This document shows positions 1 through 64,000 of a stretch of DNA of 64,000 bases, one piece after another. A model generated the notes under the pieces. That model was not told where the DNA came from, did no database searches, and saw nothing but the letters and a program-made list of their open reading frames with translations. Numbering within the stretch: position 1 is the stretch's first letter; every line of letters starts with the position of its first letter. The stretch is from Thermoplasmatales archaeon SW_10_69_26 (lineage in GTDB: Archaea; Thermoplasmatota; SW-10-69-26). The DNA lies in the NCBI GenBank assembly GCA_003009755.1, contig PXUB01000030.1, positions 36,638 to 100,637 of the forward strand, given 5' to 3'. The translations under genes and the position numbers were made by a program.

Positions 1-1
1 A

Positions 2-76
2 GCCATGGTCGACCACCTGGGCGCACGGCTGGCGTGGCCGAGGGCCGGCCTGGGCCAAGCTGGGCCTGGAAAGTGA
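2..76 (+). CDS. Possible C-terminal tail of a gene entering from the left
   Basis: An open frame enters the window and stops at 74-76; the last residues would be AMVDHLGARLAWPRAGLGQ and a few more. Codon third positions are mostly G or C, as in the neighbouring genes, but only about 25 codons are visible and no family can be recognised. It may equally be non-coding; the other frames here show nothing better. Confidence 0.25.
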   Translation, partial: AMVDHLGARLAWPRAGLGQAGPGK

Positions 77-167
77 GTCACCGTGACAAGGAGATCGGGG
101 AAGCCGCAGGCGGCGGGGCCGATCCGCGGTGGGGGTCGGAGGGACCGAGGCGATCGGTGAGCCGGGC

Positions 168-575
168 TCAGAAGCCGTGCTCGGGGGCAGGCGTGGCGCC
201 GGCCGGGGCGGCGGTCTCGTGGGTCACGTTCTCCGGCTTGGAGACGTTCTCCGGTTCCCAAGCCCACAGGCGAAGGACCTCGTCGAGGCTGACCAAGCCC
301 TCCTCGAGCGTGACCAGACGGCCACCCTCCTGCTCCGTGTAAACGCCCTTCTCGGTGAAGCGCTTGGAGATCTCGCCGGTGTTGATCGTGACCTCGGCCC
401 AGCCGCGGTCGTTCATCGTCGTCTTCATCGTGACGGAAGAGAGCTTGAGCCAGCTGTCGTCGAAATCCTCGACGACGCCCTTCAGCGAACGCTCGTCGTT
501 CATCACGACGATGACGCGCTCGCCTTCGAGCTCCTCGAGCTCCTCCATCATCAAGTCCGAGCTGTCTCGGGCCAT
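168..575 (-). CDS. Sm-like (LSm fold) protein
   Basis: 135 residues. Residues about 10-45 resemble the Sm1 motif of Lsm/Hfq proteins: a short acidic helix, then a strand pair (ERVIVVMNDERSLKGVVEDF) and a DDSWLKL strand. A second Sm2-like strand region follows near residues 60-75, then an acidic, Pro/Ala-rich tail. Archaeal Sm-like proteins form rings that bind U-rich RNA and act in RNA metabolism; that role is inferred from the family. The protein is longer than a minimal 75-residue archaeal Lsm because of the C-terminal extension. The start at 575 is the first Met, with a further Met pair eight residues in. It is transcribed in the same direction as the membrane protein upstream of it. Confidence 0.55.
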   Translation of the reverse strand: MARDSSDLMMEELEELEGERVIVVMNDERSLKGVVEDFDDSWLKLSSVTMKTTMNDRGWAEVTINTGEISKRFTEKGVYTEQEGGRLVTLEEGLVSLDEVLRLWAWEPENVSKPENVTHETAAPAGATPAPEHGF

Positions 576-648
576 CGAACGGTCCCATCGCCGGTCCTCT
601 GATAACCGTTTCCCCGGTCCTCTCCGGGGTTCTCACCGGTTCTCGGGA

Positions 649-1083
649 TCAGTAGTGGCCGACGTACTCGAACAGGAACACGATCTCGCCGGACAACAGC
701 GACACCATCCACAGCCCGGCGAACGCGGCCGTCCACCGCTGGTGCTCGGCGAAGACGTTCCGGCCCTGGCGATGCCCTCGCCAGGCGAGGAAGCTGAACA
801 CCAGCAGGCCGACGAACATCGCAAGCGACAGCGCTCCGTGCCCCGCCAGCGTGGCCACCATCCAATCCGCGTGGTGGGTGCCGTGGTCGTGGGTGAACAG
901 CCGCGAGGTCATGTAGGAGATGTTGAACAGGACCTCGTAGGCGATCGCCGCGCCCAGCACGCGGCCGGCGAACTCGCCGTATTCGATCGCCCGGTGGAAG
1001 ACGTAGAACACGGCGGCCGTCACCGCCAGCTCGGTCAAGGCGGTGAACGTCGAGAACCACGGGATGGCATCCATCGCGGCCAC
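649..1083 (-). CDS. Four-helix membrane protein, DUF420-like
   Basis: 144 residues with four clear hydrophobic helices (about residues 13-31, 41-58, 75-101 and 117-141). A His-rich loop (FTHDHGTHHADW) lies between helices 2 and 3 and another conserved-looking patch ends the protein (GEIVFLFEYVGHY). The spacing of His residues and of the last two helices recalls DUF420/CtaG-neighbour proteins linked to cytochrome oxidase maturation, but no oxidase genes are nearby, so this is a weak family guess. It ends 73 bases upstream of the Sm-like gene on the same strand, so the two could share a transcript. Confidence 0.6.
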   Translation of the reverse strand: MAAMDAIPWFSTFTALTELAVTAAVFYVFHRAIEYGEFAGRVLGAAIAYEVLFNISYMTSRLFTHDHGTHHADWMVATLAGHGALSLAMFVGLLVFSFLAWRGHRQGRNVFAEHQRWTAAFAGLWMVSLLSGEIVFLFEYVGHY

Positions 1084-1163
1084 CCACGCGGCCCCCCCAC
1101 CTCAAGGTTGCACGACCCCCTCGACATGTCTACCTGACGGGGTGGATGGCGCTGACGCCGTTG

Positions 1164-1170
1164 CTTTAAG
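1164..1170 (+). promoter_or_regulatory. TATA-like box for the site-2 protease gene
   Basis: CTTTAAG, centred about 28 bases before the ATG at 1195. This spacing places the transcription start at or next to the start codon, giving a leaderless mRNA, as for several other genes in the window. Confidence 0.55.
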
Positions 1171-1194
1171 GGAAGCCTGTCTTGCGCCACCGCG

Positions 1195-2367
1195 ATGAAG
1201 GGCGAGTTCACGATCGGCCACGTCCGGTCGATCCCGATCAAGATCCACTGGACGCTCATCCTGTTCCTCCCGGTCCTGGCGTTCATCCTCTCCTCGCAGC
1301 TCGAGAACGTGCGCGAGTTGCCGCTCGTCGGTCTCGATCCTACCCCTCTGTTGACGCCCGAGGGCCGCATCTACGCCGGCATCGTCGTCGCCATCGGGCT
1401 CTTCGTCAGCGTCCTCTTGCACGAGCTCGGCCACGCCGTCGTCGCCATGGCCGAGGGCGTCGAGGTCCAGCAGATCACCCTGTGGATCCTCGGCGGCCTC
1501 GCGATGCTGAAAGGCATCACGAAGGACCCCAAGGCCGAGGCCAAGATCGCGCTCGCCGGCCCGGCCGTCTCGCTGGCTCTCGGCGCGATCCCCCTGACCG
1601 TGTTCGCGTTCGTCGACCCTGGCCCCTTCATCACGTTCCCCGCCCTCTACCTGGGCTACCTGAACGTCACGCTGGCCGTATTCAACATGCTGCCCGCGTT
1701 CCCGCTCGACGGCGGGCGCGTGCTGCGAGCCCTGCTCGGCTTCCGCATGAGCTTCGCCAAGGCCACCAACGTCGCCTCGACCGTCGGCAAAGGCATGGCC
1801 GTGCTCATGGGCCTGGGCGGGCTCTTCGGCGGCAGCTTCCTGCTCATCTTCGTCGCCCTGTTCGTCTACATGGCGGCCAGCCAGGAGGCCAAGGGCGTCG
1901 AGCTCTTCGACGCGCTCGAGCGCGTCGCCGTCCGCCAGATCATGGACACCGAGGTCCCGGCCGTCCGCCCCGACGCCCACGTCGACGACCTCGTGGCCAT
2001 GATGCTGCAGACCCAGGCCACCGGCTTCCCCGTCGTCGCCGACGACACCGTGCTCGGCGTCGTCACGCTCGAGGACATCCAGTCGGTCCCCGAGGCCGAG
2101 CGCTCGCTGACCCGGATCGAGGACGTCATGACCACCGACGTCGACACCGTCACGCCGGCCGAGCGCGCCTCCAACGCCATGCGCAAGATGATGGACGAGG
2201 ATCTGGGCCGGTTGCTCGTCGTCGAGAACGGGCGCCTGGCCGGCGTGCTCACCCGCCGCAGCCTCATGCAGGCCTTCGAGATCCTGCAGATCCTCCCCCA
2301 GCGGGACCCCGACCTCGAGCGCCCGATGCCCCGCGGAACCGAGACCTCTGGCCCGTTCCGTTGGTAG
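1195..2367 (+). CDS. Site-2 protease (M50 family) with two CBS domains
   Basis: 390 residues. An intramembrane zinc metalloprotease that cleaves transmembrane substrates. The zinc ligands are visible as HELGH (H76, E77, H80) inside a hydrophobic helix, and the third ligand as the Asp in the NMLPAFPLDGGR motif (about D172). Hydrophobic segments cover residues 18-35, 60-82, 115-140, 150-168 and 195-215. A pair of CBS domains follows (about 235-290 and 296-360), which in this subfamily are thought to sense nucleotides or energy state. The length and domain order match archaeal and actinobacterial S2P-CBS proteins. The ATG is supported by the TATA-like box at 1164. Substrates are unknown; no anti-sigma-like target lies beside it. 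Confidence 0.93.
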   Translation: MKGEFTIGHVRSIPIKIHWTLILFLPVLAFILSSQLENVRELPLVGLDPTPLLTPEGRIYAGIVVAIGLFVSVLLHELGHAVVAMAEGVEVQQITLWILGGLAMLKGITKDPKAEAKIALAGPAVSLALGAIPLTVFAFVDPGPFITFPALYLGYLNVTLAVFNMLPAFPLDGGRVLRALLGFRMSFAKATNVASTVGKGMAVLMGLGGLFGGSFLLIFVALFVYMAASQEAKGVELFDALERVAVRQIMDTEVPAVRPDAHVDDLVAMMLQTQATGFPVVADDTVLGVVTLEDIQSVPEAERSLTRIEDVMTTDVDTVTPAERASNAMRKMMDEDLGRLLVVENGRLAGVLTRRSLMQAFEILQILPQRDPDLERPMPRGTETSGPFRW

Positions 2368-2419
2368 GGCGGCATCAACGGGTTGTGGCGCGAGGTCGAG
2401 GCCTTCGCCGTCGGAGGTC

Positions 2420-2455
2420 AGGCGTCGAGACCCCATAGAAAGACGGAGAGTCGAA
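2420..2455 (+). repeat. Partial relative of the 100-base structured element
   Basis: This stretch, in the gap after the site-2 protease, resembles the 3' part of the elements at 25635-25732 and 57774-57873: AGGCGTCGAG, then a CCCC block, then GAAAGA-type purines ending in GTCGA. About three quarters of positions match the copy near 57.8 kb by eye. The 5' half and its pairing partner are not recognisable, so this is at best a degenerate or truncated copy. Confidence 0.35.
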
Positions 2456-2568
2456 CCTTTCAACGAAGGCGTCCGAACGTTGAAGGAGGCGTCGCGAGCC
2501 CGCGCCAGCCCGGGGTGGCCAACGGATGGCCAAGGCAGCGGGCAAGACGTGTTCGTGAACGCTTGATG

Positions 2569-2592
2569 ACAACCCTGCAGGGAGGGGGTTGT
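2569..2592 (+). promoter_or_regulatory. Hairpin just before the 2597 start codon
   Basis: ACAACCC at 2569-2575 pairs perfectly with GGGTTGT at 2586-2592 around a 10-base loop, ending four bases before the ATG at 2597. The only Shine-Dalgarno-like purines (GGGAGGGG) lie inside the loop and stem, so if transcribed the hairpin could limit translation. This is inference from pairing only. Confidence 0.35.
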
Positions 2593-2596
2593 TGCG

Positions 2597-3077
2597 ATGA
2601 AGCTGATCCCCTCGATCCCGCTGACGATCCTCGTGGTCGTCGGGGGGAGCGCTGACCGCGGGCCTGGCGGCCGAAGCCAGCTCGCTCGACCAGCGCATCG
2701 AGGGCTTCGTCCCCGTCGACGACACCACCCTCCCCGAGGCCACGCAGGCCACCGGCCAAGCCGCCAACGGGACGATCGAGACCGTGGACCTGGCGATCGA
2801 GCCCGCCGGCCCCGGCACCGTGGACCTCGCCCAGCTTTCCACCGCCGGCGACGCCCACGCGGAGACGCTGGAGCCCCTCCGCGACGAGGACGGCTCGCTG
2901 GCGGAGGACCGTCTCACCGAGAGCGACCTCGCCCGCCTCACCGTCCACCTCGGCTCACCGATGCCGGGCGGCGAGGAGCGCACGATCGTCCTCGACCTCG
3001 GGTCGTCGACGGCCGAGATCACGGTCGGGGCGCCGAGGGCGATCGAGGACGGCTACACGCAGATGAGCATCGAGTGA
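2597..3077 (+). pseudogene. Archaellin/pilin-like secreted protein with a 1-base frameshift
   Basis: The first 15 or so codons from ATG 2597 encode a hydrophobic leader (MKLIPSIPLTILVVVGG). The rest of the protein continues in a different frame, reading LTAGLAAEASSLDQR and onward to the stop at 3075-3077. Removing one G from the run of six at 2642-2647 joins them into a smooth product of about 160 residues. After the leader, the segments ATQATGQAANGTIETVDL and PAGPGTVDLAQL recall archaellin and archaeal pilin domains, where a hydrophobic H-domain precedes a GxIxVV strand and an APGSGxVDL motif. No class III prepilin cleavage motif is obvious. A sequencing error in the homopolymer is as likely as true decay. 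It is not part of a visible archaellum operon. Confidence 0.55.
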
Positions 3078-3083
3078 GCGCGC

Positions 3084-4436
3084 TCAGGGCGACGGCGCGA
3101 ACCCCTCGACCGAGCCGTCCCCCGCCAACGGCGCCCCGTCGATCTGGCGCGCGTACTGCGTCACCGTGTCCTCCCCGTCGGCCGGGAGCGAGGGCCAGGC
3201 GGCGTGGACGGCGCCGTCCGGTCCGATCGCCAGCTCGTTGACCTCCCGCAGCGAGTAGTCGCCCTCGTCGATCGGTTCGTCGTTGAGCTGGTGCACGGTG
3301 ACACTGGGGTCCGAGGAGAGGCCATTTGTGATCGTCGCCAGCTCGTAGTCCCACCGTTGGGGATCCCCTTCGGTCGAGGCCTCCCGCCACGACACCGCGA
3401 GCTCACCGGCGTCGCCCGCGACGACCCACGGGATGATCTGCTCCTCGCCCGGATCGGGATCGACGACTTCGGGGGTGGTCCACGTCCGGCCGCCGTCCCC
3501 GCTGGTCGAGAGCACGATGCGATCGTCGAGCGTCGTGACCAGGTACAGGTTCCCCGCGTTGTCGTCGGCGATCACGGGGAAGACCGTCGTCTGCTCGTCG
3601 ATCCCCGGGATGGAGGTGTGCTCCCAGGTGTCGCCCTCGTCCGGGGTGACCGACACGGCCACGCCCTGGCCTCCCGACGAGGTGCTGTAGGGGATCGCGA
3701 TCTCGTCGCGGGCCTCGTTGACCACGAGCGGTCCCGAGGGGGAGATGAGGTTGCGTTCCTCGGTCCCGATCGGTCGCTCGACGGAGAAGGTCTCGCCGCC
3801 GTCCTCGCTCTTCGCGAGCACGAGGTTGCTGTCGGTGTTGGCCACCTCGCGGACGGCGCCGGTCGACAGCGACTGGGCGCTCACGTAGATCGCGCCCGTG
3901 TCGGCGTGCGTGTCGATCCACTGACGGTCGATCCCGGGGAAGGTGAAGATCGCCGGCGTCGAGGTCGGCCACGTCTCGCCGTGGTCCCCGCTGGCGACGA
4001 AGCCCGCGTTGCCCGCCCACAGGTCCGTCATGTACACCTCGTCGGCCGAACCAAGGGCGAGGTCGACGTCCCCGCCGCCGAAGCTGGCCCCATAGAGACC
4101 GCTCGGCAACGGATCGATCAGCTCGAAGCTCTGGCCACCGTCGAGGGAACCGAAGATCTGCGAGGCTCCGGTCGTGTCCTCCTGGCCATCGCTGACCGAG
4201 CCGGTGACACCGGGGATGCCGGCCACGTACACGCGACCCTCGCTGTCCACCTCGACCGCGGGCTCGGTCAGATCCCGCTCGTCGTCCACGACGATCGGAT
4301 CGCTGAACACGGGATCTTGCCGCTCCTCGGTCGTCTGCCCTTCCAGCTCCCGGGCCGGGTCTTCGGCCGCGAGGCCCGCCACGCAACCGGCGGAGACCAT
4401 CGCCAAGGCTACGAACGCCACGCCTCCCAAGCGCAT
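3084..4436 (-). CDS. BNR-repeat (sialidase-like beta-propeller) lipoprotein
   Basis: 450 residues. A signal peptide ends in a lipobox (VSAGC, Cys about 18), so the mature protein is probably lipid-anchored outside the cell. Five Asp-box repeats of the S-x-D-x-G-x-x-W/F type are visible: SLDGGQSFE, SGDHGETW, KSEDGGETFS, TPDEGDTW and SGDGGRTW. They are spread across the chain, as in a six-bladed exo-sialidase-type propeller. Sialidase catalytic arginines cannot be assigned, and many archaeal surface proteins use this fold only for binding, so enzymatic activity is not claimed. Its 3' end nearly meets the archaellin-like gene (6 bases apart, convergent). Confidence 0.8.
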   Translation of the reverse strand: MRLGGVAFVALAMVSAGCVAGLAAEDPARELEGQTTEERQDPVFSDPIVVDDERDLTEPAVEVDSEGRVYVAGIPGVTGSVSDGQEDTTGASQIFGSLDGGQSFELIDPLPSGLYGASFGGGDVDLALGSADEVYMTDLWAGNAGFVASGDHGETWPTSTPAIFTFPGIDRQWIDTHADTGAIYVSAQSLSTGAVREVANTDSNLVLAKSEDGGETFSVERPIGTEERNLISPSGPLVVNEARDEIAIPYSTSSGGQGVAVSVTPDEGDTWEHTSIPGIDEQTTVFPVIADDNAGNLYLVTTLDDRIVLSTSGDGGRTWTTPEVVDPDPGEEQIIPWVVAGDAGELAVSWREASTEGDPQRWDYELATITNGLSSDPSVTVHQLNDEPIDEGDYSLREVNELAIGPDGAVHAAWPSLPADGEDTVTQYARQIDGAPLAGDGSVEGFAPSP

Positions 4437-4550
4437 ACCGACCGACCACTCCTCGAACGCAAAAGAGTTGCCTCTGCGGGGGTGGGCGGGTGACGGATCC
4501 CGGGACCGGCCGCACTCGCTGGAGCGTCCACCTTGGACCCACAGCGCGCG

Positions 4551-5315
4551 TCAGGCCTCCATGCGGTTGAAGCTCCAGCCCCCGACGAGCGTGGCCAGCG
4601 CCGTGTAGCCGGCGAGCACGCCGAAGCTGGTGAGGTAGCTGAAGGCCTGCTGGCCGCCGACGAGCAGCGACCGCAGCGCGTCCACGCTGTAGGTCAGCGG
4701 GTTCACGTGCGTGAACCAGGTCAGCCACGTCGGCAGGTCGACGACCGGGAACAGGGCCCCCGAGAGGAAGAACATCGGGAACGCGATGAACGTGCTCGTG
4801 ATGCGGAACCCCTCGAAGCTCTCGTAGAAGCTGCCCAGCGCCAGCCCGAAGCTCGTGTACAGCACGGCGGTCAACAGGATGACGGCGACGGCGGGCACGA
4901 CGTTCAGCCAGAGGATGTCGACGAAGAACGTCGAGATGATCAACAGCAACGTCCCCTCGACGACGGCCTGCGTGGCGCCGCCGACGACCTTCCCCAAGAA
5001 CACGATCGAGCGCGGCACCGGCGTGACGAGCACCGCCTTGAGGACGTCCATCTTGCGGTCCCAGACGATGTAGACGCCGTAGAAGATCGTCGTGAACATC
5101 AGGGCCTGGGCCACGATGCCCGGCACGATGAAGTCCAGATAGTTCAGCCCCGAGCCCAGGTCCGGCTTGAGGCCCCGCTCGATGCCGATGCCGACGATCG
5201 CGATCCACATGAACGGGGACACGATCGAGGCGACGAGGCGGGACCGTTCGCGGACGTACTGGGTCGCCTCGCGCCGCCACATGCCGACCAGGGGTCGCAG
5301 GTAGGGGATCTTCAC
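4551..5315 (-). CDS. ABC-2 type transporter permease
   Basis: 254 residues with six hydrophobic segments (about residues 28-48, 58-82, 107-133, 140-165, 172-192 and 225-250). The FEGFRITSTFIAFPMFFLSGALFPV stretch in the middle includes the xxGPxFP-like signature region typical of ABC-2 permeases (DrrB/NodJ-like). It starts 4 bases after the stop of the upstream ATPase gene on the same strand, so the two form an exporter operon. The substrate is unknown; DrrAB-like pairs often move lipids, drugs or polysaccharide precursors. Confidence 0.9.
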   Translation of the reverse strand: MKIPYLRPLVGMWRREATQYVRERSRLVASIVSPFMWIAIVGIGIERGLKPDLGSGLNYLDFIVPGIVAQALMFTTIFYGVYIVWDRKMDVLKAVLVTPVPRSIVFLGKVVGGATQAVVEGTLLLIISTFFVDILWLNVVPAVAVILLTAVLYTSFGLALGSFYESFEGFRITSTFIAFPMFFLSGALFPVVDLPTWLTWFTHVNPLTYSVDALRSLLVGGQQAFSYLTSFGVLAGYTALATLVGGWSFNRMEA

Positions 5316-5319
5316 GCGA

Positions 5320-6303
5320 TCACTCCGCGCGCTTCATGCGCTGGTAGTCCTCGGTCCATCCGTCCCCCTCGGCCTCGCCCTGCCGCAGGTGCCGGCCCGT
5401 CAGCGACAGGAACACGTCCTGCAGCGTGGGCGTGGTCACCTCCAGGTGGTCGACCTCGTCCAGCGTGCGCAAGAACGCGGGCAGCTGGGCGACCTCGCCG
5501 GCCAGCTGCACGACGAAGGTCCCCTCGCCCTCGGCCTGCACGTCCTCGACGCCGGGCGCCTGAGCCAGCTCGTCCTCGCTCGTGCCGAGGGCCCTCAGGT
5601 GGACCACGGTGCCGCCCAGCTCTCGCTTGAGCGCCTCCGGGTCGTCCAGGGCCTGGATCTGGCCCTGGTCGATGACGGCGACCCGGTCGCACAGCGCATC
5701 GGCCTCGTCCATGTAGTGGGTCGTCATCAGCACGGTCGTCCCCTCCTCGCGCAGGGATCGGATGTACGCCCACAGCCGCTCGCGCGTCTGCGGATCCAGG
5801 CCCAGCGTCGGCTCGTCGAGGAACAGGACCTCGGGATCGTGCAACAGCCCGCGGGCGATCTCCAACCGACGCTTCATGCCGCCGCTGTACTGCTTGACCG
5901 GATCGTCGCCGCGGCCGGCCAGGTCCATCAGGTCCAGCAGCTCGTCGATGCGCTCGCGCGTCTGGCGACGGGAGACGTCGTAGAGCGCGGCGGACAGCTC
6001 GAGGTTCTCCCGCCCCGTGAGCAGGTTGTCGAGCGAGGGCTCCTGGAACACGAGCCCGATGCGCTCCCGGACACCCCGGGGGTCCTCGCCCACGTCGACG
6101 CCGGCGACCTCGGCCCGGCCGCTGGTCGCCTCCGTCAGGGTCGACAGGATCCGGATCAACGACGTCTTGCCGGCTCCGTTGGGGCCCAGCAGACCGAACA
6201 CCTCGCCCTCGTCGACCGAGAACGAGACCCCGTCCACGGCGACCACGCCCTCCGGCGGGTCACCGTACACCTTACGAGCGTCGTCGACGCGGACCGCAGG
6301 CAC
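5320..6303 (-). CDS. ABC transporter ATP-binding protein (DrrA-like)
   Basis: 327 residues from a GTG at 6303 (VPAVRVDDARKVYG). An upstream ATG at 6378 would add a poor, Arg-rich leader, so the GTG is preferred. Visible motifs: Walker A GPNGAGKTS, Q-loop VFQEPSLDN, signature YSGGMKRRLEIA, Walker B VLFLDEPTLGLDP and the His-switch TTHYMDEAD. The last 80 residues form the extra C-terminal domain of DrrA-type importers/exporters (TTPTLQDVFLSLTGRHLR). It energises the permease encoded 4 bases downstream. Confidence 0.93.
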   Translation of the reverse strand: MPAVRVDDARKVYGDPPEGVVAVDGVSFSVDEGEVFGLLGPNGAGKTSLIRILSTLTEATSGRAEVAGVDVGEDPRGVRERIGLVFQEPSLDNLLTGRENLELSAALYDVSRRQTRERIDELLDLMDLAGRGDDPVKQYSGGMKRRLEIARGLLHDPEVLFLDEPTLGLDPQTRERLWAYIRSLREEGTTVLMTTHYMDEADALCDRVAVIDQGQIQALDDPEALKRELGGTVVHLRALGTSEDELAQAPGVEDVQAEGEGTFVVQLAGEVAQLPAFLRTLDEVDHLEVTTPTLQDVFLSLTGRHLRQGEAEGDGWTEDYQRMKRAE

Positions 6304-6409
6304 GCTTGCGACAAGCCGCGTCGGCCTCTTCAAGCCGCGGGCTGCCGAGGATGCCACCGCCCTCGCTGGAACCCGCAACGTTCAAGGCCCTGCCGGCGGC
6401 CTCGCCACC

Positions 6410-6880
6410 GTGGACGCCCGAGCCGCCCTGCAGCCCGTCGTGTGGCTGTCCTCGTGGGAGTGGCTGGGGCCGGCGACCGCGGGCGCGGCCCTCGCGGGCC
6501 TGCTCGGCTACCTCGGTCTCGCCGGCTCGGCCCCCGGCCTAGCCCTGCTCGTGGCGACCGTGTCGTGGTTGGCCGCCATGCTGGGCCTCGTGTTGCTTGT
6601 CTCGCCGGCCGAGCGCAAGATCACCTTCGAACGGCAGCTCGAGGTCGTCGGCGCCCGCGTCCTCGCTGCGGTCTTGATCTACTTCGGAGTCGGCTTCCTC
6701 GCGCTCTACGGTCTCAACGCGCTGGCGCCCGAGCAAGCCCGCGTGCCGATCGCCTGGGAAGGCCCCCTCCTGCAACCCTGGGAGAACCCGTTCTTCCGAC
6801 GGGTCACGTTCTGGCCTTTCTACGCGCTGGTGCTCCTCGGCTGCCAGGATCTGGTGCCGACGCCGCCCGGGGCGTGCTGA
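6410..6880 (+). CDS. Membrane protein of unknown function
   Basis: 156 residues from a GTG at 6410. The frame is open further upstream, but that part overlaps the ABC ATPase start and is not membrane-like. Four hydrophobic helices are visible (about residues 18-38, 42-63, 83-103 and 133-150). A charged loop (SPAERKITFERQLE) lies between helices 2 and 3, and a periplasmic-side Pro/Trp-rich segment precedes the last helix. The layout resembles small archaeal four-helix proteins of unknown role. It is divergent from the ABC exporter genes, with about 106 bases between starts. Confidence 0.65.
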   Translation: MDARAALQPVVWLSSWEWLGPATAGAALAGLLGYLGLAGSAPGLALLVATVSWLAAMLGLVLLVSPAERKITFERQLEVVGARVLAAVLIYFGVGFLALYGLNALAPEQARVPIAWEGPLLQPWENPFFRRVTFWPFYALVLLGCQDLVPTPPGAC

Positions 6881-6900
6881 GCACGCAGACCCCCTCAGAC

Positions 6901-6950
6901 GGCACAGAGACCAACCACAGAGGATAGCCTCCACAGAGAACACACGAGGA
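6901..6950 (+). repeat. CACAGAG-type degenerate repeat tract
   Basis: Three imperfect units in a row (GCACAGAGACC, CCACAGAGGA, CCACAGAGAACACACGAGG) in the gene-free stretch 6881-7054. The same units flank the GxxExxY gene near 43.5-44.1 kb and recur inverted near 51.2 kb. No gene lies inside this copy; it may be a relic of a lost cassette. Confidence 0.55.
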
Positions 6951-7054
6951 CGCCCGGCGTGGAGAGGAGGGGAGTTGGGGATCGAGACGCCGCACAGGAC
7001 CGGACCAACTCGCGGGGGCGCGCCTCGCGTCGACCGCCCCGAGGCCGCCTGGGG

Positions 7055-7489
7055 CTACGTCGCGCGGGCGAGGAGGATCGATCCGGCAAGGGCGGCGGCG
7101 CCGAAGCCGACGGCGATCCAGGGGATCTCGCCCTTCGCGACGGTGACCTCACCGGTCGCGTTCACCGTCGTCGTCTCGTTGCCCTCGCCGCTGGTGACGG
7201 ACAGCTCGACGTCGTAGGTGCCTGGCTCGGCGAAGTCGTGCTCGACGGGGCTGCCGGTCGCCGTCGTCCCGTTGGGGCCAAGCGTCCAAGTGATCTCTGT
7301 CACGTTGCCGGTCAGCGCCTCCTCCCCCTCGGCCTCGAAGTAGCATCGAAGCTGCTGGCAGGTCGAGGAGAACGACAGCTCCTCGTCCTCTTGGGCGAGG
7401 ACCGTCCCGGCCGACCCCAGCAGGGCCGAGCCGGCCAGCAGGGCGACGACGAGCCCGAGCTTCGCGGCGGAACGCATCGCAGCCCGCAC
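7055..7489 (-). CDS. Small secreted single-PKD protein with C-terminal anchor
   Basis: 144 residues: signal peptide (about 1-32, ending VLAQ), then one PKD-like beta-sandwich (about 38-117). The core motifs of the latter are GNVTEITWTLGPNGTTAT and the terminal EPGTYDVELSVTSGEGN. A C-terminal hydrophobic helix follows (about 123-142) with a short basic tail. The PKD fold usually mediates binding at the cell surface. Two Cys residues (QQLRC and the STC before it) may form a disulfide; the same paired-Cys pattern is seen in the PKD domain of the neighbouring subtilase. Confidence 0.75.
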   Translation of the reverse strand: MRAAMRSAAKLGLVVALLAGSALLGSAGTVLAQEDEELSFSSTCQQLRCYFEAEGEEALTGNVTEITWTLGPNGTTATGSPVEHDFAEPGTYDVELSVTSGEGNETTTVNATGEVTVAKGEIPWIAVGFGAAALAGSILLARAT

Positions 7490-7564
7490 GACCCTCCCCT
7501 TCCTAAACCCCCCGGACCCGCGTCGGGCTCAACGCTATAGGAGCCGGCCGCCTCTCGGCTCCCT

Positions 7565-7927
7565 GTGATCCACTGGATCGCGGTCGGGGTCGCCGTGCTG
7601 GCGACGATCCTGGGCCTGAGCCTGTGGCTCAACCGCAAGAAATCCACCGCCCACCTGTCGATCCGGTTGGCCGAGGCCTATCGCCAGGCCGGCGACTTCG
7701 AGACGGCTCGCGAGCTCTACGAGATCGCGCCCGATCTGGATCAAAACGTTGACCAGGCGCGTGAGGGCCAGCGCCGAGCCCGGGAGGAGGTGCGCCGACC
7801 GGTGCTCTCCGAGGCGCTGGTCGCCGCCGCTCGGCGGCGGTTGACCCAGGAGCGGGAGGAGGTGCAGGCCCACCTCGAGCGGGAGGGCATCGAGGTCGAC
7901 CTGCCGCCGCTCCAGCGGCGCGGCTAG
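7565..7927 (+). CDS. Small membrane-anchored TPR-like protein
   Basis: 120 residues from a GTG at 7565. Residues 1-22 form one transmembrane helix. A helix pair resembling a single tetratricopeptide unit (AYRQAGDFETARELYE) follows, then a long charged helix rich in Arg and Glu, suggesting a cytoplasmic protein-interaction arm. The function is not recognisable. Its stop overlaps the stop of the convergent subtilase gene by four bases. Confidence 0.6.
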   Translation: MIHWIAVGVAVLATILGLSLWLNRKKSTAHLSIRLAEAYRQAGDFETARELYEIAPDLDQNVDQAREGQRRAREEVRRPVLSEALVAAARRRLTQEREEVQAHLEREGIEVDLPPLQRRG

Positions 7928-9885
7928 GAGGCGTCGGCGACGGTCACGTCGTCGACGAACCAGCCCTCGTAGTCGTTGGCCTGGCTATCCCGGGAGTCGA
8001 ACACGAACCGCAGCTCGAGCGACGCGTCGGCGGGGAGGTCGTAGCTGGCCGACGTCCAGTTCGGCTGGTTGTCGTCGAGGCTGGTCCACTCGGCGATCGT
8101 CGTCCAGTCGTCGCCGGTGCGCTGCTCGACGCGCATGTGGTCGTAGCCGGAGCAGCTGATCAGACCGCAGCTCGTCGACTCCGTCTCCCACCGGTGCTCG
8201 AACGCGAGTTGGGGGCTTCGGGCGTCCGAGGTGTCGACCGAGAACGTGGCCGTGCCGTTCGTCTGGTCGCCGGTATCGTAGGTGCAGGTGTCGTCCTGGG
8301 TGTAGGCCAGGTGGTTGGGGCTGCTGTCGGCCGCGTGGCAGGCGTCCGTCACGTGCCACAGGCCGGAGAGGGCGAAGCTCTGCGCCGCGCCGTCGTCGAA
8401 GGTCTCCTCGAGGATCGCCCCCGACGTGGACCCGCTCACGGTGACGTCCGTCGTGGCGTCGTCCTGGGTGCCCTCGTCGTCGGTCACGGTCAGCGTCACC
8501 GTGTAGGTGCCCTCGGCCTCGTAGCTGTGGTCGACGACCTCGCCGGTCGCCGTGGTGCCGTCGCCCAGATCCCAGTCGTAGCTCGTGAGGTTCCCGTCTG
8601 CGTCGGTCGCGTTGCTGGCGTCGAAGGTGCAGTTCAGCTCGGTGCAGTCGGCGGTGAACGAGGCCTGCGGAGGCTCGTTCGTGTCCCCACCGACGGCGTC
8701 GAGCAGCGCGGCCGCGTCGACCTCGCCGTGGCCGAACTCGTTGTCGTGGCCGGCATCGCCGAGATCGCGCGCGGTGGTGTTCATCGCATCGCGCAGCTCG
8801 GTGTTCGTCAAGGACGGGTCGACGCTGAGCGCGAGCCCGGCGGCCCCGCTGACGTGGGGCGTGCTCATGCTCGTGCCGTCGAGCTGCGTGTAGCCGCCGT
8901 CGTTGTACGTCGACAGGATGTCGTCACCGGGAGCGGCGAGCTCGGCCTCGGGGCCCTGGCTGGAGAAGCTGCACTGCTGGCGGTCCGAGTCCGTGCAGGT
9001 CACGGCTACGACGCGCTCGCGGGCGGCCGGGTAGCCCACGCAGTCGCTGCATTGGCCGTCGTTGCCGGCCGCGGCGACGAGCAGGACGCCGCGCTCCCAG
9101 GCGTAGTCGACGGCCTGGCCGATCGTCGAGCTCGCCGAGCTCGAGCCCAGGCTCATCGAGATCACGTCGGCGCCGTTGTCGGTGCTCCAGGTGATCGCGT
9201 CCGCGATGTCCGAGGAGCTGCCGGTGCACTGCACGACCAGCGAGTCCGACAGCGCCTTCGCGACGAACAGGTTCACGCCGTCGGCGGTGCCGGCCACGCC
9301 GATGCCGTTGTCGGTGTTCGCCGACACGGTGCCGGCCACGTGGGTGCCGTGCCCGCAGCGGTCGTCGGCCGTGCCGTCGTCGCCGACGAAATCGCGCTGC
9401 TCGGCGACCGTGTTCTGCAGGTCCTCGTGGTCCTGGTCGATCCCGGTGTCGATCACGCTCACGTTGACGTCCGCGGATCCCAGCGTCGTGTCCCAGGCGG
9501 TGGGCGTCTGGATCTGCGGGAAGCCGTACTGCTCGTCGTAGCGTGGATCGTCGGGGGTGAACAGGGTGACGTAGGCGGTCGGATCCTCGCGCTCCACGTA
9601 CTCGACGTTGTCGCGATGGCGATCCTCGAGGTGGAAGCTGGCCGGGTCCTCGAGCTCGACGACGGCGAACCCGATCGCGTCGTTGACGTCGAGCACGGTG
9701 TGGCCTCGCCATTCGTCGTCGTCGACGTCGGCCGCGGCCAGATCCGCGAAACCGACGATCCACCGGTCGCCGGCGGCGACGGGAGGACCTGCCGGGTCGG
9801 GTCCGGTGGCGGCGAGGCTGGCCGTCGGTACGAGCAACACGAGGGCGACGAGGAGAGCGGCGCGTTGGCTGGACAAGGCGGCCAC
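7924..9885 (-). CDS. Secreted subtilisin-like (S8) protease with PKD and MAM-like domains
   Basis: 653 residues from a GTG at 9885, chosen because a signal peptide begins immediately (AALLVALVLLVPTASLA) and a TATA-like TTCAAAT sits about 25 bases upstream; the longer frame to 10044 adds a non-signal leader. An I9-type propeptide spans about 35-110. The catalytic triad is clear: Asp146 in SVIDTG, His179 in GHGTHVAG and Ser339 in GTSMSTPHVSG, with the oxyanion Asn in AAAGND (about 275). A PKD domain (about 410-490) and a C-terminal jelly-roll domain like those of MAM or immune-inhibitor-A proteins (about 500-653) follow. Cys pairs in the catalytic domain suggest disulfides. It probably processes extracellular or surface proteins. 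Confidence 0.93.
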   Translation of the reverse strand: MAALSSQRAALLVALVLLVPTASLAATGPDPAGPPVAAGDRWIVGFADLAAADVDDDEWRGHTVLDVNDAIGFAVVELEDPASFHLEDRHRDNVEYVEREDPTAYVTLFTPDDPRYDEQYGFPQIQTPTAWDTTLGSADVNVSVIDTGIDQDHEDLQNTVAEQRDFVGDDGTADDRCGHGTHVAGTVSANTDNGIGVAGTADGVNLFVAKALSDSLVVQCTGSSSDIADAITWSTDNGADVISMSLGSSSASSTIGQAVDYAWERGVLLVAAAGNDGQCSDCVGYPAARERVVAVTCTDSDRQQCSFSSQGPEAELAAPGDDILSTYNDGGYTQLDGTSMSTPHVSGAAGLALSVDPSLTNTELRDAMNTTARDLGDAGHDNEFGHGEVDAAALLDAVGGDTNEPPQASFTADCTELNCTFDASNATDADGNLTSYDWDLGDGTTATGEVVDHSYEAEGTYTVTLTVTDDEGTQDDATTDVTVSGSTSGAILEETFDDGAAQSFALSGLWHVTDACHAADSSPNHLAYTQDDTCTYDTGDQTNGTATFSVDTSDARSPQLAFEHRWETESTSCGLISCSGYDHMRVEQRTGDDWTTIAEWTSLDDNQPNWTSASYDLPADASLELRFVFDSRDSQANDYEGWFVDDVTVADAS

Positions 9886-10106
9886 GCGTGCAATGACGCC
9901 CCGTGATTTGAAGCCTCGTCCGTTCGACGGACGGTCGCAGCAGCGGTCAGAGTCGCAGGTTATCGGCGTGAGGGGGTCGGCCCTAGTGGGGGCGAGCTGA
10001 ACCGTGGGGCTCCTTGCCTCCCGAGAGTCAACCCTCCTGGCCATCCTGGGAACAACGTATTCATGGGTGGAGCCTATGAATCAACGCCCTGCGAGGCCGA
10101 TGAAGC

Positions 10107-11003
10107 ATGGCCAACTTCCGTATCCTTAGGGAGCGCCTACGGATTGACCATACTGGCCCCCGAGAACGGTCGTTGCAAATTCAGTATGAAATCCAGAACA
10201 CTAGTGACGAACACGAAGAGGAAGTTTTCCTCATTCTTGATGAGTATCTGCCAGGGTTGCAGGTGACGACGGGTTCCGGGAAGGAGCTAGCATATCTCCC
10301 GGATGAAATGGTCGAGGATCGTGTCGGCGATCAAGAGGAATTTATTCGAGATGCCGTGGGCGAGGACATCTTCGAAGAGGGGGATTTCGAAGATGCGAGA
10401 ATCCTGCTAGTCGAGCTTGAGGATCCTCTCCCTCCAAACGAAGTCTTTGTCTTGAAACTCAACCACTTGGATGCCGTATCACCGCCTCAGGGCAGAGGAT
10501 TGATTCGACAACCGCGATTTGAAGTGAGCGAAGCAAAGGGTCACGAAGGCCACGATACTTTCATCGAAATCCGGGGGCCGGATAGGAGTTTGATTTCTCC
10601 AGATCAGGAACAAGGCGACCCTGATTTCACTGCCCTAGATGGCTACCTACAAGCAAAGGCAGAAGGAGGGGCGGGGTTGGTCAGCTTCCAATACGAGGTT
10701 CGACCAAGGGCTGCAGAGAAGGTTTTGGTCCGTTCTTTCTTCTTGGCTCTGACTCTGTTGCCTGTTATCGTTCTTACCGCTGCCGGGGTCTTCCAGGGCG
10801 GCCCCTGGAAATTCACTCTCCTGGGGGAGCAGATGGGGATTTTCTCCCCTCAGCAACGGTTGAGGGAGACATTGGGTGCAGTTGGCTTGACCGGAACCAT
10901 TGCGCTGATGGGGTTGACTCGGCCCCGTTGGGTCCAGCGGCTATACTTCCTCCTGCCGCTTGTCCTTTATCTAGCGCTCATCCTCTGGCGGTTTTCCCCA
11001 TGA
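10107..11003 (+). CDS. Unknown membrane protein in a low-GC patch
   Basis: 298 residues. The first ~200 are soluble, acidic and strand-rich, with no recognised domain. Three hydrophobic helices follow (about 209-230, 250-270 and 275-294). Base composition is visibly lower in GC (near half) than the surrounding ~70%, and codon third positions use A and T freely, so the gene looks recently acquired. It lies between the subtilase and an IS element, close to a tRNA gene. Possible roles such as a phage- or plasmid-related membrane effector cannot be tested from sequence alone. Confidence 0.75.
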   Translation: MANFRILRERLRIDHTGPRERSLQIQYEIQNTSDEHEEEVFLILDEYLPGLQVTTGSGKELAYLPDEMVEDRVGDQEEFIRDAVGEDIFEEGDFEDARILLVELEDPLPPNEVFVLKLNHLDAVSPPQGRGLIRQPRFEVSEAKGHEGHDTFIEIRGPDRSLISPDQEQGDPDFTALDGYLQAKAEGGAGLVSFQYEVRPRAAEKVLVRSFFLALTLLPVIVLTAAGVFQGGPWKFTLLGEQMGIFSPQQRLRETLGAVGLTGTIALMGLTRPRWVQRLYFLLPLVLYLALILWRFSP

Positions 11004-11154
11004 GTAAGGTTTATGTTTCAAGCTCCCCCATCTAGTGCCTGTGTCTGGAAGTGACGACCGGGAAAAGGCGCTGGAATCCACGGTAGTTCTCCGGACGCCC
11101 AAGACGCAGGAGCAGGCAGATTAACCGTCAAGCCTGATTTCTTGGCGGTAACGA

Positions 11155-11163
11155 TTCGACGTT
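11155..11163 (+). repeat. Left target-site duplication of the IS element
   Basis: TTCGACGTT directly outside the left inverted end; the same nine bases occur at 12208-12216 directly outside the right end. IS1595-family elements usually make 8-base duplications; one base here may belong to the terminal repeat. Confidence 0.8.
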
Positions 11164-12207
11164 AGTGCTTCTCGGGGTGTCTCAGTAACCCCCTCTACGC
11201 CGCTGCCCCCAACTGCCCCGATCGTTTGAGCCGCTCGTTCGGCCGCGGCAGCATCTCCACAATGCCTCGCAACGCTTTGTTGAGGGCCCGCCCGAGGAAC
11301 GGGCGGTGGTTGAAGCGGAATGTGAACGCGTCCAAGTACGGCTGCACGTTCCAGTCCTCCACGTAGGCGTGCACCCTATACAGCACGCGTTTGAGGTTGC
11401 TGAACACCGTGTGACTCCACGGCAGCACATCGTGCATCTGCTCGCCCTCCTCGCGATCGGGCTGGCGAACCTCGCGCTCGTAGGCCGCAAGCCCGTTGTA
11501 GCCGTCCCCGTTGTCCGTCCACTAACATCGAGCCTTCCTGCACGCGGACTCGCACGGTGGGGGCCAGGTTCTCGCCGCCGGCGCCGGGCACGCATTGCAG
11601 GTGCAGGTTGCCGGCTTCCTCGTCCTTGTTGTCGACGAGGGCGACCACGCACTGCTTGCTGGTGCCCCGGCCTGAGGAATCGTCCGGGCGCTTGCCGCCC
11701 ACGTAGGTTTCATCGGCTTCCCCCACGCCGTCTAACGATCGCTGCTGGGCGCGTCTCAGGATGCGGTAGATCTTCTGGCGGATGTTGTGCGCGGTCTCCG
11801 CGTGCACGCCCAACGTGCGGGCGAGCTCGGGCTCCGTGATGCCCTTCTTGGTTTTGATGACGTGGTAGATGGCCAGGAACCAGGTCTGTAGGTCGAGTTT
11901 GGTGTCCTGGAGGATCGTGCCCGCGGTCACGCTGGTTTGCTTGCGGCACGCGTAGCACTCGAACACGTGGCGGGTCTGGATGAGGCCCCAGGGCTCGTCC
12001 TCGCCGCAATCCGGGCACGTGAAGCCGTCCTTGCCCCAGCGGTGCTCGCGGAGGTATTGCCAGCAGTCCTCCTCGGTGGGGTGTGTGTTGACGAATTCGG
12101 TCAGGCTGGGCAACGCGTCATCGGTCATGCTCCCGAAGATGGGCGATGGAGGGGTGTGGGTTCAGTCCGGGGTGGCTCGGTACCACTGACACAGGCCGAG
12201 AAGCACT
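11164..12207 (-). mobile_element. IS1595-family insertion sequence (about 1044 bases)
   Basis: Both ends are visible. Inward-reading AGTGCTTCTCGG occurs exactly at 11164-11175 and, inverted, at 12196-12207. Each is followed by imperfect TGT-TCAGT-ACC extensions, giving terminal inverted repeats of about 27-29 bases. The flanks carry a matching nine-base direct repeat (11155-11163 and 12208-12216). Inside is one transposase gene on the minus strand, interrupted by a frameshift. The insertion target on the right is part of a small palindrome (TTCGACG...CGTCGAA at 12208-12227). The intact duplication suggests a fairly recent insertion. Confidence 0.9.
11195..12128 (-). pseudogene. IS1595-family transposase, frameshifted
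   Basis: The N-terminal part (from ATG 12128) has the zinc-ribbon of ISXO2-like transposases (CPDCGEDEP ... CYACRKQTSV), a helix-turn-helix-like region (ITEPELARTLGVHAETA) and the first catalytic Asp region (GEADETYVGGK). After EGSMLV the frame is lost near 11519. Skipping one base resumes the product as TDNGDGYNGL (second catalytic Asp), then WSHTVFSNLKR and FTFRFNHRP, and it ends at 11195. The full product would be about 310 residues. IS1595 elements normally use a single ORF, so this is either an inactive copy or a base-call error rather than programmed frameshifting. Confidence 0.85.
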
Positions 12208-12216
12208 TTCGACGTT
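12208..12216 (+). repeat. Right target-site duplication of the IS element
   Basis: TTCGACGTT, identical to 11155-11163, immediately outside the right terminal repeat. It is also the left arm of a palindrome whose right arm CGTCGAA ends at 12227. Confidence 0.8.
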
Positions 12217-12285
12217 TTACCGTCGAAGGTTTGCTCGGGAGACCTTGAATGCGATTAGCCACGCCGCGCCGCCTCACATCAAACT

Positions 12286-12308
12286 CTTATACGCCTCCCC
12301 CATATATC
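12286..12308 (+). promoter_or_regulatory. TATA-like boxes upstream of tRNA-Gly
   Basis: Two candidates: CTTATA at 12286-12291 and CATATATC at 12301-12308. The second is centred about 23 bases before the mature 5' end; the first would give a short 5' leader. Both fit archaeal TBP sites. Confidence 0.5.
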
Positions 12309-12327
12309 TGGCCTGCGCGGAAGCGTT

Positions 12328-12400
12328 GCGGGTGTAGTATAGTCTGGTAGTACACGGCCTTGCCATGGCCGTTGCGCGTGTTCAAATCACGCCACCCGCA
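12328..12400 (+). tRNA. tRNA-Gly (anticodon GCC)
   Basis: A 73-base cloverleaf. Acceptor GCGGGTG pairs with CACCCGC and the discriminator is A. The D arm is GTAT/GTAC with a GG-containing loop. The anticodon stem CGGCC/GGCCG encloses TTGCCAT, anticodon GCC. The variable loop is four bases, and the T stem GCGTG/CACGC encloses TTCAAAT. CCA is not encoded and no intron is present. It sits just downstream of the IS element and the low-GC gene, a typical integration neighbourhood. Confidence 0.95.
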
Positions 12401-12413
12401 TCCTCTCTCGCGT
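12391..12413 (+). repeat. Direct repeat at the tRNA-Gly 3' end (possible att site, copy 1)
   Basis: Twenty-three bases covering the last ten bases of tRNA-Gly and 13 beyond it (GCCACCCGCA then TCCTCTCTCGCGT) recur exactly at 12669-12691. An imperfect continuation (GATTCCTC versus GAGTCCTC) follows each copy. Repeats of a tRNA 3' end are the usual mark of integrase-mediated insertion, but the 255 bases between copies hold no integrase. Confidence 0.6.
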
Positions 12414-13026
12414 TGATTCCTCAGGGACTCCCATCGCCAGGCTCGGCTGAGGGGCCGCTGGCGGTGTCGCGCTGCATCGGAATCCCTCCGAGGGAGCGTC
12501 ACGTGCGGGTGGCGTGAGCGGACGGCCGGCCGCAGCCACCGCCGAGGGCGTGCGAATCGAGAGCATCCGTAGCCGACGCGACCGTGCGGCTCGATGCTCT
12601 CGAGTGGCCAGATCTGCGATCTGGTCGAATCTCAGGGCCGACGGCGGAAATCGCCCGTCGGTCCTGAAGCCACCCGCATCCTCTCTCGCGTCGAGTCCTC
12701 GGTTCGCACGGCCTTCGGCCGTGCTCTCGTGAGGGGGGTGTGCTCTGCGTGTGAAGAGGAGGCGGGGGGCCGGGGGAGACGCCACCGGCCCCCGTCGAGG
12801 CGCCGACGGGCACAGCTGGGAGGCAAGGTCCGTCGCGGTCGTAGGCGGGTCAGCGGTAGGGAGTCGCACTGCCCTCCGACGCCAAATCGTGACAACTAGT
12901 GTCACAGTATCAAGGTTGCGGTTCGGTCGCCTCGGGCGAGGTGCGTCGACCCGGCCCGCGGGGGCTGTGGGCCGACACGGAACGACTTAACTCCCGAGGC
13001 CCGTTCCCTGCCGCACGAGGGTCACG
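12401..13026 (+). other. Gene-free stretch with repeats and hairpins
   Basis: No convincing gene is visible on either strand; open frames here are Arg- and Pro-rich and unlike the neighbours. It contains the second att-like repeat (12669-12691) and a partial inverted copy of the tRNA 3' end around 12500-12515 (GCGGGTGGCGTGA). There is also an 11-base inverted repeat (12557-12567 with 12593-12603) and a perfect 7-base hairpin with a three-base loop (12608-12624). A TATA-like ACTTAACT at 12985-12992 probably serves the aminotransferase gene at 13027. Confidence 0.6.
12669..12691 (+). repeat. Direct repeat of the tRNA-Gly 3' end (copy 2)
   Basis: Exact 23-base copy of 12391-12413, 278 bases downstream. 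It does not continue into the T arm, as expected for the distal half of an att pair rather than a tRNA pseudogene. Confidence 0.6.
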
Positions 13027-14352
13027 ATGGCTGAGCCGAAGATCACGGTCGAGCCCCCGGGACCGGAAGCCAGGAAGGTGCTCGAGCGCGACGACGACGC
13101 GATCATCACGAACACGCGCACCACGCCCGTCGTCGCCGAGAGCGCCGACGGCTGGCTCGTCGAGGACGTCGACGGCAACCGCTTCCTCGACTTCTCCAGC
13201 GGGATCGCCGTCGTCAACACCGGCCACTGCCACCCCGGCGTGGTCGACGCCGTGCAGGACCAGGCCGAGGACCTGATGCACTTCGCCGGCACCGACTTCT
13301 ACTACGACGCCCAGGTCAGCTACGCCGAGCGTCTGACCGAGCTCGCCCCCGTGCCCGACGGCAAGGTCTTCTACACCAACTCCGGGACCGAGGGCACCGA
13401 GGCCTCGATGAAGCTGGCCCGCCACAACACCGGCCGGCCCGGCTTCCTGGCCTTCCGGCAATGCTTCCACGGTCGCACGTTCGGCTCGCTGAGCCTGACG
13501 GCGAGCAAGGCCGAGCAGCGCCGCGGCTTCCAGCCGTTGCTGGCCGGCGTCTTCCACGTGCCCTTCCCGAACCCCTACCGCAACCCCTGGGACATCGACG
13601 GCTACGCAGAGCCCGACGAGCTCACCAACCGCGTCCTCGACCGCGTCGAGGAGCTGTTCGAGGGCCTGGCTCCGCCCGAGGACATCGCCGCCTTCTTCGC
13701 CGAACCGATCCAGGGCGAAGGCGGCTACGTCATGCCGCCGGAGGGCTTCTTCGGCCGGCTCGCGTCCCTGCTCGACGAGCACGGGATCTTGCTCGGCATC
13801 GACGAGGTGCAGACCGGCTTCGGCCGCACCGGCGAGCTGTTCGCCGCCGACCTCTTCGACGTCGAACCCGACCTCATCTGGCTGGCCAAGGGCATCGCCT
13901 CCGGCCTGCCGATGGGCGCCGTCGTCGCCCGCGAGGAGCTGGACTTCCCCTACAAGGGCGCCCACTCCAACACCTACGGCGGCAACCTCGTCGCCCTCTC
14001 GGCCGCCGAGGCCACCCTCGACGCCATCGAGGACGAGGACATGCTCGCCAACACCCGCGAGGTCGGCGACCACATGCGCGAGCGCCTCGAGGAGATCCAG
14101 GCCAAACACGAACCCATCGGCGACGTCCGCGGCGTCGGCCTCATGCAGGCCATCGACCTCGTCCAGGACCACGAGACGAGGGAACCGGCCAACCAGCTGC
14201 AAGGCAAGGTCGTGCAGGGCATGTTCAAGCGCGGCGTGCTCGTGCTACCCTGCGGGTCCAGCTCGATCCGGTTCATCCCACCCCTGAACGTCGACCGGTC
14301 CTCGGTGGACGCGGCCGTCGAGGTGCTTGAGGAAACCTTGAAGGCGGTGTGA
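13027..14352 (+). CDS. Class III PLP-dependent aminotransferase
   Basis: 441 residues, the usual length for acetylornithine/4-aminobutyrate aminotransferases. Visible motifs: FSSGIAVVNTGHCHP near the N-terminus, the phosphate-binding NSGTEGTEASMKLAR, FHGRTFGSLSLT, EPIQGEGGY, DEVQTGFGRTG with the PLP-binding Asp, and the Schiff-base lysine in WLAKGIASGLPMGA (about K288). The sequence looks closest to the archaeal subgroup that includes broad-specificity 4-aminobutyrate or leucine/alanine-type aminotransferases and racemases of Thermococcales. The exact substrate is not decidable here. The start codon sits about 39 bases after a TATA-like box. The surface-protein gene begins 12 bases downstream, so the two may be co-transcribed. 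Confidence 0.9.
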   Translation: MAEPKITVEPPGPEARKVLERDDDAIITNTRTTPVVAESADGWLVEDVDGNRFLDFSSGIAVVNTGHCHPGVVDAVQDQAEDLMHFAGTDFYYDAQVSYAERLTELAPVPDGKVFYTNSGTEGTEASMKLARHNTGRPGFLAFRQCFHGRTFGSLSLTASKAEQRRGFQPLLAGVFHVPFPNPYRNPWDIDGYAEPDELTNRVLDRVEELFEGLAPPEDIAAFFAEPIQGEGGYVMPPEGFFGRLASLLDEHGILLGIDEVQTGFGRTGELFAADLFDVEPDLIWLAKGIASGLPMGAVVAREELDFPYKGAHSNTYGGNLVALSAAEATLDAIEDEDMLANTREVGDHMRERLEEIQAKHEPIGDVRGVGLMQAIDLVQDHETREPANQLQGKVVQGMFKRGVLVLPCGSSSIRFIPPLNVDRSSVDAAVEVLEETLKAV

Positions 14353-14364
14353 GGTCCCCCACCC

Positions 14365-16971
14365 ATGGTGTCCGTCCCCGCTCGCCGCCTGCTGCTGGTC
14401 GTCGCGGTCCTCCTCGTGGTCGTGCCGGCCGTCGACGCCGTGCGCGTGCTCGACAGCCCCGGCCAGCTGCCGGACCGCGTCCACGGCTACGGCACCGCGC
14501 AGATCGACGACGAAAGCTACCTCGTCGGCGGCGGGCGCGGGCAAGGCTACATCGACGAGATCACGCTCCTCCGCGCGGACGGGACCGCCGATACGGTCGC
14601 CAGCCTGCCCACCGCGCTGAAATCCCCGGCCGCAGCCGCCCACGAGGGCCAGGTGTACGTCTTCGGCGGCGCCCAAGCCTCCGCCAGCGACGACCTGCCG
14701 GAGACGACGAGCGCGATCCACCGCTTCGATCCGCAGACCGGCGAGGCGACCCGGATCACGGGCGTCTCCCTGCCCGACCCCGTCGCCGCCGCCTCCGCGG
14801 TGACGATCGACGACCGGATCTACGTGCTCGGCGGGCTCTCGATCCAACCCAACGAGGACCCGCAGGTCGACTTCCACCCGTGGGTGGCAGCCTTCGACCC
14901 CGAGCAGGAGACGATCACCCAACTCGACGCCGAGCTGCCCACCGGACGGGCCCAGGCCAGCGCCCTCGCCGTCGACGGCGAGATCGTGTACCTGGGCGGC
15001 CACGCGGAGGCCGGCGAGGACACCTGCCCCGGGCAAGCTTCCACCTGCTTCGTGCCCGACGTCCTCACGCTCGACCCCGAGGCCGACACCCTCACGAAGA
15101 TCGGCGAGCTGGACGAGCCGCTGCGCTGGACGGCCGCCATCGAGCACGAGGGCACCGCCTACGTCCTGGGCGGTTGCAGCGCCAACTGCGATCCCCACCG
15201 CGGCTCGGCCGCGATCCAGACCGTCGATCCCGCGACGGGCGAGACCGCGACCCTGCCGGTCACGATGCCGCTCACCGGCGGCCGCAACGGCGCCTTCCTC
15301 CACGGTGACGAAGCCTGGGTCCCCGGCGGCGTGCGCGCCACCCAGAACGGCACCGAGGACCACGCCACCGTCCTCCGCGTCGAGCTGGGGCCGACCCGGT
15401 CGTGGGCACCCACGAACCTCTCCGCCGAGGCCGTGCCCGGCGGCATCCGCCTCGACTGGGAGCCCCCCGAGTACGACGGCGGCAGCCCCGTCGAGGGCTA
15501 CATCGTCGAGCGCTCGCGCGGGGCCCGCGAACCCGTGCGCCTCGACGCTGTCTCCGACACCCGGTTCCGCGACACCAACGCCAGCCAGGGCACCACCTAC
15601 ACCTACCAGATCCGCGCCGAGAACCCCCACGGGGTCAGCGCCCCCAGCGGCGGCGTGGACGTGCGAGCCACCCAGACGCCCCAGGCGCCGGCCGTGACCG
15701 CCCAAGGGGGCGACGGGAAGCTCGTCGTGCAGTGGAGCCCGCCCGACGACACCGGCGGCCTCGACATCGAGTCCTACCGCGTGTTCGCCTACGCCCCCGA
15801 CAGCGATGCCGACCTCGAACGCTGTGCCTCCGCCTGCTGGGGCACCGTCTCCGAGTCCGCCACGCGCGCCTCGATCACCTCCGTCCAGGACGAACCGGTC
15901 GAGAACGGCGCCACCTACGAGATCCGGGTCCAAGCCCGCAACGGGAACGGGTGGGGTCAACCCTCCGATCCCCAGCAGGTCCAACCCCGTCCCGTGCCCG
16001 AGGCGCCCACCGAGCTGACGGCGCGGGCCGACGAGGGCTCGGGCCAGGTCGAGCTCGGCTGGCAACCGCCCGCGGAGGACGTCGACGGCTACGCCGTCTA
16101 CCGCGGGCCGGCGCTCGACGAGCTCGAGCTGTTGACCCGCTCCAGCGACACCGAGCACACCGACGGCGACGGCGTTCCCCGCGGCCAGACGGTCGTGTAC
16201 GCCGTGGCGGCTCGCAACGGCGACGCCGAGAGCCCGCTCGGCCAGCCCGCGCGCGCCGTGTTCGCGACGCCGCCGGGCGAGGTGGCCGATCTCTCGGCGC
16301 GCTGGACCGGCTCCCACGTCCACGTCTCGTGGTCCCCGCCGAACGAGACCGGCGGCGAACCGCTGCAGGCCTACGAGGTCGCCCGCACCCGCGGCGCCAT
16401 GGACCCCGAGGAGGCCGACGCCGAGATCCAGCGCACCGCCGTGGAGCGCTACCGGGACAGCAACCCGCCGCGCGGCAAGCCCGTGTCCTACCACGTGCGC
16501 GCCGTGACCGACGCCGGCGAGGGGCCCTGGGAGTTCCGCCAGGTCCGCGTCCCGCTGACGCAGGACAGCCGCCCGCCGGTGCCGGCGCTGGCCGCCCACC
16601 CCGGCCAGGTCGACGTCGGCGGCCGGGTCGTGTTCGACGCCAGCGGGAGCCAGGACGACGAGGGCATCGTCGCCTACAACTTCACGTTCGGCGACGGCGA
16701 CGGCACCGGCTGGCGCTCGAGCCCCCGCGTGACGTACAACTACGAGGAGCAGGGCGTCTACGAGGCCACCGTCACCGTGCGGGACGCCAGCGGGCTGCAG
16801 GCCGCCAGCCAGGCCACGATCGCCGTCGGCCCGCCGGAGGACGATGGATCCCAGGAGCCCGTCGGCGGCGACGTCAACCAGACGGTCGGCGAGACCGACG
16901 ACGCGCCGATCCCGGCGCTGGCGGCGTTGCTCGGCTTGGCCGCGGCCGCGCGGCTGGCTCGCCGGTCGTGA
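14365..16971 (+). CDS. Large surface protein: kelch propeller, FnIII repeats, PKD, C-terminal anchor
   Basis: 868 residues. Signal peptide at 1-26. Residues 30-360 contain kelch-type units (VYVFGGAQ, IYVLGGLS, EIVYLGGHA, AYVLGGCS) predicting a beta-propeller. Three to four fibronectin type III domains follow (about 345-720, with SWSPPNETGGEPLQAYEV as a typical repeat start). Then come a PKD domain (about 730-815, FTFGDGDGTGW), an acidic linker and a C-terminal helix ending LAARRS-like (AAARLARRS). The layout is of an extracellular, cell-anchored binding protein. It follows the aminotransferase by 12 bases. Confidence 0.85.
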   Translation: MVSVPARRLLLVVAVLLVVVPAVDAVRVLDSPGQLPDRVHGYGTAQIDDESYLVGGGRGQGYIDEITLLRADGTADTVASLPTALKSPAAAAHEGQVYVFGGAQASASDDLPETTSAIHRFDPQTGEATRITGVSLPDPVAAASAVTIDDRIYVLGGLSIQPNEDPQVDFHPWVAAFDPEQETITQLDAELPTGRAQASALAVDGEIVYLGGHAEAGEDTCPGQASTCFVPDVLTLDPEADTLTKIGELDEPLRWTAAIEHEGTAYVLGGCSANCDPHRGSAAIQTVDPATGETATLPVTMPLTGGRNGAFLHGDEAWVPGGVRATQNGTEDHATVLRVELGPTRSWAPTNLSAEAVPGGIRLDWEPPEYDGGSPVEGYIVERSRGAREPVRLDAVSDTRFRDTNASQGTTYTYQIRAENPHGVSAPSGGVDVRATQTPQAPAVTAQGGDGKLVVQWSPPDDTGGLDIESYRVFAYAPDSDADLERCASACWGTVSESATRASITSVQDEPVENGATYEIRVQARNGNGWGQPSDPQQVQPRPVPEAPTELTARADEGSGQVELGWQPPAEDVDGYAVYRGPALDELELLTRSSDTEHTDGDGVPRGQTVVYAVAARNGDAESPLGQPARAVFATPPGEVADLSARWTGSHVHVSWSPPNETGGEPLQAYEVARTRGAMDPEEADAEIQRTAVERYRDSNPPRGKPVSYHVRAVTDAGEGPWEFRQVRVPLTQDSRPPVPALAAHPGQVDVGGRVVFDASGSQDDEGIVAYNFTFGDGDGTGWRSSPRVTYNYEEQGVYEATVTVRDASGLQAASQATIAVGPPEDDGSQEPVGGDVNQTVGETDDAPIPALAALLGLAAAARLARRS

Positions 16972-16980
16972 CCTCGGTCC

Positions 16981-18924
16981 TCAGGCGAGCTCGTCGAAGC
17001 CGATCTCGCCCTCGATGTAGGATGCCAGGTTCCCAGCCAGCGCGTCCACCGGCACCCGGACCTGCTCGGTCGAGTCCCGGTCGCGCACCGTGACCTCGCC
17101 CTCCTCGAGCGTCTCGTGGTCCACGGTCACGCACACCGGCGTGCCCGCCTCGTCCATGCGAGCATACCGGCGCCCGATCGAGCCGCCCTCGTCGTAGTTG
17201 GTGACCAGGCCCGCCCGCTTGAGCTCGGTCTCAATCTCGCGGGCGCGCTCGGGCAGCCCGTCCTTGCTGACGAGCGGGAACACGCCCACGTCCAAGGGGG
17301 ACAGCTCGCGCGGCAGGGACAGCGTGTCCACGTCGCCGGTCGTGTCCCAGTTGTGCTCGAGCACCGCGTACAGGATCCGGTCGACGCCGTAGGAGGGCTC
17401 GATGACGTGCGGGAACACCCACTCGCCCTCCTGGCGATCGGTCTCCTCGACGAGCTCGTAGGCCTCGGCGGGCACCTCGATGTCCTCGCCGTCGACCTCG
17501 ACCGTGACGGCCTGGCTGGGGTCCACGCCGTCGGCATCGCGCTTGCGCAGCGCCTCGGCCACGGTGCCGGCCTGGCCCTTGAACTCGGGGCCGAGCAGGC
17601 TCATGTCCGGTTCCAGCCGGGAGATCTCGCGCTCGATCGCCTCCTCGAAGCGGCGGAACACCTTCATCCGCTCGCCGCTCTCCCGCTCGTGGCTTTCGAG
17701 GTCGTAGCAGCCGCGGTCGGCGATGCCGACGCACTCGACCCAGCCGTACCGAGCGGACGCGAACTCGGCGTCCCAGCAATCCGTCGCGTAGTGTGCCATC
17801 TCGTCGGACTCGTGCTGGCGGAACCGCAGCCGCTCGCGGTCGACGCCGGCGTCGGTGAGCACCTGCTGGGTGCGACCGACGAAGTAGGCCACCATCTCGT
17901 TCGCGATCGTGCCCGCCTCGACGGCCTCCGCCAGCGTCGTCGTCACCGGCTCGCCCTCGGCCGGCACGAGATCGACCTCCAGGCCCGCCACGTGGTCGAA
18001 GTCGTCGTGGGTCTTGTCGTCGGGATCCACGAACACCTCGGCCTCGGCCTGCCAGAACTCCCGCAGACGGACCAGACCCTGGCGGGGCGAGATCTCGTTC
18101 CGGTAGGCCCGACCGATCTGGACGGCGCCGAAGGGCACCTGCTCGCGAGCGTACCGGTACAACCACTGCGAGTTGACGAACAGGCCCTGGGCGGTCTCGG
18201 GCCGCAGGAAGCCGCTGTCGCCGTCGCCGGGCCCGATCCGGGTGCTGAACATCAGGTTGAACGGGCCCACCTCGGCCGTGCCGGGGGACACGGTCTCCTC
18301 GCAGCCCAGGCAGGTCAACCGCTCGTCGAGAACGATCTCGCCGGCGGCGTCCTCCACGCGGATCCCGCCGGGGCGGACGCCGATCTCGTGGTCGTCGGCC
18401 TGCCAGGTAAGCTGCTGGGTGCCCTCGTCGAACTGCGGGTGTTCGCCGCTGAGCAGGGCCTCGATGTCCTCGGGGCCCGGTTCACGCTCGGCGGCCTCGA
18501 TGATCGAGTGCACCTTCCGGTGCACCTCCTCGTAGAGCTTGGTCCACCCGTGCTCGTCGGCGACGGGCTCGAGCTGCTCGACGACGCGCATCCACTCCTC
18601 CTCGAGGTAGTGGTCGCCGCGGAAGGCCGTCCCGCACGACAGGCACTCGACGAGGGTGTCGTCGAACTGGTCGAGGTGGCCGCTGGCTTCGAACACGGCC
18701 TCGGGGGCGACGGTCGGGGTGGAGACCTCGCCGAAGCCCTCCTCGACGACGTAGTACTGCCGCCAGAGATCCTCGAAGTTGCGCTTGAGGCCCTGGCCGA
18801 GGGGACCGTAGTCGTAGAGGCCGGCGACGCCTCCGTACAGGTCGTAGGCGGGCTTGAGGAAGCCGCGCCGCTTCAGCATCGCCATCAGCTCGACGGTCTC
18901 CTCGGGTGGGTCCTCGTCGGCCAT
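16981..18924 (-). CDS. glyS: Glycyl-tRNA synthetase (dimeric, archaeal/eukaryal type)
   Basis: 647 residues. A class II synthetase that charges tRNA-Gly with glycine. The N-terminus matches the alpha2 type (LMAMLKRRGFLKPAYDLYGG, YDYGPLGQGLKRNF). Motif 2 lies around IGRAYRNEISPRQGLVRLREF, and motif 3 near GVDRILYAVLEHN. The glycine-pocket segment HYATDCWDAEF and an anticodon-binding domain at the C-terminus (LDVGVFPLVSKDGL onward) are present. A Cys pair in ECLSCG and another in TCLGCEE are probable zinc ligands. A TATA-like CTTTTTCC lies about 26 bases before the ATG. The tRNA-Gly(GCC) gene is 4.5 kb away. Confidence 0.96.
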   Translation of the reverse strand: MADEDPPEETVELMAMLKRRGFLKPAYDLYGGVAGLYDYGPLGQGLKRNFEDLWRQYYVVEEGFGEVSTPTVAPEAVFEASGHLDQFDDTLVECLSCGTAFRGDHYLEEEWMRVVEQLEPVADEHGWTKLYEEVHRKVHSIIEAAEREPGPEDIEALLSGEHPQFDEGTQQLTWQADDHEIGVRPGGIRVEDAAGEIVLDERLTCLGCEETVSPGTAEVGPFNLMFSTRIGPGDGDSGFLRPETAQGLFVNSQWLYRYAREQVPFGAVQIGRAYRNEISPRQGLVRLREFWQAEAEVFVDPDDKTHDDFDHVAGLEVDLVPAEGEPVTTTLAEAVEAGTIANEMVAYFVGRTQQVLTDAGVDRERLRFRQHESDEMAHYATDCWDAEFASARYGWVECVGIADRGCYDLESHERESGERMKVFRRFEEAIEREISRLEPDMSLLGPEFKGQAGTVAEALRKRDADGVDPSQAVTVEVDGEDIEVPAEAYELVEETDRQEGEWVFPHVIEPSYGVDRILYAVLEHNWDTTGDVDTLSLPRELSPLDVGVFPLVSKDGLPERAREIETELKRAGLVTNYDEGGSIGRRYARMDEAGTPVCVTVDHETLEEGEVTVRDRDSTEQVRVPVDALAGNLASYIEGEIGFDELA

Positions 18925-19088
18925 CGAAGGCGCGATGCGACCGCTTGGAAAAAGGGTTGCGTCCTCGGCGGGGGGACAAGTGATGGATGGGGGCCGGGCG
19001 GGCCACAGGGGTGGTCGGTCGTCGAACCAGGGGTGAGTGGGCTGGGGGCCCGGCGCCCGACCCCGGGGATGAGCGGGAAGCGGGCGCC

Positions 19089-19193
19089 TCAGTCGAACTT
19101 GTAGGCGCTGCCGACGTTCATCGGTTCCTTGGCGATCGTGGACATGATGCTGGCCACGCGGACGAGACCTTCGAGGTTCATCTTCTCGGACAC
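19089..19193 (-). CDS. Possible 34-residue small protein
   Basis: A GTG-initiated frame in the 437-base gap between GlyRS and the HAAS-like gene, reading VSEKMNLEGLVRVASIM and ending GSAYKFD. Codons are GC-rich at the third position and the residues are balanced rather than low-complexity, unlike random frames here. A TATA-like TTCATAAC lies about 34 bases upstream (19225-19232). The rest of the gap shows no feature. No family is recognised, and the frame could instead be the tail of a decayed gene. Confidence 0.4.
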   Translation of the reverse strand: MSEKMNLEGLVRVASIMSTIAKEPMNVGSAYKFD

Positions 19194-19330
19194 GGGGATC
19201 GACCTACCCCATGCTCCCTCAGGGGGGTTATGAACGAGATGTGGTACAGCCGTTGAACAGGGGGAGGCCGGGGCGGAGACGGAGGGCTCTGTGACCTCTC
19301 GTTCCTCTCCCCTCCTCTGCTTGGGCGAGG

Positions 19331-19337
19331 TTTTTAG
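19331..19337 (+). promoter_or_regulatory. TATA-like box for the 19362 gene
   Basis: TTTTTAG centred about 28 bases before the ATG at 19362, again implying a leaderless transcript. Confidence 0.5.
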
Positions 19338-19361
19338 CCCCGAGCCGGTTAGCTGGCTTCG

Positions 19362-20018
19362 ATGGCCGGCCAGGAGGACGTCGAGCAGTTCCTCTGGGAC
19401 CTCGAGCGGGAGCTGGCGCACCTCGACGGGGAGGAGCGACAGGAGCTGGTCAAGGAGGCCGAGGATCGGCTGCACGAGGTCGCCACGGCGATCGCCGAGG
19501 GCGAGGACGCCGACCGCGTCCGCTGGTTCCACTACGTGCAAGCCACGGCCGAGATCGGCCCGCCCGAGCGCCTGGCGGCCGAGCTCACCGGCGAACCGCT
19601 GCCGGACGACAGCCAGCGCCACGTCAAGCTCTGGGCGGCCGCCGGCGCGCTGGTCCTCGCCGTCGTCGGCATCGCCGCCTTCGCTTGGTTCACCACGGGA
19701 ACGCTCGTCCCGCTCGACGACTGGAGCGGGCAGGGCGAGGACCTGACCGAGCGCCGGACGTTCACGTTCGACGTGGCTCCCGAGGCGGACTCGGTGTTCC
19801 TCAGCCTCTCGTTCACGCCCACGCGCGACGGATCTACCGCCCAAATCACGGTGCTGGACGGTGACGCCGACGTCGTCTACGAGGCCGAAGCCTCGACCCA
19901 GCGCCAGATCCAGGACTCCGAGTTCCTGCAGGGGAGCTCGGGGACGTGGCGCGTGATCGTCGACTTCCAGTCCTACCACGGCCCCTGGAGCCTCGAAGCC
20001 CAACAGGAGATCGACTGA
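19362..20018 (+). CDS. HAAS-like membrane protein with extracellular beta domain
   Basis: 218 residues. Residues 1-80 form an acidic helical bundle (VEQFLWDLERELAHLDGEE, then ARLHEVATAIAEG-like helices) resembling the HAAS/DUF1700 cytoplasmic domain found in bacterial membrane proteins paired with PadR regulators. One transmembrane helix follows (about 88-110), then a strand-rich outer domain (about 115-215) like those of pre-peptidase C-terminal domains (FTFDVAPEADSVFLSLSF). No PadR regulator is adjacent. The role is unknown; sensing or envelope maintenance is only a guess. Confidence 0.65.
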   Translation: MAGQEDVEQFLWDLERELAHLDGEERQELVKEAEDRLHEVATAIAEGEDADRVRWFHYVQATAEIGPPERLAAELTGEPLPDDSQRHVKLWAAAGALVLAVVGIAAFAWFTTGTLVPLDDWSGQGEDLTERRTFTFDVAPEADSVFLSLSFTPTRDGSTAQITVLDGDADVVYEAEASTQRQIQDSEFLQGSSGTWRVIVDFQSYHGPWSLEAQQEID

Positions 20019-20156
20019 TCTGGGGGGACTGGGGGAGCCCGGGACCGGGGGGAGCGGGGGAGCCTCCCCGGGGCGACAACCTAGGCCGTGGGCAACGCTT
20101 AATAGGGGGGACTTGGAGAGCTACGTTCGTCGCCGAAGGGGCGGCGGTGAGCGGCC

Positions 20157-20354
20157 ATGTACATCGAACCAGAGAAAGACGAGGACGAACAAGAGATCCG
20201 CGAGATGAAGGTCCGTATCCCCAGTGACTTCTACATGAAGCTTCACTCGCTGAAGCTTCTGACTGGGAAACAGATCTCCGAGGCGGTGACCGAAGCTCTC
20301 GACATGTACTTCACCGAGGAGAGCTTCAACAAGCGGGTCGAGAAGAACTCCTAG
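20157..20354 (+). CDS. Ribbon-helix-helix-like small DNA-binding protein
   Basis: 65 residues. After a charged N-terminal tail, the segment MKVRIPSDFYMKLHSLKLL followed by TGKQISEAVTEALDMYF gives the strand-helix-helix pattern of a MetJ/Arc/CopG-type dimer. There is a basic C-terminus (FNKRVEKNS). It may bind DNA as a dimer or tetramer, either as an autoregulator or as a small chromatin-type factor. A TATA-like CTTAATA lies about 55 bases upstream (20099-20105), so a short leader with a GGTGA-like Shine-Dalgarno is likely. No toxin partner is seen next to it. Confidence 0.7.
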   Translation: MYIEPEKDEDEQEIREMKVRIPSDFYMKLHSLKLLTGKQISEAVTEALDMYFTEESFNKRVEKNS

Positions 20355-20383
20355 CTCCGGGTGCAGCATGGGCTCCGGCAGGG

Positions 20384-21463
20384 GTGGCGGAGCCGACCAC
20401 GGCGATCCGGGGACGAGACCGAACGCGTGACGCCGGTCCCCAGGGGCCGCGTCCTGTTCCTTTCCTCTTCCGAGCCGCGGCAAGCCACGGCTCAATCGCT
20501 GGCAGCGTCGGCGTCCACTTCGACGGTGAGCGTCGCGTTGCCGGGTGCATCGTGCCCGAGGACATGCCAGCCTTGCGTGAGGAGCTGGGCTATGCCTCCG
20601 TCGACCAGCCCGATCTCGTCGTCAAGGCTCGGGCATCCACGCAGACGCCCACCGTCGACGAAGCGGTCGAGCTCACGGCCGAGACCGAGGGCCTGCCGAT
20701 CGATGCCGCCGAGATCACATGGGACGTCAATGGGACCACGCACGAGGGCCCCGCCGTCGAGACGAGCTTCGCCGACGCCGGCGCGCACCCGGTCACCGTG
20801 GAGGCCTCGGGCCCTAACGGGACGCAGGCGACCGACGCCATCGAGATCCAGGTCCAAGCCAACCAGCCGCCCGAGGCCGCCGTGAGCATCGACGCCGAGC
20901 AGCTGCAAGCCGGGGAGACCGTCGCGATCCGCGCCGAGGCGTCCACCGATCCCGACGGCGACGAGCTCACCTACGAGTGGCGGGTCGACGACGAACCCGT
21001 CGACGCCGGCCCGGTCCTCGAGACCAAGCTCCGCGCCGGCCCCCACATCGTAGCGGTGACGGTCACCGACGGCTACGCCGAGGACACCGCCGAGCGAACG
21101 TTCGCCGTCGACGATCGGTTCCGCCACCAGGCCAACCTGTCGCTGACGGACAGCTCCACGCAGTTCCCCGTCTCCGTCGCCGACGGTCTCGCCGAGGCCG
21201 AGATCACCCTCACCCACTCGACGACGCAGGGGGCGGACACCGTCAACCTCACGCTGCAGGACGACGACGGGGCGGCGATCGCCAACGTCGTCACCGATCC
21301 CGAACCCGGCAGCGACGAGGCCCGGGCCCAGCTCGTGCTCGATGGGGGCCAGCTCGCCGCCGAACCGCACACCCTGATCGTCGAGCTCGACCAGGGCTCG
21401 GAAACGATGGCCACCATCGAAGGAGTTTTCACCTACTCGCCGTTACCCTCGACTCCCGGATAG
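20384..21463 (+). CDS. PKD-domain protein lacking a signal peptide (5' end uncertain)
   Basis: 359 residues from ATG 20384; the convincing part starts near a GTG at 20552 (VPEDMPALREELGY). Two Ig/PKD-like domains are visible (about 85-165 and 168-245; DPDGDELTYEWRVDDEPV is typical), followed by a third strand-rich domain to the end. The first ~55 residues look non-coding and no export signal is found, which is odd for this domain type. The opposite strand at 20492-20548 reads like the C-terminal end of another PKD protein, so the 5' end may be a rearrangement junction. The next gene starts 12 bases downstream, suggesting an operon. Confidence 0.65.
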   Translation: MAEPTTAIRGRDRTRDAGPQGPRPVPFLFRAAASHGSIAGSVGVHFDGERRVAGCIVPEDMPALREELGYASVDQPDLVVKARASTQTPTVDEAVELTAETEGLPIDAAEITWDVNGTTHEGPAVETSFADAGAHPVTVEASGPNGTQATDAIEIQVQANQPPEAAVSIDAEQLQAGETVAIRAEASTDPDGDELTYEWRVDDEPVDAGPVLETKLRAGPHIVAVTVTDGYAEDTAERTFAVDDRFRHQANLSLTDSSTQFPVSVADGLAEAEITLTHSTTQGADTVNLTLQDDDGAAIANVVTDPEPGSDEARAQLVLDGGQLAAEPHTLIVELDQGSETMATIEGVFTYSPLPSTPG

Positions 21464-21475
21464 GCAGGTGGCCTC

Positions 21476-23515
21476 TTGGCCTCCGACGAGGACGAGGACA
21501 TCGACGACGTCGACGAGGAGCTCGCCCGCATCGAGGAGCAACTGCAGGAGCTCGATCGGAAGGCGAGCCCGGAGGCTCCGGACCCCGAGCCCGAGGACGT
21601 CGACGCTCCCGCCCCCGAGGAAGCCTTCGAGGGCGAACCCGACGTCGACGAGGACGACGGCCGCCTGTCCCAGCTTTTCGACCGCTTCCGCGCCGACGAC
21701 GACGAGCCCACCGACGAGACGTCGGGGGACGCCGACGAGGGGGATGGCGGCGGGCTCGGTTTCTTCTCCGACGACGAGGACACCGACCCCGACGAGACCG
21801 ACGACTCGCCCACCGACGAGGCCTCCCCGGCCGACACCGACACGGTGCCCGACGAGGACGGCTCCCGGCAGACCGAGGACCCGGTCGTCGACGACGATCC
21901 CCGCGGGGACGCCAGCGAGGAGCCTGTCGACGAACCCGACGAGGAGCCGGGCTCCGCGGACGAGATCGACGAGGCCGACGACACCGGGACCGACGAGGAG
22001 GACGCCGACGACGACGGCTTCCTCGGTGGCCTGACCTCCCGCTTCGCCTCGGACGAGGAACCCGAGGACGAGCAAGCCGAGGTCGAAGACGCCGAAGCCG
22101 ACGGGACCGACGCCGACGACGAAGCGGACGATGGGTCCACCGGCCCCTTCGGCCTCCTCTCCGGCTCCGACGACGAGAACGAGGACGAGGAGACCGAACG
22201 CGACGAGCCGGCCGAGAACCCCGAGCCGTCCGACGACGCCAACGAAGACGACGAGGCGACCGTGGCCCCCGCGGCCGCCACGGCCGGCGACGCCGAGGAC
22301 GACCCAACCGACGATGGTGCCGACCCCCCCGAGGAGCCGGCCACCGCCGCCTCCGAGGACGAGGAGGACGAGAAGCCACGGGCCTCCGCCCTCCTGGCTC
22401 GCTTCCAAGGCGGCTCGGGCGACCCCGACGATCCCGCGGCCGAGGACGAGGACGACGACGATGGTGGCGGGATCCTCGTCCCCGCCCTGATCGCCATCCT
22501 GCTGCTGGCCGGCTTGGCCGCCGGCGCCTACTTCCTGGTTCCCGGATCCTCGACCGGCGACGACCTCGACGCCGCGCTGGTCGCCGACTCCTTCACCGAC
22601 GACGGCGGCAGCTACGTCGCCACCACCGGCGAGCCGATCACGCTCGACGCCACCGCCAGCACAGGCTCGATCGACAGCTACGTCTGGAGCTTCGGCGACG
22701 GCAGCGAGGAGACGACGAACGAGCCCACCGTCGAACACACCTACCGGGAGCGCGGCACGTACACGGTCGAGCTCGCCGTCGAGAACGGCGACGGTCAGGC
22801 CGAGACCACGATCGAGGTGACGGTCGTCGACCCGCCGAGCGCCACGGCCAGCGCCCGCCTCGGCGGCGAGGCCGTCGCCGAGCCCGGCACGGTCGGCAAC
22901 AACGTGTTCGTCGGCGACGGCCTCACCCTCGATGCCAGCGCCTCCAGCGCCGATCCCGACCGGTCGCTGTCCGGCTACGAGTGGGACGTCGACGGCGACG
23001 GCGAGACCGACGCCAACGGCCCCAACGTCGAAGTCACCCTGGACGATGTGGGCCGCTGGACGCCGACCCTCACCGTCCGCGACGACCTCGGCAACGAGGA
23101 CACGACGAGCCTGCCGGTGCACGTCTCCGACCGACGCACCCTCGAGGACACGCTGGGCCCCAGCTCCACCGAGGCCGACACCGACTCCTACCCCCTCCAG
23201 GTCGATCTCGGCCGGCAACAGGCCCGCCCGATCCAGCTCGGGCTCGAGCTCACCTACAACGCCTCCGGCAACGACACCGGCGACGTCCCCGTCCAACCGA
23301 TGGTCGAGCCGGATCTGGACCTCAACGTCACCGACCCCGAGGGGACCGTCTTCCAGGCCGACGACGACGAGGGCGAGGGCGCCGAGTCCCTGACCGTCGC
23401 CGGCGAGGATCTGGCCAACCTCGGCGAGTGGAACGTCACCGTCGCCCAAGACAGCCAGAACGCCGGCACGGCCAGCGAGGCCGAGTACGAGCTGACGATC
23501 CGCCGCCTGTACTGA
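21476..23515 (+). CDS. Type II membrane protein: giant acidic cytoplasmic arm plus PKD domains
   Basis: 679 residues from a TTG at 21476, preceded by a GGCAGGTGG Shine-Dalgarno-like stretch. Residues 1-325 are almost entirely Asp, Glu, Ala, Pro and Ser with scattered FLGGL/FGLLSG hydrophobic islands: an intrinsically disordered, extremely acidic arm. One transmembrane helix follows (about 330-358, LVPALIAILLLAGLAAGAYF). Outside are two PKD domains (about 370-465, YVWSFGDGSEETTNEPTV, and 466-560) and a C-terminal strand-rich domain. The hydrophobic islands in the arm recur about every 90-100 residues and could be docking motifs. It is co-transcribed with the preceding PKD gene. Function unknown. 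Confidence 0.8.
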   Translation: MASDEDEDIDDVDEELARIEEQLQELDRKASPEAPDPEPEDVDAPAPEEAFEGEPDVDEDDGRLSQLFDRFRADDDEPTDETSGDADEGDGGGLGFFSDDEDTDPDETDDSPTDEASPADTDTVPDEDGSRQTEDPVVDDDPRGDASEEPVDEPDEEPGSADEIDEADDTGTDEEDADDDGFLGGLTSRFASDEEPEDEQAEVEDAEADGTDADDEADDGSTGPFGLLSGSDDENEDEETERDEPAENPEPSDDANEDDEATVAPAAATAGDAEDDPTDDGADPPEEPATAASEDEEDEKPRASALLARFQGGSGDPDDPAAEDEDDDDGGGILVPALIAILLLAGLAAGAYFLVPGSSTGDDLDAALVADSFTDDGGSYVATTGEPITLDATASTGSIDSYVWSFGDGSEETTNEPTVEHTYRERGTYTVELAVENGDGQAETTIEVTVVDPPSATASARLGGEAVAEPGTVGNNVFVGDGLTLDASASSADPDRSLSGYEWDVDGDGETDANGPNVEVTLDDVGRWTPTLTVRDDLGNEDTTSLPVHVSDRRTLEDTLGPSSTEADTDSYPLQVDLGRQQARPIQLGLELTYNASGNDTGDVPVQPMVEPDLDLNVTDPEGTVFQADDDEGEGAESLTVAGEDLANLGEWNVTVAQDSQNAGTASEAEYELTIRRLY

Positions 23516-23576
23516 GCGGGCCGACGGTCGGCCCTGGCAGTCACCTTCATAGGTGGGGAGTCCGTGGCCTACCTAG

Positions 23577-24908
23577 ATGAGCGAGGACCGCAGCTGGCTG
23601 GACTACTACACCAGCCCGTGGCTGGGGTTGGCCCTGCTGCTGACGGGCTTGTCGCTCGGAACCTGGGCTTCCGGGCTCGTCACTCCCGTGCAGGACACTG
23701 TGGACTACCTGATCACCGGACTGAACACAGCTGCTCCGTACATCATCCTCTTCACCGTTCTCCCCGCGCTCGTCGACCTCTTCGATACGGCGGGCGGACG
23801 GGCTCCGCTCATCGTGCTCCTCCTCTTCCTCGGCTCGTCGGTGACCGCTGGCCTCTTCGGGCTTGCCGTCTCCGGCTTGGCCTTCCAGCTCCCGCTGGCG
23901 GGTGGCAGCGGAGGGGGCTTCCTGAGCGTTCTCGTCGAGAACCTGACGCAGCTGTCGGCGGCTCCTGCGATCATCGCCGTCTTCTGGGCCTTCGCCAGCG
24001 CGATCGTCCTCCACCTCCTGATCGTGGTCGACCGGAAGACCGCTGACGATGGGCTGTTGGCCGGCGTCGTCGGGCCGCTGGGGTACTTCGCCCGTCAGAC
24101 GCGACGGATCTTCTTGATCATCTTCGAAAAGGGAGTGGATCGCTTGGGGGGCCTGCTCGAGTACACGATCCCGATCCTCCTCTTCTCGATCGGGACCTAC
24201 GTCCCCGTCTCCGTCCAAGATGCATCACAACGGGCCGCCGAGGCCAGCGAGGGTTTCAACGCCGTCGCCTGGTACCTGGGAACGGCCGCGCTGGTCGCCG
24301 GGGCCACCCTCGTGTTCCTGGCGCTCGTCGGCGTCCTGGCCATCAAGCTCGCCGGTCGTGACCCCGGCAGGGCGTTCCGCGAGTACGTGGTCCCCGTCTA
24401 CGCCTTCGCCTGGTCGTCGGTCTCCAGCACCGCCACGATCCCGATCAACCTCGAGAAGGCCGACGAGGGGCTCGACGCCCGGGAGTCCACGCGCGGGTTC
24501 GTCATCCCGCTTGGCGCCACGATCAACCTCGACGGCACGCTCATCGCTTCGATGCTCATCACGCCCGTCGTCGCGGAAGCGATCGGACTGGGCCTCACCT
24601 TCCCCGAGCTGGCCGCCACGCTGCTCCCGCTGCTCGTCATGACCGTCGGCGCCCCCGGGCTCCCCGCCGGCATGTCGTTCCTCGCGCCACCCGTCATCGC
24701 GGCCGTGCTCGGCCTCTCCGGCGCCGTCGAAGAGGCCTTCATCGGGGTCTGGTTCGCGTTCAGCCTCGGCCTGGCCGACCAGTTCCGCACCGGCGTCAAC
24801 AGCGTCAACAACGGCTTCATCACGCTGATCGCCGAGCGCATCCTCTACGGCCCGCCCAGCGAGGTCGACACGACGACCGCCGAGGACCCCGAGCCGACGC
24901 CGGCGTGA
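23577..24908 (+). CDS. Dicarboxylate/amino acid:cation symporter (DAACS family)
   Basis: 443 residues with eight or more membrane helices and the two re-entrant hairpins of GltPh-like transporters. Hairpin 1 carries the serine-rich SSVSSTATIPINLEKA. Helix 7 has the sodium-binding NLDGT (NMDGT in GltPh). Hairpin 2 reads VGAPGLPAGMSF. The transporter should import acidic amino acids or dicarboxylates with Na+ or H+. A TATA-like TTCATAG lies about 28 bases upstream of the ATG (23546-23552), so it has its own leaderless promoter despite following the PKD gene by 61 bases. The N-terminal region is somewhat divergent from GltP, so substrate is open. Confidence 0.88.
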   Translation: MSEDRSWLDYYTSPWLGLALLLTGLSLGTWASGLVTPVQDTVDYLITGLNTAAPYIILFTVLPALVDLFDTAGGRAPLIVLLLFLGSSVTAGLFGLAVSGLAFQLPLAGGSGGGFLSVLVENLTQLSAAPAIIAVFWAFASAIVLHLLIVVDRKTADDGLLAGVVGPLGYFARQTRRIFLIIFEKGVDRLGGLLEYTIPILLFSIGTYVPVSVQDASQRAAEASEGFNAVAWYLGTAALVAGATLVFLALVGVLAIKLAGRDPGRAFREYVVPVYAFAWSSVSSTATIPINLEKADEGLDARESTRGFVIPLGATINLDGTLIASMLITPVVAEAIGLGLTFPELAATLLPLLVMTVGAPGLPAGMSFLAPPVIAAVLGLSGAVEEAFIGVWFAFSLGLADQFRTGVNSVNNGFITLIAERILYGPPSEVDTTTAEDPEPTPA

Positions 24909-25020
24909 GGCGGGGTTCGCGGCGGACGACCCAGAGGCACCCTTGGGGTATCCCGATGCAGACCAAGGCAGCTGACGTCCGCCGATCGGGCCAACCCGGT
25001 GGTGGGGGAACCCAGGCGAG

Positions 25021-25500
25021 CTACCCGTCGAGGAACTTCTCCATCGTCCACTCGGCGTGCTCGAGGCCGGCGTCCTCGTACATCTGTTCGACCTCGGGCA
25101 GCCACGAGAGGACGTCCACGCGGTAGTAGGGGAGGTCCTTGCCCTCGAACCAGGCTTCGGCAGCCTGCAACAGCATGCGGCCCACGCCCTTGCCGCGGTG
25201 ACCCTCCTTGACGAAGTGGCCGTAGACGTGGCCGTGCTTGGAGACCTTGAACACCGGGTGACCGCCGGTGATGCGGGCTTCGATCACGCCGACGAGCTCC
25301 TCGTCGTCCTCGGCGACGAACAGGGTGGCGTGCTCGGCGTCGACCATCCGGTTCAGGAAGTAGTCCCGCCACTTCCCGTAGGCGCCCTCGCGGGCCTCGT
25401 AGCGGTCGTCTGTGGGCGCCAGGAAGCCGACGAAGCTCTTCCAGAGGTCCACGATATCGTCGGCGTCTGCTTCCTCGGCGGGACGGACGATGACCGACAC
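25021..25500 (-). CDS. GNAT-family N-acetyltransferase
   Basis: 159 residues from a GTG at 25500 (VSVIVRPAEEADADD), chosen because the GNAT fold begins there; the frame upstream is Arg-rich and non-conserved. The acetyl-CoA site is visible as HFVKEGHRGKGVGRMLLQAA (Q/R-x-x-G-x-G/A motif A). Motif B is around WLPEVEQMYEDAGL. The N-acetylated substrate (protein, amino acid or small molecule) is not indicated. It diverges from egtB, with the structured element between them. Confidence 0.87.
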   Translation of the reverse strand: MSVIVRPAEEADADDIVDLWKSFVGFLAPTDDRYEAREGAYGKWRDYFLNRMVDAEHATLFVAEDDEELVGVIEARITGGHPVFKVSKHGHVYGHFVKEGHRGKGVGRMLLQAAEAWFEGKDLPYYRVDVLSWLPEVEQMYEDAGLEHAEWTMEKFLDG

Positions 25501-26050
25501 GCCGTCGGCAACCGGACGCCCCGTCAAGAGGTTACCGGAGCTTCGACGTGCCCGTCGACGGCGACCGCGCCGACACGGGCCCGGCGACGGTAGCTCTGCG
25601 CGAGGATTCAACCGCGCCTAAGATCGGTAACACTGGGGCCTAGGCCGCTGGCGAGGGGGGTTTCTTTCTTCGCGACCGTTTTTCTTTGTCCCCCTCGCCA
25701 GGCGAGAAGGCCCCGTAGAAAGAAAGAGGGTCGAAGAGAGGAAGAACGAGCGGACGAGGGGGCGAGGATCCGATGAAGAGGTGTTGCCGAGGTGTTGCCG
25801 AACCCACACACGCCCGGCCTCGTCCGCTTCACGCCCAACGTCCCCGCGGGCCCATATCAATCGTCTCGTGAAGCCGTATTCGCGTCGTCGAACAGGCGTT
25901 GGTCGGGCCTGTCAGGCGATGTGGCGGGTCGCCTGCGGGTCGGCGGCACGCGTACCCGACGGCTGCCCCGTCGAGGCGGACAGAGGGAGCTCGCGGGCGG
26001 GGCCGGCTCCCTCAGCGCGTGGGTCCGACGGACTGACGGGTCCCGTGAAA
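25501..26050 (+). other. Gene-free stretch between acetyltransferase and egtB
   Basis: No convincing gene on either strand. It holds the ~100-base structured element (25635-25732) and an exact 11-base tandem duplication (AGGTGTTGCCG at 25779-25789 and 25790-25800). The remainder up to the egtB promoter shows nothing recognisable. Confidence 0.55.
25635..25732 (+). ncRNA. Structured element, copy A (candidate RNA or DNA hairpin element)
   Basis: Outer stem: GGGGCCT (25635-25641) with AGGCCCC (25708-25714). Inner stem: 12 perfect pairs (25648-25659 with 25690-25701). The 30-base pyrimidine-rich loop contains CGCGACCGTTT. An alternative stem pairs GACC (25674-25677) plus TTTCTTT (25681-25687) with AAAGAAA (25719-25725) plus GGTC (25729-25732), skipping one G-G mismatch; it cannot form together with the inner stem except as a pseudoknot. 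Copy B at 57774-57873 has the same plan with compensated base changes. No protein is encoded. It lies between divergent genes. Whether it is transcribed is unknown. Confidence 0.6.
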
Positions 26051-26065
26051 GATAAGCCTCTTATC
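26051..26065 (+). promoter_or_regulatory. Palindrome overlapping the egtB TATA box
   Basis: GATAAG and CTTATC form a perfect inverted repeat around CCT. The right arm CTTATC (26060-26065) is the TATA-like box, about 27 bases before the egtB ATG at 26089. A dimeric repressor binding here would block TBP, so this is a plausible operator; the regulator is unknown. Confidence 0.5.
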
Positions 26066-26088
26066 AACCGGCACCGGTAGTTGGCCTG

Positions 26089-27432
26089 ATGACAGGCCCG
26101 GGGGTGCGGATGCCCGACGCGGGGGACGAGCCGGCGTTGCGGAAGACGATCCGGCAGCGGCTCGCCGACACGCGATCGCGGACGCTGGCGTTCCTGGACG
26201 CGATGCAGGACGAGCACCTCCACGGGCAACCCGAGCCCACGATGGGGGTCCCTGCCTGGGACGTCGGCCACATCGGCTGCTTCGAGCACCGCTGGCTCGT
26301 CGACGAGCTCGGCGGCGAGGAGGTCGAGCCCGAGCTGCTGGCGCTGTTCGATCCCATCGAGCATCCCCGCAGCGAGCGTGGCGGGATCGAGATCGGCTCC
26401 CGGGAGGAACTGTTGGGCTTCCTGGCGGACGTGCGCTCGGCCAGCCTCGCCAGGCTGGAGGAGACACAGCTCGACGGGAGCCAGCGGCTGACCCGCGACG
26501 GGTTCGTGCACGACATGGTCGTCCGCCACGAGGACCAGCACCGCGAGACGGTGCTGGCGACCCTCCAGATGTTCGGCGGATCCGACACCGAGCCCTACGA
26601 GCTGCCCGACCCACGCGAGCTGCCCGAGGCCTCGCGGGACGTCGACGGCATGGTCGAGGTGCCCGAGACGACGTTCACGCTGGGCGCCCAGCCCCAGGTG
26701 GGCACCTACGATGCCGAGTGGCCCGTCCAGGAGGTCGACCTCGACGCCTTCGCGATCGATCGCGCCCCGGTGACGAACGCCGAGTTCCTCGCCTTCGTCG
26801 AGGACGGCGGTTACGACGATCCCGAGCACTGGAGCGAGGATGGCTGGATGATCCGGGAAGCCCTCGACCGGGAGCACCCCAAGTACTGGACGCACACCGG
26901 CGAGGGTTGGCGCGTGCGCCGCTACGACCGGACCCAACCCCTCCCACCCGAGGAACCCGTCGTGCACGTCAGCTACTACGAGGCCGAGGCCTACGCGAAC
27001 TGGGCCGGCAAGCGTCTGCCCACGGAGGCCGAGTGGGAGGCAGCCGCCGGCGTCGACCCCGACACCGGCACCAAGCACCGGTTCCCGTGGGGCGAGGAGG
27101 CCTGGACGGCCGGCAAGGCCAACCTCGGGCAGCGCTCGGGCCGCCCGGCGCCGGTCGGCGCCTATCCCGAGGGGGTCTCCCCGGCCGGCTGCCACCAGAT
27201 GGTCGGCGACGTCTGGGAGTGGACCTCGACCGAGTTCACCGGCTACCCCGGGTTCGAGGCGTTCCCCTACCCCGAGTACGCCGCCGAGCACGTAGACCAC
27301 GGGTTCCAAGTGTTGCGCGGCGGCTCGTGGGCTACGATGCCGTCCTGCGCGCACGTCACCTTCCGCAACTGGCACCAGCCGGACCACCAGCAGATCTTCG
27401 CCGGCTTCCGCTGCGCGAGGGACCTCGCGTGA
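26089..27432 (+). CDS. egtB: Ergothioneine biosynthesis sulfoxide synthase EgtB
   Basis: 447 residues. EgtB is a non-haem iron enzyme joining a thiol donor (gamma-glutamylcysteine or cysteine) to trimethylhistidine. The N-terminal DinB-like domain supplies the iron ligands: His61 in DVGHIGCFEH and the H147-x3-H151-x-E153 motif (RHEDQHRET). The C-terminal formylglycine-generating-enzyme-like domain spans about 195-445 (AYANWAGKRLPTEAEWE, FPWGEEA, VGDVWEWTSTEF, VLRGGSW, FRNWHQP...GFRCAR). The ATG is supported by a TATA box at 26060. It overlaps egtD by four bases (GTGA). The pathway is common in actinobacteria, cyanobacteria and fungi and uncommon in archaea, suggesting transfer. Confidence 0.93.
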   Translation: MTGPGVRMPDAGDEPALRKTIRQRLADTRSRTLAFLDAMQDEHLHGQPEPTMGVPAWDVGHIGCFEHRWLVDELGGEEVEPELLALFDPIEHPRSERGGIEIGSREELLGFLADVRSASLARLEETQLDGSQRLTRDGFVHDMVVRHEDQHRETVLATLQMFGGSDTEPYELPDPRELPEASRDVDGMVEVPETTFTLGAQPQVGTYDAEWPVQEVDLDAFAIDRAPVTNAEFLAFVEDGGYDDPEHWSEDGWMIREALDREHPKYWTHTGEGWRVRRYDRTQPLPPEEPVVHVSYYEAEAYANWAGKRLPTEAEWEAAAGVDPDTGTKHRFPWGEEAWTAGKANLGQRSGRPAPVGAYPEGVSPAGCHQMVGDVWEWTSTEFTGYPGFEAFPYPEYAAEHVDHGFQVLRGGSWATMPSCAHVTFRNWHQPDHQQIFAGFRCARDLA

Positions 27433-28376
27433 GCGAACCCGACACGCTTGGCGAGGCCGTCCGTCGGGGCTTCACCGCCGATCCCAAGCGCGTCAACTCG
27501 CGCTGGCTGTACGACGATCGCGGCTCGCGGCTGTTCGAGGAGATCACCGAGCTCCCCGAGTACTACCTCACCGACTGCGAGCGCGAGATCTTCCGCGAGC
27601 ACGCGGACGACGTCGTCGACCGATGCCCGCCGGGGACCGAGCTCGTCGAGCTGGGGGCCGGCAGCGCCGAGAAGACCCGCCACCTGTTGTCGGCCCTCAA
27701 GCGACGCCAAGGGTCCACCACGTACGGCCCGATCGACATCAGTCGCGAAGCCCTCGACATGGCCGTCCAGCGGTTCGCCGACGACGACGCGATCGAGGTC
27801 CACCCGATCGAGGCCAGCTTCACCGAGGGGCTGGCCAAGCTCGGCCACGACCCCGCGACCCCGCGCCTCATCGCGTTCATCGGGTCCAGCATCGGCAACA
27901 TGACGCCCGAGGCCCAGCGGTCGCTTCTCCGGGAGGTCCGCCGCCACCTGGGCGAGGAGGACCGGTTCCTGCTCGGCACCGACCTCCGCAAGGACGAGGC
28001 CCCGATGCTTTCGGCCTACGACGACAGCCAGGGCGTCACCGCCGAGTTCACGCTGAACCTGCTGCGCCGCGTCAACCGCGAGCTCGACGCCGAGTTCGAC
28101 CTCGGCGCCTTCGAGCACGTCGTCCGCTTCGACGAGGAGAAGAGCGCGATCGAGAGCTACCTGGAGAGCCAGCGCGACCAGACCATCGCGATCGACGCGA
28201 TTGATCTCACCGTGACCTTCGACGAGGGCGAGCGGATCCACGTCGAGGACGCCTACAAGTACACCGACGAGATGCTGGCCGCTCTCTTCGCGGACACCGG
28301 GCTCGAGCGGCGGGCGAGCTGGATCGACGAGGACGGCTGGTTCGCGGTGCACCTGCTGGCCGCCGACGAGCGCTGA
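27429..28376 (+). CDS. egtD: L-histidine N-alpha-trimethyltransferase EgtD
   Basis: 315 residues from a GTG overlapping the egtB stop. EgtD uses three SAM to make hercynine, the substrate of EgtB. Family features visible: the N-terminal RGFTADPKRVNSRWLYDDRG and LFEEITELPEYYLTDCE, SAM motif I VELGAGSAEKT, the PIDISREALDMA strand, FIGSSIGNMTP and the LGTDLRKDEAPMLSAYDD region. The DUF2260/EgtD length is normal. With egtB it covers the two core steps; egtA, egtC and the lyase egtE are not in this window, so the thiol donor and last step must be provided elsewhere or differently. Confidence 0.93.
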   Translation: MSEPDTLGEAVRRGFTADPKRVNSRWLYDDRGSRLFEEITELPEYYLTDCEREIFREHADDVVDRCPPGTELVELGAGSAEKTRHLLSALKRRQGSTTYGPIDISREALDMAVQRFADDDAIEVHPIEASFTEGLAKLGHDPATPRLIAFIGSSIGNMTPEAQRSLLREVRRHLGEEDRFLLGTDLRKDEAPMLSAYDDSQGVTAEFTLNLLRRVNRELDAEFDLGAFEHVVRFDEEKSAIESYLESQRDQTIAIDAIDLTVTFDEGERIHVEDAYKYTDEMLAALFADTGLERRASWIDEDGWFAVHLLAADER

Positions 28377-28380
28377 CCGC

Positions 28381-29502
28381 TCACATCCCAGGTCGGCGCA
28401 CCAGCGCGAGAGCGCCCACGCTGGCCACGGCCACACCGAACGCCAGGCCAGCGTCGGGCAGGAACGGGATCGCCGTCGCCTCGACGACCGGGCAGCGCTG
28501 GGCCTCGCCTGCCGGGTTCTTGGCCGTCACCTCGTAGCGGTACGTCGTGCCCGCCTCGGTCGTCGTGTCGACGTAGGTCGTCGCCTCCAGCTCGGCGACA
28601 GCCTCCCGGTCCCCGTCGGTCGGCGTCCGGTGGACGTGGTAGCTGTCCGCCTCGGTCGGGGCGTTCCACGAGAGACGGATCGGTCCATCCTGGGTGGCCT
28701 GGGCCTGCAGGTCCCTGGGGCAGGTCGGCCGCCGACGGTCGTGGACCGTGACCGTGGCGTGATCGCAGGGGTAGCCCTGGTCTCGCGAGCCCTCGAGGAT
28801 CTGCGTCACGAAGTAGTGGTAGGCCTGTCCCACCTCGACGTCCGTGTCCCGGTAGTCGGTGGCGTTCGGGGTGGGTCGGGCGACCGCCTGGAAGTCCCGC
28901 GTGCCGGCCGGCGCCCGCTCGACGACGTGCGCCAGCTCGTGCTCGTCCGCGAACGGTTCCTCGGCCCACTCCACGACCACGGCTCCACCCTCGACGCGGG
29001 CCGTCACCGTCTCGGGCGCCTGGCACCCGTGCGGGTCCTCGCCCGGCAGCGGCCAGACGAACCCCTCGCAGACCGTGTAGGTGACGCGCGAGACGTTCGT
29101 GGAGTGACCATCGCCCATCTTCGCCGTGAACCACTGCTCGCCGGCCTCGACGTGGCTGTGCCGCTCGAGGGGACCGATCCGGACGTCGAAGGTGCCGTTG
29201 GCGTTCTCGGCCCCCTGGGCCTCGACCGCGGTGTGGACGTGCCGGTCCTCGCGACGGTCGTGGACGACCTGGATCGTCACGTTGGCGTGGCTCATCCGGT
29301 GCCCTTCGATCCAGAACTGGCAGGAGAGATCCTCGCTCGGCGGGCCGTCCTCGGTGTCGTGGAACGTCAGCTGGCCGTGCTCGTCGCTCGTGTGGGCGGC
29401 CCCCGCACCCGCCAGGGTGACGATCGCGGCCAACATCGCCAGGCCCGCGACGGCGATCGTGGGCCCGGCGAGCCGCCACCGGTCGGCATCCCTCGCATAC
29501 AT
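28381..29502 (-). CDS. Secreted surface protein with FnIII domains and C-terminal anchor
   Basis: 373 residues. An N-terminal hydrophobic signal segment (about 15-37) follows a short charged start. The mature protein has a Cys-containing beta domain (about 40-150), then two fibronectin type III-like domains (about 155-250 and 255-345; PIRLSWNAPTEADSYHVHR is typical). A C-terminal helix (about 350-368) ends in RRPGM. The 3' end lies 4 bases from egtD, convergent. No catalytic motif is seen. Confidence 0.75.
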   Translation of the reverse strand: MYARDADRWRLAGPTIAVAGLAMLAAIVTLAGAGAAHTSDEHGQLTFHDTEDGPPSEDLSCQFWIEGHRMSHANVTIQVVHDRREDRHVHTAVEAQGAENANGTFDVRIGPLERHSHVEAGEQWFTAKMGDGHSTNVSRVTYTVCEGFVWPLPGEDPHGCQAPETVTARVEGGAVVVEWAEEPFADEHELAHVVERAPAGTRDFQAVARPTPNATDYRDTDVEVGQAYHYFVTQILEGSRDQGYPCDHATVTVHDRRRPTCPRDLQAQATQDGPIRLSWNAPTEADSYHVHRTPTDGDREAVAELEATTYVDTTTEAGTTYRYEVTAKNPAGEAQRCPVVEATAIPFLPDAGLAFGVAVASVGALALVRRPGM

Positions 29503-29587
29503 CGGCGAGGCACGGTTCTCGGCCGTGCTTGAAGGAGTCTGAGGGACAGGCCCCGGCCAAGCGGGCGCCAGGCCCGGCTAGGCTCGC

Positions 29588-30649
29588 TTAGGGCGTCCAG
29601 GCGCCGGTGAGCACGGCGACGGTGCTCTCGTCCCCGTCGAGCCGGCCCTCGGCCCGCAACCGCCGGATGCCGGCCAGCGTCGTCGCCGCGGAGGCCTCCG
29701 CCAGCAGGCCGTGGGCGTGCAGGTCCGCCATCGCCTCGCGCGTGGCCTCCTCGGGCACGCTGAGCGCGGTGCCCCCGCTGGACCGAAGGGCTTCGACGAT
29801 CTGCTCGTCGCGGGGCGGCTCGGGCACGAGCAGCCCGTCGGCGAAGCGGTTGTCCCCGTCGACGTCGCCGTCGAACCGCTGCGCGATGGGATCGATCCCG
29901 GCCGCCTGCACGGCGACCAGGCGCGGCATCGCGTCGATCGCGCCGCCGGCCTTGAGCCGTGCCAGGCCCCGCTGGAGGCCGAGCACGACCGAGCCCATCG
30001 CGGCCGGCGCCACCACCGTGTCGGGCGCGGTCTCGTGTTGACGCACGATCTCGAGCGCGATCGTCGAGCAGCCCTGCACGAACCACGGCGGGTAGGTGTG
30101 GCTGGCGTAGTAGGCGTCCTCTCCCTGGCCCGCCTCGGCGGCGGCCTCGGTCACCTCGCGGCGGGGGCCCTCGACGACCTCGACGTCGGCGCCCAGCGTC
30201 CGCATCCGCTCGCGTTTGGCGTCGGTCACGTGCTCGGGCGAGAACACGGTGCAGGAGAGGCCCGCGTGGGCGGCGTAGGCGGCCACCGCGGCGCCGGCGT
30301 TGCCCGAGGAGTCCTCGGTCACGCGGCGAGCCCCCAGCGCCTGCGCAGCGCCGACGAGCACGCTGGCGCCGCGATCCTTGAACGAGCCGGTCGGGTTGGC
30401 GCCCTCCACCTTGAAGCTGGCGCCCAGCTCGTCCACGTCGACGAGCGGCGTCCACCCCTCGCCCAACGAGATCCGCCGCCGAGCGGGCGCGACCGCGCCG
30501 AAGACGTCCTCGCGGCTCGCCCAGGCCTGCAGCTCGTCGGCCCCGATCGCGTCCCCGGCATCGGGCGGGTCGAGGGCGCCCCCGCACCCGCACCGGCTTC
30601 GCTCCACCGGGTGGGCCTGACCGCAATCGATGCAGACGAGCTCGTCCAT
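29588..30649 (-). CDS. Threonine synthase-like PLP enzyme
   Basis: 353 residues from ATG 30649; the frame is open further up but the zinc ribbon starts at this Met (CIDCGQAHPVERSRCGCGG). Fold type II PLP enzyme: the Schiff-base lysine is in GANPTGSFKDRGAS, the phosphate loop is near AAMGSVVLG, and SSGNAGAAVAAYAAHAGL is the typical substrate loop. Threonine synthase makes threonine from O-phosphohomoserine; this subgroup with an N-terminal ribbon is common in archaea. Cysteate synthase and other beta-eliminating relatives share the pattern, so specificity is inferred. A TATA-like GCTTTGAAC lies about 26 bases upstream. It is divergent from the SNF2 gene. Confidence 0.85.
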   Translation of the reverse strand: MDELVCIDCGQAHPVERSRCGCGGALDPPDAGDAIGADELQAWASREDVFGAVAPARRRISLGEGWTPLVDVDELGASFKVEGANPTGSFKDRGASVLVGAAQALGARRVTEDSSGNAGAAVAAYAAHAGLSCTVFSPEHVTDAKRERMRTLGADVEVVEGPRREVTEAAAEAGQGEDAYYASHTYPPWFVQGCSTIALEIVRQHETAPDTVVAPAAMGSVVLGLQRGLARLKAGGAIDAMPRLVAVQAAGIDPIAQRFDGDVDGDNRFADGLLVPEPPRDEQIVEALRSSGGTALSVPEEATREAMADLHAHGLLAEASAATTLAGIRRLRAEGRLDGDESTVAVLTGAWTP

Positions 30650-30753
30650 CGCCGAGCCAACACCGCTGGGGCTGTTCAAAGCGACGGTCCCTCCCCCCGA
30701 CCCCGGGTCCCCGGCCGGGTGGCCCCCTGTCACCTCGCGGCCTGGCGTCCACA

Positions 30754-30760
30754 CTTTTAA
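30754..30760 (+). promoter_or_regulatory. TATA-like box for the SNF2 helicase gene
   Basis: CTTTTAA centred about 30 bases before ATG 30788, in the 138-base divergent gap with the threonine-synthase-like gene. Confidence 0.5.
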
Positions 30761-30787
30761 CAATAGGGGAAGCCTCAACCCCAGGGG

Positions 30788-33097
30788 ATGGAGGTTCTCT
30801 CGCGCGACGAGCTCTCCCGCGAACGAGAGAACGAGCTCCGTTCAGCGGGGGCCACCGTGGACGCGACCGGGCGCTGGCTGCGCGTGCCCGAATCCACGCC
30901 CGACACGGTGGATCGACCGGTGATCGAGCTGGCGGCCTCGGACTTCCACACCACGGCCTACGTTCCAGAGGAGGCGCTCGACGACGTGAGCGACGTCCTC
31001 GAGGACAGCCGCTGGCGGGAGACCGACGACCCCGAGGTCTTCCAAGCCGGCGTCTACCGTCTCAGTCGCGGGCACAGGGCCCTCCGCGACACCGGGGTCC
31101 CGGTCTTCTGGCGGCGTGGCGACACGCGCGAGGAGCTGTCCTTCGAGCTGCGGCACTTCCAGGAGCGCGCCGGCGGCGACGTGATGGTGCTCCTCGAGCG
31201 CTACGATCCCGACCACTGGCTCGTCGAGCGCGTCGTCTCCAACGCCAAGCAGACCTGGTACCGCGAGGAGGGCCTGCTCATGGTGGGCCCGCCCGCCTAC
31301 AACAAGACGATCGCCGAGCTCGCCGCGCGCGGCGCCAGCTGCGTCTACGAGCCCGATCTCGTCGACCGCGCCGAGGGCGAGGGCGTCGACACCGACACCG
31401 ACGTCAAGCTCCGCGTCGCCAAGGACATGGTCGCCAACCCCTGCCGCTTCCGCATCATCGAGGGATCGATGACGATGGCCAAGGGCCTGGCCGACCGTCT
31501 GAACGAGGTCGGCGAACGCGAGGAGGACCAGTGGCTGGTCCCCCGCGAGGAGGCCGTCCCCCTCGTCGACGATCTGCGCGAGCGCGGCATCGAGATGGTG
31601 ACCCGCCGCCTGGACGGTCGACGCACCGACTACGAGCACTGGCGGCCCGACCTCCCGATGGACCGCGGCCCCGGGCGCCCGAAGGAGCGCGACCCGGTCG
31701 ATCTCGAGCTGGAGGAGCCCGTGCCGGATCTGCAGGCCCACACGGTGCTCGACGACCACCAGCGCCGCGGCGTGGCCTACATCCGCGGACGCGACTACCG
31801 CTGCGTCGTCGGCGACGAGATGGGCCTGGGCAAGACGTTGACCAGCCTCTCGGCCGCCCAGTACCTCGAGGGACCCACGCTCGTCGTCTGCCCCTCGAAC
31901 GCTCGCCCGGTCTGGCCGCGCGAGATCGAGAAGTGGATCGAGGCCGACGACCGCGTCCTCTCGCCCGGCGACGACGTCGAGGAAGCCATGGCGCAGATGC
32001 AGGGCGCGGACCCGCCCGACTACGCGATCGTCAGCTACGACGGCATGGATCGCTTCTACGACGTGATCGAGGAGACGGACTGGTCGCTGGTCATCATCGA
32101 CGAGGCCCACTACCTCCGCAACCGACGCACCAAGCGCGTCCAGCTCGCTCGGGAGCTGTTGCTCGACGTCCCACGCCGGGTCCTGTTGACCGGGACCCCG
32201 CTGATGAACGATCCCAGCGAGCTCCGGTCGCTTCTGTACTTCGTGCATCCCGACGAGTGGGAGGACGCCTCCTGGTTCCGCCGCCGGTTCAAGAAGCCCT
32301 GGGAGCGCGGCACGCCCGAGGTCCGCGAACAGGTCGTCGAGCGCCTGCACGAGTACCTCGACGACGTCATGGTCCGCCGCGTCAAGTCCGACATCTTCCG
32401 CCAGCTGCCCGACAAGGCCACCCACGTCCACCAGGTCGACCTCACGCCCGGCTGGCGGCGCGAGTACCGCGAGGAGGAGCAACAGTACGCCGAGGAGCAC
32501 GAGGCCAGCTCCGACGCGCTGGGGTCCCTACAGCGCCTCAACCGGCTTCGACAGCTCGCCGTCAACGGCAAGCTCGAGGACGTCATCCCGCACATCGAGC
32601 GCCTGCTCGCCAAGGACGAGAAGGTCGTCGTGTTCGGGTTCTTCCTCTCCGGGCTCCGCACCCTCGAGGAGGCCTTCGACGACCGCGAGCCCGCTTGGCT
32701 CACCGGCAGCTCGTCCGACAAGCAGCGCAAGCAGGCCGTCCAGCGGTTCCAATCCGACCCCGACTGCCAGCTGTTCCTCGGCCAGATCAACGCCGCCGGG
32801 CAGGCGATCACGCTCACCGCCGCCCGCCACGTCGTGTTCCTCGACCTCGTGTGGAATCCCAGCGTGATGCGCCAAGCGATGGACCGCGTGCACCGCCGCG
32901 GCCAGGAGGACAGCGTGCACGTGCACTTCTTCGTGACCGAGGACACGATCGAGGAGGACATCCGGACCGTGCTCGAGGAGAAGGCCCGGCTCGTGGACGC
33001 CGTCGTCGACGACGCCGCGTTCCGCGACATGGACGCCGTCCACTGGGAGATCACCGAGCGCCTGCTCGACCGCCGCGGCGACGATCAGGGCGAGTGA
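30788..33097 (+). CDS. SNF2-family DNA translocase/helicase
   Basis: 769 residues. The C-terminal two thirds hold all SNF2 motifs: motif I GDEMGLGKTLTS (about 341), Ia TLVVCPSNARPVWPREIEKW, II IIDEAHYLRN (about 436), III VLLTGTPLMND, V INAAGQAITLTAARHVVFLD and VI QAMDRVHRRGQ. It resembles the SMARCAL1/distant RapA-like group, which remodels nucleoprotein or anneals DNA. The N-terminal ~300 residues are acidic and show no recognised domain, apart from a possible DNA-binding fold with the NPCRFRIIEGSM segment. Its 3' end overlaps the convergent lipoprotein gene by 13 bases. Confidence 0.92.
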   Translation: MEVLSRDELSRERENELRSAGATVDATGRWLRVPESTPDTVDRPVIELAASDFHTTAYVPEEALDDVSDVLEDSRWRETDDPEVFQAGVYRLSRGHRALRDTGVPVFWRRGDTREELSFELRHFQERAGGDVMVLLERYDPDHWLVERVVSNAKQTWYREEGLLMVGPPAYNKTIAELAARGASCVYEPDLVDRAEGEGVDTDTDVKLRVAKDMVANPCRFRIIEGSMTMAKGLADRLNEVGEREEDQWLVPREEAVPLVDDLRERGIEMVTRRLDGRRTDYEHWRPDLPMDRGPGRPKERDPVDLELEEPVPDLQAHTVLDDHQRRGVAYIRGRDYRCVVGDEMGLGKTLTSLSAAQYLEGPTLVVCPSNARPVWPREIEKWIEADDRVLSPGDDVEEAMAQMQGADPPDYAIVSYDGMDRFYDVIEETDWSLVIIDEAHYLRNRRTKRVQLARELLLDVPRRVLLTGTPLMNDPSELRSLLYFVHPDEWEDASWFRRRFKKPWERGTPEVREQVVERLHEYLDDVMVRRVKSDIFRQLPDKATHVHQVDLTPGWRREYREEEQQYAEEHEASSDALGSLQRLNRLRQLAVNGKLEDVIPHIERLLAKDEKVVVFGFFLSGLRTLEEAFDDREPAWLTGSSSDKQRKQAVQRFQSDPDCQLFLGQINAAGQAITLTAARHVVFLDLVWNPSVMRQAMDRVHRRGQEDSVHVHFFVTEDTIEEDIRTVLEEKARLVDAVVDDAAFRDMDAVHWEITERLLDRRGDDQGE

Positions 33098-34302
33098 AGC
33101 TCGCGCACCACGTGCGCGACCTCCCAATCGGTGCCGCCCTCGTCGAGGCTGGCCTGCCCCTCGTAGGTGCCGGTCACGAGGTCCCCGTCGGCCAGCTCGC
33201 TCGTCCACGACAGCTCGACGCCTCCACCGTAGACGCCGGCCACCGAGGACTCGATCACCGTCGCGGCCGGGCTGGCGAGCTGGACGTCCAGGCTGCCGGG
33301 CCCGGTCGTCGCCATCGGTCCGGCGGGCCGAGCCACCAGGCCCGCCTGCACCGGTGCCTGCGCCTGCTCGAAGGTCCACGAGACGTCCTCACCGGACGAG
33401 ACCGTGTTCCACGAGCCCTGGGTCGTCTCGGTCGGGACGACGTCCAGGGGCGCCTGCGGCGGGTTGGACGCGTTGACGGGACGGACCGCGATCGAGCTCG
33501 CGGCCACGCCGGTCGTCTCCCCGCCAGGTGTGACGAGCACGGTGTAGGTCCCCGCGGCGTCGGCACCGACGGGCCGGCTGACGACGCCCGAGCGCGGTTC
33601 CAGCTGCTCGCGCTCGCCCGAGGGGCCCCACACGTTCACCGCGCCGAGCGAGGCACCCTCGGCCGCCTCGAGGGCGAACCCGCCGCTGGTCTCCGTGACC
33701 GGGACCGCCGTCGGGACGCCGGCGAGGGTGGCATCGCCGTGAGCCGTGATCGTGGCCTCGAGCGTGTACTCCTGCTCGGGGCTCTCGCCGCTGGTGTCCG
33801 CCTGCACGAGGGCGACGACGGACCCAACGTTGCCCGTGCGAGCCAGCGAGGCCTCCATCCAGATCGTGTCCTGCTCGAAGCTCTTCACGTAGTGGGTATC
33901 GTAGACCTCGACGTTCTCGAACAGCCACTCCCCGTTGAGTTGGGTCGTCTCACCGCTGTACTCGATCGTGACGTTCACGGTGACGGGGACGCCGGTCGGG
34001 ACCTCGGGGGTGAGATCGTGCTCGCGCGTGTCCGCTCCGCGCAGGCTGCCGCCGGCGAAGGCGCCATCCCCGGTCGTGAACGTGCCCGTCTGGGAGATCC
34101 TGGCCGTCTGCGAGGGCGCCTCGAACGCCAACCGGGCCTCGGCGCTGGCGTTGGCTGCCTCCCGCTGTGTGGGATCGTCGGCCTCCGCCTGCGTCTGATC
34201 CAACGCCTCCTCGTCGCCGCCCACGCCCAGGCATCCCGCCGCCAGCGCCACCAGTGCCAAGGCGGCCGCGAGCCCGAGCCGCCGCGCTCGCCATCCTCCC
34301 AT
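33085..34302 (-). CDS. Lipoprotein of unknown function
   Basis: 405 residues. The signal peptide ends in a lipobox (ALAAGC, Cys about 24) followed by an acidic, Gln/Asp-rich linker, so it is probably tethered to the outer face of the membrane. The rest is strand-rich without a recognised domain: several Ig-like stretches (TYTVLVTPGGETTGVAAS, VTVNVTIEYSGETT) with many N-x-S/T sites. A TATA-like CGCTTAACC lies about 29 bases upstream of the ATG. It overlaps the SNF2 gene tail. Confidence 0.75.
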   Translation of the reverse strand: MGGWRARRLGLAAALALVALAAGCLGVGGDEEALDQTQAEADDPTQREAANASAEARLAFEAPSQTARISQTGTFTTGDGAFAGGSLRGADTREHDLTPEVPTGVPVTVNVTIEYSGETTQLNGEWLFENVEVYDTHYVKSFEQDTIWMEASLARTGNVGSVVALVQADTSGESPEQEYTLEATITAHGDATLAGVPTAVPVTETSGGFALEAAEGASLGAVNVWGPSGEREQLEPRSGVVSRPVGADAAGTYTVLVTPGGETTGVAASSIAVRPVNASNPPQAPLDVVPTETTQGSWNTVSSGEDVSWTFEQAQAPVQAGLVARPAGPMATTGPGSLDVQLASPAATVIESSVAGVYGGGVELSWTSELADGDLVTGTYEGQASLDEGGTDWEVAHVVRELHSP

Positions 34303-34376
34303 GAGAAACGATGACGCGCCAGCGTCTGGTTAAGCGTTGGGGGTGCCGGGGGCCCGGCTGTCTCGTTAAGCGGGGC

Positions 34377-34495
34377 CGCGAAGGACACGAAGGATCGCCA
34401 AGGCCACGAAGGGCCTGTGTACTCGCCGCCGGGCGGCTCTGTCACGGCAGCTGCTCTACTTTGTGCCCTGGCGTCCCCTCGCGTACTTGGTGGTC
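34377..34495 (+). repeat. Inverted pair of AAGGNCACGAAGG-type repeat arms
   Basis: In the gene-free stretch 34303-34567. The left arm (34377-34415) consists of units like GCGAAGGACACGAAGG and CCAAGGCCACGAAGG. The right arm (34459-34495), read on the other strand, has ACCACCAAGTACGCG and CCAGGGCACAAAG. Arms of this style face each other across 43 bases with no gene between. They resemble the flanks of the GxxExxY cassette at 43.5-44.1 kb and may mark a lost one. Confidence 0.5.
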
Positions 34496-34567
34496 TCCCC
34501 CCGTTTCTCATCCTTACAGCGCGGCCGTGGGCTCGGCTGGCGGCCTCACGGATCGATGAGGGCGAAG

Positions 34568-35086
34568 CTACCGGCGCCGGGCGACCATCTCCTCCAGGCG
34601 GAGGACGTGGCCGTTGTTGACCTCGACGTACGTCGTCGCGTACACGCCGGCGTCGATCTCGTCCTTGGGGGGACGGGCGACCTCGAGGACATCGCGGCCC
34701 TCCAGCCGATCCTCGGTCGTCAGCGCCTCGAAGTCCCCCTCGGCGCCGATCGGCTCGGTGTCGTGCTCGGGCAGGTCCTCGCGAGCGGCCGGCTGATCGG
34801 GGCCCGGGGCCGGCTCCTCCTCGTCCTCGAGGTGGTCGGGATGCCCACCCATGAGCAGCACGACCTCCACGACGAGCAGGATCACCAGCACGACGAGCCC
34901 GCCGATCGCGATCTGGCCGACGGTGAGGCTCTCGTGGATCGAGCTGGGGTCCAAGATCCGTGCCCCGAACAGCAGGACGATCACGATCGTGGCGACCGCG
35001 ACCACGGGGATCGCGACGAGCCACCAGTTGAACCCCTGGCCGGATCCGGTCGCCTCGTCGGCGTCGGCGTTGCCGTCTTCGGCCAT
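34568..35086 (-). CDS. Two-helix membrane protein with acidic tail
   Basis: 172 residues. A short acidic N-terminus, two transmembrane helices (about 20-42 and 57-80) separated by a small loop, then a long acidic cytoplasmic tail ending in a charged helix (VLRLEEMVARRR). A good Shine-Dalgarno (AAGGAG at 35096-35101 on this strand) precedes the ATG. It is the last gene of an operon after the giant surface protein and the zinc-ribbon protein (29-base gap). Confidence 0.75.
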   Translation of the reverse strand: MAEDGNADADEATGSGQGFNWWLVAIPVVAVATIVIVLLFGARILDPSSIHESLTVGQIAIGGLVVLVILLVVEVVLLMGGHPDHLEDEEEPAPGPDQPAAREDLPEHDTEPIGAEGDFEALTTEDRLEGRDVLEVARPPKDEIDAGVYATTYVEVNNGHVLRLEEMVARRR

Positions 35087-35115
35087 GATGGGAGACTCCT
35101 TGAGACCTGGTGAAT

Positions 35116-35466
35116 TCAGGAGGCTTCTTTAGCCCTTTCGGTGCCGGACGAGGGACCCGATCGGCCCGTCGAGCCCGACAAACCGCAGGAAGGGCACTCG
35201 ATCGTATCCCCCCGACGAGGGGGATCGAACACGCTGTCACATCGGGGGCAACGGACCAGCTCGGGGTTGACCTCCCCGGTCTCGAAGTCGGCGTCCGGCC
35301 ACGCGTAGAGCAGGGCCAGGCCGACCAGGCACACCGCCTCGACGGCGATCGCCACCCACAGCAGGGTCGCCTCCTGCCAGATCCAGAAGGTCACGATCGC
35401 GCCGAGGAACGCGGCCACGGCTGCAGCCGTCAAGACCCCACCCAGCAGGCGTTCGTCGAGATCCAC
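35116..35466 (-). CDS. Small membrane protein with C-terminal zinc ribbon
   Basis: 116 residues from a GTG at 35466 with a GGTGG Shine-Dalgarno. Two hydrophobic helices (about 10-30 and 35-56) are followed by a CPRC...CPSC zinc ribbon (about 72-95, VRCPRCDSVFDPP). Such membrane-tethered ribbons are common in archaea and of mostly unknown role. It begins 12 bases after the stop of the 1675-residue surface protein gene and so is probably translated from the same mRNA. Confidence 0.8.
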   Translation of the reverse strand: MDLDERLLGGVLTAAAVAAFLGAIVTFWIWQEATLLWVAIAVEAVCLVGLALLYAWPDADFETGEVNPELVRCPRCDSVFDPPRRGDTIECPSCGLSGSTGRSGPSSGTERAKEAS

Positions 35467-35478
35467 GTGCGTCCACCT

Positions 35479-38400
35479 TCACGTCCAACGGCGGTTCAGG
35501 CCGAGCACGCCGAGCGCGACGGCCGTCGCCGTCAGGACCGTGAGCAGGGTCCATTCGGGGATGAAGTTGTCGCCTTCGACCTCGTCCCCCTGGACGGAGA
35601 ACGCGTGCGCCGAGTCCGCCGTTTTCGGTCCCTCGTCGGTGACCGCGGAGAGGCTGATCTCGTAGTCGCCGCGCTCCTCGGGCGCCTGGAAGGTGCCCTC
35701 CCAGCTGGATCCGCCGACGTTCTCGAGCTCGACCCGCTGGACGACCTCGCCACCCGAGGTGATGTTCGCCCAGGCGCGGCGGACGTTGCCGTCGATCTGC
35801 ACCCGGAACGTCGTCTCCTGGTTCGGCGAGAGCACGTCCTGGCCGTCCTCCTCGCGCGTGTCCTGCAGCTCGGGCGAGGAGAACGTCTCGCCGAGGTTGC
35901 GGACGGTCACGTTGACCTCGTCCGCGGCGAAGTTCTGCCCGTCGAGCACGAACACCTGCAGCGTGACGTCGCCGTTCGGCAGCGCGGTCGTGTCCAGGCG
36001 GTAGGAGCCGCGGTTCGGGATGTCCTGCGCCTCGGGGATCTCCTGGAACGTTCCGCCCGGCTGCTTGTAGAACAGGCTGATCCGCAGCTCGTCGGTGGGC
36101 GTCTCGGCGTCCGTCGCCGTCCAGGCAGCCTGCGTGGTCCCGGTGATCGTGTCGCCCTCCGCCGGACGGTCGAACGCCACGCTCGGCACGCTGTCGCCGG
36201 CGGTGAAGTTCTTCTCCGTGCTCGAGCGCACGTTGCCGAAGATGTCGGTCGCCTCGACGGTGAAGCGGACCGTGGCGCCCTCCTGGAAGGCCTGGTCGGT
36301 GCGCTGGTTGAACAGACGCACGCTCCACGTGCCGTCCTCCTCCTCGAGCGCCAGGGTCTGATCGGGGCCGTCGTCGACGTTGTAGACGGCCTCGACCTTC
36401 TGCACCTCGGCGTCCTCGGTCACGTTCGCGAACACGACCTCGCGCGGCTTGCCGGGCTCGGCGAACACCTCGATCGAGGGGCCCAGCTGGTCGAACAGGA
36501 CCGGCTGCTGCCGCTCGTCGCCGGTGTTGCCGACGGCGTCCTCGGCGACGACCGAGATCTGGTAGACGCCGTGCCCGTCGACGACCTCGTCGAACTCCTG
36601 CAGGCGCAGGGTCCCCTCGCCGCCGGCGAGCGTGATCGTCTGGCTGGCGCCCGAGTCGGCGTGCGTGACGGTGACCTCCGTCTGACCGGCTCCGGAGGCG
36701 CCGTCGGTGACCGAGACGTCGATGTCGGTCGGGAGACCGATGACTTGTCGGTCGCCGCGCTGGATGGCCGGCCCCATCTCCAGCTCGGCCGAGGGCCCCT
36801 CGGCGTCGACCTGGAACTGGTGACGGAGGGTGTCGCTCTCCTGCGGCGGCTCGGAGACGTCGGCCGCCTCCAGCGTCACGTCGACGGTCGACCCCGACGC
36901 GAAGCTCTCGGGAGGGTCGTACTTGACGCGGTAGCAGTCCTCGCAATCGTCGATCGGCGAGATCTCGGCCTCGTCGGTCACGTCCTCGCCGTTGACGCCG
37001 AAGCTGATCGAGCTCTTGTTGACGCCTTGACCGAAGTCGACGACGTCGGCCCGGATCGTCGGTTCGGCCGGTCCATAGGTGCCCTCGGCCGGTCCGCGGA
37101 CGTCGGGCGAGAACTTCTGGGCCTGCGGCGGCAGGTTGTCCTTGACCTGCAACTCGCCGGCGGCGGTCGACTGCTTGCCGGTGTAGTCCTCGACGGTCAC
37201 GTCGTAGGTCCAGGTGCCGACGTCGACCTCGGTGGCGTTCACGGGGCCGTAGACCCAGCGATCCTGGGTCTCGTTGTAGGTCATGTCCAGCGCGCCGGTC
37301 GCCCCGGAGGTGGGTCGGTCGATGCGGAGCGTCGGCGGCTGCACGGCCGTGTCGTCGGAGACGTCGGCCACCCACGTGATGGGTCCGCCGACCTCCTGGG
37401 TGCCGTTCGGGATCGTGCGGAAGTCCACGATCGTCGGTGCTTGGGTGTCGTTGACGGCGACGGAGACGTCTTGGCCGCGTGTCACCTGGTCGGCGAAGTC
37501 GGTGACGGCCAGGCGAACCGTGTACGTGCCGCCGCGGTCGAAGAACTCGGCGTCCGGACCGACCGCGACGTTGGCCTCGTAGGTGCCGTTGCGGGTCGTC
37601 TGATCGTCGATCTGGTCGACCGGCAAGGGAGCGTCGACGAACTCGTCGGCGCCGGGCTTGCGGATCTCGAGGCTCACGTTCTCGACGCGGAGGGCATCGC
37701 GCGCGTCGGCGCGGGCCGTCACCTCGTCGCCGGGGTCGACGGCGGTGGGACTGACGCTTGCGTTCGAGAGCAGCGGCTCCGTGTTACCGTTCTCGTTCAC
37801 GCGATCGGCGATCTCGCCGACCCGGCCCTCGGTCGTGTTGCGTCCGAAGTTGTCGCTCACGTGGTAGTCGACGTCGAACTCGCCGACCCAGTCGAGGTCC
37901 AGGTCCTGGTCGGAGCTGTTGGCGTAGTACCACTGCCAGCTCTCCGTCTTGGTCTCGGTCTCGTCGCCTTCGGTGTCGCACCCACCGCCGGTGCGTTGGT
38001 CGGTGCCGGTCGCCGTGTCGACCCGGCAGTGCTCGATCATCTCGACGTCGAGCCAGGCGGCCGTCGTCCCGTTCGGGCGGACGACCTCGACGCTCGTGTT
38101 CTCGGCGACGGCCTCGTCCGAGAGCTCGGTGCCGTTGATCGACGCGGTGATGTTGAACCGGTTGTCGGGCTCGTCGGCGGAGCCGCGGTACCGGGGCGGG
38201 TCGGAGCCGAAGCTCGCCTCGCCGTTGACGCGGAAGCCGTCCCCGCCGGGCGGATCGATCTCGATCTCGGTCGGCAGCGAGGTGAGATCGAACTGCATGC
38301 CGTCGGAGACCGTCGTGTGCTCGGTGTCCTCGGCGCGGACCTTGAAGACGTAGCGATCGGGATCGCCCTGGATGGTCGTCGTGACCTCCCAGATGGCGCG

Positions 38401-40506
38401 GTCGTCCTCGTTGCGCTCCATCTGGAGCTCGGAGAACTCCTCGCCGGTCGCGTTCGTGAAGTTGGCCGGGGCCCCGTCCGGCGTCTCGAAGACCGCCGTC
38501 ACGCCGTCCTCCTTGAGGGAACCGTCGGCTTCGTCCTTGCTGTTGAGGATCTCGGCTTGGAAGGTGACGTTGTTGCCCTCCTGGACCTGGGGGACCTGAC
38601 TGCTGCCGTCGTCCCCGTCGATCGAGGTGGACTCGATGTTCGGCGCGTTCTGGTCGACGAACACGAGATCCAGGCACCAGGTGTTGTCGGCGTTGTCGGG
38701 CTGCCGGCCGCACTCCTGGTGCTCGTTGAGCTCACCGATCTCGCCGGCCTCTGGGCGCGGCGTGGGCGGGGAATCGTAGTTGTCCGGGTGGTCCAGGCGG
38801 ACCATGATGCGCTGCTCGCCGCCCTCGTCGTTGGCGTTGACGACGAGCTGTTGATCCCACAGGTCCTGGGAGCCTTGCGTGGACGAGGGGATCGCGTACT
38901 CGCTGTTGTCGACGTCCTCGGCGTCGACGTCACGGTCGAAGCGCTCGATCCGTTGCCCTTGGAACCAGATGGAGGCCCGCCATCCGTTGTCGCGGAGATC
39001 CTCCTTGGCGGCGTCCGACTCCAGGAGGTTCTCGTCGCCGCTGTTCTGGAACTCGGGCTGGAGCTTGATATCCGAATCCACCGGACAGGGCTCCTCCTCC
39101 GTGCAGTCGCTCACGGTCCCGTTCCCGGTGTCGACGAAGAGGTTGTGCTCGACGAACTCGAGGTCGACGCCGCGGAGCTGCAGGGACCGCTGACCGGCGT
39201 TGTTGTTCTCGTTGGATTCGGGGATGGCGCCCTCGCCGTCGAGGTCCTCGTCGGCGATGGCCTTCAGGAAGAACTGGCCGGCGCGCTTGAGGCGGTCGAA
39301 GGCGGTGACCTGCGTGGAGGTTTGGGTGCTGGGTTGGATGACCTCCTCGCTGTCCTTGTCGTAGATGCCGGCGTCGGTCCGGTTGGCGTAGATCGTGGTT
39401 TGGCTGGTGTCGAGGGGTTCGCCGTCTTGTTCGGCGCGGGTCTCGGTGTGGAGGTTGGTCTCCAGGGGAGCGCCGAAGCGGTAGGAACAGGGGTATTCGG
39501 TGTCGGGGTCGTCAGTCCGTTGGATCCACTGGCAAGTGGGTCCATCGGAGGATCCGGTGTACTTGTAGGTGTCGTAGGTGCGCGTGTCCCGCTCATCGGG
39601 CTCGTAGTCGCTGTCGTCGCTGTCGAAGCTGGATCGGTTGGCGAACTCGCCGTCGTCCCGGGCACCGTTGGGGTTCCAGTTGGGGTAGCTGCCCTCGTTG
39701 GTGATCCCGATATCGAATTTGGCGGAGTCGTCGCCGGTGTAGGAGGTGCGGCGGTCGTCCTTGTCGGTCACCCAGTTCACGTCGTTGTTGTCGACGAGCA
39801 GGTCGGGGCGTTGGTCGACGACGATGACGCGTTCGGCCGCGATGCAGGCTGCACCGCCGGCCCCGCAGTTGTCGAGGTTGCCGAACCCGCTGTCTGTCGT
39901 GTCGCCCTCGTTGTTGGTGTCGGCGTCGATGTCGAAGACGAGGAACCGGACGCGGTGTTCGCCGGGGTTGTCTTGGACGCCGTCGACGCTGATCGTATCC
40001 GAGAGGCTGATACTCGCGGTGCACTTCTGGCTCGGCTGGAGGCTGTTGGGCTTCTCCGCGGAACTGCTATCGGGGCAGTCGAGCCCGCGCGTAGGATAGT
40101 TGTGGGCCGCACCGCTGCGGTCCTGGTAGGCTTGGTCGTCCTTCAGGTCGTGGTCGCCGTGCAGGTATTGGATCTGCAATCGCAGCTCGTCGCTATCAAC
40201 GGACGAGTAGCCCTGGCAACTGTTGTCGTCGGCCAGCCGGTTCTCGACCGTGACGTCGAACTGGATGTCCACGCCGGGCTTGGCGAAGACCGCTTGCTCG
40301 CCTGTGATCTGCAGATCGTCGCCGGCTCCACCGGTGGGCACGGCCTCGATGTCGGTGATCCACAATGGGTTCTCAGCGTGGTCGCAATCACCCACCAGCC
40401 CCTCCTGGGCCTGGGCATCCTCGTCGGACATGGTGACGAGGGGGACGAGGAGGCTGAGGGCAGCGACGAGGACGAGCGCGCGGCGGGCGTTGATGACGCG
40501 AGACAC
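35479..40506 (-). CDS. Giant surface protein (1675 residues) with Ig-like/CARDB-like domains
   Basis: A GTG start at 40506 is preceded by an AGGTGG Shine-Dalgarno; a TATA-like CTTTAAGCG lies further up (40553-40561). Signal peptide about 1-34. The mature chain is a string of strand-rich domains: CARDB-like modules in the first 700 residues (VDIQFDVTVENRL, VDLEFVEHNLFVDTGNGT). About eight to ten bacterial-Ig/PKD-like modules follow (GTYTVRLAVTDFADQV, GVYQISVVAEDAVGNTGDE and similar endings). A C-terminal membrane helix ends LGLNRRWT. Two CxxC-like pairs near the N-terminus may be disulfides. It could be a main cell-envelope or adhesin-like component; S-layer identity is a guess. It heads a three-gene operon. 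Confidence 0.85.
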   Translation of the reverse strand: MSRVINARRALVLVAALSLLVPLVTMSDEDAQAQEGLVGDCDHAENPLWITDIEAVPTGGAGDDLQITGEQAVFAKPGVDIQFDVTVENRLADDNSCQGYSSVDSDELRLQIQYLHGDHDLKDDQAYQDRSGAAHNYPTRGLDCPDSSSAEKPNSLQPSQKCTASISLSDTISVDGVQDNPGEHRVRFLVFDIDADTNNEGDTTDSGFGNLDNCGAGGAACIAAERVIVVDQRPDLLVDNNDVNWVTDKDDRRTSYTGDDSAKFDIGITNEGSYPNWNPNGARDDGEFANRSSFDSDDSDYEPDERDTRTYDTYKYTGSSDGPTCQWIQRTDDPDTEYPCSYRFGAPLETNLHTETRAEQDGEPLDTSQTTIYANRTDAGIYDKDSEEVIQPSTQTSTQVTAFDRLKRAGQFFLKAIADEDLDGEGAIPESNENNNAGQRSLQLRGVDLEFVEHNLFVDTGNGTVSDCTEEEPCPVDSDIKLQPEFQNSGDENLLESDAAKEDLRDNGWRASIWFQGQRIERFDRDVDAEDVDNSEYAIPSSTQGSQDLWDQQLVVNANDEGGEQRIMVRLDHPDNYDSPPTPRPEAGEIGELNEHQECGRQPDNADNTWCLDLVFVDQNAPNIESTSIDGDDGSSQVPQVQEGNNVTFQAEILNSKDEADGSLKEDGVTAVFETPDGAPANFTNATGEEFSELQMERNEDDRAIWEVTTTIQGDPDRYVFKVRAEDTEHTTVSDGMQFDLTSLPTEIEIDPPGGDGFRVNGEASFGSDPPRYRGSADEPDNRFNITASINGTELSDEAVAENTSVEVVRPNGTTAAWLDVEMIEHCRVDTATGTDQRTGGGCDTEGDETETKTESWQWYYANSSDQDLDLDWVGEFDVDYHVSDNFGRNTTEGRVGEIADRVNENGNTEPLLSNASVSPTAVDPGDEVTARADARDALRVENVSLEIRKPGADEFVDAPLPVDQIDDQTTRNGTYEANVAVGPDAEFFDRGGTYTVRLAVTDFADQVTRGQDVSVAVNDTQAPTIVDFRTIPNGTQEVGGPITWVADVSDDTAVQPPTLRIDRPTSGATGALDMTYNETQDRWVYGPVNATEVDVGTWTYDVTVEDYTGKQSTAAGELQVKDNLPPQAQKFSPDVRGPAEGTYGPAEPTIRADVVDFGQGVNKSSISFGVNGEDVTDEAEISPIDDCEDCYRVKYDPPESFASGSTVDVTLEAADVSEPPQESDTLRHQFQVDAEGPSAELEMGPAIQRGDRQVIGLPTDIDVSVTDGASGAGQTEVTVTHADSGASQTITLAGGEGTLRLQEFDEVVDGHGVYQISVVAEDAVGNTGDERQQPVLFDQLGPSIEVFAEPGKPREVVFANVTEDAEVQKVEAVYNVDDGPDQTLALEEEDGTWSVRLFNQRTDQAFQEGATVRFTVEATDIFGNVRSSTEKNFTAGDSVPSVAFDRPAEGDTITGTTQAAWTATDAETPTDELRISLFYKQPGGTFQEIPEAQDIPNRGSYRLDTTALPNGDVTLQVFVLDGQNFAADEVNVTVRNLGETFSSPELQDTREEDGQDVLSPNQETTFRVQIDGNVRRAWANITSGGEVVQRVELENVGGSSWEGTFQAPEERGDYEISLSAVTDEGPKTADSAHAFSVQGDEVEGDNFIPEWTLLTVLTATAVALGVLGLNRRWT

Positions 40507-40634
40507 GGTTCCACCTGCGAAGGGAGGGCAACCGCCACGCCCGACGGGAGGCGCTTAAAGGTTGCCCTGCCCGATAGGCAGACCGGTGATGCTTGAACGT
40601 TTCGGTACGCGCCCTGTCCAGTCGGACGGTCGCT

Positions 40635-40671
40635 CCCCCTCCCCTCCCCTCCGTCGAGGGAGGGAAGGGGG
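40635..40671 (-). terminator. Hairpin downstream of the 215-residue protein gene
   Basis: Fourteen bases (40635-40648, C/T-rich) pair with 40658-40671 (G/A-rich) with a single mismatch around a nine-base loop. It lies about 23 bases after the stop of the upstream gene (40694) and before the promoter of the giant surface-protein gene. No poly-T follows, so it may be an RNA-stabilising end rather than a classical terminator. Confidence 0.4.
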
Positions 40672-40693
40672 CGGAGAGGAGGTCAGAGGCGAA

Positions 40694-41341
40694 CTAGCCA
40701 CCGAAGTCGCCCTTGCTGCCTTCCATGCCGAAGGAGAAGTGCTCGGTGTAGGGGCCGACGAGATCGTCCTCGATCTGGATGCCGCTGACGGTTCCCGAGG
40801 ACAGGTAGACGACGGCGAACGTCGCCCCGCCGGGCACGGGGGTGTCGCAGTCGTCCTTGCTCTCCTGGCCTTCGCCGGCGTCCACGTCGCCCTTCAGGTC
40901 GTAGGCGGGGCCCGGGCCGTAGAACGCCACGCGGTAGTTGTGATCCCGCGGCTGCAGGATCGGGATGCCGACGAAGTTCTCACGGTCCTCGACCGGGTCG
41001 AGGCGTTCGATGCAGAAGCTCTCCACGTCGGCCGCCGTCTTGCAGGGAAGGTCGACGACGTAGGCGTCCTGGCCGTTCGTCCAGTCCTGCAGCGAGATCC
41101 CCCCGATCGTCGCCGGGGCGAAGCCCTGGTCGAACAGCTGCAGGTACAGGGTCTGGCTGGCGCGGATGTTCTGGTTCACGCCGGGGTGGGACGCGGCGAC
41201 GTACCCGCGGTCGAAGAACTCCATCTCCTTCTCGCAGGGGCCCACATCGTGGTCGGCGGCGGCCGGCGTCGCAGGCAGCGTGACGGCGACGAGCGCGAGC
41301 GCCAGCAGCGCCGTCACGGCACGGTTCGTGATCGTGGTCAT
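40694..41341 (-). CDS. Small exported Cys-containing protein
   Basis: 215 residues with a clear signal peptide (about 1-28, ending PAAA). The mature protein is strand-rich with five Cys residues (GPCEKEM, LPCKTAAD, SFCIERL, DDCDTPVP among others), probably in disulfides. Its ATG overlaps the stop of the tiny gene upstream (ATGA), so translation is coupled. No family recognised. The same transcript encodes the 305-residue exported protein, suggesting the products act together at the surface. Confidence 0.75.
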   Translation of the reverse strand: MTTITNRAVTALLALALVAVTLPATPAAADHDVGPCEKEMEFFDRGYVAASHPGVNQNIRASQTLYLQLFDQGFAPATIGGISLQDWTNGQDAYVVDLPCKTAADVESFCIERLDPVEDRENFVGIPILQPRDHNYRVAFYGPGPAYDLKGDVDAGEGQESKDDCDTPVPGGATFAVVYLSSGTVSGIQIEDDLVGPYTEHFSFGMEGSKGDFGG

Positions 41342-41439
41342 CGGTCGTCAGCCTCCGTGTAGGGTGAGGTGTCGGCGGGGGGCATCATCAGCACGGGGTC
41401 GTCACCGAGACGGGGTGAACCGGTGCAGACCACGCTCAT
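41338..41439 (-). CDS. 33-residue ORF coupled between two secreted-protein genes
   Basis: The frame reads MSVVCTGSPRLGDDP and ends EADDR. Its ATG (41439-41437) overlaps the stop of the 305-residue gene, and its stop (41340-41338) overlaps the ATG of the 215-residue gene, both as ATGA. Such double coupling is unlikely by chance. There is no hydrophobic segment. It may be a real micropeptide or simply a translational bridge. Confidence 0.55.
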   Translation of the reverse strand: MSVVCTGSPRLGDDPVLMMPPADTSPYTEADDR

Positions 41440-42353
41440 CCTTGGCCCTCCATGATCGAGGTACCCAGCAGCCGGTTGACGCGTTGCTCGAACGGTCCGG
41501 AGCCGGGCATCTCGGGGGATTGCCCGATGCCGAGCGGGAGACCGATGCCCTCGCCGGCGCAGTACAGCACGTCGCTGGGGCCACCGATCCACTCATCCAA
41601 GTGGAACGGCTGATCGGGCTGCTGCTGGATCTGCTTGTTGTCGCGGAGGATGAACTGCTCGCCTTCGCCTTCGGCGATCTCGACCTCCGTGGTGATCTTG
41701 GCTTCCTCGCCCGTGAGGCCCGTCGCGGCTTGCGGGTACACAGCGACGATGTAGGAGTCGTCGGGGGCCAGATCGATGCTCATCTGGGTCGAGCCTCCGG
41801 CGCCGGCGGCTCGCTGGGTCTGTGATGCCTTCTGCAGGATGCGGAACGCGTAGCCCAGGCCCTCGCCCTGTTCGGGGTACAGGTCCTCGACGAGGTGCTG
41901 GGGGCAGTTCGGCGTCATCCCGGTCCCGTCCTCCTGGACGCGGAACACGTCCATCGCGGCGACGACCGGGCCCTCGACGGTCACGGTGACCTCGTAGGGG
42001 AGGTCGCCCACGGAGGTCCCGGGCGTGATGGATAGCCAGGTGATCTTCTCCTCTCGCTCCGTGTCGGCGCCGTTGAGGGCAAGGCCCGCCGGCACGGTGG
42101 GGACGTCGTCGTTGCCGGTCTCCTCGCGGAGGGAATCGTCCTCTCCCCAGTAGCCTTGATCCACGTAAGCGTCGTCTTCGACGACGATCTCGTCCCTGTA
42201 GGGGATGTCCGAGGTGATCTCGTGGTTCGGGTTGTCGTCACCTTCGGTGTGGAATTCGTCACCGTCGTCCCGGGCTGTCGATGCCGTGTGGGCGAGCGCA
42301 GGCGTCATCCCGACGAGCAGGACGACGGCGACGCCCAACGTTGCAAGCCTCAC
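41436..42353 (-). CDS. Exported protein of unknown function
   Basis: 305 residues from a GTG at 42353 with a GAGGTGA Shine-Dalgarno; a TATA-like CTTTAAG lies about 45 bases up. Signal peptide about 1-21 (ending ALAH). The N-terminal third is acidic and flexible. The rest contains strand segments (YEVTVTVEGPVVAAMDVF, SYIVAVYPQAATGL) like those of surface Ig-type domains, and single Cys residues in NCPQHL and LYCAGEG. First gene of the coupled three-gene operon. Confidence 0.75.
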   Translation of the reverse strand: MRLATLGVAVVLLVGMTPALAHTASTARDDGDEFHTEGDDNPNHEITSDIPYRDEIVVEDDAYVDQGYWGEDDSLREETGNDDVPTVPAGLALNGADTEREEKITWLSITPGTSVGDLPYEVTVTVEGPVVAAMDVFRVQEDGTGMTPNCPQHLVEDLYPEQGEGLGYAFRILQKASQTQRAAGAGGSTQMSIDLAPDDSYIVAVYPQAATGLTGEEAKITTEVEIAEGEGEQFILRDNKQIQQQPDQPFHLDEWIGGPSDVLYCAGEGIGLPLGIGQSPEMPGSGPFEQRVNRLLGTSIMEGQG

Positions 42354-42482
42354 GCGTAGTCACCTCTTCCGTCGACGACCAGTTCACCCAGCGCTACTTA
42401 AAGCTTCACGCGTCACGCCGACGGAGAAGCACCCCCAGCCGGGGGCAGGTTCCCCTTGAGACCCGTGCCGAGAGCGCAAACG

Positions 42483-42490
42483 CTTTTATA
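42483..42490 (+). promoter_or_regulatory. TATA-like box for the HTH regulator
   Basis: CTTTTATA centred about 26 bases before the GTG at 42513. This fixes that GTG as the likely start and makes the mRNA leaderless; an earlier in-frame ATG at 42456 would lie upstream of transcription. Confidence 0.65.
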
Positions 42491-42512
42491 CCGTGCCGGC
42501 TACCATTCCAAC

Positions 42513-43499
42513 GTGCGGGAGAAGCTCGTCGAACGCGTTCGCGGCATGATGGCCCAAGCGGGCTTCGCTGTGTCGGAGCCGCTCAGCCATCGCCCGATCA
42601 GCTTCGACTTCCTCGCGCGCCGGGACGAGAACTTCTACATCCTGAAGGTCCTGACCAACATCGACTCCCTGAGCGAGGAGGTCGCGCGCGAGATGCGCAT
42701 CCTCGCTCGCTTCCTCAACGGCCGGCCGCTGCTGGTCGGGATGAAGGCATCCAGCGCCCCGCTGGAGGCCGGCGCCGTCTACGTCCGCCACGGCATCCCG
42801 ATCCTCTCCGTCGAGGGCCTCAAGGACTACCTCATCGAGGGCGCGCCCCCGATGGCCTTCGCAGCTCCGGGCGGCTTCTGCGTGAAGCTCGACGGCGAGA
42901 AGCTCCACGCGATCCGGCAGGACGAGAACCTGTCCCTCGGCCAGCTGGCCGACGTCGCCGGCGTCTCCCGGCGCACGATCAGCATGTACGAGGACGGCAT
43001 GAGCGCCACCGTCGAGGCTGCCCTCCGCCTCGAGGAGTTCCTCGAGCGCCCGCTGATCCGCCCGATCGACCCCTTCGCCCGCACCGAGGACGACGAGGAG
43101 CCGGCCGAGCCGAACGAGATCGAGGACGTCTCCGACCCGTACACGCGCTCGATCTTCGACCTGCTCTCCGAGATGGGGTTCGGCATCGTGCCCACCGGGC
43201 GCAGCCCCTTCCACGGCATCGGGCTCGTCGACCCGGCCGAGTACGACCCCTCGGACCCCAACGAGGCGCTGCTCCTCACGGCCGCCTCCAAGAGCCGAAG
43301 CGTCGAGGACCGCGCGGCGCTGCTGCGCAGCGTGTCAACGATCTGCGAGCGCACCGCCCTGTTCATCACCGGCGACGACAAGGAGGGCCCCCACGGGACC
43401 GCGTTCGTCAAGAAGGAGAAGCTCGACCGCTTCGACGAGGTCGAGGGTCTCGTCGAGCTCGCTCGCGAGAGAGGCGAGAGCGGCGACGAGGACGAGTGA
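42513..43499 (+). CDS. Archaeal HTH-type transcriptional regulator (XRE-like HTH)
   Basis: 328 residues. The N-terminal ~125 residues form an alpha/beta domain typical of a euryarchaeal regulator family (RPISFDFLARRDENFYILKVL, LLVGMKASSAPLEAGAVYVR). A Cro/C1-type helix-turn-helix follows (about 130-185, IRQDENLSLGQLADVAGVSRRTISMYEDG). The C-terminal ~130 residues are of unknown fold (FDLLSEMGFGIVPTGRSPFHG). Members are widespread in euryarchaea and annotated only as putative regulators, so the target genes are unknown. Start chosen from the TATA box. Confidence 0.85.
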   Translation: MREKLVERVRGMMAQAGFAVSEPLSHRPISFDFLARRDENFYILKVLTNIDSLSEEVAREMRILARFLNGRPLLVGMKASSAPLEAGAVYVRHGIPILSVEGLKDYLIEGAPPMAFAAPGGFCVKLDGEKLHAIRQDENLSLGQLADVAGVSRRTISMYEDGMSATVEAALRLEEFLERPLIRPIDPFARTEDDEEPAEPNEIEDVSDPYTRSIFDLLSEMGFGIVPTGRSPFHGIGLVDPAEYDPSDPNEALLLTAASKSRSVEDRAALLRSVSTICERTALFITGDDKEGPHGTAFVKKEKLDRFDEVEGLVELARERGESGDEDE

Positions 43500-43529
43500 C
43501 GAACCGACGCGGGCGCGGTTGGCTCGGGG

Positions 43530-43565
43530 CACACAGAGATAAACAGGCACAGAGACACAGAGACC
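43530..43565 (+). repeat. CACAGAG repeat tract flanking the GxxExxY gene (left)
   Basis: Units ACACAGAGATAAACAGGCACAGAGACACAGAGACC-like, with CACAGAG three times in 36 bases. On the far side of the gene (44034-44147) the same units occur in inverted orientation, so the two tracts bracket the gene as inverted arms. Confidence 0.7.
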
Positions 43566-43591
43566 GGGCCGAGGGGGGGACGCCAGAAGCT

Positions 43592-44032
43592 TCAGAGCGC
43601 GACGCGTTCGACCCCGTCGACGAGCTGAGGCACGTTGAAGTTGATCAAGAGCCCGAGAGGTGCATTCGCCATCTCGAGGTACGTCAAAACCTGGCTCTTG
43701 AAGACCGGGTGGAGGTCCTCGGCGGCCTTGACCTCGACGACGAGGCGTTCGTCGATCGAGAGATCGATCCTGTAGGAGGCCTCCAGTTCTCGCACGCGGA
43801 ACCGAGCTGGGATCGTCACCTCCCGAGCGACCGAGAGCCCTGTATCCTCCAAGGCTTCCGCGAGGCATTCGACGTAGACCCTCTCGAGGAGACCGGGCCC
43901 GAGTTCCCTGTGAACCTCGATCGCAGCTCCGATCACGTCCCGACTCAGGGCGTTCAACGTAAGGGCCGGCTCCTCGGCGGTCGTGGCCGAACCTGACCGT
44001 CGTCCCTCGTCAGGGCTCTCCGGAACTGACAC
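43592..44032 (-). CDS. GxxExxY protein (PD-(D/E)XK nuclease-like)
   Basis: 146 residues. The family signature is GPGLLERVYVECL (G-x-x-E-x-x-Y), preceded by IGAAIEVHREL. The fold is nuclease-like: the IDLSIDERLVVEVKAAEDL segment carries the D...E-x-K of a PD-(D/E)XK core, and LINFNVPQLVDGVERV is the conserved end. No nuclease activity has been proven for most members. The gene is bracketed by inverted CACAGAG-type tracts, like a self-contained cassette, and such tracts occur elsewhere in the window without a gene. Its N-terminal 35 residues are variable, so the true start may be internal. Confidence 0.85.
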   Translation of the reverse strand: MSVPESPDEGRRSGSATTAEEPALTLNALSRDVIGAAIEVHRELGPGLLERVYVECLAEALEDTGLSVAREVTIPARFRVRELEASYRIDLSIDERLVVEVKAAEDLHPVFKSQVLTYLEMANAPLGLLINFNVPQLVDGVERVAL

Positions 44033-44033
44033 C

Positions 44034-44147
44034 GTCTCTGCGTGCCCCTCTCGTGGATCCCCCGATACCGTCCCTCCGAGGTCCCTGGATCCCGTGCAAC
44101 GCCTACGTTCCTCTGTGGCTCCGTGACTCGGTGCCTCTGTGTGCCCA
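44034..44147 (-). repeat. CACAGAG repeat tract flanking the GxxExxY gene (right)
   Basis: Read on the minus strand: GGCACACAGAGGCACCGAG, then CCACAGAGG, then GGGCACGCAGAGAC. These are inverted relative to the left tract at 43530-43565. The 150 bases up to the next gene hold nothing else. Confidence 0.7.
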
Positions 44148-44183
44148 GCGGCGACCGCAACCGCGGACCGCTCGGTCCGTCCA

Positions 44184-47100
44184 CTAGGGCTGCTCGCCGC
44201 TCCAGATCTTCACGTCGCCCTCCGGCTTGGCGATGCAGGTGAGCACGTAGTCCTCCTGCTCCTCGTCGGAGAGCACCTGGCCCTCGCTCTGGTCGGGCGC
44301 GGCGCCCTCCCACTTCGCCGAGCAGCTCACGCAGGAGCCGGCCCGGCAGTCGAAGGGCAGGTCGTCGAAGCCGTGCCGCTCGGCGGCGTCGAGGATCGAC
44401 TCGTCCTCGTAGACGGGGATCGCGGCGTTCTGCTTGACGAGCTCGACGCGGTGGGCGTCGTCGGGGATGTCGAACTCCTCGAACTCCTCCTCGCCGCCCA
44501 CGTCCACGTCGGCGAGATCGACCCCGCCCTCGCGCGTCTCCATGCGCTCGGCCACGAGGTCGTGCACCGTGACCACGTCGACGCCGGCGTCGTCGAGCAC
44601 GTAGGCCAGGTCGGTGCAACCGACCAGGACCGTGCCCGACAGCTCGGTCTGCGCCTTCGTCGTCAGGGCCTCGGTCTGGTTGGGATTCACGAGCGCGTAC
44701 GCGCGATCGGGGATCAGCGTGTCCCCGATGTCGGCCACCTCGGCCTCCACGTCGGGCAGGAACTCGGCGAGGTCCTCGAGCGCGGCGCGCTCGCTGTCCT
44801 TGGCGAACGGCGAGTGGAGGATCGTGGCCTCGATCGTCTCGAAGCCCTCCTCGTCCTCATCGCCGCCGTCGGCGTCCTCGCTCTCTTCGTCGGCGTCTTG
44901 GTCGGCCTCGCTGTCCTCGTCCCCGGCGGCGTCCTCGTCGTCGGCTTCGGCGTCCTGGTCGTCGCCTTGGCCTTGGAAGGTCAGCCGGCCGGCCTTGGCG
45001 AGGCTGGCGGTGACCTCGGTCGCGGTGAGGATCCGAGGCGAGTATCCCTCGTGGTCGGTGTCCGCGAGCAGGTCGTCGAGGCGTCGGCGGAGGACGTCGG
45101 CGTCCTCGCTGGACAGCGTGACCAGGGTCGAGGGACGCTCGCCGTCGAGCAGGTCCATCGCCTCGTCGATCAGCTGGCTCGTCTGCTGGGAGGCTTCGGC
45201 GAAGGCGCCCAGACGGTAGGGCACGGTGCCGAGGTGGACCTCGTCCTCGCCGAGCGTGGTGAACCCGAACCCGGCGTTCTGGAAGGCGTTGAAGACGCTC
45301 AGCGCGTCGTCGGTTCGATCGAAGGCGGCCTGGTCGCCGGTGACGAGCAGCGTCGTCGTGTCGACACCGCTCGGGACGGCGCTGGGCAGCCAGTCGCCGC
45401 GCGTCTCGGGGTCCTCGCCGAGCACGTTGTCGGTTTCCTCGAGGTCGTCGACGACGTCCTGCACGCGGGGGTCGAGCCCGCAGGCGGCCTGGCCGGCCTC
45501 GCGGACGGCCTCGATCGTCCCCAGGATCGGCGTGCCGTTCTGGCTGTTGTCCTCGTAGGTCGGCACGGCCGGCAGCGACAGCGCGTGCGAGACCATCTGC
45601 TCGGTGGGCTCGTTGCCCTCGATGATGGCTCGGGCGCTGGCGACGACGCCGCGCGGCAGCTGGGTGTCGAAGCGGACCGCGCGCACGATCGAGCGGGGGC
45701 GCTCCTGCTCGAAGCTGATGCCTCGGTGCAGCTCGCCGGTGCGGTTCGTGTGGCCTTGGCGCGAGCAGCGCTGGACGCCGTCGGTCAGGCTGCCGAGCCG
45801 CTTGGACAGCCGGCGGCCGTACACGCTGTTGAGCGCCCGGTTGGAGGGCTCCATCGAGGAGCCGCGCCGGTGGTCGTACTGGGCGCGGGCGCTCTTCAGC
45901 ATGAGGTTGCCGGGCACGACGGCGGCGCTCGTCGGGATGAACGGGATCCCCTTGACGCCGGCCGCCAGCACCTTGCCCGGGTTCATGATGTTCTCCGGGT
46001 CGTTGGCCGTCTTCCAGGACGACAGACGCTCGACGCGGTCCTTGCCGAGCACGTCCTTGCCCTCGCCCGGCGTCAACAGGCCGGGCGCGACGGCGGAGCC
46101 GCCGGCGGACTTGACCGCGTCGAGGAACGCCAGCCGGTTGCCCCAGGCCAGCGGCCAGCTGGGCAGCCGGCGGTCGCCGAGCACGTTGAGCACGAGGGTG
46201 AACTCGTCGGGGCCGCTGGCGATGGCCCAGATGGACCACTCGCGGGCCTCGACGGCTTCCATACCGGCTTGCCAAGCCTCGGTGAGATCCTCGCGCGAGC
46301 ACTTGGCCTTCGCGACGAGGAGCGAGGGACCGTAGCGCTGGAAGTTGCGCTGCTGGTAGCGGCGCTCCCACTCCCAGCTGGCCTTGTCCTCCTCGACCCA
46401 CTCACCGTCGAGCGTGTCGACGCGGGCCTCGAGGTCGGGCACGAGCTCCTCGGCCTTCTCGTCCTCGATCGTGTGGATGACGACGTAGCTGTCCTTGGGG
46501 AGGGCCCGAGCGGTCTCGGGCTCCATCTTGAGGTCGACGTGGCGGGGCCCGAGGATGTGGACGTGCCGGATGCCGTCGTGGGGGAGGCCGCCGATGTAGC
46601 TCTCGGCGCCGGCGATCGAGTCGAAGGCCGCTGCCGTCGGGTGCGTGTCGGTGCGCTCCTCGAGCCGGAGCTCGACCTCGGTGACGAACCCGGTCGAGCC
46701 TTGGCAGCCCTCGGTCAGATCGAGGCCTTCGCCGCGACGGTTCTCGAGGTCCAGGCTCGTCGACAGCACCTCGGCCTCGACCACGTTGTCGCGGATCGAG
46801 CCGGAGGTGTACGAACCGAACCCGGCCTTGCCCATCGCCAGCGCGCCGCCGACCGTGGAGTAGGGGGCCTCGATCGGTTCGGCGCGGGCGCGCAGCCCGT
46901 GCTCGGCGAGCTTCTCGTCGAGATCGGCCCAGGTCAGGCCGGCGCGGACGCGGGCCTGCATGGCGTCCTCGTCGACCTCGAGCACGTCGTCGAAGCCGCG
47001 CATGTCGGCCACGATGCCGCCCTCGACGGGCACGGCGCCGCCGTGGACGCTGGTCCCGCCGCCGCGGGGGACGACGGGGATCTGGTTGTTGCGGGCGAAC

Positions 47101-47402
47101 TCGATCAGCTCGAGCAGCTCACCCTGCGAGCGCGGGAGCACGACGGCGCCCGGCGTGCGCTTCACGAGCGCGTCGACGGAGCCCGGGTAGGACACCGAGT
47201 CCTCGGCGTAGGCTTCGCAGACGACCGGGTCGCTGCTCGCGTAGGTGCGCTCGTCCCGGACCGCGGCGCGGTGCTCGCCCTCGCGGACCCGGTTGAACAT
47301 CCAAAGCAGCTCGTTCTCCTGGCCTTCGGTCAACCCCTCCTGGAGGGGCGAGTATCGACGGGCGGCCTTGAGCGGGTGCATCAGCAGGTCCAGGAGCTTC
47401 AT
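44184..47402 (-). CDS. FAD oxidase / GlpC-like / 2Fe-2S ferredoxin fusion oxidoreductase
   Basis: 1072 residues. The N-terminal FAD_binding_4 domain (about 80-220; VPRGGGTSVHGGAVPVEGG) and FAD-oxidase C-terminal domain (about 270-500; ending PENIMNPGKVL) are those of GlcD/D-lactate dehydrogenases. The middle part aligns in position with a GlpC-like 4Fe-4S plus CCG region, but nearly all expected cysteines are missing (only VQRCSRQGHT and AACGLDP remain). The CCG-like part is split by an extremely acidic insert (about 811-855). The C-terminus is a plant-type 2Fe-2S ferredoxin domain (CRAGSCVSC at about 1019-1027, fourth Cys in VLTC about 1056). It probably oxidises a 2-hydroxy acid and passes electrons to the 2Fe-2S centre. 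A TATA-like CTTTAATA lies about 36 bases upstream. Confidence 0.88.
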   Translation of the reverse strand: MKLLDLLMHPLKAARRYSPLQEGLTEGQENELLWMFNRVREGEHRAAVRDERTYASSDPVVCEAYAEDSVSYPGSVDALVKRTPGAVVLPRSQGELLELIEFARNNQIPVVPRGGGTSVHGGAVPVEGGIVADMRGFDDVLEVDEDAMQARVRAGLTWADLDEKLAEHGLRARAEPIEAPYSTVGGALAMGKAGFGSYTSGSIRDNVVEAEVLSTSLDLENRRGEGLDLTEGCQGSTGFVTEVELRLEERTDTHPTAAAFDSIAGAESYIGGLPHDGIRHVHILGPRHVDLKMEPETARALPKDSYVVIHTIEDEKAEELVPDLEARVDTLDGEWVEEDKASWEWERRYQQRNFQRYGPSLLVAKAKCSREDLTEAWQAGMEAVEAREWSIWAIASGPDEFTLVLNVLGDRRLPSWPLAWGNRLAFLDAVKSAGGSAVAPGLLTPGEGKDVLGKDRVERLSSWKTANDPENIMNPGKVLAAGVKGIPFIPTSAAVVPGNLMLKSARAQYDHRRGSSMEPSNRALNSVYGRRLSKRLGSLTDGVQRCSRQGHTNRTGELHRGISFEQERPRSIVRAVRFDTQLPRGVVASARAIIEGNEPTEQMVSHALSLPAVPTYEDNSQNGTPILGTIEAVREAGQAACGLDPRVQDVVDDLEETDNVLGEDPETRGDWLPSAVPSGVDTTTLLVTGDQAAFDRTDDALSVFNAFQNAGFGFTTLGEDEVHLGTVPYRLGAFAEASQQTSQLIDEAMDLLDGERPSTLVTLSSEDADVLRRRLDDLLADTDHEGYSPRILTATEVTASLAKAGRLTFQGQGDDQDAEADDEDAAGDEDSEADQDADEESEDADGGDEDEEGFETIEATILHSPFAKDSERAALEDLAEFLPDVEAEVADIGDTLIPDRAYALVNPNQTEALTTKAQTELSGTVLVGCTDLAYVLDDAGVDVVTVHDLVAERMETREGGVDLADVDVGGEEEFEEFDIPDDAHRVELVKQNAAIPVYEDESILDAAERHGFDDLPFDCRAGSCVSCSAKWEGAAPDQSEGQVLSDEEQEDYVLTCIAKPEGDVKIWSGEQP

Positions 47403-47503
47403 CGGGGCCCTCGCGAGCGCAAGCCACTCGGTGTATTAAAGCCTCGGTGGCGTGGGGGAGGACATGCTGGGGCCCGCTGGGCCCCGGTCGGATCGTGATC
47501 GCC

Positions 47504-48649
47504 CTACCGTGGGAGGCCGGGCGGCCGTAGGGGAACCGGGCTCTGCTGGGGCAGTTGGCCGTTCTCGATCAGCGGCCACGTCTTGAGCTCGAGCTCCAGG
47601 CGGGTGTGGTTCTCCGCGAACGCGACGGCCTTCATCATGGGGACGAGGCCGTTCTCCGCGGGTGCCCCGCCGAGCGAGGTGTTGCCCGAGGTGAAGTTGG
47701 GGGTTATCTCGAGGGTCTTCACGAGGCCGATGGCGTGCCCCTCGTGGTCGATCACGGGGCTGCCGGAGTCGGCGGGGATGGCCGTCGTGTTGAAGCGGGC
47801 GAAGTGCTGCCACGGCGTCCGCTCGGCCAGGTATCCCTCGCGGGGATCGAGGTTGTCGGGAGGGGTCCCGCGGACGGCAGGGTCCGGCTCGCGGAAGGAC
47901 GAGTTGCCGTAGCTCATCACCTTCATCTCGGGAGCTGGAGCCTCGCCAAGGTCGGTCGGGCCGCCGAAGTGCTCCATCGCGGGGTGGACGAGGTCGCGGG
48001 CCTCCTCCGGGATCCGCACGAGGGCGAAGTCGTTCCGGTCGGTCCGTTGCTCGTCCTCGTAGCCGTGGCGTTCGGCGGTGGCGAAGCTGTTGTACGCCAG
48101 CGTCCCCTCGGCGATGCCGCCGCCGATCGACACGGGATCGCCGGCCTGCAGGCCGGCGTCGTCGAAACAATGCGCGGCCGTGCCCAGGTACAGCGTCCGG
48201 TTGTCCGAGCTCGAGAACAAGAAGTTCGCGGTGCATCCCCACGCACCGACCGCCACGGGTCGCGTCGGAGGGCCGATGCCGACGCCCGGCCGGATCCGGG
48301 CCTCTTCGATCGGAGGCCAGCCGGGATCGTAGCGACCGTCGGTCGTGGTCTCCTCTCCGGACGCGGTCCGGTTCCCCTCGGCCGTCGCGTTCGTCGCCTC
48401 GTCGTCGGACCCCGTGCCGTTCGGCCCCCGGTCCTCGGTGGTCTCGCCTTCATCGGATCGGTTGGCCTCGTTCCCGGCGGACCCGTTGCCGGTGTCGTTG
48501 GCGGGGGGCTGCAAGCCGGTGGCGTTGCCCGGCTCGGTGGAGGTCTCGCCGGCGGGCGAAAGCTCTTCGCCGCCCGCCAGGCAGCCGGCGGCCGCCGCCG
48601 CAAGCAGCAACGGGGTCGCGAGGAGCAGGATCCTGCGTGGATCGGCCAT
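47504..48649 (-). CDS. Trypsin-like (S1 family) serine protease lipoprotein
   Basis: 381 residues from ATG 48649. The signal peptide ends in a lipobox (AAAAGC, Cys23), then a long Thr/Asn/Glu-rich linker full of N-x-S/T sites, typical of a glycosylated tether in archaea. The protease domain spans about 130-375: His in GTAAHC, Asp in DRNDFALVRI and Ser in PADSGSPVID, the GDSGS-like site. Two Cys (GCTANF and AAHC) can form the usual Cys42-Cys58-type disulfide. It is an uncommon combination in archaea, which mostly use subtilases. Extracellular, membrane-tethered. Confidence 0.9.
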   Translation of the reverse strand: MADPRRILLLATPLLLAAAAAGCLAGGEELSPAGETSTEPGNATGLQPPANDTGNGSAGNEANRSDEGETTEDRGPNGTGSDDEATNATAEGNRTASGEETTTDGRYDPGWPPIEEARIRPGVGIGPPTRPVAVGAWGCTANFLFSSSDNRTLYLGTAAHCFDDAGLQAGDPVSIGGGIAEGTLAYNSFATAERHGYEDEQRTDRNDFALVRIPEEARDLVHPAMEHFGGPTDLGEAPAPEMKVMSYGNSSFREPDPAVRGTPPDNLDPREGYLAERTPWQHFARFNTTAIPADSGSPVIDHEGHAIGLVKTLEITPNFTSGNTSLGGAPAENGLVPMMKAVAFAENHTRLELELKTWPLIENGQLPQQSPVPLRPPGLPR

Positions 48650-49059
48650 CGCGGATCGATGCGGCTGGGCGCGGGAAAGCCTGGTGGCCACGTCGGCAAA
48701 ACTCGCCGCCTAGACTGCCGGACGTTATCTGCGTGCCTCTCGCCGTCCTCAGGAGGTCGAAAGCTATGAGCCAAGACGACGGAATGCCGGAGGCATTTCG
48801 AGGTCGACGGCGACGACGCTTGCGGGAGCGGCGAGGGCGTTCCCGTCGGCGTCGGCCTGCTGAGGGCGGCCCCTCGGGCGGCGGCCTGAGCGGCCAATCT
48901 CATCGTCGGCCTGCATCGGGAACCCGCAGAGGGGTTCCCTGCTTCGGCCTCCTTGACCTTGCCTCGCCCCCTCGCACGGGCTTGCGCCCCTACTCTCGGA
49001 AGACCGTGGCCGGTCTCCCGAGACCGCCGCGAGATGGTAGGCACATCGAGTCCGGCAGG
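48650..49059 (-). other. Gene-free stretch of 410 bases with several hairpins
   Basis: No convincing protein frame on either strand. Inverted repeats include an 8-base perfect stem (48918-48925 with 48932-48939, GGGAACCC/GGGTTCCC), AATGCC/GGCATT near 48784-48798 and GGTCTC/GAGACC near 49013-49026. GC-rich stem-like composition suggests a structured RNA. The hallmark motifs of RNase P RNA or SRP RNA were looked for and not found. Confidence 0.4.
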
Positions 49060-50067
49060 CTAGGTTTCCAGGTAGGGCATCAGGCTCTCGAGCCCCTCGA
49101 TGCCGTGCACCGGGCCCATCGCGGGCACGACCGCGACCGGGCCCGAGCGCTCCTGCAGGCGAGCGATGCCGTCCATGTGGACGCGAGCCAGGCGCGCATA
49201 GTGGTCGAGCAGCGCGCGCTCGTCGCCCTCGGCCTCGCCGTCCTCCAGCGGTGGGTACACGCGGTTGGCGATCGCGAAGTTCGTCGACAGGCCGATCTCG
49301 CTCACCCGCTCGTGCAGGTCGATCGCCTCGGAGACCGAGCCCTCGTCGGCCATCGACACCAGTCCCAGCCCGGTGCGGGACTCGTCGCCGAGCAACCGCT
49401 CCATGCGGTCGACCCGGTCCTCCATCTCGTAGAACATCTCCTCGAACTGGATCATGAACTCGGACAAGGCCTCGAGGTAGTCCTCGCTCGTCCAACGGGA
49501 GAGGAACTTGGCGATGCGGCCGCCGGCGGCGGAGAAGATCTTGCTCGGTTGGAAGGCGATCTTGGTGAAGCCGGACTCGAACACGCGCTTGAGCCGCCGG
49601 TTGACGGTGAGGAAGTCGATGCCGTGCTGGGCGGGCGGCGTGTCGACGATGATCAGATCGTAGTCGTGGCGGACGTGGTACTCGTGCAGCAGGCCCATCG
49701 CCGCGAACTCCTCGCTGCCGACGAGCGCGCTCGACAGCTGCTGGTAGAAGGGCGAGTCGAGGATGCGCTCGAGCCGGTCGGGCGAGGGGGCATACCGGGT
49801 CACCATCTCGTCGAGGGCCTTCTTCGTGTCCACCATGACCGCGTCCAAGCCGTCGCGCACGTGACTGATCTCGTGGCCCAGCTCGAGGCCGAGCGCGGTC
49901 GCCAGCCGCTTGGCGGGATCGATCGTGACGACGAGCGTGTCCTGATCCGAGCTGGCCATCACGCCCAGCGTCGCCGACAGCGTCGTCTTGCCGACGCCGC
50001 CGGGACCGAGCACGGCCACGACCTCGCGTCGGTCCAGCGTGCGCTGCAGGGCGCGGTTGGCGTTCAC
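49060..50067 (-). CDS. ArsA/Get3-like ATPase, second of a pair
   Basis: 335 residues from a GTG at 50067 that overlaps the upstream stop (GTGA). Deviant P-loop GPGGVGKTTLSA, switch I region TIDPAKRLATALG, and switch II DTPPAQHGIDFL, as in ArsA, Get3 and related ATPases. No CxxC metal-binding pair or arsenite cysteines are visible, so tail-anchored protein or unknown cargo roles are more likely than arsenite efflux. The pair layout recalls the adjacent actinobacterial genes Rv3679-Rv3680; this one corresponds to the second. Confidence 0.88.
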   Translation of the reverse strand: MNANRALQRTLDRREVVAVLGPGGVGKTTLSATLGVMASSDQDTLVVTIDPAKRLATALGLELGHEISHVRDGLDAVMVDTKKALDEMVTRYAPSPDRLERILDSPFYQQLSSALVGSEEFAAMGLLHEYHVRHDYDLIIVDTPPAQHGIDFLTVNRRLKRVFESGFTKIAFQPSKIFSAAGGRIAKFLSRWTSEDYLEALSEFMIQFEEMFYEMEDRVDRMERLLGDESRTGLGLVSMADEGSVSEAIDLHERVSEIGLSTNFAIANRVYPPLEDGEAEGDERALLDHYARLARVHMDGIARLQERSGPVAVVPAMGPVHGIEGLESLMPYLET

Positions 50068-50924
50068 GGGAACCCCTCCACGAACGTCGAGACCTCCTCG
50101 GCCAGGTCCGGCCGCCCGGGCAGGCTGGGGACGACGCGGCAGGGGACCTCGCGGCTCTCGAGCTCGTCGAGCCAGCGCTCGGCCTCCTCGCGCTCGGCCG
50201 CCAGCAGGGACAAGGCGTCCTCGGGCCCGATCGAGCCGACCGTGGGCCCGTCGCCGGCGCGGGTCGAGGACCGCGGCGAGGGCTTGGGCCGGGGCCCCAG
50301 CTTGCCGACGTCGAAGGGGATCGGCGGCGGCATGCGGTTCAAGATCACGCCCGACACCGGGAAGCCCTCGCGTTGCAGGTTGTCGGCCAGCTCCATCGTC
50401 TCGCGCGCCGGCAGCTCCTCGGGGAGGGCCACGAGCACGATCTCGGTGTGCTCGGGATCGGTCAGCATGTCGTCCACGTCGGCCAGCCGCTGGGAGACCT
50501 TGCCGGTCGTGACGCGCTCGAGCTTGCGGGGAGCCTGCAGGAAGTGCAGGCCGTGGCCGGTGGCGGGACCGTCGACGACGACGCGGTCGTTGCGGCGCGC
50601 CAGGAAGTCGTACAGGTGGTTCAGCACCGCCGCCTCCTTGATGCCCGGCGCGATCTCGAGGAACGACTCGAAGGCGGGATGGCCGGTGACCATCCGGGTC
50701 AAGGGGCCAAGCGGCACCAGGCTTTGCACCTGCTCGTGCAGCAGCGCCTCGGGGTCCAGCACCTGGACCGAGAGGTTGTGCACCCGCTCGTCGGGGACCT
50801 GGGTGGAGGGCTGGGTGTGCAACAGCGCCGTGGACCGCTCCTCGGCGAGGTTCAACGCGAGGGCGCGTCCGATCGTGGTCCGACCGGTGCCGCCCTTCCC
50901 CAGCAGGATCGTGACCCGCGCCAC
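50064..50924 (-). CDS. ArsA/Get3-like ATPase, first of a pair, with altered Walker A
   Basis: 286 residues from a GTG at 50924. The N-terminal P-loop reads LLGKGGTGRTTIG: the signature lysine (K10) is kept but the usual GKT lysine is Arg. Further family segments: FLEIAPGIKEAAVLNHLYD, VVVDGPATGHGLHFLQAP, LVALPEELPARETMEL and VSGVILNRMPPP. These are close in order to the mycobacterial Rv3679-type protein. Walker A Arg suggests weak or no ATP hydrolysis, so it may be a regulatory partner of the downstream ATPase. The 395 bases between its start and the divergent DUF1405 gene hold only CACAGAG-type remnants near 51190-51275. Confidence 0.85.
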   Translation of the reverse strand: MARVTILLGKGGTGRTTIGRALALNLAEERSTALLHTQPSTQVPDERVHNLSVQVLDPEALLHEQVQSLVPLGPLTRMVTGHPAFESFLEIAPGIKEAAVLNHLYDFLARRNDRVVVDGPATGHGLHFLQAPRKLERVTTGKVSQRLADVDDMLTDPEHTEIVLVALPEELPARETMELADNLQREGFPVSGVILNRMPPPIPFDVGKLGPRPKPSPRSSTRAGDGPTVGSIGPEDALSLLAAEREEAERWLDELESREVPCRVVPSLPGRPDLAEEVSTFVEGFP

Positions 50925-51189
50925 GAGCCAGCAACCGAGAAGGTCCTCTTCAGTTCCCGGGTGAACGGGGAAGAAACCAAACGGAGGACGGCCGGGGCAA
51001 CCGGTCCCAGAGGGACGCCGACGGTGGCAGCTGGGCGTATCGATGGAGGCGGCGACGATCCCCCAGGCCCCCGGCAGCGGGGCATGCCCGCCGCCAGCTC
51101 ACCCGGCCGCGCTCCCGGGAGGCTCTGGCGGTCCGCCGCTGGTCTCCTCCATCCGCTTCCGTCATCGTTCTCCCCCGCCCTTCCGCCGT

Positions 51190-51275
51190 CCCCTCTGAGG
51201 CTGTGGTCGCTGCCCGTCCCTTCCCCCTCTGTGGTATCCGATCTGGCTGTTCGTCTCTGTGGTCGGGTTCGCCAC
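51190..51275 (-). repeat. Inverted CACAGAG-type remnants
   Basis: On the minus strand this stretch reads ACCACAGAGACG, ACCACAGAGGGGG and GACCACAGCCTCAGAGG. These are the same units as near 6.9 and 43.5 kb, in opposite orientation. It lies within the gene-free stretch 50925-51329, which shows nothing else. Confidence 0.5.
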
Positions 51276-51329
51276 TCTGCGCCCTCCCTCCGCGCAACGT
51301 TTCATGAACCCCGACGTCTTGCGGTCGCC

Positions 51330-51992
51330 GTGGACCTGGCGGGTCTCAGCCGGCGGCTGCGTGACACGCGCCTGCTGATCGGGGTCGTCCTCGTCAACCT
51401 CGTCGGGATCGCGTACGGGTTCGTCTACTACGTGCCGCAGTTCGCCCTCACGCCGGGGCTCCTGTGGCCGCTGGTGCCCGACAGCCCCATGGCGGTCCTG
51501 TTGATGACGGTCGGCTTGGCGTTCGTGCTCGCCGGGCGCTGGCGCCCCTGGGTGAACCTGCTGGGCGCAGCCGCCATGGCCAAGGTCGGCCTCTGGACCG
51601 CCTTCGTGCTGCTGGCGTTCCCCGAGCACTTCGGCTTCTCGCTGTTGCCCGATCTCGGCTGCGAGACCGGGCTCCTCGGATGCGGGAACCTGAACACGGT
51701 CCTGTTCTACAGCCACCTGGGCATGGCCTTGGAGGCGCTGGTCGTCGCCGACCTGCTGCCCCGGGAGCCCGGCGGGTTCCTGGCGGTGGGCGGCCTGCTC
51801 GTGGCCCACGATATCCTCGACTACGCCTGGCCGGCCGACCACGTCGGCCGCGGCTGCGAGGGGATCTTCCCGCACACGGTCCCGTGCACGAACGTCGAGC
51901 TCACCTTCGCCGTCACGGTCGGGCTCACCCTGGCCACGATGGCCGGCCTGTGGTGGATGAGCCGGTGGGCGAGCTCGCCGGTCGAGCCCTAG
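51330..51992 (+). CDS. DUF1405 family membrane protein
   Basis: 220 residues from a GTG at 51330. Six hydrophobic helices, with the family features IGVVLVNLVGIAYGFVYY at the start and TPGLLWPLVPDSPMAVLL in the first loop, matching bacterial YpjA and its haloarchaeal relatives. Four Cys residues (DLGCETGLLGCGN, GRGCEGIF, TVPCTN) lie in outer loops and may form disulfides; these are unusual for the family. Function unknown. Its stop overlaps that of the convergent glycosyltransferase by four bases. Confidence 0.85.
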   Translation: MDLAGLSRRLRDTRLLIGVVLVNLVGIAYGFVYYVPQFALTPGLLWPLVPDSPMAVLLMTVGLAFVLAGRWRPWVNLLGAAAMAKVGLWTAFVLLAFPEHFGFSLLPDLGCETGLLGCGNLNTVLFYSHLGMALEALVVADLLPREPGGFLAVGGLLVAHDILDYAWPADHVGRGCEGIFPHTVPCTNVELTFAVTVGLTLATMAGLWWMSRWASSPVEP

Positions 51993-52816
51993 GCCTCGAT
52001 CGCGGGCACGTCGGCCCCGCCGGCTCGCCACAGCCGCCAGGCCGCCACCGGAAGGGCGGCGGCCTTGAGCACGGGTTCGACGAGATCGAACCAATGCCGT
52101 TCGAGCTGGGGGATGTCCTGGCTCAACCGGTCGGCCAGCCGACGGTTCGACAGGTAAGCCATGGCGCCGCCGACGTTGTAATCGAACTGCTTGCCGGCCA
52201 CGGCCCGGTAGGTGTCGAGCCGCGTCAGGTCGTGGTGGACCCAGGCCTCCTCGACGAGCGTGCCCTCGAAGCCAGCCCGCGCCGCGCGCAGGGCCAGATC
52301 CCAGTCCTCGCCACCCATCGCCAGCCGCTCGTCGAAGCCGTCCACGTCGGCGAACACGCGCCGATGCCAGGCGCTGTTGCCCATCGGGATGCGGGTCGGG
52401 TCCTCGCGCGCGGCCGCGTACAATCGGCGCTCCTTGAGCGCCATCAGATCCAGCTCGGTCTCGGGCCGCGTGGGGCCGCCGGCCCAGTCGGCCTCGCCCG
52501 CTTCGACCGGGGCCACGAGCGCCGACAGCCACCCCTCGGGCGCGCGCTGGTCGGTGTCGAGGAACGCCAAGATATCGCCTTCGGCGGCCTGCAGGGCGAG
52601 GTTGCGCGCGCGGGCCACGCTGGCGCCGGCCTCGTGCACGGTGCGGGCGCCGTGCTCGTCGGCCCAGCCTGCCAGCTTCTCGCGGAACTGCGGGTCGCGG
52701 CTGCCGTCGGCGATCACGATCTCGGCCGGGGGCCGGTCTTGCTCGCTCACGCTGGCCAGCGTCGACCGGATGCGAGGGTCCTCGTACTGGGTGAGGACGA
52801 GGCTCACCTCGCTCAT
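51989..52816 (-). CDS. Family 2 glycosyltransferase
   Basis: 275 residues. GT-A fold: the N-terminal SLVLTQYEDPRIRSTLASVS nucleotide-binding strand, the metal-binding FLDTDQRAPEGWL (DxD), the conserved GGPTRPETELD and the later ERLAMGGEDWDLALRA (acceptor ED motif). No membrane helix except a weak C-terminal one. It starts with ATGA overlapping the stop of the preceding glycosyltransferase gene, so the two form a sugar-transfer operon, perhaps for surface glycan or lipid glycosylation. Confidence 0.87.
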   Translation of the reverse strand: MSEVSLVLTQYEDPRIRSTLASVSEQDRPPAEIVIADGSRDPQFREKLAGWADEHGARTVHEAGASVARARNLALQAAEGDILAFLDTDQRAPEGWLSALVAPVEAGEADWAGGPTRPETELDLMALKERRLYAAAREDPTRIPMGNSAWHRRVFADVDGFDERLAMGGEDWDLALRAARAGFEGTLVEEAWVHHDLTRLDTYRAVAGKQFDYNVGGAMAYLSNRRLADRLSQDIPQLERHWFDLVEPVLKAAALPVAAWRLWRAGGADVPAIEA

Positions 52817-53813
52817 CGCCGGGCCTCCCCAGCGACGTCGGCGTACAGCTGCTCGAAGCGGCCCACGATGCGCTCCCAGTCGTAGCGGTCCGCGATCGAC
52901 GGGTTCTCCTCGCCGTGACCGGCTCGCAGGGTCTCGATCGAGCGGGCCAAGCCCTCGGCGTCGTCGGCGACGAGCACCTGGGCCCCGGCGTCGACGAGCT
53001 CGGGGATGACGCCGACCTCGCGAGCCACGACCGGCAGCCCGCAAGCCATCGCCTCCAGGTAGACGAGCCCGAAGCCCTCGTTGGTGGAGGCGCTGGCGAA
53101 CACGTCGGCCGCGTGGTACAGCGAGCGCAGGTCCTCGCGCGGGATGCGGCCCAGCAGGTGCACGCGGTCGCCGAGGCCGTGCTCGCGGATGCGCTCCTCG
53201 ATGGCCCCGCGGTGGCCCTGGTCGCCGCCGGCGAGGGCGAGGTGGATGTCCTCGAGCTCGGCGAGCGCGTCGACGAGCGTCACCACGTCCTTGTGCTCCC
53301 ACAAGCCGCCGGCGAACACGGCGAGATCGGCCTCGGCCGGCAGCTCGTAGCGCTCGCGGACGTCGCCGGCCTCACCGTTGGCCCACCAGCCCGCGTCGAC
53401 GCCGTTCGGGATCCGCACGAGGTGGTCCCCGATCCCGTCGGCGAGGTTCAGGTCCCGGAGGTCACGTCGGTGAACTCCGTCGGGCAGTACACCCACCGCT
53501 GGGCCAGCTCGTCCGGGAACGGGAACAGGGCCAGGTGCGTGAACACCTTCGAGTGGTAGGTCATCACGACGTCCCAGCGGTCGTCGGCCAGCCCGTCCAT
53601 CACCCACCGACGGTAGGCCAGGGCGCCCCTCGGGGAGGCCTCGAACCCGTGCACGGGCACGCCCTCCACCGTGTCCCCTCGATCCCGGTGGGCGGAGGTG
53701 GCGACCTCGACCTCGTGGCCGCGCTCGGTCAGGCCCTCGGACAGCCGCCGGACGACGGCCTCCGAGCCCCCGGTGTCGGGCGGGTAGGCGTGCACGGTGT
53801 GCAGGATGCGCAC
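52813..53813 (-). pseudogene. Family 4 glycosyltransferase, broken by a 1-base frameshift
   Basis: The N-terminal half from a GTG at 53813 reads VRILHTVHAYPPDTGGSEA and runs to WVYCPTEFTD, then meets a stop. The C-terminal half in another frame reads DLRDLNLADGIGDHLVRIP, continues through FAGGLWEHKDVVTLVDAL and the E-x7-E motif NEGFGLVYLEAMACG, and ends at 52813. One missing base near 53463 restores a ~333-residue GT4 enzyme. A TATA-like box (53839-53845) sits about 29 bases before the GTG. Both halves keep good codon usage, so the break is recent or an assembly error. Confidence 0.8.
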
Positions 53814-53838
53814 GCTCCCCCAAGCAGCGGGCAGGGCA

Positions 53839-53845
53839 CATAAAT
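53839..53845 (-). promoter_or_regulatory. TATA-like box for the glycosyltransferase operon
   Basis: ATTTATG on the minus strand, about 29 bases before GTG 53813; together with CTTTATG at 53889-53895 it makes a divergent promoter pair only 50 bases apart. Confidence 0.5.
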
Positions 53846-53888
53846 TCAGCATCTTGGCCCCGCCGCTGCGCCCACCGGAAAAGGCCAG

Positions 53889-53895
53889 CTTTATG
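53889..53895 (+). promoter_or_regulatory. TATA-like box for the 53920 lipoprotein gene
   Basis: CTTTATG centred about 28 bases before the ATG at 53920. It overlaps an earlier in-frame ATG (53893), which therefore is unlikely to be the start. Confidence 0.55.
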
Positions 53896-53919
53896 ACCGC
53901 GCCTGGGGATGCCCCGCCG

Positions 53920-54969
53920 ATGGCGGACCCCCGGTCGGCGCTGCTTGGGCTTGTGCTGGTAACCGTGTCCCTCACGGGATGCATGGGCTTCGATCCCCCG
54001 CAGACCGGGTGCTCGGCCCAGCACGTCTACGCCGACCGGCTCGTCCTCAAGCAAGAGGGCCTCTACCGAGCGCTGGGCGAGGCCACCGATCGCGCCAACG
54101 CGACCGCCGACGCCAACTACGATCGCCAGCTGCAGGGCACCTGGAACGGGACCCGCGGCGTCGTCGAGGTCGTGCGCGTCGACGACCGCGTCCACGGCCA
54201 CTACGAAGCCTCGCCGGACGCCGACCCCTCCCTGCTCGTCCAGGATTCAGCGCTGGCCACCTACGGACCCTTGACGCTGGACCGCGTCGACTGGACCCCG
54301 ACCGACAGCGAGGACGGCACGATCACCGTCACCGCGCCGGCCTCCGCGGGCGGTTCGCACACGCTGGCGATGACGTTCGCGACGTCGAACACGACCGAGG
54401 AGGAGGCGGCCAGCTACGTCCGCACGCTGCACGAGGCCCTGTTCCCGCACCACGACTACGGGCCCCTGGACGATGGCTCGTTCTCGCGCGCCTGGCTGGG
54501 CACCTACGAGATCGCGCCGCCGGGCCCGGTGCACGGGGACGTGTTGCTCACCACGCTCATCGACGAGGGCCAGCTGCAGGCCCGTCAGGCCCCGTTCGCG
54601 GACCTCGTGTTCCCGCACACGCTCGGCACCGTCCACCTGCAGGGCGAGGACGTGGGCCCCTACGTCGGCACGATCGACGTCCGGCTGGCTCACGACGTCC
54701 GCGCCGTCGCCGTCGGCACCGAGCCGACCCTCGTGCTCGAGGCCACCCCCGGCGACCGCGGCTACGTCTCCAACCTCGGCTCGGCCGATCTCGGCGCCCA
54801 GCAGCTGCGCGAGACGGCCAACGAGACCTTCGCCACCATCGACGGGCTCCCCCAGCTCGAGCTGGACGACGCCGACTACGAGGATGGCGGCCAGGCCTCC
54901 GCGGGCGCCGACACCGATTGCACCCCGATGCAGGCGCTGGGCGAGCCGCTCACGACCGGGCCCAGCTGA
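53920..54969 (+). CDS. Lipoprotein of unknown function
   Basis: 349 residues from ATG 53920, chosen by the TATA box. The signal peptide ends in a lipobox (VSLTGC, Cys about 18). The mature protein is strand-rich with several N-x-S/T sites and no recognised domain; LQGTWNGTRGVVEVVRVD and the later LAHDVRAVAVGTEPTLVLEA look like beta segments. Cys pairs (QTGCSAQH and DTDCTPMQ near the C-terminus) could link the ends. Divergent from the glycosyltransferases and followed 54 bases later by the methyltransferase. Confidence 0.75.
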   Translation: MADPRSALLGLVLVTVSLTGCMGFDPPQTGCSAQHVYADRLVLKQEGLYRALGEATDRANATADANYDRQLQGTWNGTRGVVEVVRVDDRVHGHYEASPDADPSLLVQDSALATYGPLTLDRVDWTPTDSEDGTITVTAPASAGGSHTLAMTFATSNTTEEEAASYVRTLHEALFPHHDYGPLDDGSFSRAWLGTYEIAPPGPVHGDVLLTTLIDEGQLQARQAPFADLVFPHTLGTVHLQGEDVGPYVGTIDVRLAHDVRAVAVGTEPTLVLEATPGDRGYVSNLGSADLGAQQLRETANETFATIDGLPQLELDDADYEDGGQASAGADTDCTPMQALGEPLTTGPS

Positions 54970-55023
54970 CGAGGGGGAGCGCTCGCGGCGGGCCCAGACC
55001 GGTAAGCCTCTTCACGGCGAAAC

Positions 55024-55791
55024 GTGTGCGCCGGCGCCGTGGCCACGCCGCGCACCCAGATGGACGTCGGCCAGGCGGTCGCCGCCTGGGAGAAGATCGC
55101 GCAAAGCTTCTCCGAGACGCGGAACCGTCCCTGGGACCAGGTCGTCGACTTCCTGGAGACGCTGCCCGAGGACGCCACGCTCGTCGACGTCGCCTGCGGG
55201 AACGGCCGCCACGGCGTCATCGCCCGCAAGATGGGCATGCGCGTCATCGGGGTCGACGCCTCGCTCGAGCTGGCCGACATCGCCCGCGAGCGCTTGGCCG
55301 AGGCCGGCGACAAGGACGCCTCGCAGGCCGACGCCGTCGGCGGCTCGGCCATGAACCTGCCGCTGGCCCGCAACAGCGTCGACCACGGCCTGTTCATCGC
55401 GGCCCTCCACAACATCCCCGGACGAGAAGGTCGCGTGCAGGCCCTGCGCGAGCTGCGGCGCGTGCTGCGACCGCGAGGGATGGCGCTCGTCAGCGTCTGG
55501 GCGCGCTGGCAGGATCGCTTCGCCGACCACTACGTCAAAGAGCTGCTCCGCCACGTGCCCCGCAAGCTGCGCTACGGGGACGAGGCGCCGGAGTTCGGCG
55601 ACATCCTGATCCCCTGGCAGGGCGACGAGATGCGCTTCTACCACCTGATGAGCCTGCGCGAGACGATCCTCACCTGCAAGCAGGCCGGCCTGTTCATCCG
55701 CGACGCCTGGAGCGAGAAGCTCGCCAGCCAGTGGCTGCCCGACAACCACTTCGTCGTCGTCGAGAAGCCGCAGAACGTCGACGGCGCGTGA
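55024..55791 (+). CDS. Trm9/ABH8-like tRNA wobble-uridine methyltransferase candidate
   Basis: 255 residues from a GTG at 55024; a GTG at 55039 is also possible. A class I SAM methyltransferase with motif I LVDVACGNGRHGVIA. The preceding SFSETRNRPWDQVVDFLETL is characteristic of the Trm9/ABH8 family, which methylates carboxymethyluridine at the wobble position. VSVWARWQDRF and the terminal WLPDNHFVVVEK segment also fit. Archaeal Trm9-like proteins exist, but the partner Trm112 is not in view. Could also be a related small-molecule methyltransferase. Confidence 0.75.
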   Translation: MCAGAVATPRTQMDVGQAVAAWEKIAQSFSETRNRPWDQVVDFLETLPEDATLVDVACGNGRHGVIARKMGMRVIGVDASLELADIARERLAEAGDKDASQADAVGGSAMNLPLARNSVDHGLFIAALHNIPGREGRVQALRELRRVLRPRGMALVSVWARWQDRFADHYVKELLRHVPRKLRYGDEAPEFGDILIPWQGDEMRFYHLMSLRETILTCKQAGLFIRDAWSEKLASQWLPDNHFVVVEKPQNVDGA

Positions 55792-55795
55792 CCGG

Positions 55796-56950
55796 CTACC
55801 GGAGCGGCTTGATGCACAGATCGACCGGTGCGCAGGTGCGCGGATCGCTGACGCGTCCGTCCTCGCCAGCGAACGTCAGCGTCGCCTCGTGCGTCGTCTC
55901 CTCGACGTGGATCCCTGCGTCCGCTGTCGCCGTGTAGGTCGTCTGGTGGTAGGTCCACGTCTCGCCGACCTCGGGGACCTCGTCGACGACGCTGACCTGC
56001 TCGGGGTCCTCGATCGAGGCGACGAGCCGAGCAGGGAGCTTTGCCTCGTGGCCGTCCTTCTGGACGGCGTAGACCTCGTAGCGATCGAAATCGCGGTCTT
56101 CATAGGGCTCCCAATGGACCGTCGCGCTCGTCCCGTCCACGGTCGGCGTCTCGACGGCGGCGAGGTCGATCATCGTGTAGTTGCGGTAGGCGCTGGCGGT
56201 GTTCGCCGCGTTGTCCTCCGCGTCGGCTCGCACGTCGAACCAGGCTCGGCCGTCGTCCGCATGCGACCAGCGGCACTCCTCCGGCGTCCCGAGGTTCTCG
56301 CAGGCGATCGGCCGCTCGTCACCGGCGAGGGGTCCGATCGAGCGATTGTAGGGTTGGACCTCCCACACCCCAGCTGCGGCCGGGCCCGGGTCCTCGGTTC
56401 GGAGCTCGACGGTCAGCTCACCCAACGCGTACGCGCGGTCACCTCCGATGCCCGGCGTCGGGGAAGCGACGGGGATGGTCTCGCCGGAGGCGAGCTGCAA
56501 CGTGGCGGCGGCCGGGTGCGCGAACCCGGGCTCGGGGGCCTGCGTGTCGAGCCAGGCGCAGTTCATCGTGCTCGCCGGCCCCACTTGGCCCGCCGTATCG
56601 ACGGCGGCGACCTCGATGCAGATCTTCCCGTCCATCGGCGCTTGAGCTTCGTAGGTCCGCTCGTCGGGCTCCGTCGCGGCTTCGTACACGGTCCCATCAT
56701 CGCCGAGGTGGTGTTCGGTGATCTCGTAGGCCGCCACGCCGTGGTCGTCGGTCGCTGGGGCCCACGTCCACGAGGGCGGTGTGTTGACGTTCCGCTCGAA
56801 ATCGCGAGCGTGGAACGGGGTCTGGAGGGTGACGTCCGACACCTCGGTGGGCGGGTCGTCCTCGCCGTCGTGGTCGGCCGGTGCCGGCGGAGCGAGGGAG
56901 ATCGCCGAACCCAGGAGGAGGACGAGTGCGGCCAAGCAGCGCGATCTCAT
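55796..56950 (-). CDS. Exported protein with FnIII/Ig-like domains
   Basis: 384 residues. Signal peptide about 1-25 (ending PAPA). Two to three FnIII/Ig-like domains are visible (about 40-135, PPSWTWAPATDDHGVAAYEI; 140-240; and 250-345, TVHWEPYEDRDFDRYEVY). There is no C-terminal anchor. Six Cys residues, mostly in pairs (KICIEVAAV, MNCAWL, IACENLG, ECRWSH, RTCAPVDLC), suggest disulfides. Its 3' end is 4 bases from the methyltransferase stop, convergent. Confidence 0.75.
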   Translation of the reverse strand: MRSRCLAALVLLLGSAISLAPPAPADHDGEDDPPTEVSDVTLQTPFHARDFERNVNTPPSWTWAPATDDHGVAAYEITEHHLGDDGTVYEAATEPDERTYEAQAPMDGKICIEVAAVDTAGQVGPASTMNCAWLDTQAPEPGFAHPAAATLQLASGETIPVASPTPGIGGDRAYALGELTVELRTEDPGPAAAGVWEVQPYNRSIGPLAGDERPIACENLGTPEECRWSHADDGRAWFDVRADAEDNAANTASAYRNYTMIDLAAVETPTVDGTSATVHWEPYEDRDFDRYEVYAVQKDGHEAKLPARLVASIEDPEQVSVVDEVPEVGETWTYHQTTYTATADAGIHVEETTHEATLTFAGEDGRVSDPRTCAPVDLCIKPLR

Positions 56951-57119
56951 GCCGAACCCCTCAGGGGACCGGACGATGCGGTGGTCGGGGACGGAGCCTC
57001 ACAGCCACCCCAGACAACTGCAGGTATGATTCAGCCTCCAACGGGTCAACGATCCCGCCGAGGTATCAACGTTGGCCTTGCCGGCGCTGCACCCGCCCGC
57101 AAGGTCGGTTGGCGGACGA

Positions 57120-57545
57120 TCACATCCCCGTCCGCGGCTCCCCACCGCGGGCGGTCATCATGATCGCGCCGCTGACCAGCATCACCGCCGCGAGCGCGAC
57201 CATGCCCGCATCCCAGCTCATGCCGCCGGCCATCGGCATCCCGTCGGGACCGCCCGTCCAGGCCAGCCACGCCTGGTTGCCCAACATGAGGAGCGCCCAG
57301 ACCATCATCAGCGGTCCGCTGGCCGCGCCCAGCCGCTCGTGCGCCCGGGTCAAAAGCGCCAGCCCGTGGACGAGGACGATCGCTCCCAGCGCCAGCATGA
57401 GCCACGCCCCGCCGGTCATCCCCGTCCCCGTCGTCGCGACGTAGACGGAGTACAGCCCGGAGACGACAGCGATGGCGCTGCCGTACCACCGCATCAACGA
57501 CCGGCCCGGCTCGACGGGTCCATCCATGGCGGCTGGGCCGACCAC
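57120..57545 (-). CDS. Four-helix membrane protein of unknown function
   Basis: 141 residues with four hydrophobic helices (about 20-38, 44-64, 72-94 and 112-132), rich in Met and Gly (GMTGGAWLMLALGAIVLVHG, then MPMAGGMSWDAGMVALAA). Short loops. Met-rich helices could bind copper but no other metal gene is nearby. The frame may begin at either of two Met residues in the first seven codons. Divergent from gcvT with the second structured element between them. Confidence 0.65.
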   Translation of the reverse strand: MVGPAAMDGPVEPGRSLMRWYGSAIAVVSGLYSVYVATTGTGMTGGAWLMLALGAIVLVHGLALLTRAHERLGAASGPLMMVWALLMLGNQAWLAWTGGPDGMPMAGGMSWDAGMVALAAVMLVSGAIMMTARGGEPRTGM

Positions 57546-57773
57546 GGCGCCCCAGATCGTGAAACCCCGTCAACGAGGTCCTGTGGACGCTGGCGAGCCC
57601 GTCGGCCGCCAACCGTCGGCTTGGGGCCTCCGGAGATGCAGGCGGCTGGGTCGGCGCCTCCGGCTCCCGCCGACTCCTGCTTCTGGACGGTTCGAGCCGG
57701 CCCGTTCGCCGTTGCCTGTCAAGCGGAGATCGCCCTGCGCGAAGGTCCAACCACGTCCAAGACCAGGGCCATC
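57546..57773 (+). other. Gene-free stretch before structured element B
   Basis: About 230 bases with no convincing frame on either strand. A T-arm-like GGTTCGAGCC near 57690 is not part of a cloverleaf. Nothing else recognisable. Confidence 0.5.
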
Positions 57774-57873
57774 GGGGCCTGGGTCACTGCCGACCCCCGT
57801 TTCCTCTTTCGCGACCGTTTCTCTTTTCCGGGGGTCGGCAGGCGTCGAGGCCCCGTTGAAAAGAGAAAGGGTC
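57774..57873 (+). ncRNA. Structured element, copy B (candidate RNA or DNA hairpin element)
   Basis: Outer stem: GGGGCCT (57774-57780) with AGGCCCC (57848-57854). Inner stem: 13 perfect pairs (57787-57799 with 57829-57841). The 29-base loop contains CGCGACCGTTT. The alternative stem pairs GACC (57813-57816) and TTTCTCTTTTC (57818-57828) with GAAAAGAGAAA (57858-57868) and GGTC (57870-57873), with the same single G-G mismatch as copy A. Compared with copy A the inner stem carries six G/C swaps, each compensated on the other arm. The 3' end is 11 bases before the gcvT TATA box. Confidence 0.6.
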
Positions 57874-57884
57874 CAGGGTAAGCG

Positions 57885-57890
57885 CTTATG
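57885..57890 (+). promoter_or_regulatory. TATA-like box of the gcv operon
   Basis: CTTATG centred about 28 bases before the gcvT GTG at 57916, so the operon mRNA begins leaderless. Element B ends 11 bases upstream and would lie over or next to the BRE/TFB region. Confidence 0.55.
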
Positions 57891-57915
57891 TGCTGGCCTT
57901 CCATCGTCCGCCGCC

Positions 57916-58974
57916 GTGGCCAACGAGGGTGCCTCCGAGACCGGACCGACGACGCCGCTGGCCGCCCTCCACGAGGACCGGGGGGCCAAGTTCACGTCCT
58001 TCGCGGGATGGCAGATGCCCTTGCAGTTCACGTCCATCCTCGACGAGCACGAGGCCGTGCGGGAGCGCGTCGGCGTGTTCGACGTCTCCCACATGGGGAA
58101 CCTCGAGGTCCCCGACACGCAAGCCGAGGAGCTGGCCTCGGCCCTCGGGGCCGACGTCACCGAGCTCGCCGCCGAGCGGGCCCGCTACACGCTCGTCCTC
58201 GAGGACGAGGGCACGATCCTCGACGACGTGATCGTCTTCCACCGCGGCGACCGCTTCCACGTGGTCCCCAACGCGGGACGCAACGAGGTCGTCGGGAACC
58301 GGCTCGAAGACCAAGGCTGCGGCGTCGCGGACCTCACCCGCGACCGATGCATCCTGGCGCTCCAGGGCCCGGAGGTGCACGAGACCCTCGAGGAGGCCAC
58401 CGGGCTCGAGCATCCCGGCCGGTTCCGCCTGACCGAGCTGCCCGAGCAGGAAGGCTTCGTCTCCGGCACCGGCTACACCGGCGAGGAGGGCGTCGAGTTC
58501 GTCGTCGACCCCGAGCACGCCAAAGCCCTGTGGTCCGACCTGGTGGACGCCGGCGCCGACCCCGCCGGGCTCGGCGCCCGCGACACCCTGCGCCTGGAGA
58601 AGGGCTTCCCGCTGGCGGGCAACGAGTTCGACCCGCCAGTCACGCCGGTCGAAGCCCAGATGCTGTGGGCGATCGATCTCGAGCACGACTTCGTCGGTCG
58701 TAGCGAGGTCGTCACCCGACGCGAGGCCGGCCCCGAGCGCCTGCTCACCGGCGTCAAGCTGCAGGAGAAGGGCATCCCTCGGCGGGACTGCCCGGTCCTG
58801 CAGGACGGCGACCGCGTCGGCCGCATCAGCTCCGGCACGATGAGCCCCTCCCTGGGCGTCGGCATCGGGCTGGCGTACCTCGAGCCCGAGGTCGCCGAGG
58901 AGGGCACCGAGATCGCCGTCGAGGTCCGCGAGCGCGAGCTCTCCGCCCTGATCGAGGAGGCACCGTTCCTGTGA
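57916..58974 (+). CDS. gcvT: Glycine cleavage system T protein (aminomethyltransferase)
   Basis: 352 residues from a GTG at 57916; the upstream frame is unlike the family. GcvT releases ammonia and passes the methylene group from the aminomethyl-lipoyl arm of GcvH to tetrahydrofolate (or an archaeal analogue). Family features: FAGWQMPLQFTSILDEHEAVR, GVFDVSHMGNLEV, GYTGEEGVEFVV, LGARDTLRLEKGFPLAGNE and RISSGTMSPSLGVGIGLAY. First gene of gcvT-H-PA-PB. Confidence 0.95.
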   Translation: MANEGASETGPTTPLAALHEDRGAKFTSFAGWQMPLQFTSILDEHEAVRERVGVFDVSHMGNLEVPDTQAEELASALGADVTELAAERARYTLVLEDEGTILDDVIVFHRGDRFHVVPNAGRNEVVGNRLEDQGCGVADLTRDRCILALQGPEVHETLEEATGLEHPGRFRLTELPEQEGFVSGTGYTGEEGVEFVVDPEHAKALWSDLVDAGADPAGLGARDTLRLEKGFPLAGNEFDPPVTPVEAQMLWAIDLEHDFVGRSEVVTRREAGPERLLTGVKLQEKGIPRRDCPVLQDGDRVGRISSGTMSPSLGVGIGLAYLEPEVAEEGTEIAVEVRERELSALIEEAPFL

Positions 58975-59029
58975 GCCGAGACAACGGCAGCCAAACCCTG
59001 GCACCGACCGATCTGTTGGAGGCCTGAAC

Positions 59030-59425
59030 GTGGGATTCGACACACCCGAGGACGTCCGTTACACCGAGGAGCACGAGTGGATCAAGGACGAGGGCGACGG
59101 CGAAGCCCGCATCGGCATCACCGACTTCGCCCAGGACCAGCTCACCGACGTCGTCTACGTCGATCTGCCCTTCACCGAGGAGGAGTTCGACCAAGGCGAC
59201 GCCATGATGGTCGTCGAATCGGTGAAAAGCGTCTCCGACGTCTACGCGCCCGTCGACTGCACCGTGACGGACATCAACGAGGAGCTGGAGACCGCGCCCG
59301 AGCTCGTCAACGAGGACCCCTACGGCGACGGCTGGATGGCCCTCGTCGAGCTCGACGATCCCTCCCAACTCGACGAGCTCATGGACGCCGAGGACTACCG
59401 CGAGTTCACCGAGAACGAGGCCTAA
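59030..59425 (+). CDS. gcvH: Glycine cleavage system H protein
   Basis: 131 residues from a GTG at 59030 with a GGAGG Shine-Dalgarno (59018-59022). The lipoyl carrier: the modified lysine is K66 in VESVKSVSDVYAP, with the conserved YTEEHEWIK at the N-terminus and GDGWMALVEL near the end. The C-terminus is unusually acidic. It shuttles the aminomethyl group between GcvP and GcvT. Follows gcvT by 55 bases. Confidence 0.95.
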   Translation: MGFDTPEDVRYTEEHEWIKDEGDGEARIGITDFAQDQLTDVVYVDLPFTEEEFDQGDAMMVVESVKSVSDVYAPVDCTVTDINEELETAPELVNEDPYGDGWMALVELDDPSQLDELMDAEDYREFTENEA

Positions 59426-59428
59426 CCC

Positions 59429-60759
<1,331 letters not shown>

Positions 60760-60763
<4 letters not shown>

Positions 60764-62250
60764 TGCCCGACGAAGACCGAGGCTTCCGGCAGGCCTACTG
60801 GGACGAGCCCACGCTGTTCGACCTCGACGAGGGCCCCCAGCCCAGCGACCAGTTCCCCGAGGGCGCCGACCACGGCCTGCCCGAGGACCTGACCCGCGAG
60901 GACGCCGGCGTGCCGACCGTGATGCGCTCGCGCGTCACGCGGCACTTCACGCGGCTGGCGCAGATGACCTACGGCGTCGACACCGGCACGTACCCGCTGG
61001 GGTCGTGCACGATGAAGTACAACGCCAAGGCCGCCGAGCTGCTCGCCCAGGACGAGGGCCTCCTGCACGCCCACCCGCTGCAGCGCGAGGAGGACGTCCA
61101 GGGCATCCTCGAGCTGCTGTACGACCTCGGCGACCGCCTGCGCGAGATCGCCGGCCTCGACGCCGTCACCTTGCAACCGGCGGCCGGCGCCCAAGGCGAG
61201 TTCGTCGCCATGCGCATGGTGCGCGCCTACTTCGAGGATCGCGGCGAGCTCGGCGAGGACAGCCGCTGCGAGGTCGTCATCCCCGACAGCGCCCACGGCA
61301 CCAACCCGGCCAGCGCCGCCATGGCCGGCTTCGACGTGCTCGAGATCCCCTCCGGCGACGACGGCTGCGTGGACCTGAGCGCGCTCGAGGACGCCCTCTC
61401 CGAGCGCACCGCGGCCTTCATGCTCACCAACCCCAACACGCTGGGCCTCTTCGAGCAGAACGTCGAGAAGATCGCCGAGATGGTGCACGACGTCGGCGCC
61501 AAGCTGTACTACGACGGCGCCAACCTCAACGCGATCCTCGGTGTCACCTCGCCCGGCGCCATGGGGTTCGATCTGGCCCACTTCAACGTCCACAAGACGT
61601 TCGCCACGCCCCACGGCGGCGGCGGACCCGGCGCGGGCCCGGTCGCCTGCACCGACGAACTGGAACCCTACCTGCCGGTGCCCCGCATCACCCGCGACCC
61701 CGAGGCCGAGCCCGAGCACCGCCTCGACTGGGAGCGCGAGGACTCGATCGGTGCCGTGCGCGGCTTCCACGGCAACGTCGGCGTGCTCGTGCGCGCGGCG
61801 GCCTACATCCTGATGCACGGCAGCGACGGCCTGGCCGACAACACCCGGCGCGCCGTCGCCAACGCCAACTACGTCCACCAGCGCATCAAGGACGCCTACC
61901 CGGCCCCCGGCGGCGACCTGAAGAAGCACGAGTTCGTCGCCAGCGCCGCCGACCTCGAGGAGACGAAAGGCATCACGGCCAAGGACGTAGCCAAGCGCCT
62001 GCTCGACCACGGCATCCACGCCCCGCAGACCTACTGGCCGATGGTCGTCGACGAGGCCTTGATGATCGAGCCCACCGAGACCGAGAGCCGCGAGGAGCTG
62101 GACGCCTTCGTCGACGCGCTGTTGTCGATCGCCGACGAGGACCCCGAGACGGTCACCTCGGCCCCGCACACGACGGCGCTGTCCCGCGTCGACGACGTCG
62201 GGGCGGCCCGCAACCCGATCCTCACCTGGGACCAGGCCAACGACGAGTAG
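60760..62250 (+). CDS. gcvPB: Glycine decarboxylase (P protein) subunit 2
   Basis: 496 residues from ATG 60760 (GGAGG at 60751 serves it), overlapping the gcvPA stop (ATGA). It carries the PLP: Schiff-base lysine in HFNVHKTFATPHGGGGPG. Other family segments: GTYPLGSCTMKYNAK, AGAQGEFVAMRMVRAY, PDSAHGTNPASAAMAGF, YYDGANLNAILG and VIEPTETES-like end (MIEPTETESREELD). With PA it decarboxylates glycine and loads GcvH. The L protein (lipoamide dehydrogenase) is not in this window. Confidence 0.95.
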
Positions 62251-62305
62251 GTTCGCCACCGTCCCGGGAGAACCCTCATCGGGTAGGGGACGGATCACGG
62301 CCTCG

Positions 62306-62710
62306 ATGGATCCGGACAAGGCCCAGCGCCTGCTTTCGTTCCTCACTGCCCTCGGCTTCGCGATGGCGATCCTCGGCGCCGTCGGCGAGCTGCTGGGTTG
62401 GTGGAACGACGTCGGGCAGGCCCTCATGGTGCTCGGTGCGCTCGTCGGCGTCGTCGTGGGCGCCGCCAGCGTGACGGCCGGCTCGACGAACACCCAGGTC
62501 CGTCGCGTGCGCGAGGGCGTGGACGCGGCCCGCGTCCGCCTGGGGTCGATGGACGGCAGGCTCGACGCGGTCCACGGCAAGCTGGACTCGATGGACGGGA
62601 AGCTGGACAGGCTCGACGAGCTCGACGTGATCGAAGCCGAGCTGAACGCCCAGACCGGCGCACTCGACCGCCAGATCCAGGTCCTCGAGGAGATCCGAGA
62701 CACCGTCTGA
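62306..62710 (+). CDS. Small membrane protein with coiled-coil tail
   Basis: 134 residues. Two hydrophobic helices (about 10-31 and 37-58), then a heptad-patterned helix (about 65-130) with a striking internal repeat: LGSMDGRLDAVHGKLDSM and DGKLDRLDELDVIE. The coil probably oligomerises in the cytoplasm. No family recognised. It sits 55 bases after gcvPB. Confidence 0.7.
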   Translation: MDPDKAQRLLSFLTALGFAMAILGAVGELLGWWNDVGQALMVLGALVGVVVGAASVTAGSTNTQVRRVREGVDAARVRLGSMDGRLDAVHGKLDSMDGKLDRLDELDVIEAELNAQTGALDRQIQVLEEIRDTV

Positions 62711-62796
62711 GCAGGCGGGCGAGGCGTCTTCGGTCCCGCGGACCTGGCGCTGGACGAGGGCCAAGGCTTTCGGGCAGGCCCGCCTAGAGCCGCCCG

Positions 62797-63915
62797 ATGT
62801 CGGAGCGGCAGCGGATCGGCCTCATCCTGAACCCGATCGCCGGCATGGGCGGCCCCGTCGCCCTCAAGGGCACCGACGACGCCATCGCGGAGGCCCGAGC
62901 CCGCGGCGCCGAGCCCGTCTCGCCCGGCCGCGCTCGCCGGTTCCTCGACGTCTTGGACGTCCAGGCCGAGATCCTCACCTGCTCGGGCCCGATGGGCGCC
63001 GACGTCTGCACCGAGGCCGGGTTCGAGCCGACGATCGTGCTCGGGGTCCGCGAGCCGACCACGCCCGACGACACCGAGGCCGCCGCCCGCCGCCTGCTGG
63101 ACGAGGGCGTGGACCTGCTCGTGTTCGTCGGCGGCGACGGCACCGCCGTCGACATCGCGCAAGCCATCGACCACGAGGTCCCCGTGCTGGGCGTCCCCGG
63201 TGGCGTCAAGATGAACAGCGCCGTCTTCGGTGAGACGCCCGAGCGCGCCGCCCGCGCCGTCCACGACGCTCTCGCCGGGCGAACCCCGATCCACACCGTC
63301 GACGTCGTCGAGGTCGACGAGGACCGCCTGCGCGAGGGCGAGATCGAGCGCGTCGAGCTCGGCTCCCTGCGCGTCCCCGATCACCGCAACCTGCAAGCCG
63401 GCAAGGCAGCCTCCGGCGGCGGGCTGGCCCCGATCGTCGAGGCCGGCCGCGAGCTCGCCCAGCCCGGCACCCGGCTCGTGCTCGGTCCGGGCTCGACGGT
63501 GAACGCGATCGAGGACGAGCTCCTCGGCGAGGGCCAGGGCACGCTGCTCGGCGTCGACCTCGTCACGGTCGACGAGGACGGGAGGGCCGAGCTGGCGATC
63601 GCCGACGCCACGGCCGAGGACCTGGCCGACGAGGACGAGGCCCTGATCGTCGTCTCACCGATCGGCGGCCAAGGCTTCGTCGTCGGCCGGGGCAACCAGC
63701 AGCTGTCGCCCGGCCTGCTCACCCGGGTCGGCTGGGACAACGTCCGCGTCGTCGCCACGCCCACGAAGCTGAACGAGCTGGAGGCCCTGCGCGCCGACAC
63801 CGGCGACCGTGACCTCGACGAGCGGGCGCCGGCCTACGTCGACGTCCTCACGGGCCCCGGCTTCCGCACGCGCAAGCGGTTGATCGCCGGGACCGAAAGT
63901 GCCCGCCGGCGATGA
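62797..63915 (+). CDS. ATP-NAD kinase-like protein (COG3199 type)
   Basis: 372 residues. The kinase motif GGDGTA (about 111-116, LLVFVGGDGTAVDIAQ) and the preceding IGLILNPIAGMGG strand place it in the ATP-NAD kinase/diacylglycerol kinase superfamily. GVPGGVKMNSAVFGETPERAA and the later VLGPGSTVNAIEDEL are typical of the archaeal subgroup annotated as predicted polyphosphate- or ATP-dependent NAD kinase. NADP formation is the likely role; direct evidence for this subgroup is limited. The stop overlaps a possible next start (ATGA). Confidence 0.88.
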   Translation: MSERQRIGLILNPIAGMGGPVALKGTDDAIAEARARGAEPVSPGRARRFLDVLDVQAEILTCSGPMGADVCTEAGFEPTIVLGVREPTTPDDTEAAARRLLDEGVDLLVFVGGDGTAVDIAQAIDHEVPVLGVPGGVKMNSAVFGETPERAARAVHDALAGRTPIHTVDVVEVDEDRLREGEIERVELGSLRVPDHRNLQAGKAASGGGLAPIVEAGRELAQPGTRLVLGPGSTVNAIEDELLGEGQGTLLGVDLVTVDEDGRAELAIADATAEDLADEDEALIVVSPIGGQGFVVGRGNQQLSPGLLTRVGWDNVRVVATPTKLNELEALRADTGDRDLDERAPAYVDVLTGPGFRTRKRLIAGTESARRR

Positions 63916-64000
63916 TGGACGACCCGGGCCCATCGTCCCGACGTGGGGGATCGGGCGGTGGCCTCGAGCGGAGCTCTCGAACCCCGGCCCGCTCGGGTCG
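63912..64000 (+). CDS. Possible start of the next gene (runs off the window)
   Basis: An ATG at 63912 overlaps the preceding stop as ATGA and the frame stays open to the end (MMDDPGPSSRRGGSGGGL). It is Ser/Gly/Arg-rich and its codon use is less biased than in the neighbours, so it may be a disordered N-terminus or no gene at all. Confidence 0.3.
   Translation, partial: MMDDPGPSSRRGGSGGGLERSSRTPARSG

Follow-up and report, generated by a model that had tools for sequence, protein, structure and literature searches.

The genome of Thermoplasmatales archaeon SW_10_69_26 contains a dispersed element whose structure is under constraint and includes a covarying pseudoknot. The window (the whole stretch of 64,000 nucleotides analysed here) holds two copies, A and B, which the initial annotation took for a two-copy element. 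DNA and covariance-model searches of the genome from which the window comes (2.82 Mb in 49 contigs, 95% complete) place them in a non-coding family of ~27 loci, plus remnants. Judging from sequence, we give even odds to a non-autonomous dispersed element, specific to this lineage, whose RNA would have its 3′ end protected by a triple helix.

The coordinates first given for copies A and B were correct, as was the description of what they have in common: the outer stem GGGGCCT/AGGCCCC, the loop core CGCGACCGTTT and a purine tail. The inner stem, put at 12 to 13 pairs, has 12 in both copies, with a sequence that differs between A and B. The structure is nevertheless larger than that annotation described, as the hairpin is preceded by a conserved 5′ domain of ~50–75 nt. 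The element therefore reads, in order, 5′ domain (CGTTGCCCGTCAGGCGGAGATAGCCCTGCGCGAAGATCCAACAGCGCCCAAGATCA...), outer stem, inner stem (~12 pairs), loop (pyrimidine tract 1, a short core and pyrimidine tract 2) and, after the outer stem, the purine tail. Its length ranges from ~150 to 360 nt; its left boundary is not sharp, and the start of the 5′ domain is taken from the alignment to model R1. The features in the window are:

25584..25633, + strand, copy A, conserved 5′ domain (start per model R1 alignment)
25635..25641, + strand, copy A, outer stem 5′ strand GGGGCCT
25648..25659, + strand, copy A, inner stem 5′ strand CTGGCGAGGGGG
25661..25670, + strand, copy A, pyrimidine tract 1 TTTCTTTCTT, predicted Hoogsteen strand
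25674..25687, + strand, copy A, pseudoknot 5′ strand GACCGTTTTTCTTT, partner of the tail
25690..25701, + strand, copy A, inner stem 3′ strand CCCCCTCGCCAG
25708..25714, + strand, copy A, outer stem 3′ strand AGGCCCC
25719..25732, + strand, copy A, purine tail AAAGAAAGAGGGTC, pseudoknot 3′ strand and 3′ end of the element
57723..57772, + strand, copy B, conserved 5′ domain (start per model R1 alignment)
57774..57780, + strand, copy B, outer stem 5′ strand GGGGCCT
57787..57798, + strand, copy B, inner stem 5′ strand CTGCCGACCCCC
57800..57809, + strand, copy B, pyrimidine tract 1 TTTCCTCTTT, predicted Hoogsteen strand
57813..57829, + strand, copy B, pseudoknot 5′ strand GACCGTTTCTCTTTTCC
57830..57841, + strand, copy B, inner stem 3′ strand GGGGGTCGGCAG
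57848..57854, + strand, copy B, outer stem 3′ strand AGGCCCC
57858..57873, + strand, copy B, purine tail GAAAAGAGAAAGGGTC, 3′ end of the element
2405..2455, + strand, degenerate 3′ remnant of the element (nhmmer E 0.002)

The last of these had been proposed as a degenerate relative at 2420–2455. It is confirmed as a remnant with the wider extent listed, and more relatives exist genome-wide. Several copies lie near contig ends, as is usual for repeats. The next gene downstream of copy A (window positions 26089–27432) encodes an EgtB-like protein with DinB_2 and FGE-sulfatase domains.

The covariance-model search that the initial annotation had proposed was productive in the element's own genome; it returned no credible copy in relatives, neither in 6 other genomes of the class nor among 194 genomes sampled from the phylum. 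Weak hits in relatives turned out on inspection to be coding sequence or unconvincing. No credible copy was obtained from plasmids and phages. A pattern scan gave 0 matches on viral contigs and, across 84,980 GTDB genomes, seven scattered bacterial matches that we judged to be chance. Rfam contained no covariance-model match, in line with the earlier remark that no named archaeal element of this form was known. We conclude that the family is most likely lineage-specific.

The nested outer and inner stems form the RNA fold of both A and B. Their folding energies (z between −0.6 and −2.3) are unexceptional for a GC-rich genome; energy alone therefore says little, and the evidence is covariation. 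Structure statistics were calculated over 19 aligned copies, with 20,000 permutations of the arms among copies. The inner stem scored 29.0 with its own arms versus 19.4 ± 1.5 when permuted, a value reached in 0 of 20,000 permutations; because the copies share descent, the permutation p values here and below are optimistic and serve as guides rather than exact probabilities. Six inner-stem positions had been reported at which G and C are swapped with a compensating change in the partner arm, a pattern read as selection for pairing. Across the 19 copies the swaps fall in columns 3, 4, 8, 9, 10 and 11, where G-C and C-G are both present and each orientation is common. The case for a functional RNA depended on further copies covarying, as these do, and selection for pairing is upheld. 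G·U outnumbers A·C in both stems, which weakly favours the sense strand as the functional one, although a similar fold is open to the complementary strand.

The purine tail pairs with pyrimidine tract 2 of the loop, forming an H-type pseudoknot that the initial annotation missed. The loop/tail score was 23.6 versus 19.2 ± 0.9 for permuted arms, and 0 of 20,000 permutations reached it (19 copies). A slide control gave 211 of 276 Watson-Crick cells when the helix was in register and 52–111 when it was slid, and a shift of a single base was enough to break the match. Pairing extends to bases other than T (GACC/GGTC, GAAGAT/ATCTTC, GCAG/CTGC) and shows covariation from copy to copy. At pair position 3, different copies have C-G, G-C or A-T, and a G·G mismatch is conserved at position 4 or 5.

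Tract 1 is predicted to lie in the major groove of the pseudoknot helix, where it would form U·A-U and C+·G-C triples. Only 57 of 20,000 permutations gave as good a parallel (Hoogsteen) match between tract 1 and the tail. Tract 2, used as a control in the same parallel test, was not above chance (2,221 of 20,000). A simpler comparison of T-run and A-run lengths gave p = 0.026, and the predicted Hoogsteen strand is lost in several old copies (L077, L082, L136). Statistical support for this putative strand is moderate, and the fold is probably a bipartite triple helix like that of ENE+A or of the telomerase pseudoknot. Helices of this type protect the ends of some viral and human RNAs.

Telomerase RNA contains an H-type pseudoknot in which the U-rich loop 1 crosses the major groove of stem 2. 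The element shares the H-type pseudoknot and, by prediction, the U-rich loop strand in the major groove; it differs in having no template, in being dispersed and multi-copy, and in lacking an associated reverse transcriptase (RVT_1 is absent from this 95% complete genome). The first ENE to be described was that of KSHV PAN RNA; others followed in RNAs from a range of viruses and eukaryotes, and in plants they are strongly associated with transposons (PMC12501189). Like ENE+A (KSHV PAN, MALAT1, and plant and fungal transposon ENEs such as Evade), the element has two U-rich tracts flanked by stem within a stem-loop and an A-rich 3′ tract, though here interrupted by C/G. Tract 2 pairs antiparallel with the A-rich tail, as covariation and the slide control indicate, and tract 1 is predicted to run parallel as the Hoogsteen strand. 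Differences from ENE+A are the archaeal host, the conserved 5′ domain, a Watson-Crick helix 3–6 pairs longer than the A-tract, the conserved G·G mismatch and the lack of demonstrated sequence homology.

Length variants preserve the fold around the tracts. Extra perfect hairpins are placed exactly between tract 1 and the core in medium and long forms (L071, L092, L076; L081, L084, L074); these inserts are self-folding and sit at the apex. The longest forms (L080, L081, L084, L074) have some further hairpins between the outer and inner stems. An extra 5′ domain or hairpin occurs in tandem upstream of the full element at L083, L090 and L074. At the last locus, two reverse-strand copies ~3.8 kb apart (L074a and L074b) have in common a block of ~250 nt, ~97% identical as estimated by eye, that begins shortly upstream of the outer stem and includes 15 nt of flank beyond the tail; outside it, their 5′ domains and surroundings are dissimilar. 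A near-identical block in dissimilar surroundings suggests that one site can acquire the structured module from another by copying, and the block itself may represent module copying or gene conversion.

Placement relative to genes is unusually exact. In 11 copies the 3′ end of the element lies no more than 1 nt from the stop codon of an opposite-strand gene. The abutted genes encode cyclophilin, RtcB, archease, NMD3, an aminoacyl-tRNA-editing protein, ribosomal S27ae, an Lhr-like helicase, PheS and three others; NMD3, S27ae and PheS are of archaeal type and, with archease, mark the host as an archaeon. Pfam models of RtcB and archease extend to the last residue of the encoded proteins, and the RtcB of a same-family relative (73% identical) ends at the same residue, followed by unrelated DNA without the element. 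These insertions therefore sit exactly at native stops, and gene truncation by insertion was rejected for RtcB and archease. A resemblance to pairing between the last tail bases and the flank (CTTC...GAAG) looked suggestive and was not significant by hand count. Copy B ends 42 nt upstream of the probable gcvT start (GTG 57916); a glycine or one-carbon riboswitch was rejected, since other copies flank unrelated genes and many are antisense to a gene end.

A mobile-element origin, alongside constraint on RNA structure, is likely because the element is a dispersed repeat. A purely DNA-level, MITE-like repeat, in which the hairpin serves transposition and the RNA has no function, appears unlikely to us. 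Its dispersal, lineage specificity and partial and tandem copies fit such a repeat, as does the near-exact gene-end placement. TTC (Phe) occupies codon −3 in 8 of the 11 abutted genes and in 11 of 138 nearby genes, six of these 11 being themselves element-adjacent, which can be read as a site preference; L080, with identical spacing and no evident gene, also points to a preference at the DNA level. Like the MITE-like RUP, BOX and RU intergenic repeats, the element is short, non-coding, dispersed, hairpin-rich and located at gene edges. Unlike them, it abuts stop codons exactly and has a covarying pseudoknot, and its ends, compared by eye, have no terminal inverted repeats. Pseudoknot/triplex covariation and the G·U bias fit RNA better, and no candidate transposase was found among the families searched: searches of the genome (95% complete) turned up no Y1 transposase, no reverse transcriptase and, above cut-off, no TnpB/Cas12 RuvC-zinc-ribbon domain. 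The concern that the copies were simply the ends of a known MITE or IS family is thus not borne out. An IS, IS1595-like by eye from its transposase and with ends GGGCGATTGAG, does occur at ATTTTTCTTT in two or three copies (L078 and L085, at the ends of contigs C17 and C36, and L115, at C10:264), but it is inserted into them, apparently with a preference for the T-tract of the element.

Improbable, too, is a portable bidirectional terminator, in which T-rich tracts on both strands (the loop tracts on the sense strand, the tail complement on the antisense) with the hairpin between them would end genes from either side, pairing being secondary. Many copies do sit between convergent genes, with a T-tract immediately 3′ of the adjacent stops, and T-tracts at ≤40 nt from a stop are found mostly at element-adjacent genes and are rare elsewhere in this GC-rich genome. 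However, loop/tail pairing takes in non-T bases and covaries copy by copy, and the CGCGACC-type copies (A, B, C, L076, L087) occupy divergent promoter regions, which have no need of a terminator, and face gene starts such as that of gcvT. A guide-RNA-like element of omega-RNA or Cas12 type, its pseudoknot/triplex directly preceding a ~15-nt flank-derived guide for an RNA-guided nuclease, is very hard to credit: the topology resembles that of TnpB omega-RNA and Cas12 scaffolds, where pseudoknot and triple helix (predicted in the element) lie just upstream of the 3′ guide, 16 nt long in omega-RNA (PMC10097598), and the L074a/L074b block takes in 15 nt of 3′ flank, but the genome is without TnpB, Cas12 or Y1 transposase at the scope given above and some 27 solo copies stand without any nuclease.

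For the non-autonomous element with a triplex-protected RNA 3′ end, the following mechanism can be proposed. Constraint on the sequence maintains a fold made up of the conserved 5′ domain, the two stems and the H-type pseudoknot, and tract 1 is predicted to enter the major groove of the tail/tract 2 helix and form the triplex. In the sense RNA, this triplex would sequester the 3′ end and guard it against 3′-5′ decay, and it may also attract a factor involved in processing or mobilisation. On the opposite strand, the tail complement (TTTTTCTTT), right after the stop, could act as a T-rich archaeal terminator for the host gene, in which case insertions at stop codons would be tolerated or even favoured. 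More tentatively, and with some doubt, the family may be a selfish or domesticated ENE-like RNA whose U·A-U/C·G-C triplex caps its own 3′ end and which has been installed precisely at the native stops of core genes for RNA processing and translation (RtcB, archease, NMD3, S27ae, PheS) as a 3′ stability/termination module.

Within the portion of the literature covered by our search, ENE-type 3′ triple helices were reported for eukaryotes and viruses only and no archaeal ENE was found, so an archaeal triple helix of this kind does not seem to have been described there. The exact placement at native stops is a separate puzzle, bearing on insertion or 3′-end formation, and the ~20 natural variants provide a series for testing the rules of C+·G-C and U·A-U triplexes. 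In plants, ENE triple helices stabilise transposon RNA. An archaeal case in a dispersed element, backed by covariation, would, if true, suggest that this solution to RNA capping arose independently, perhaps against archaeal 3′-5′ decay.
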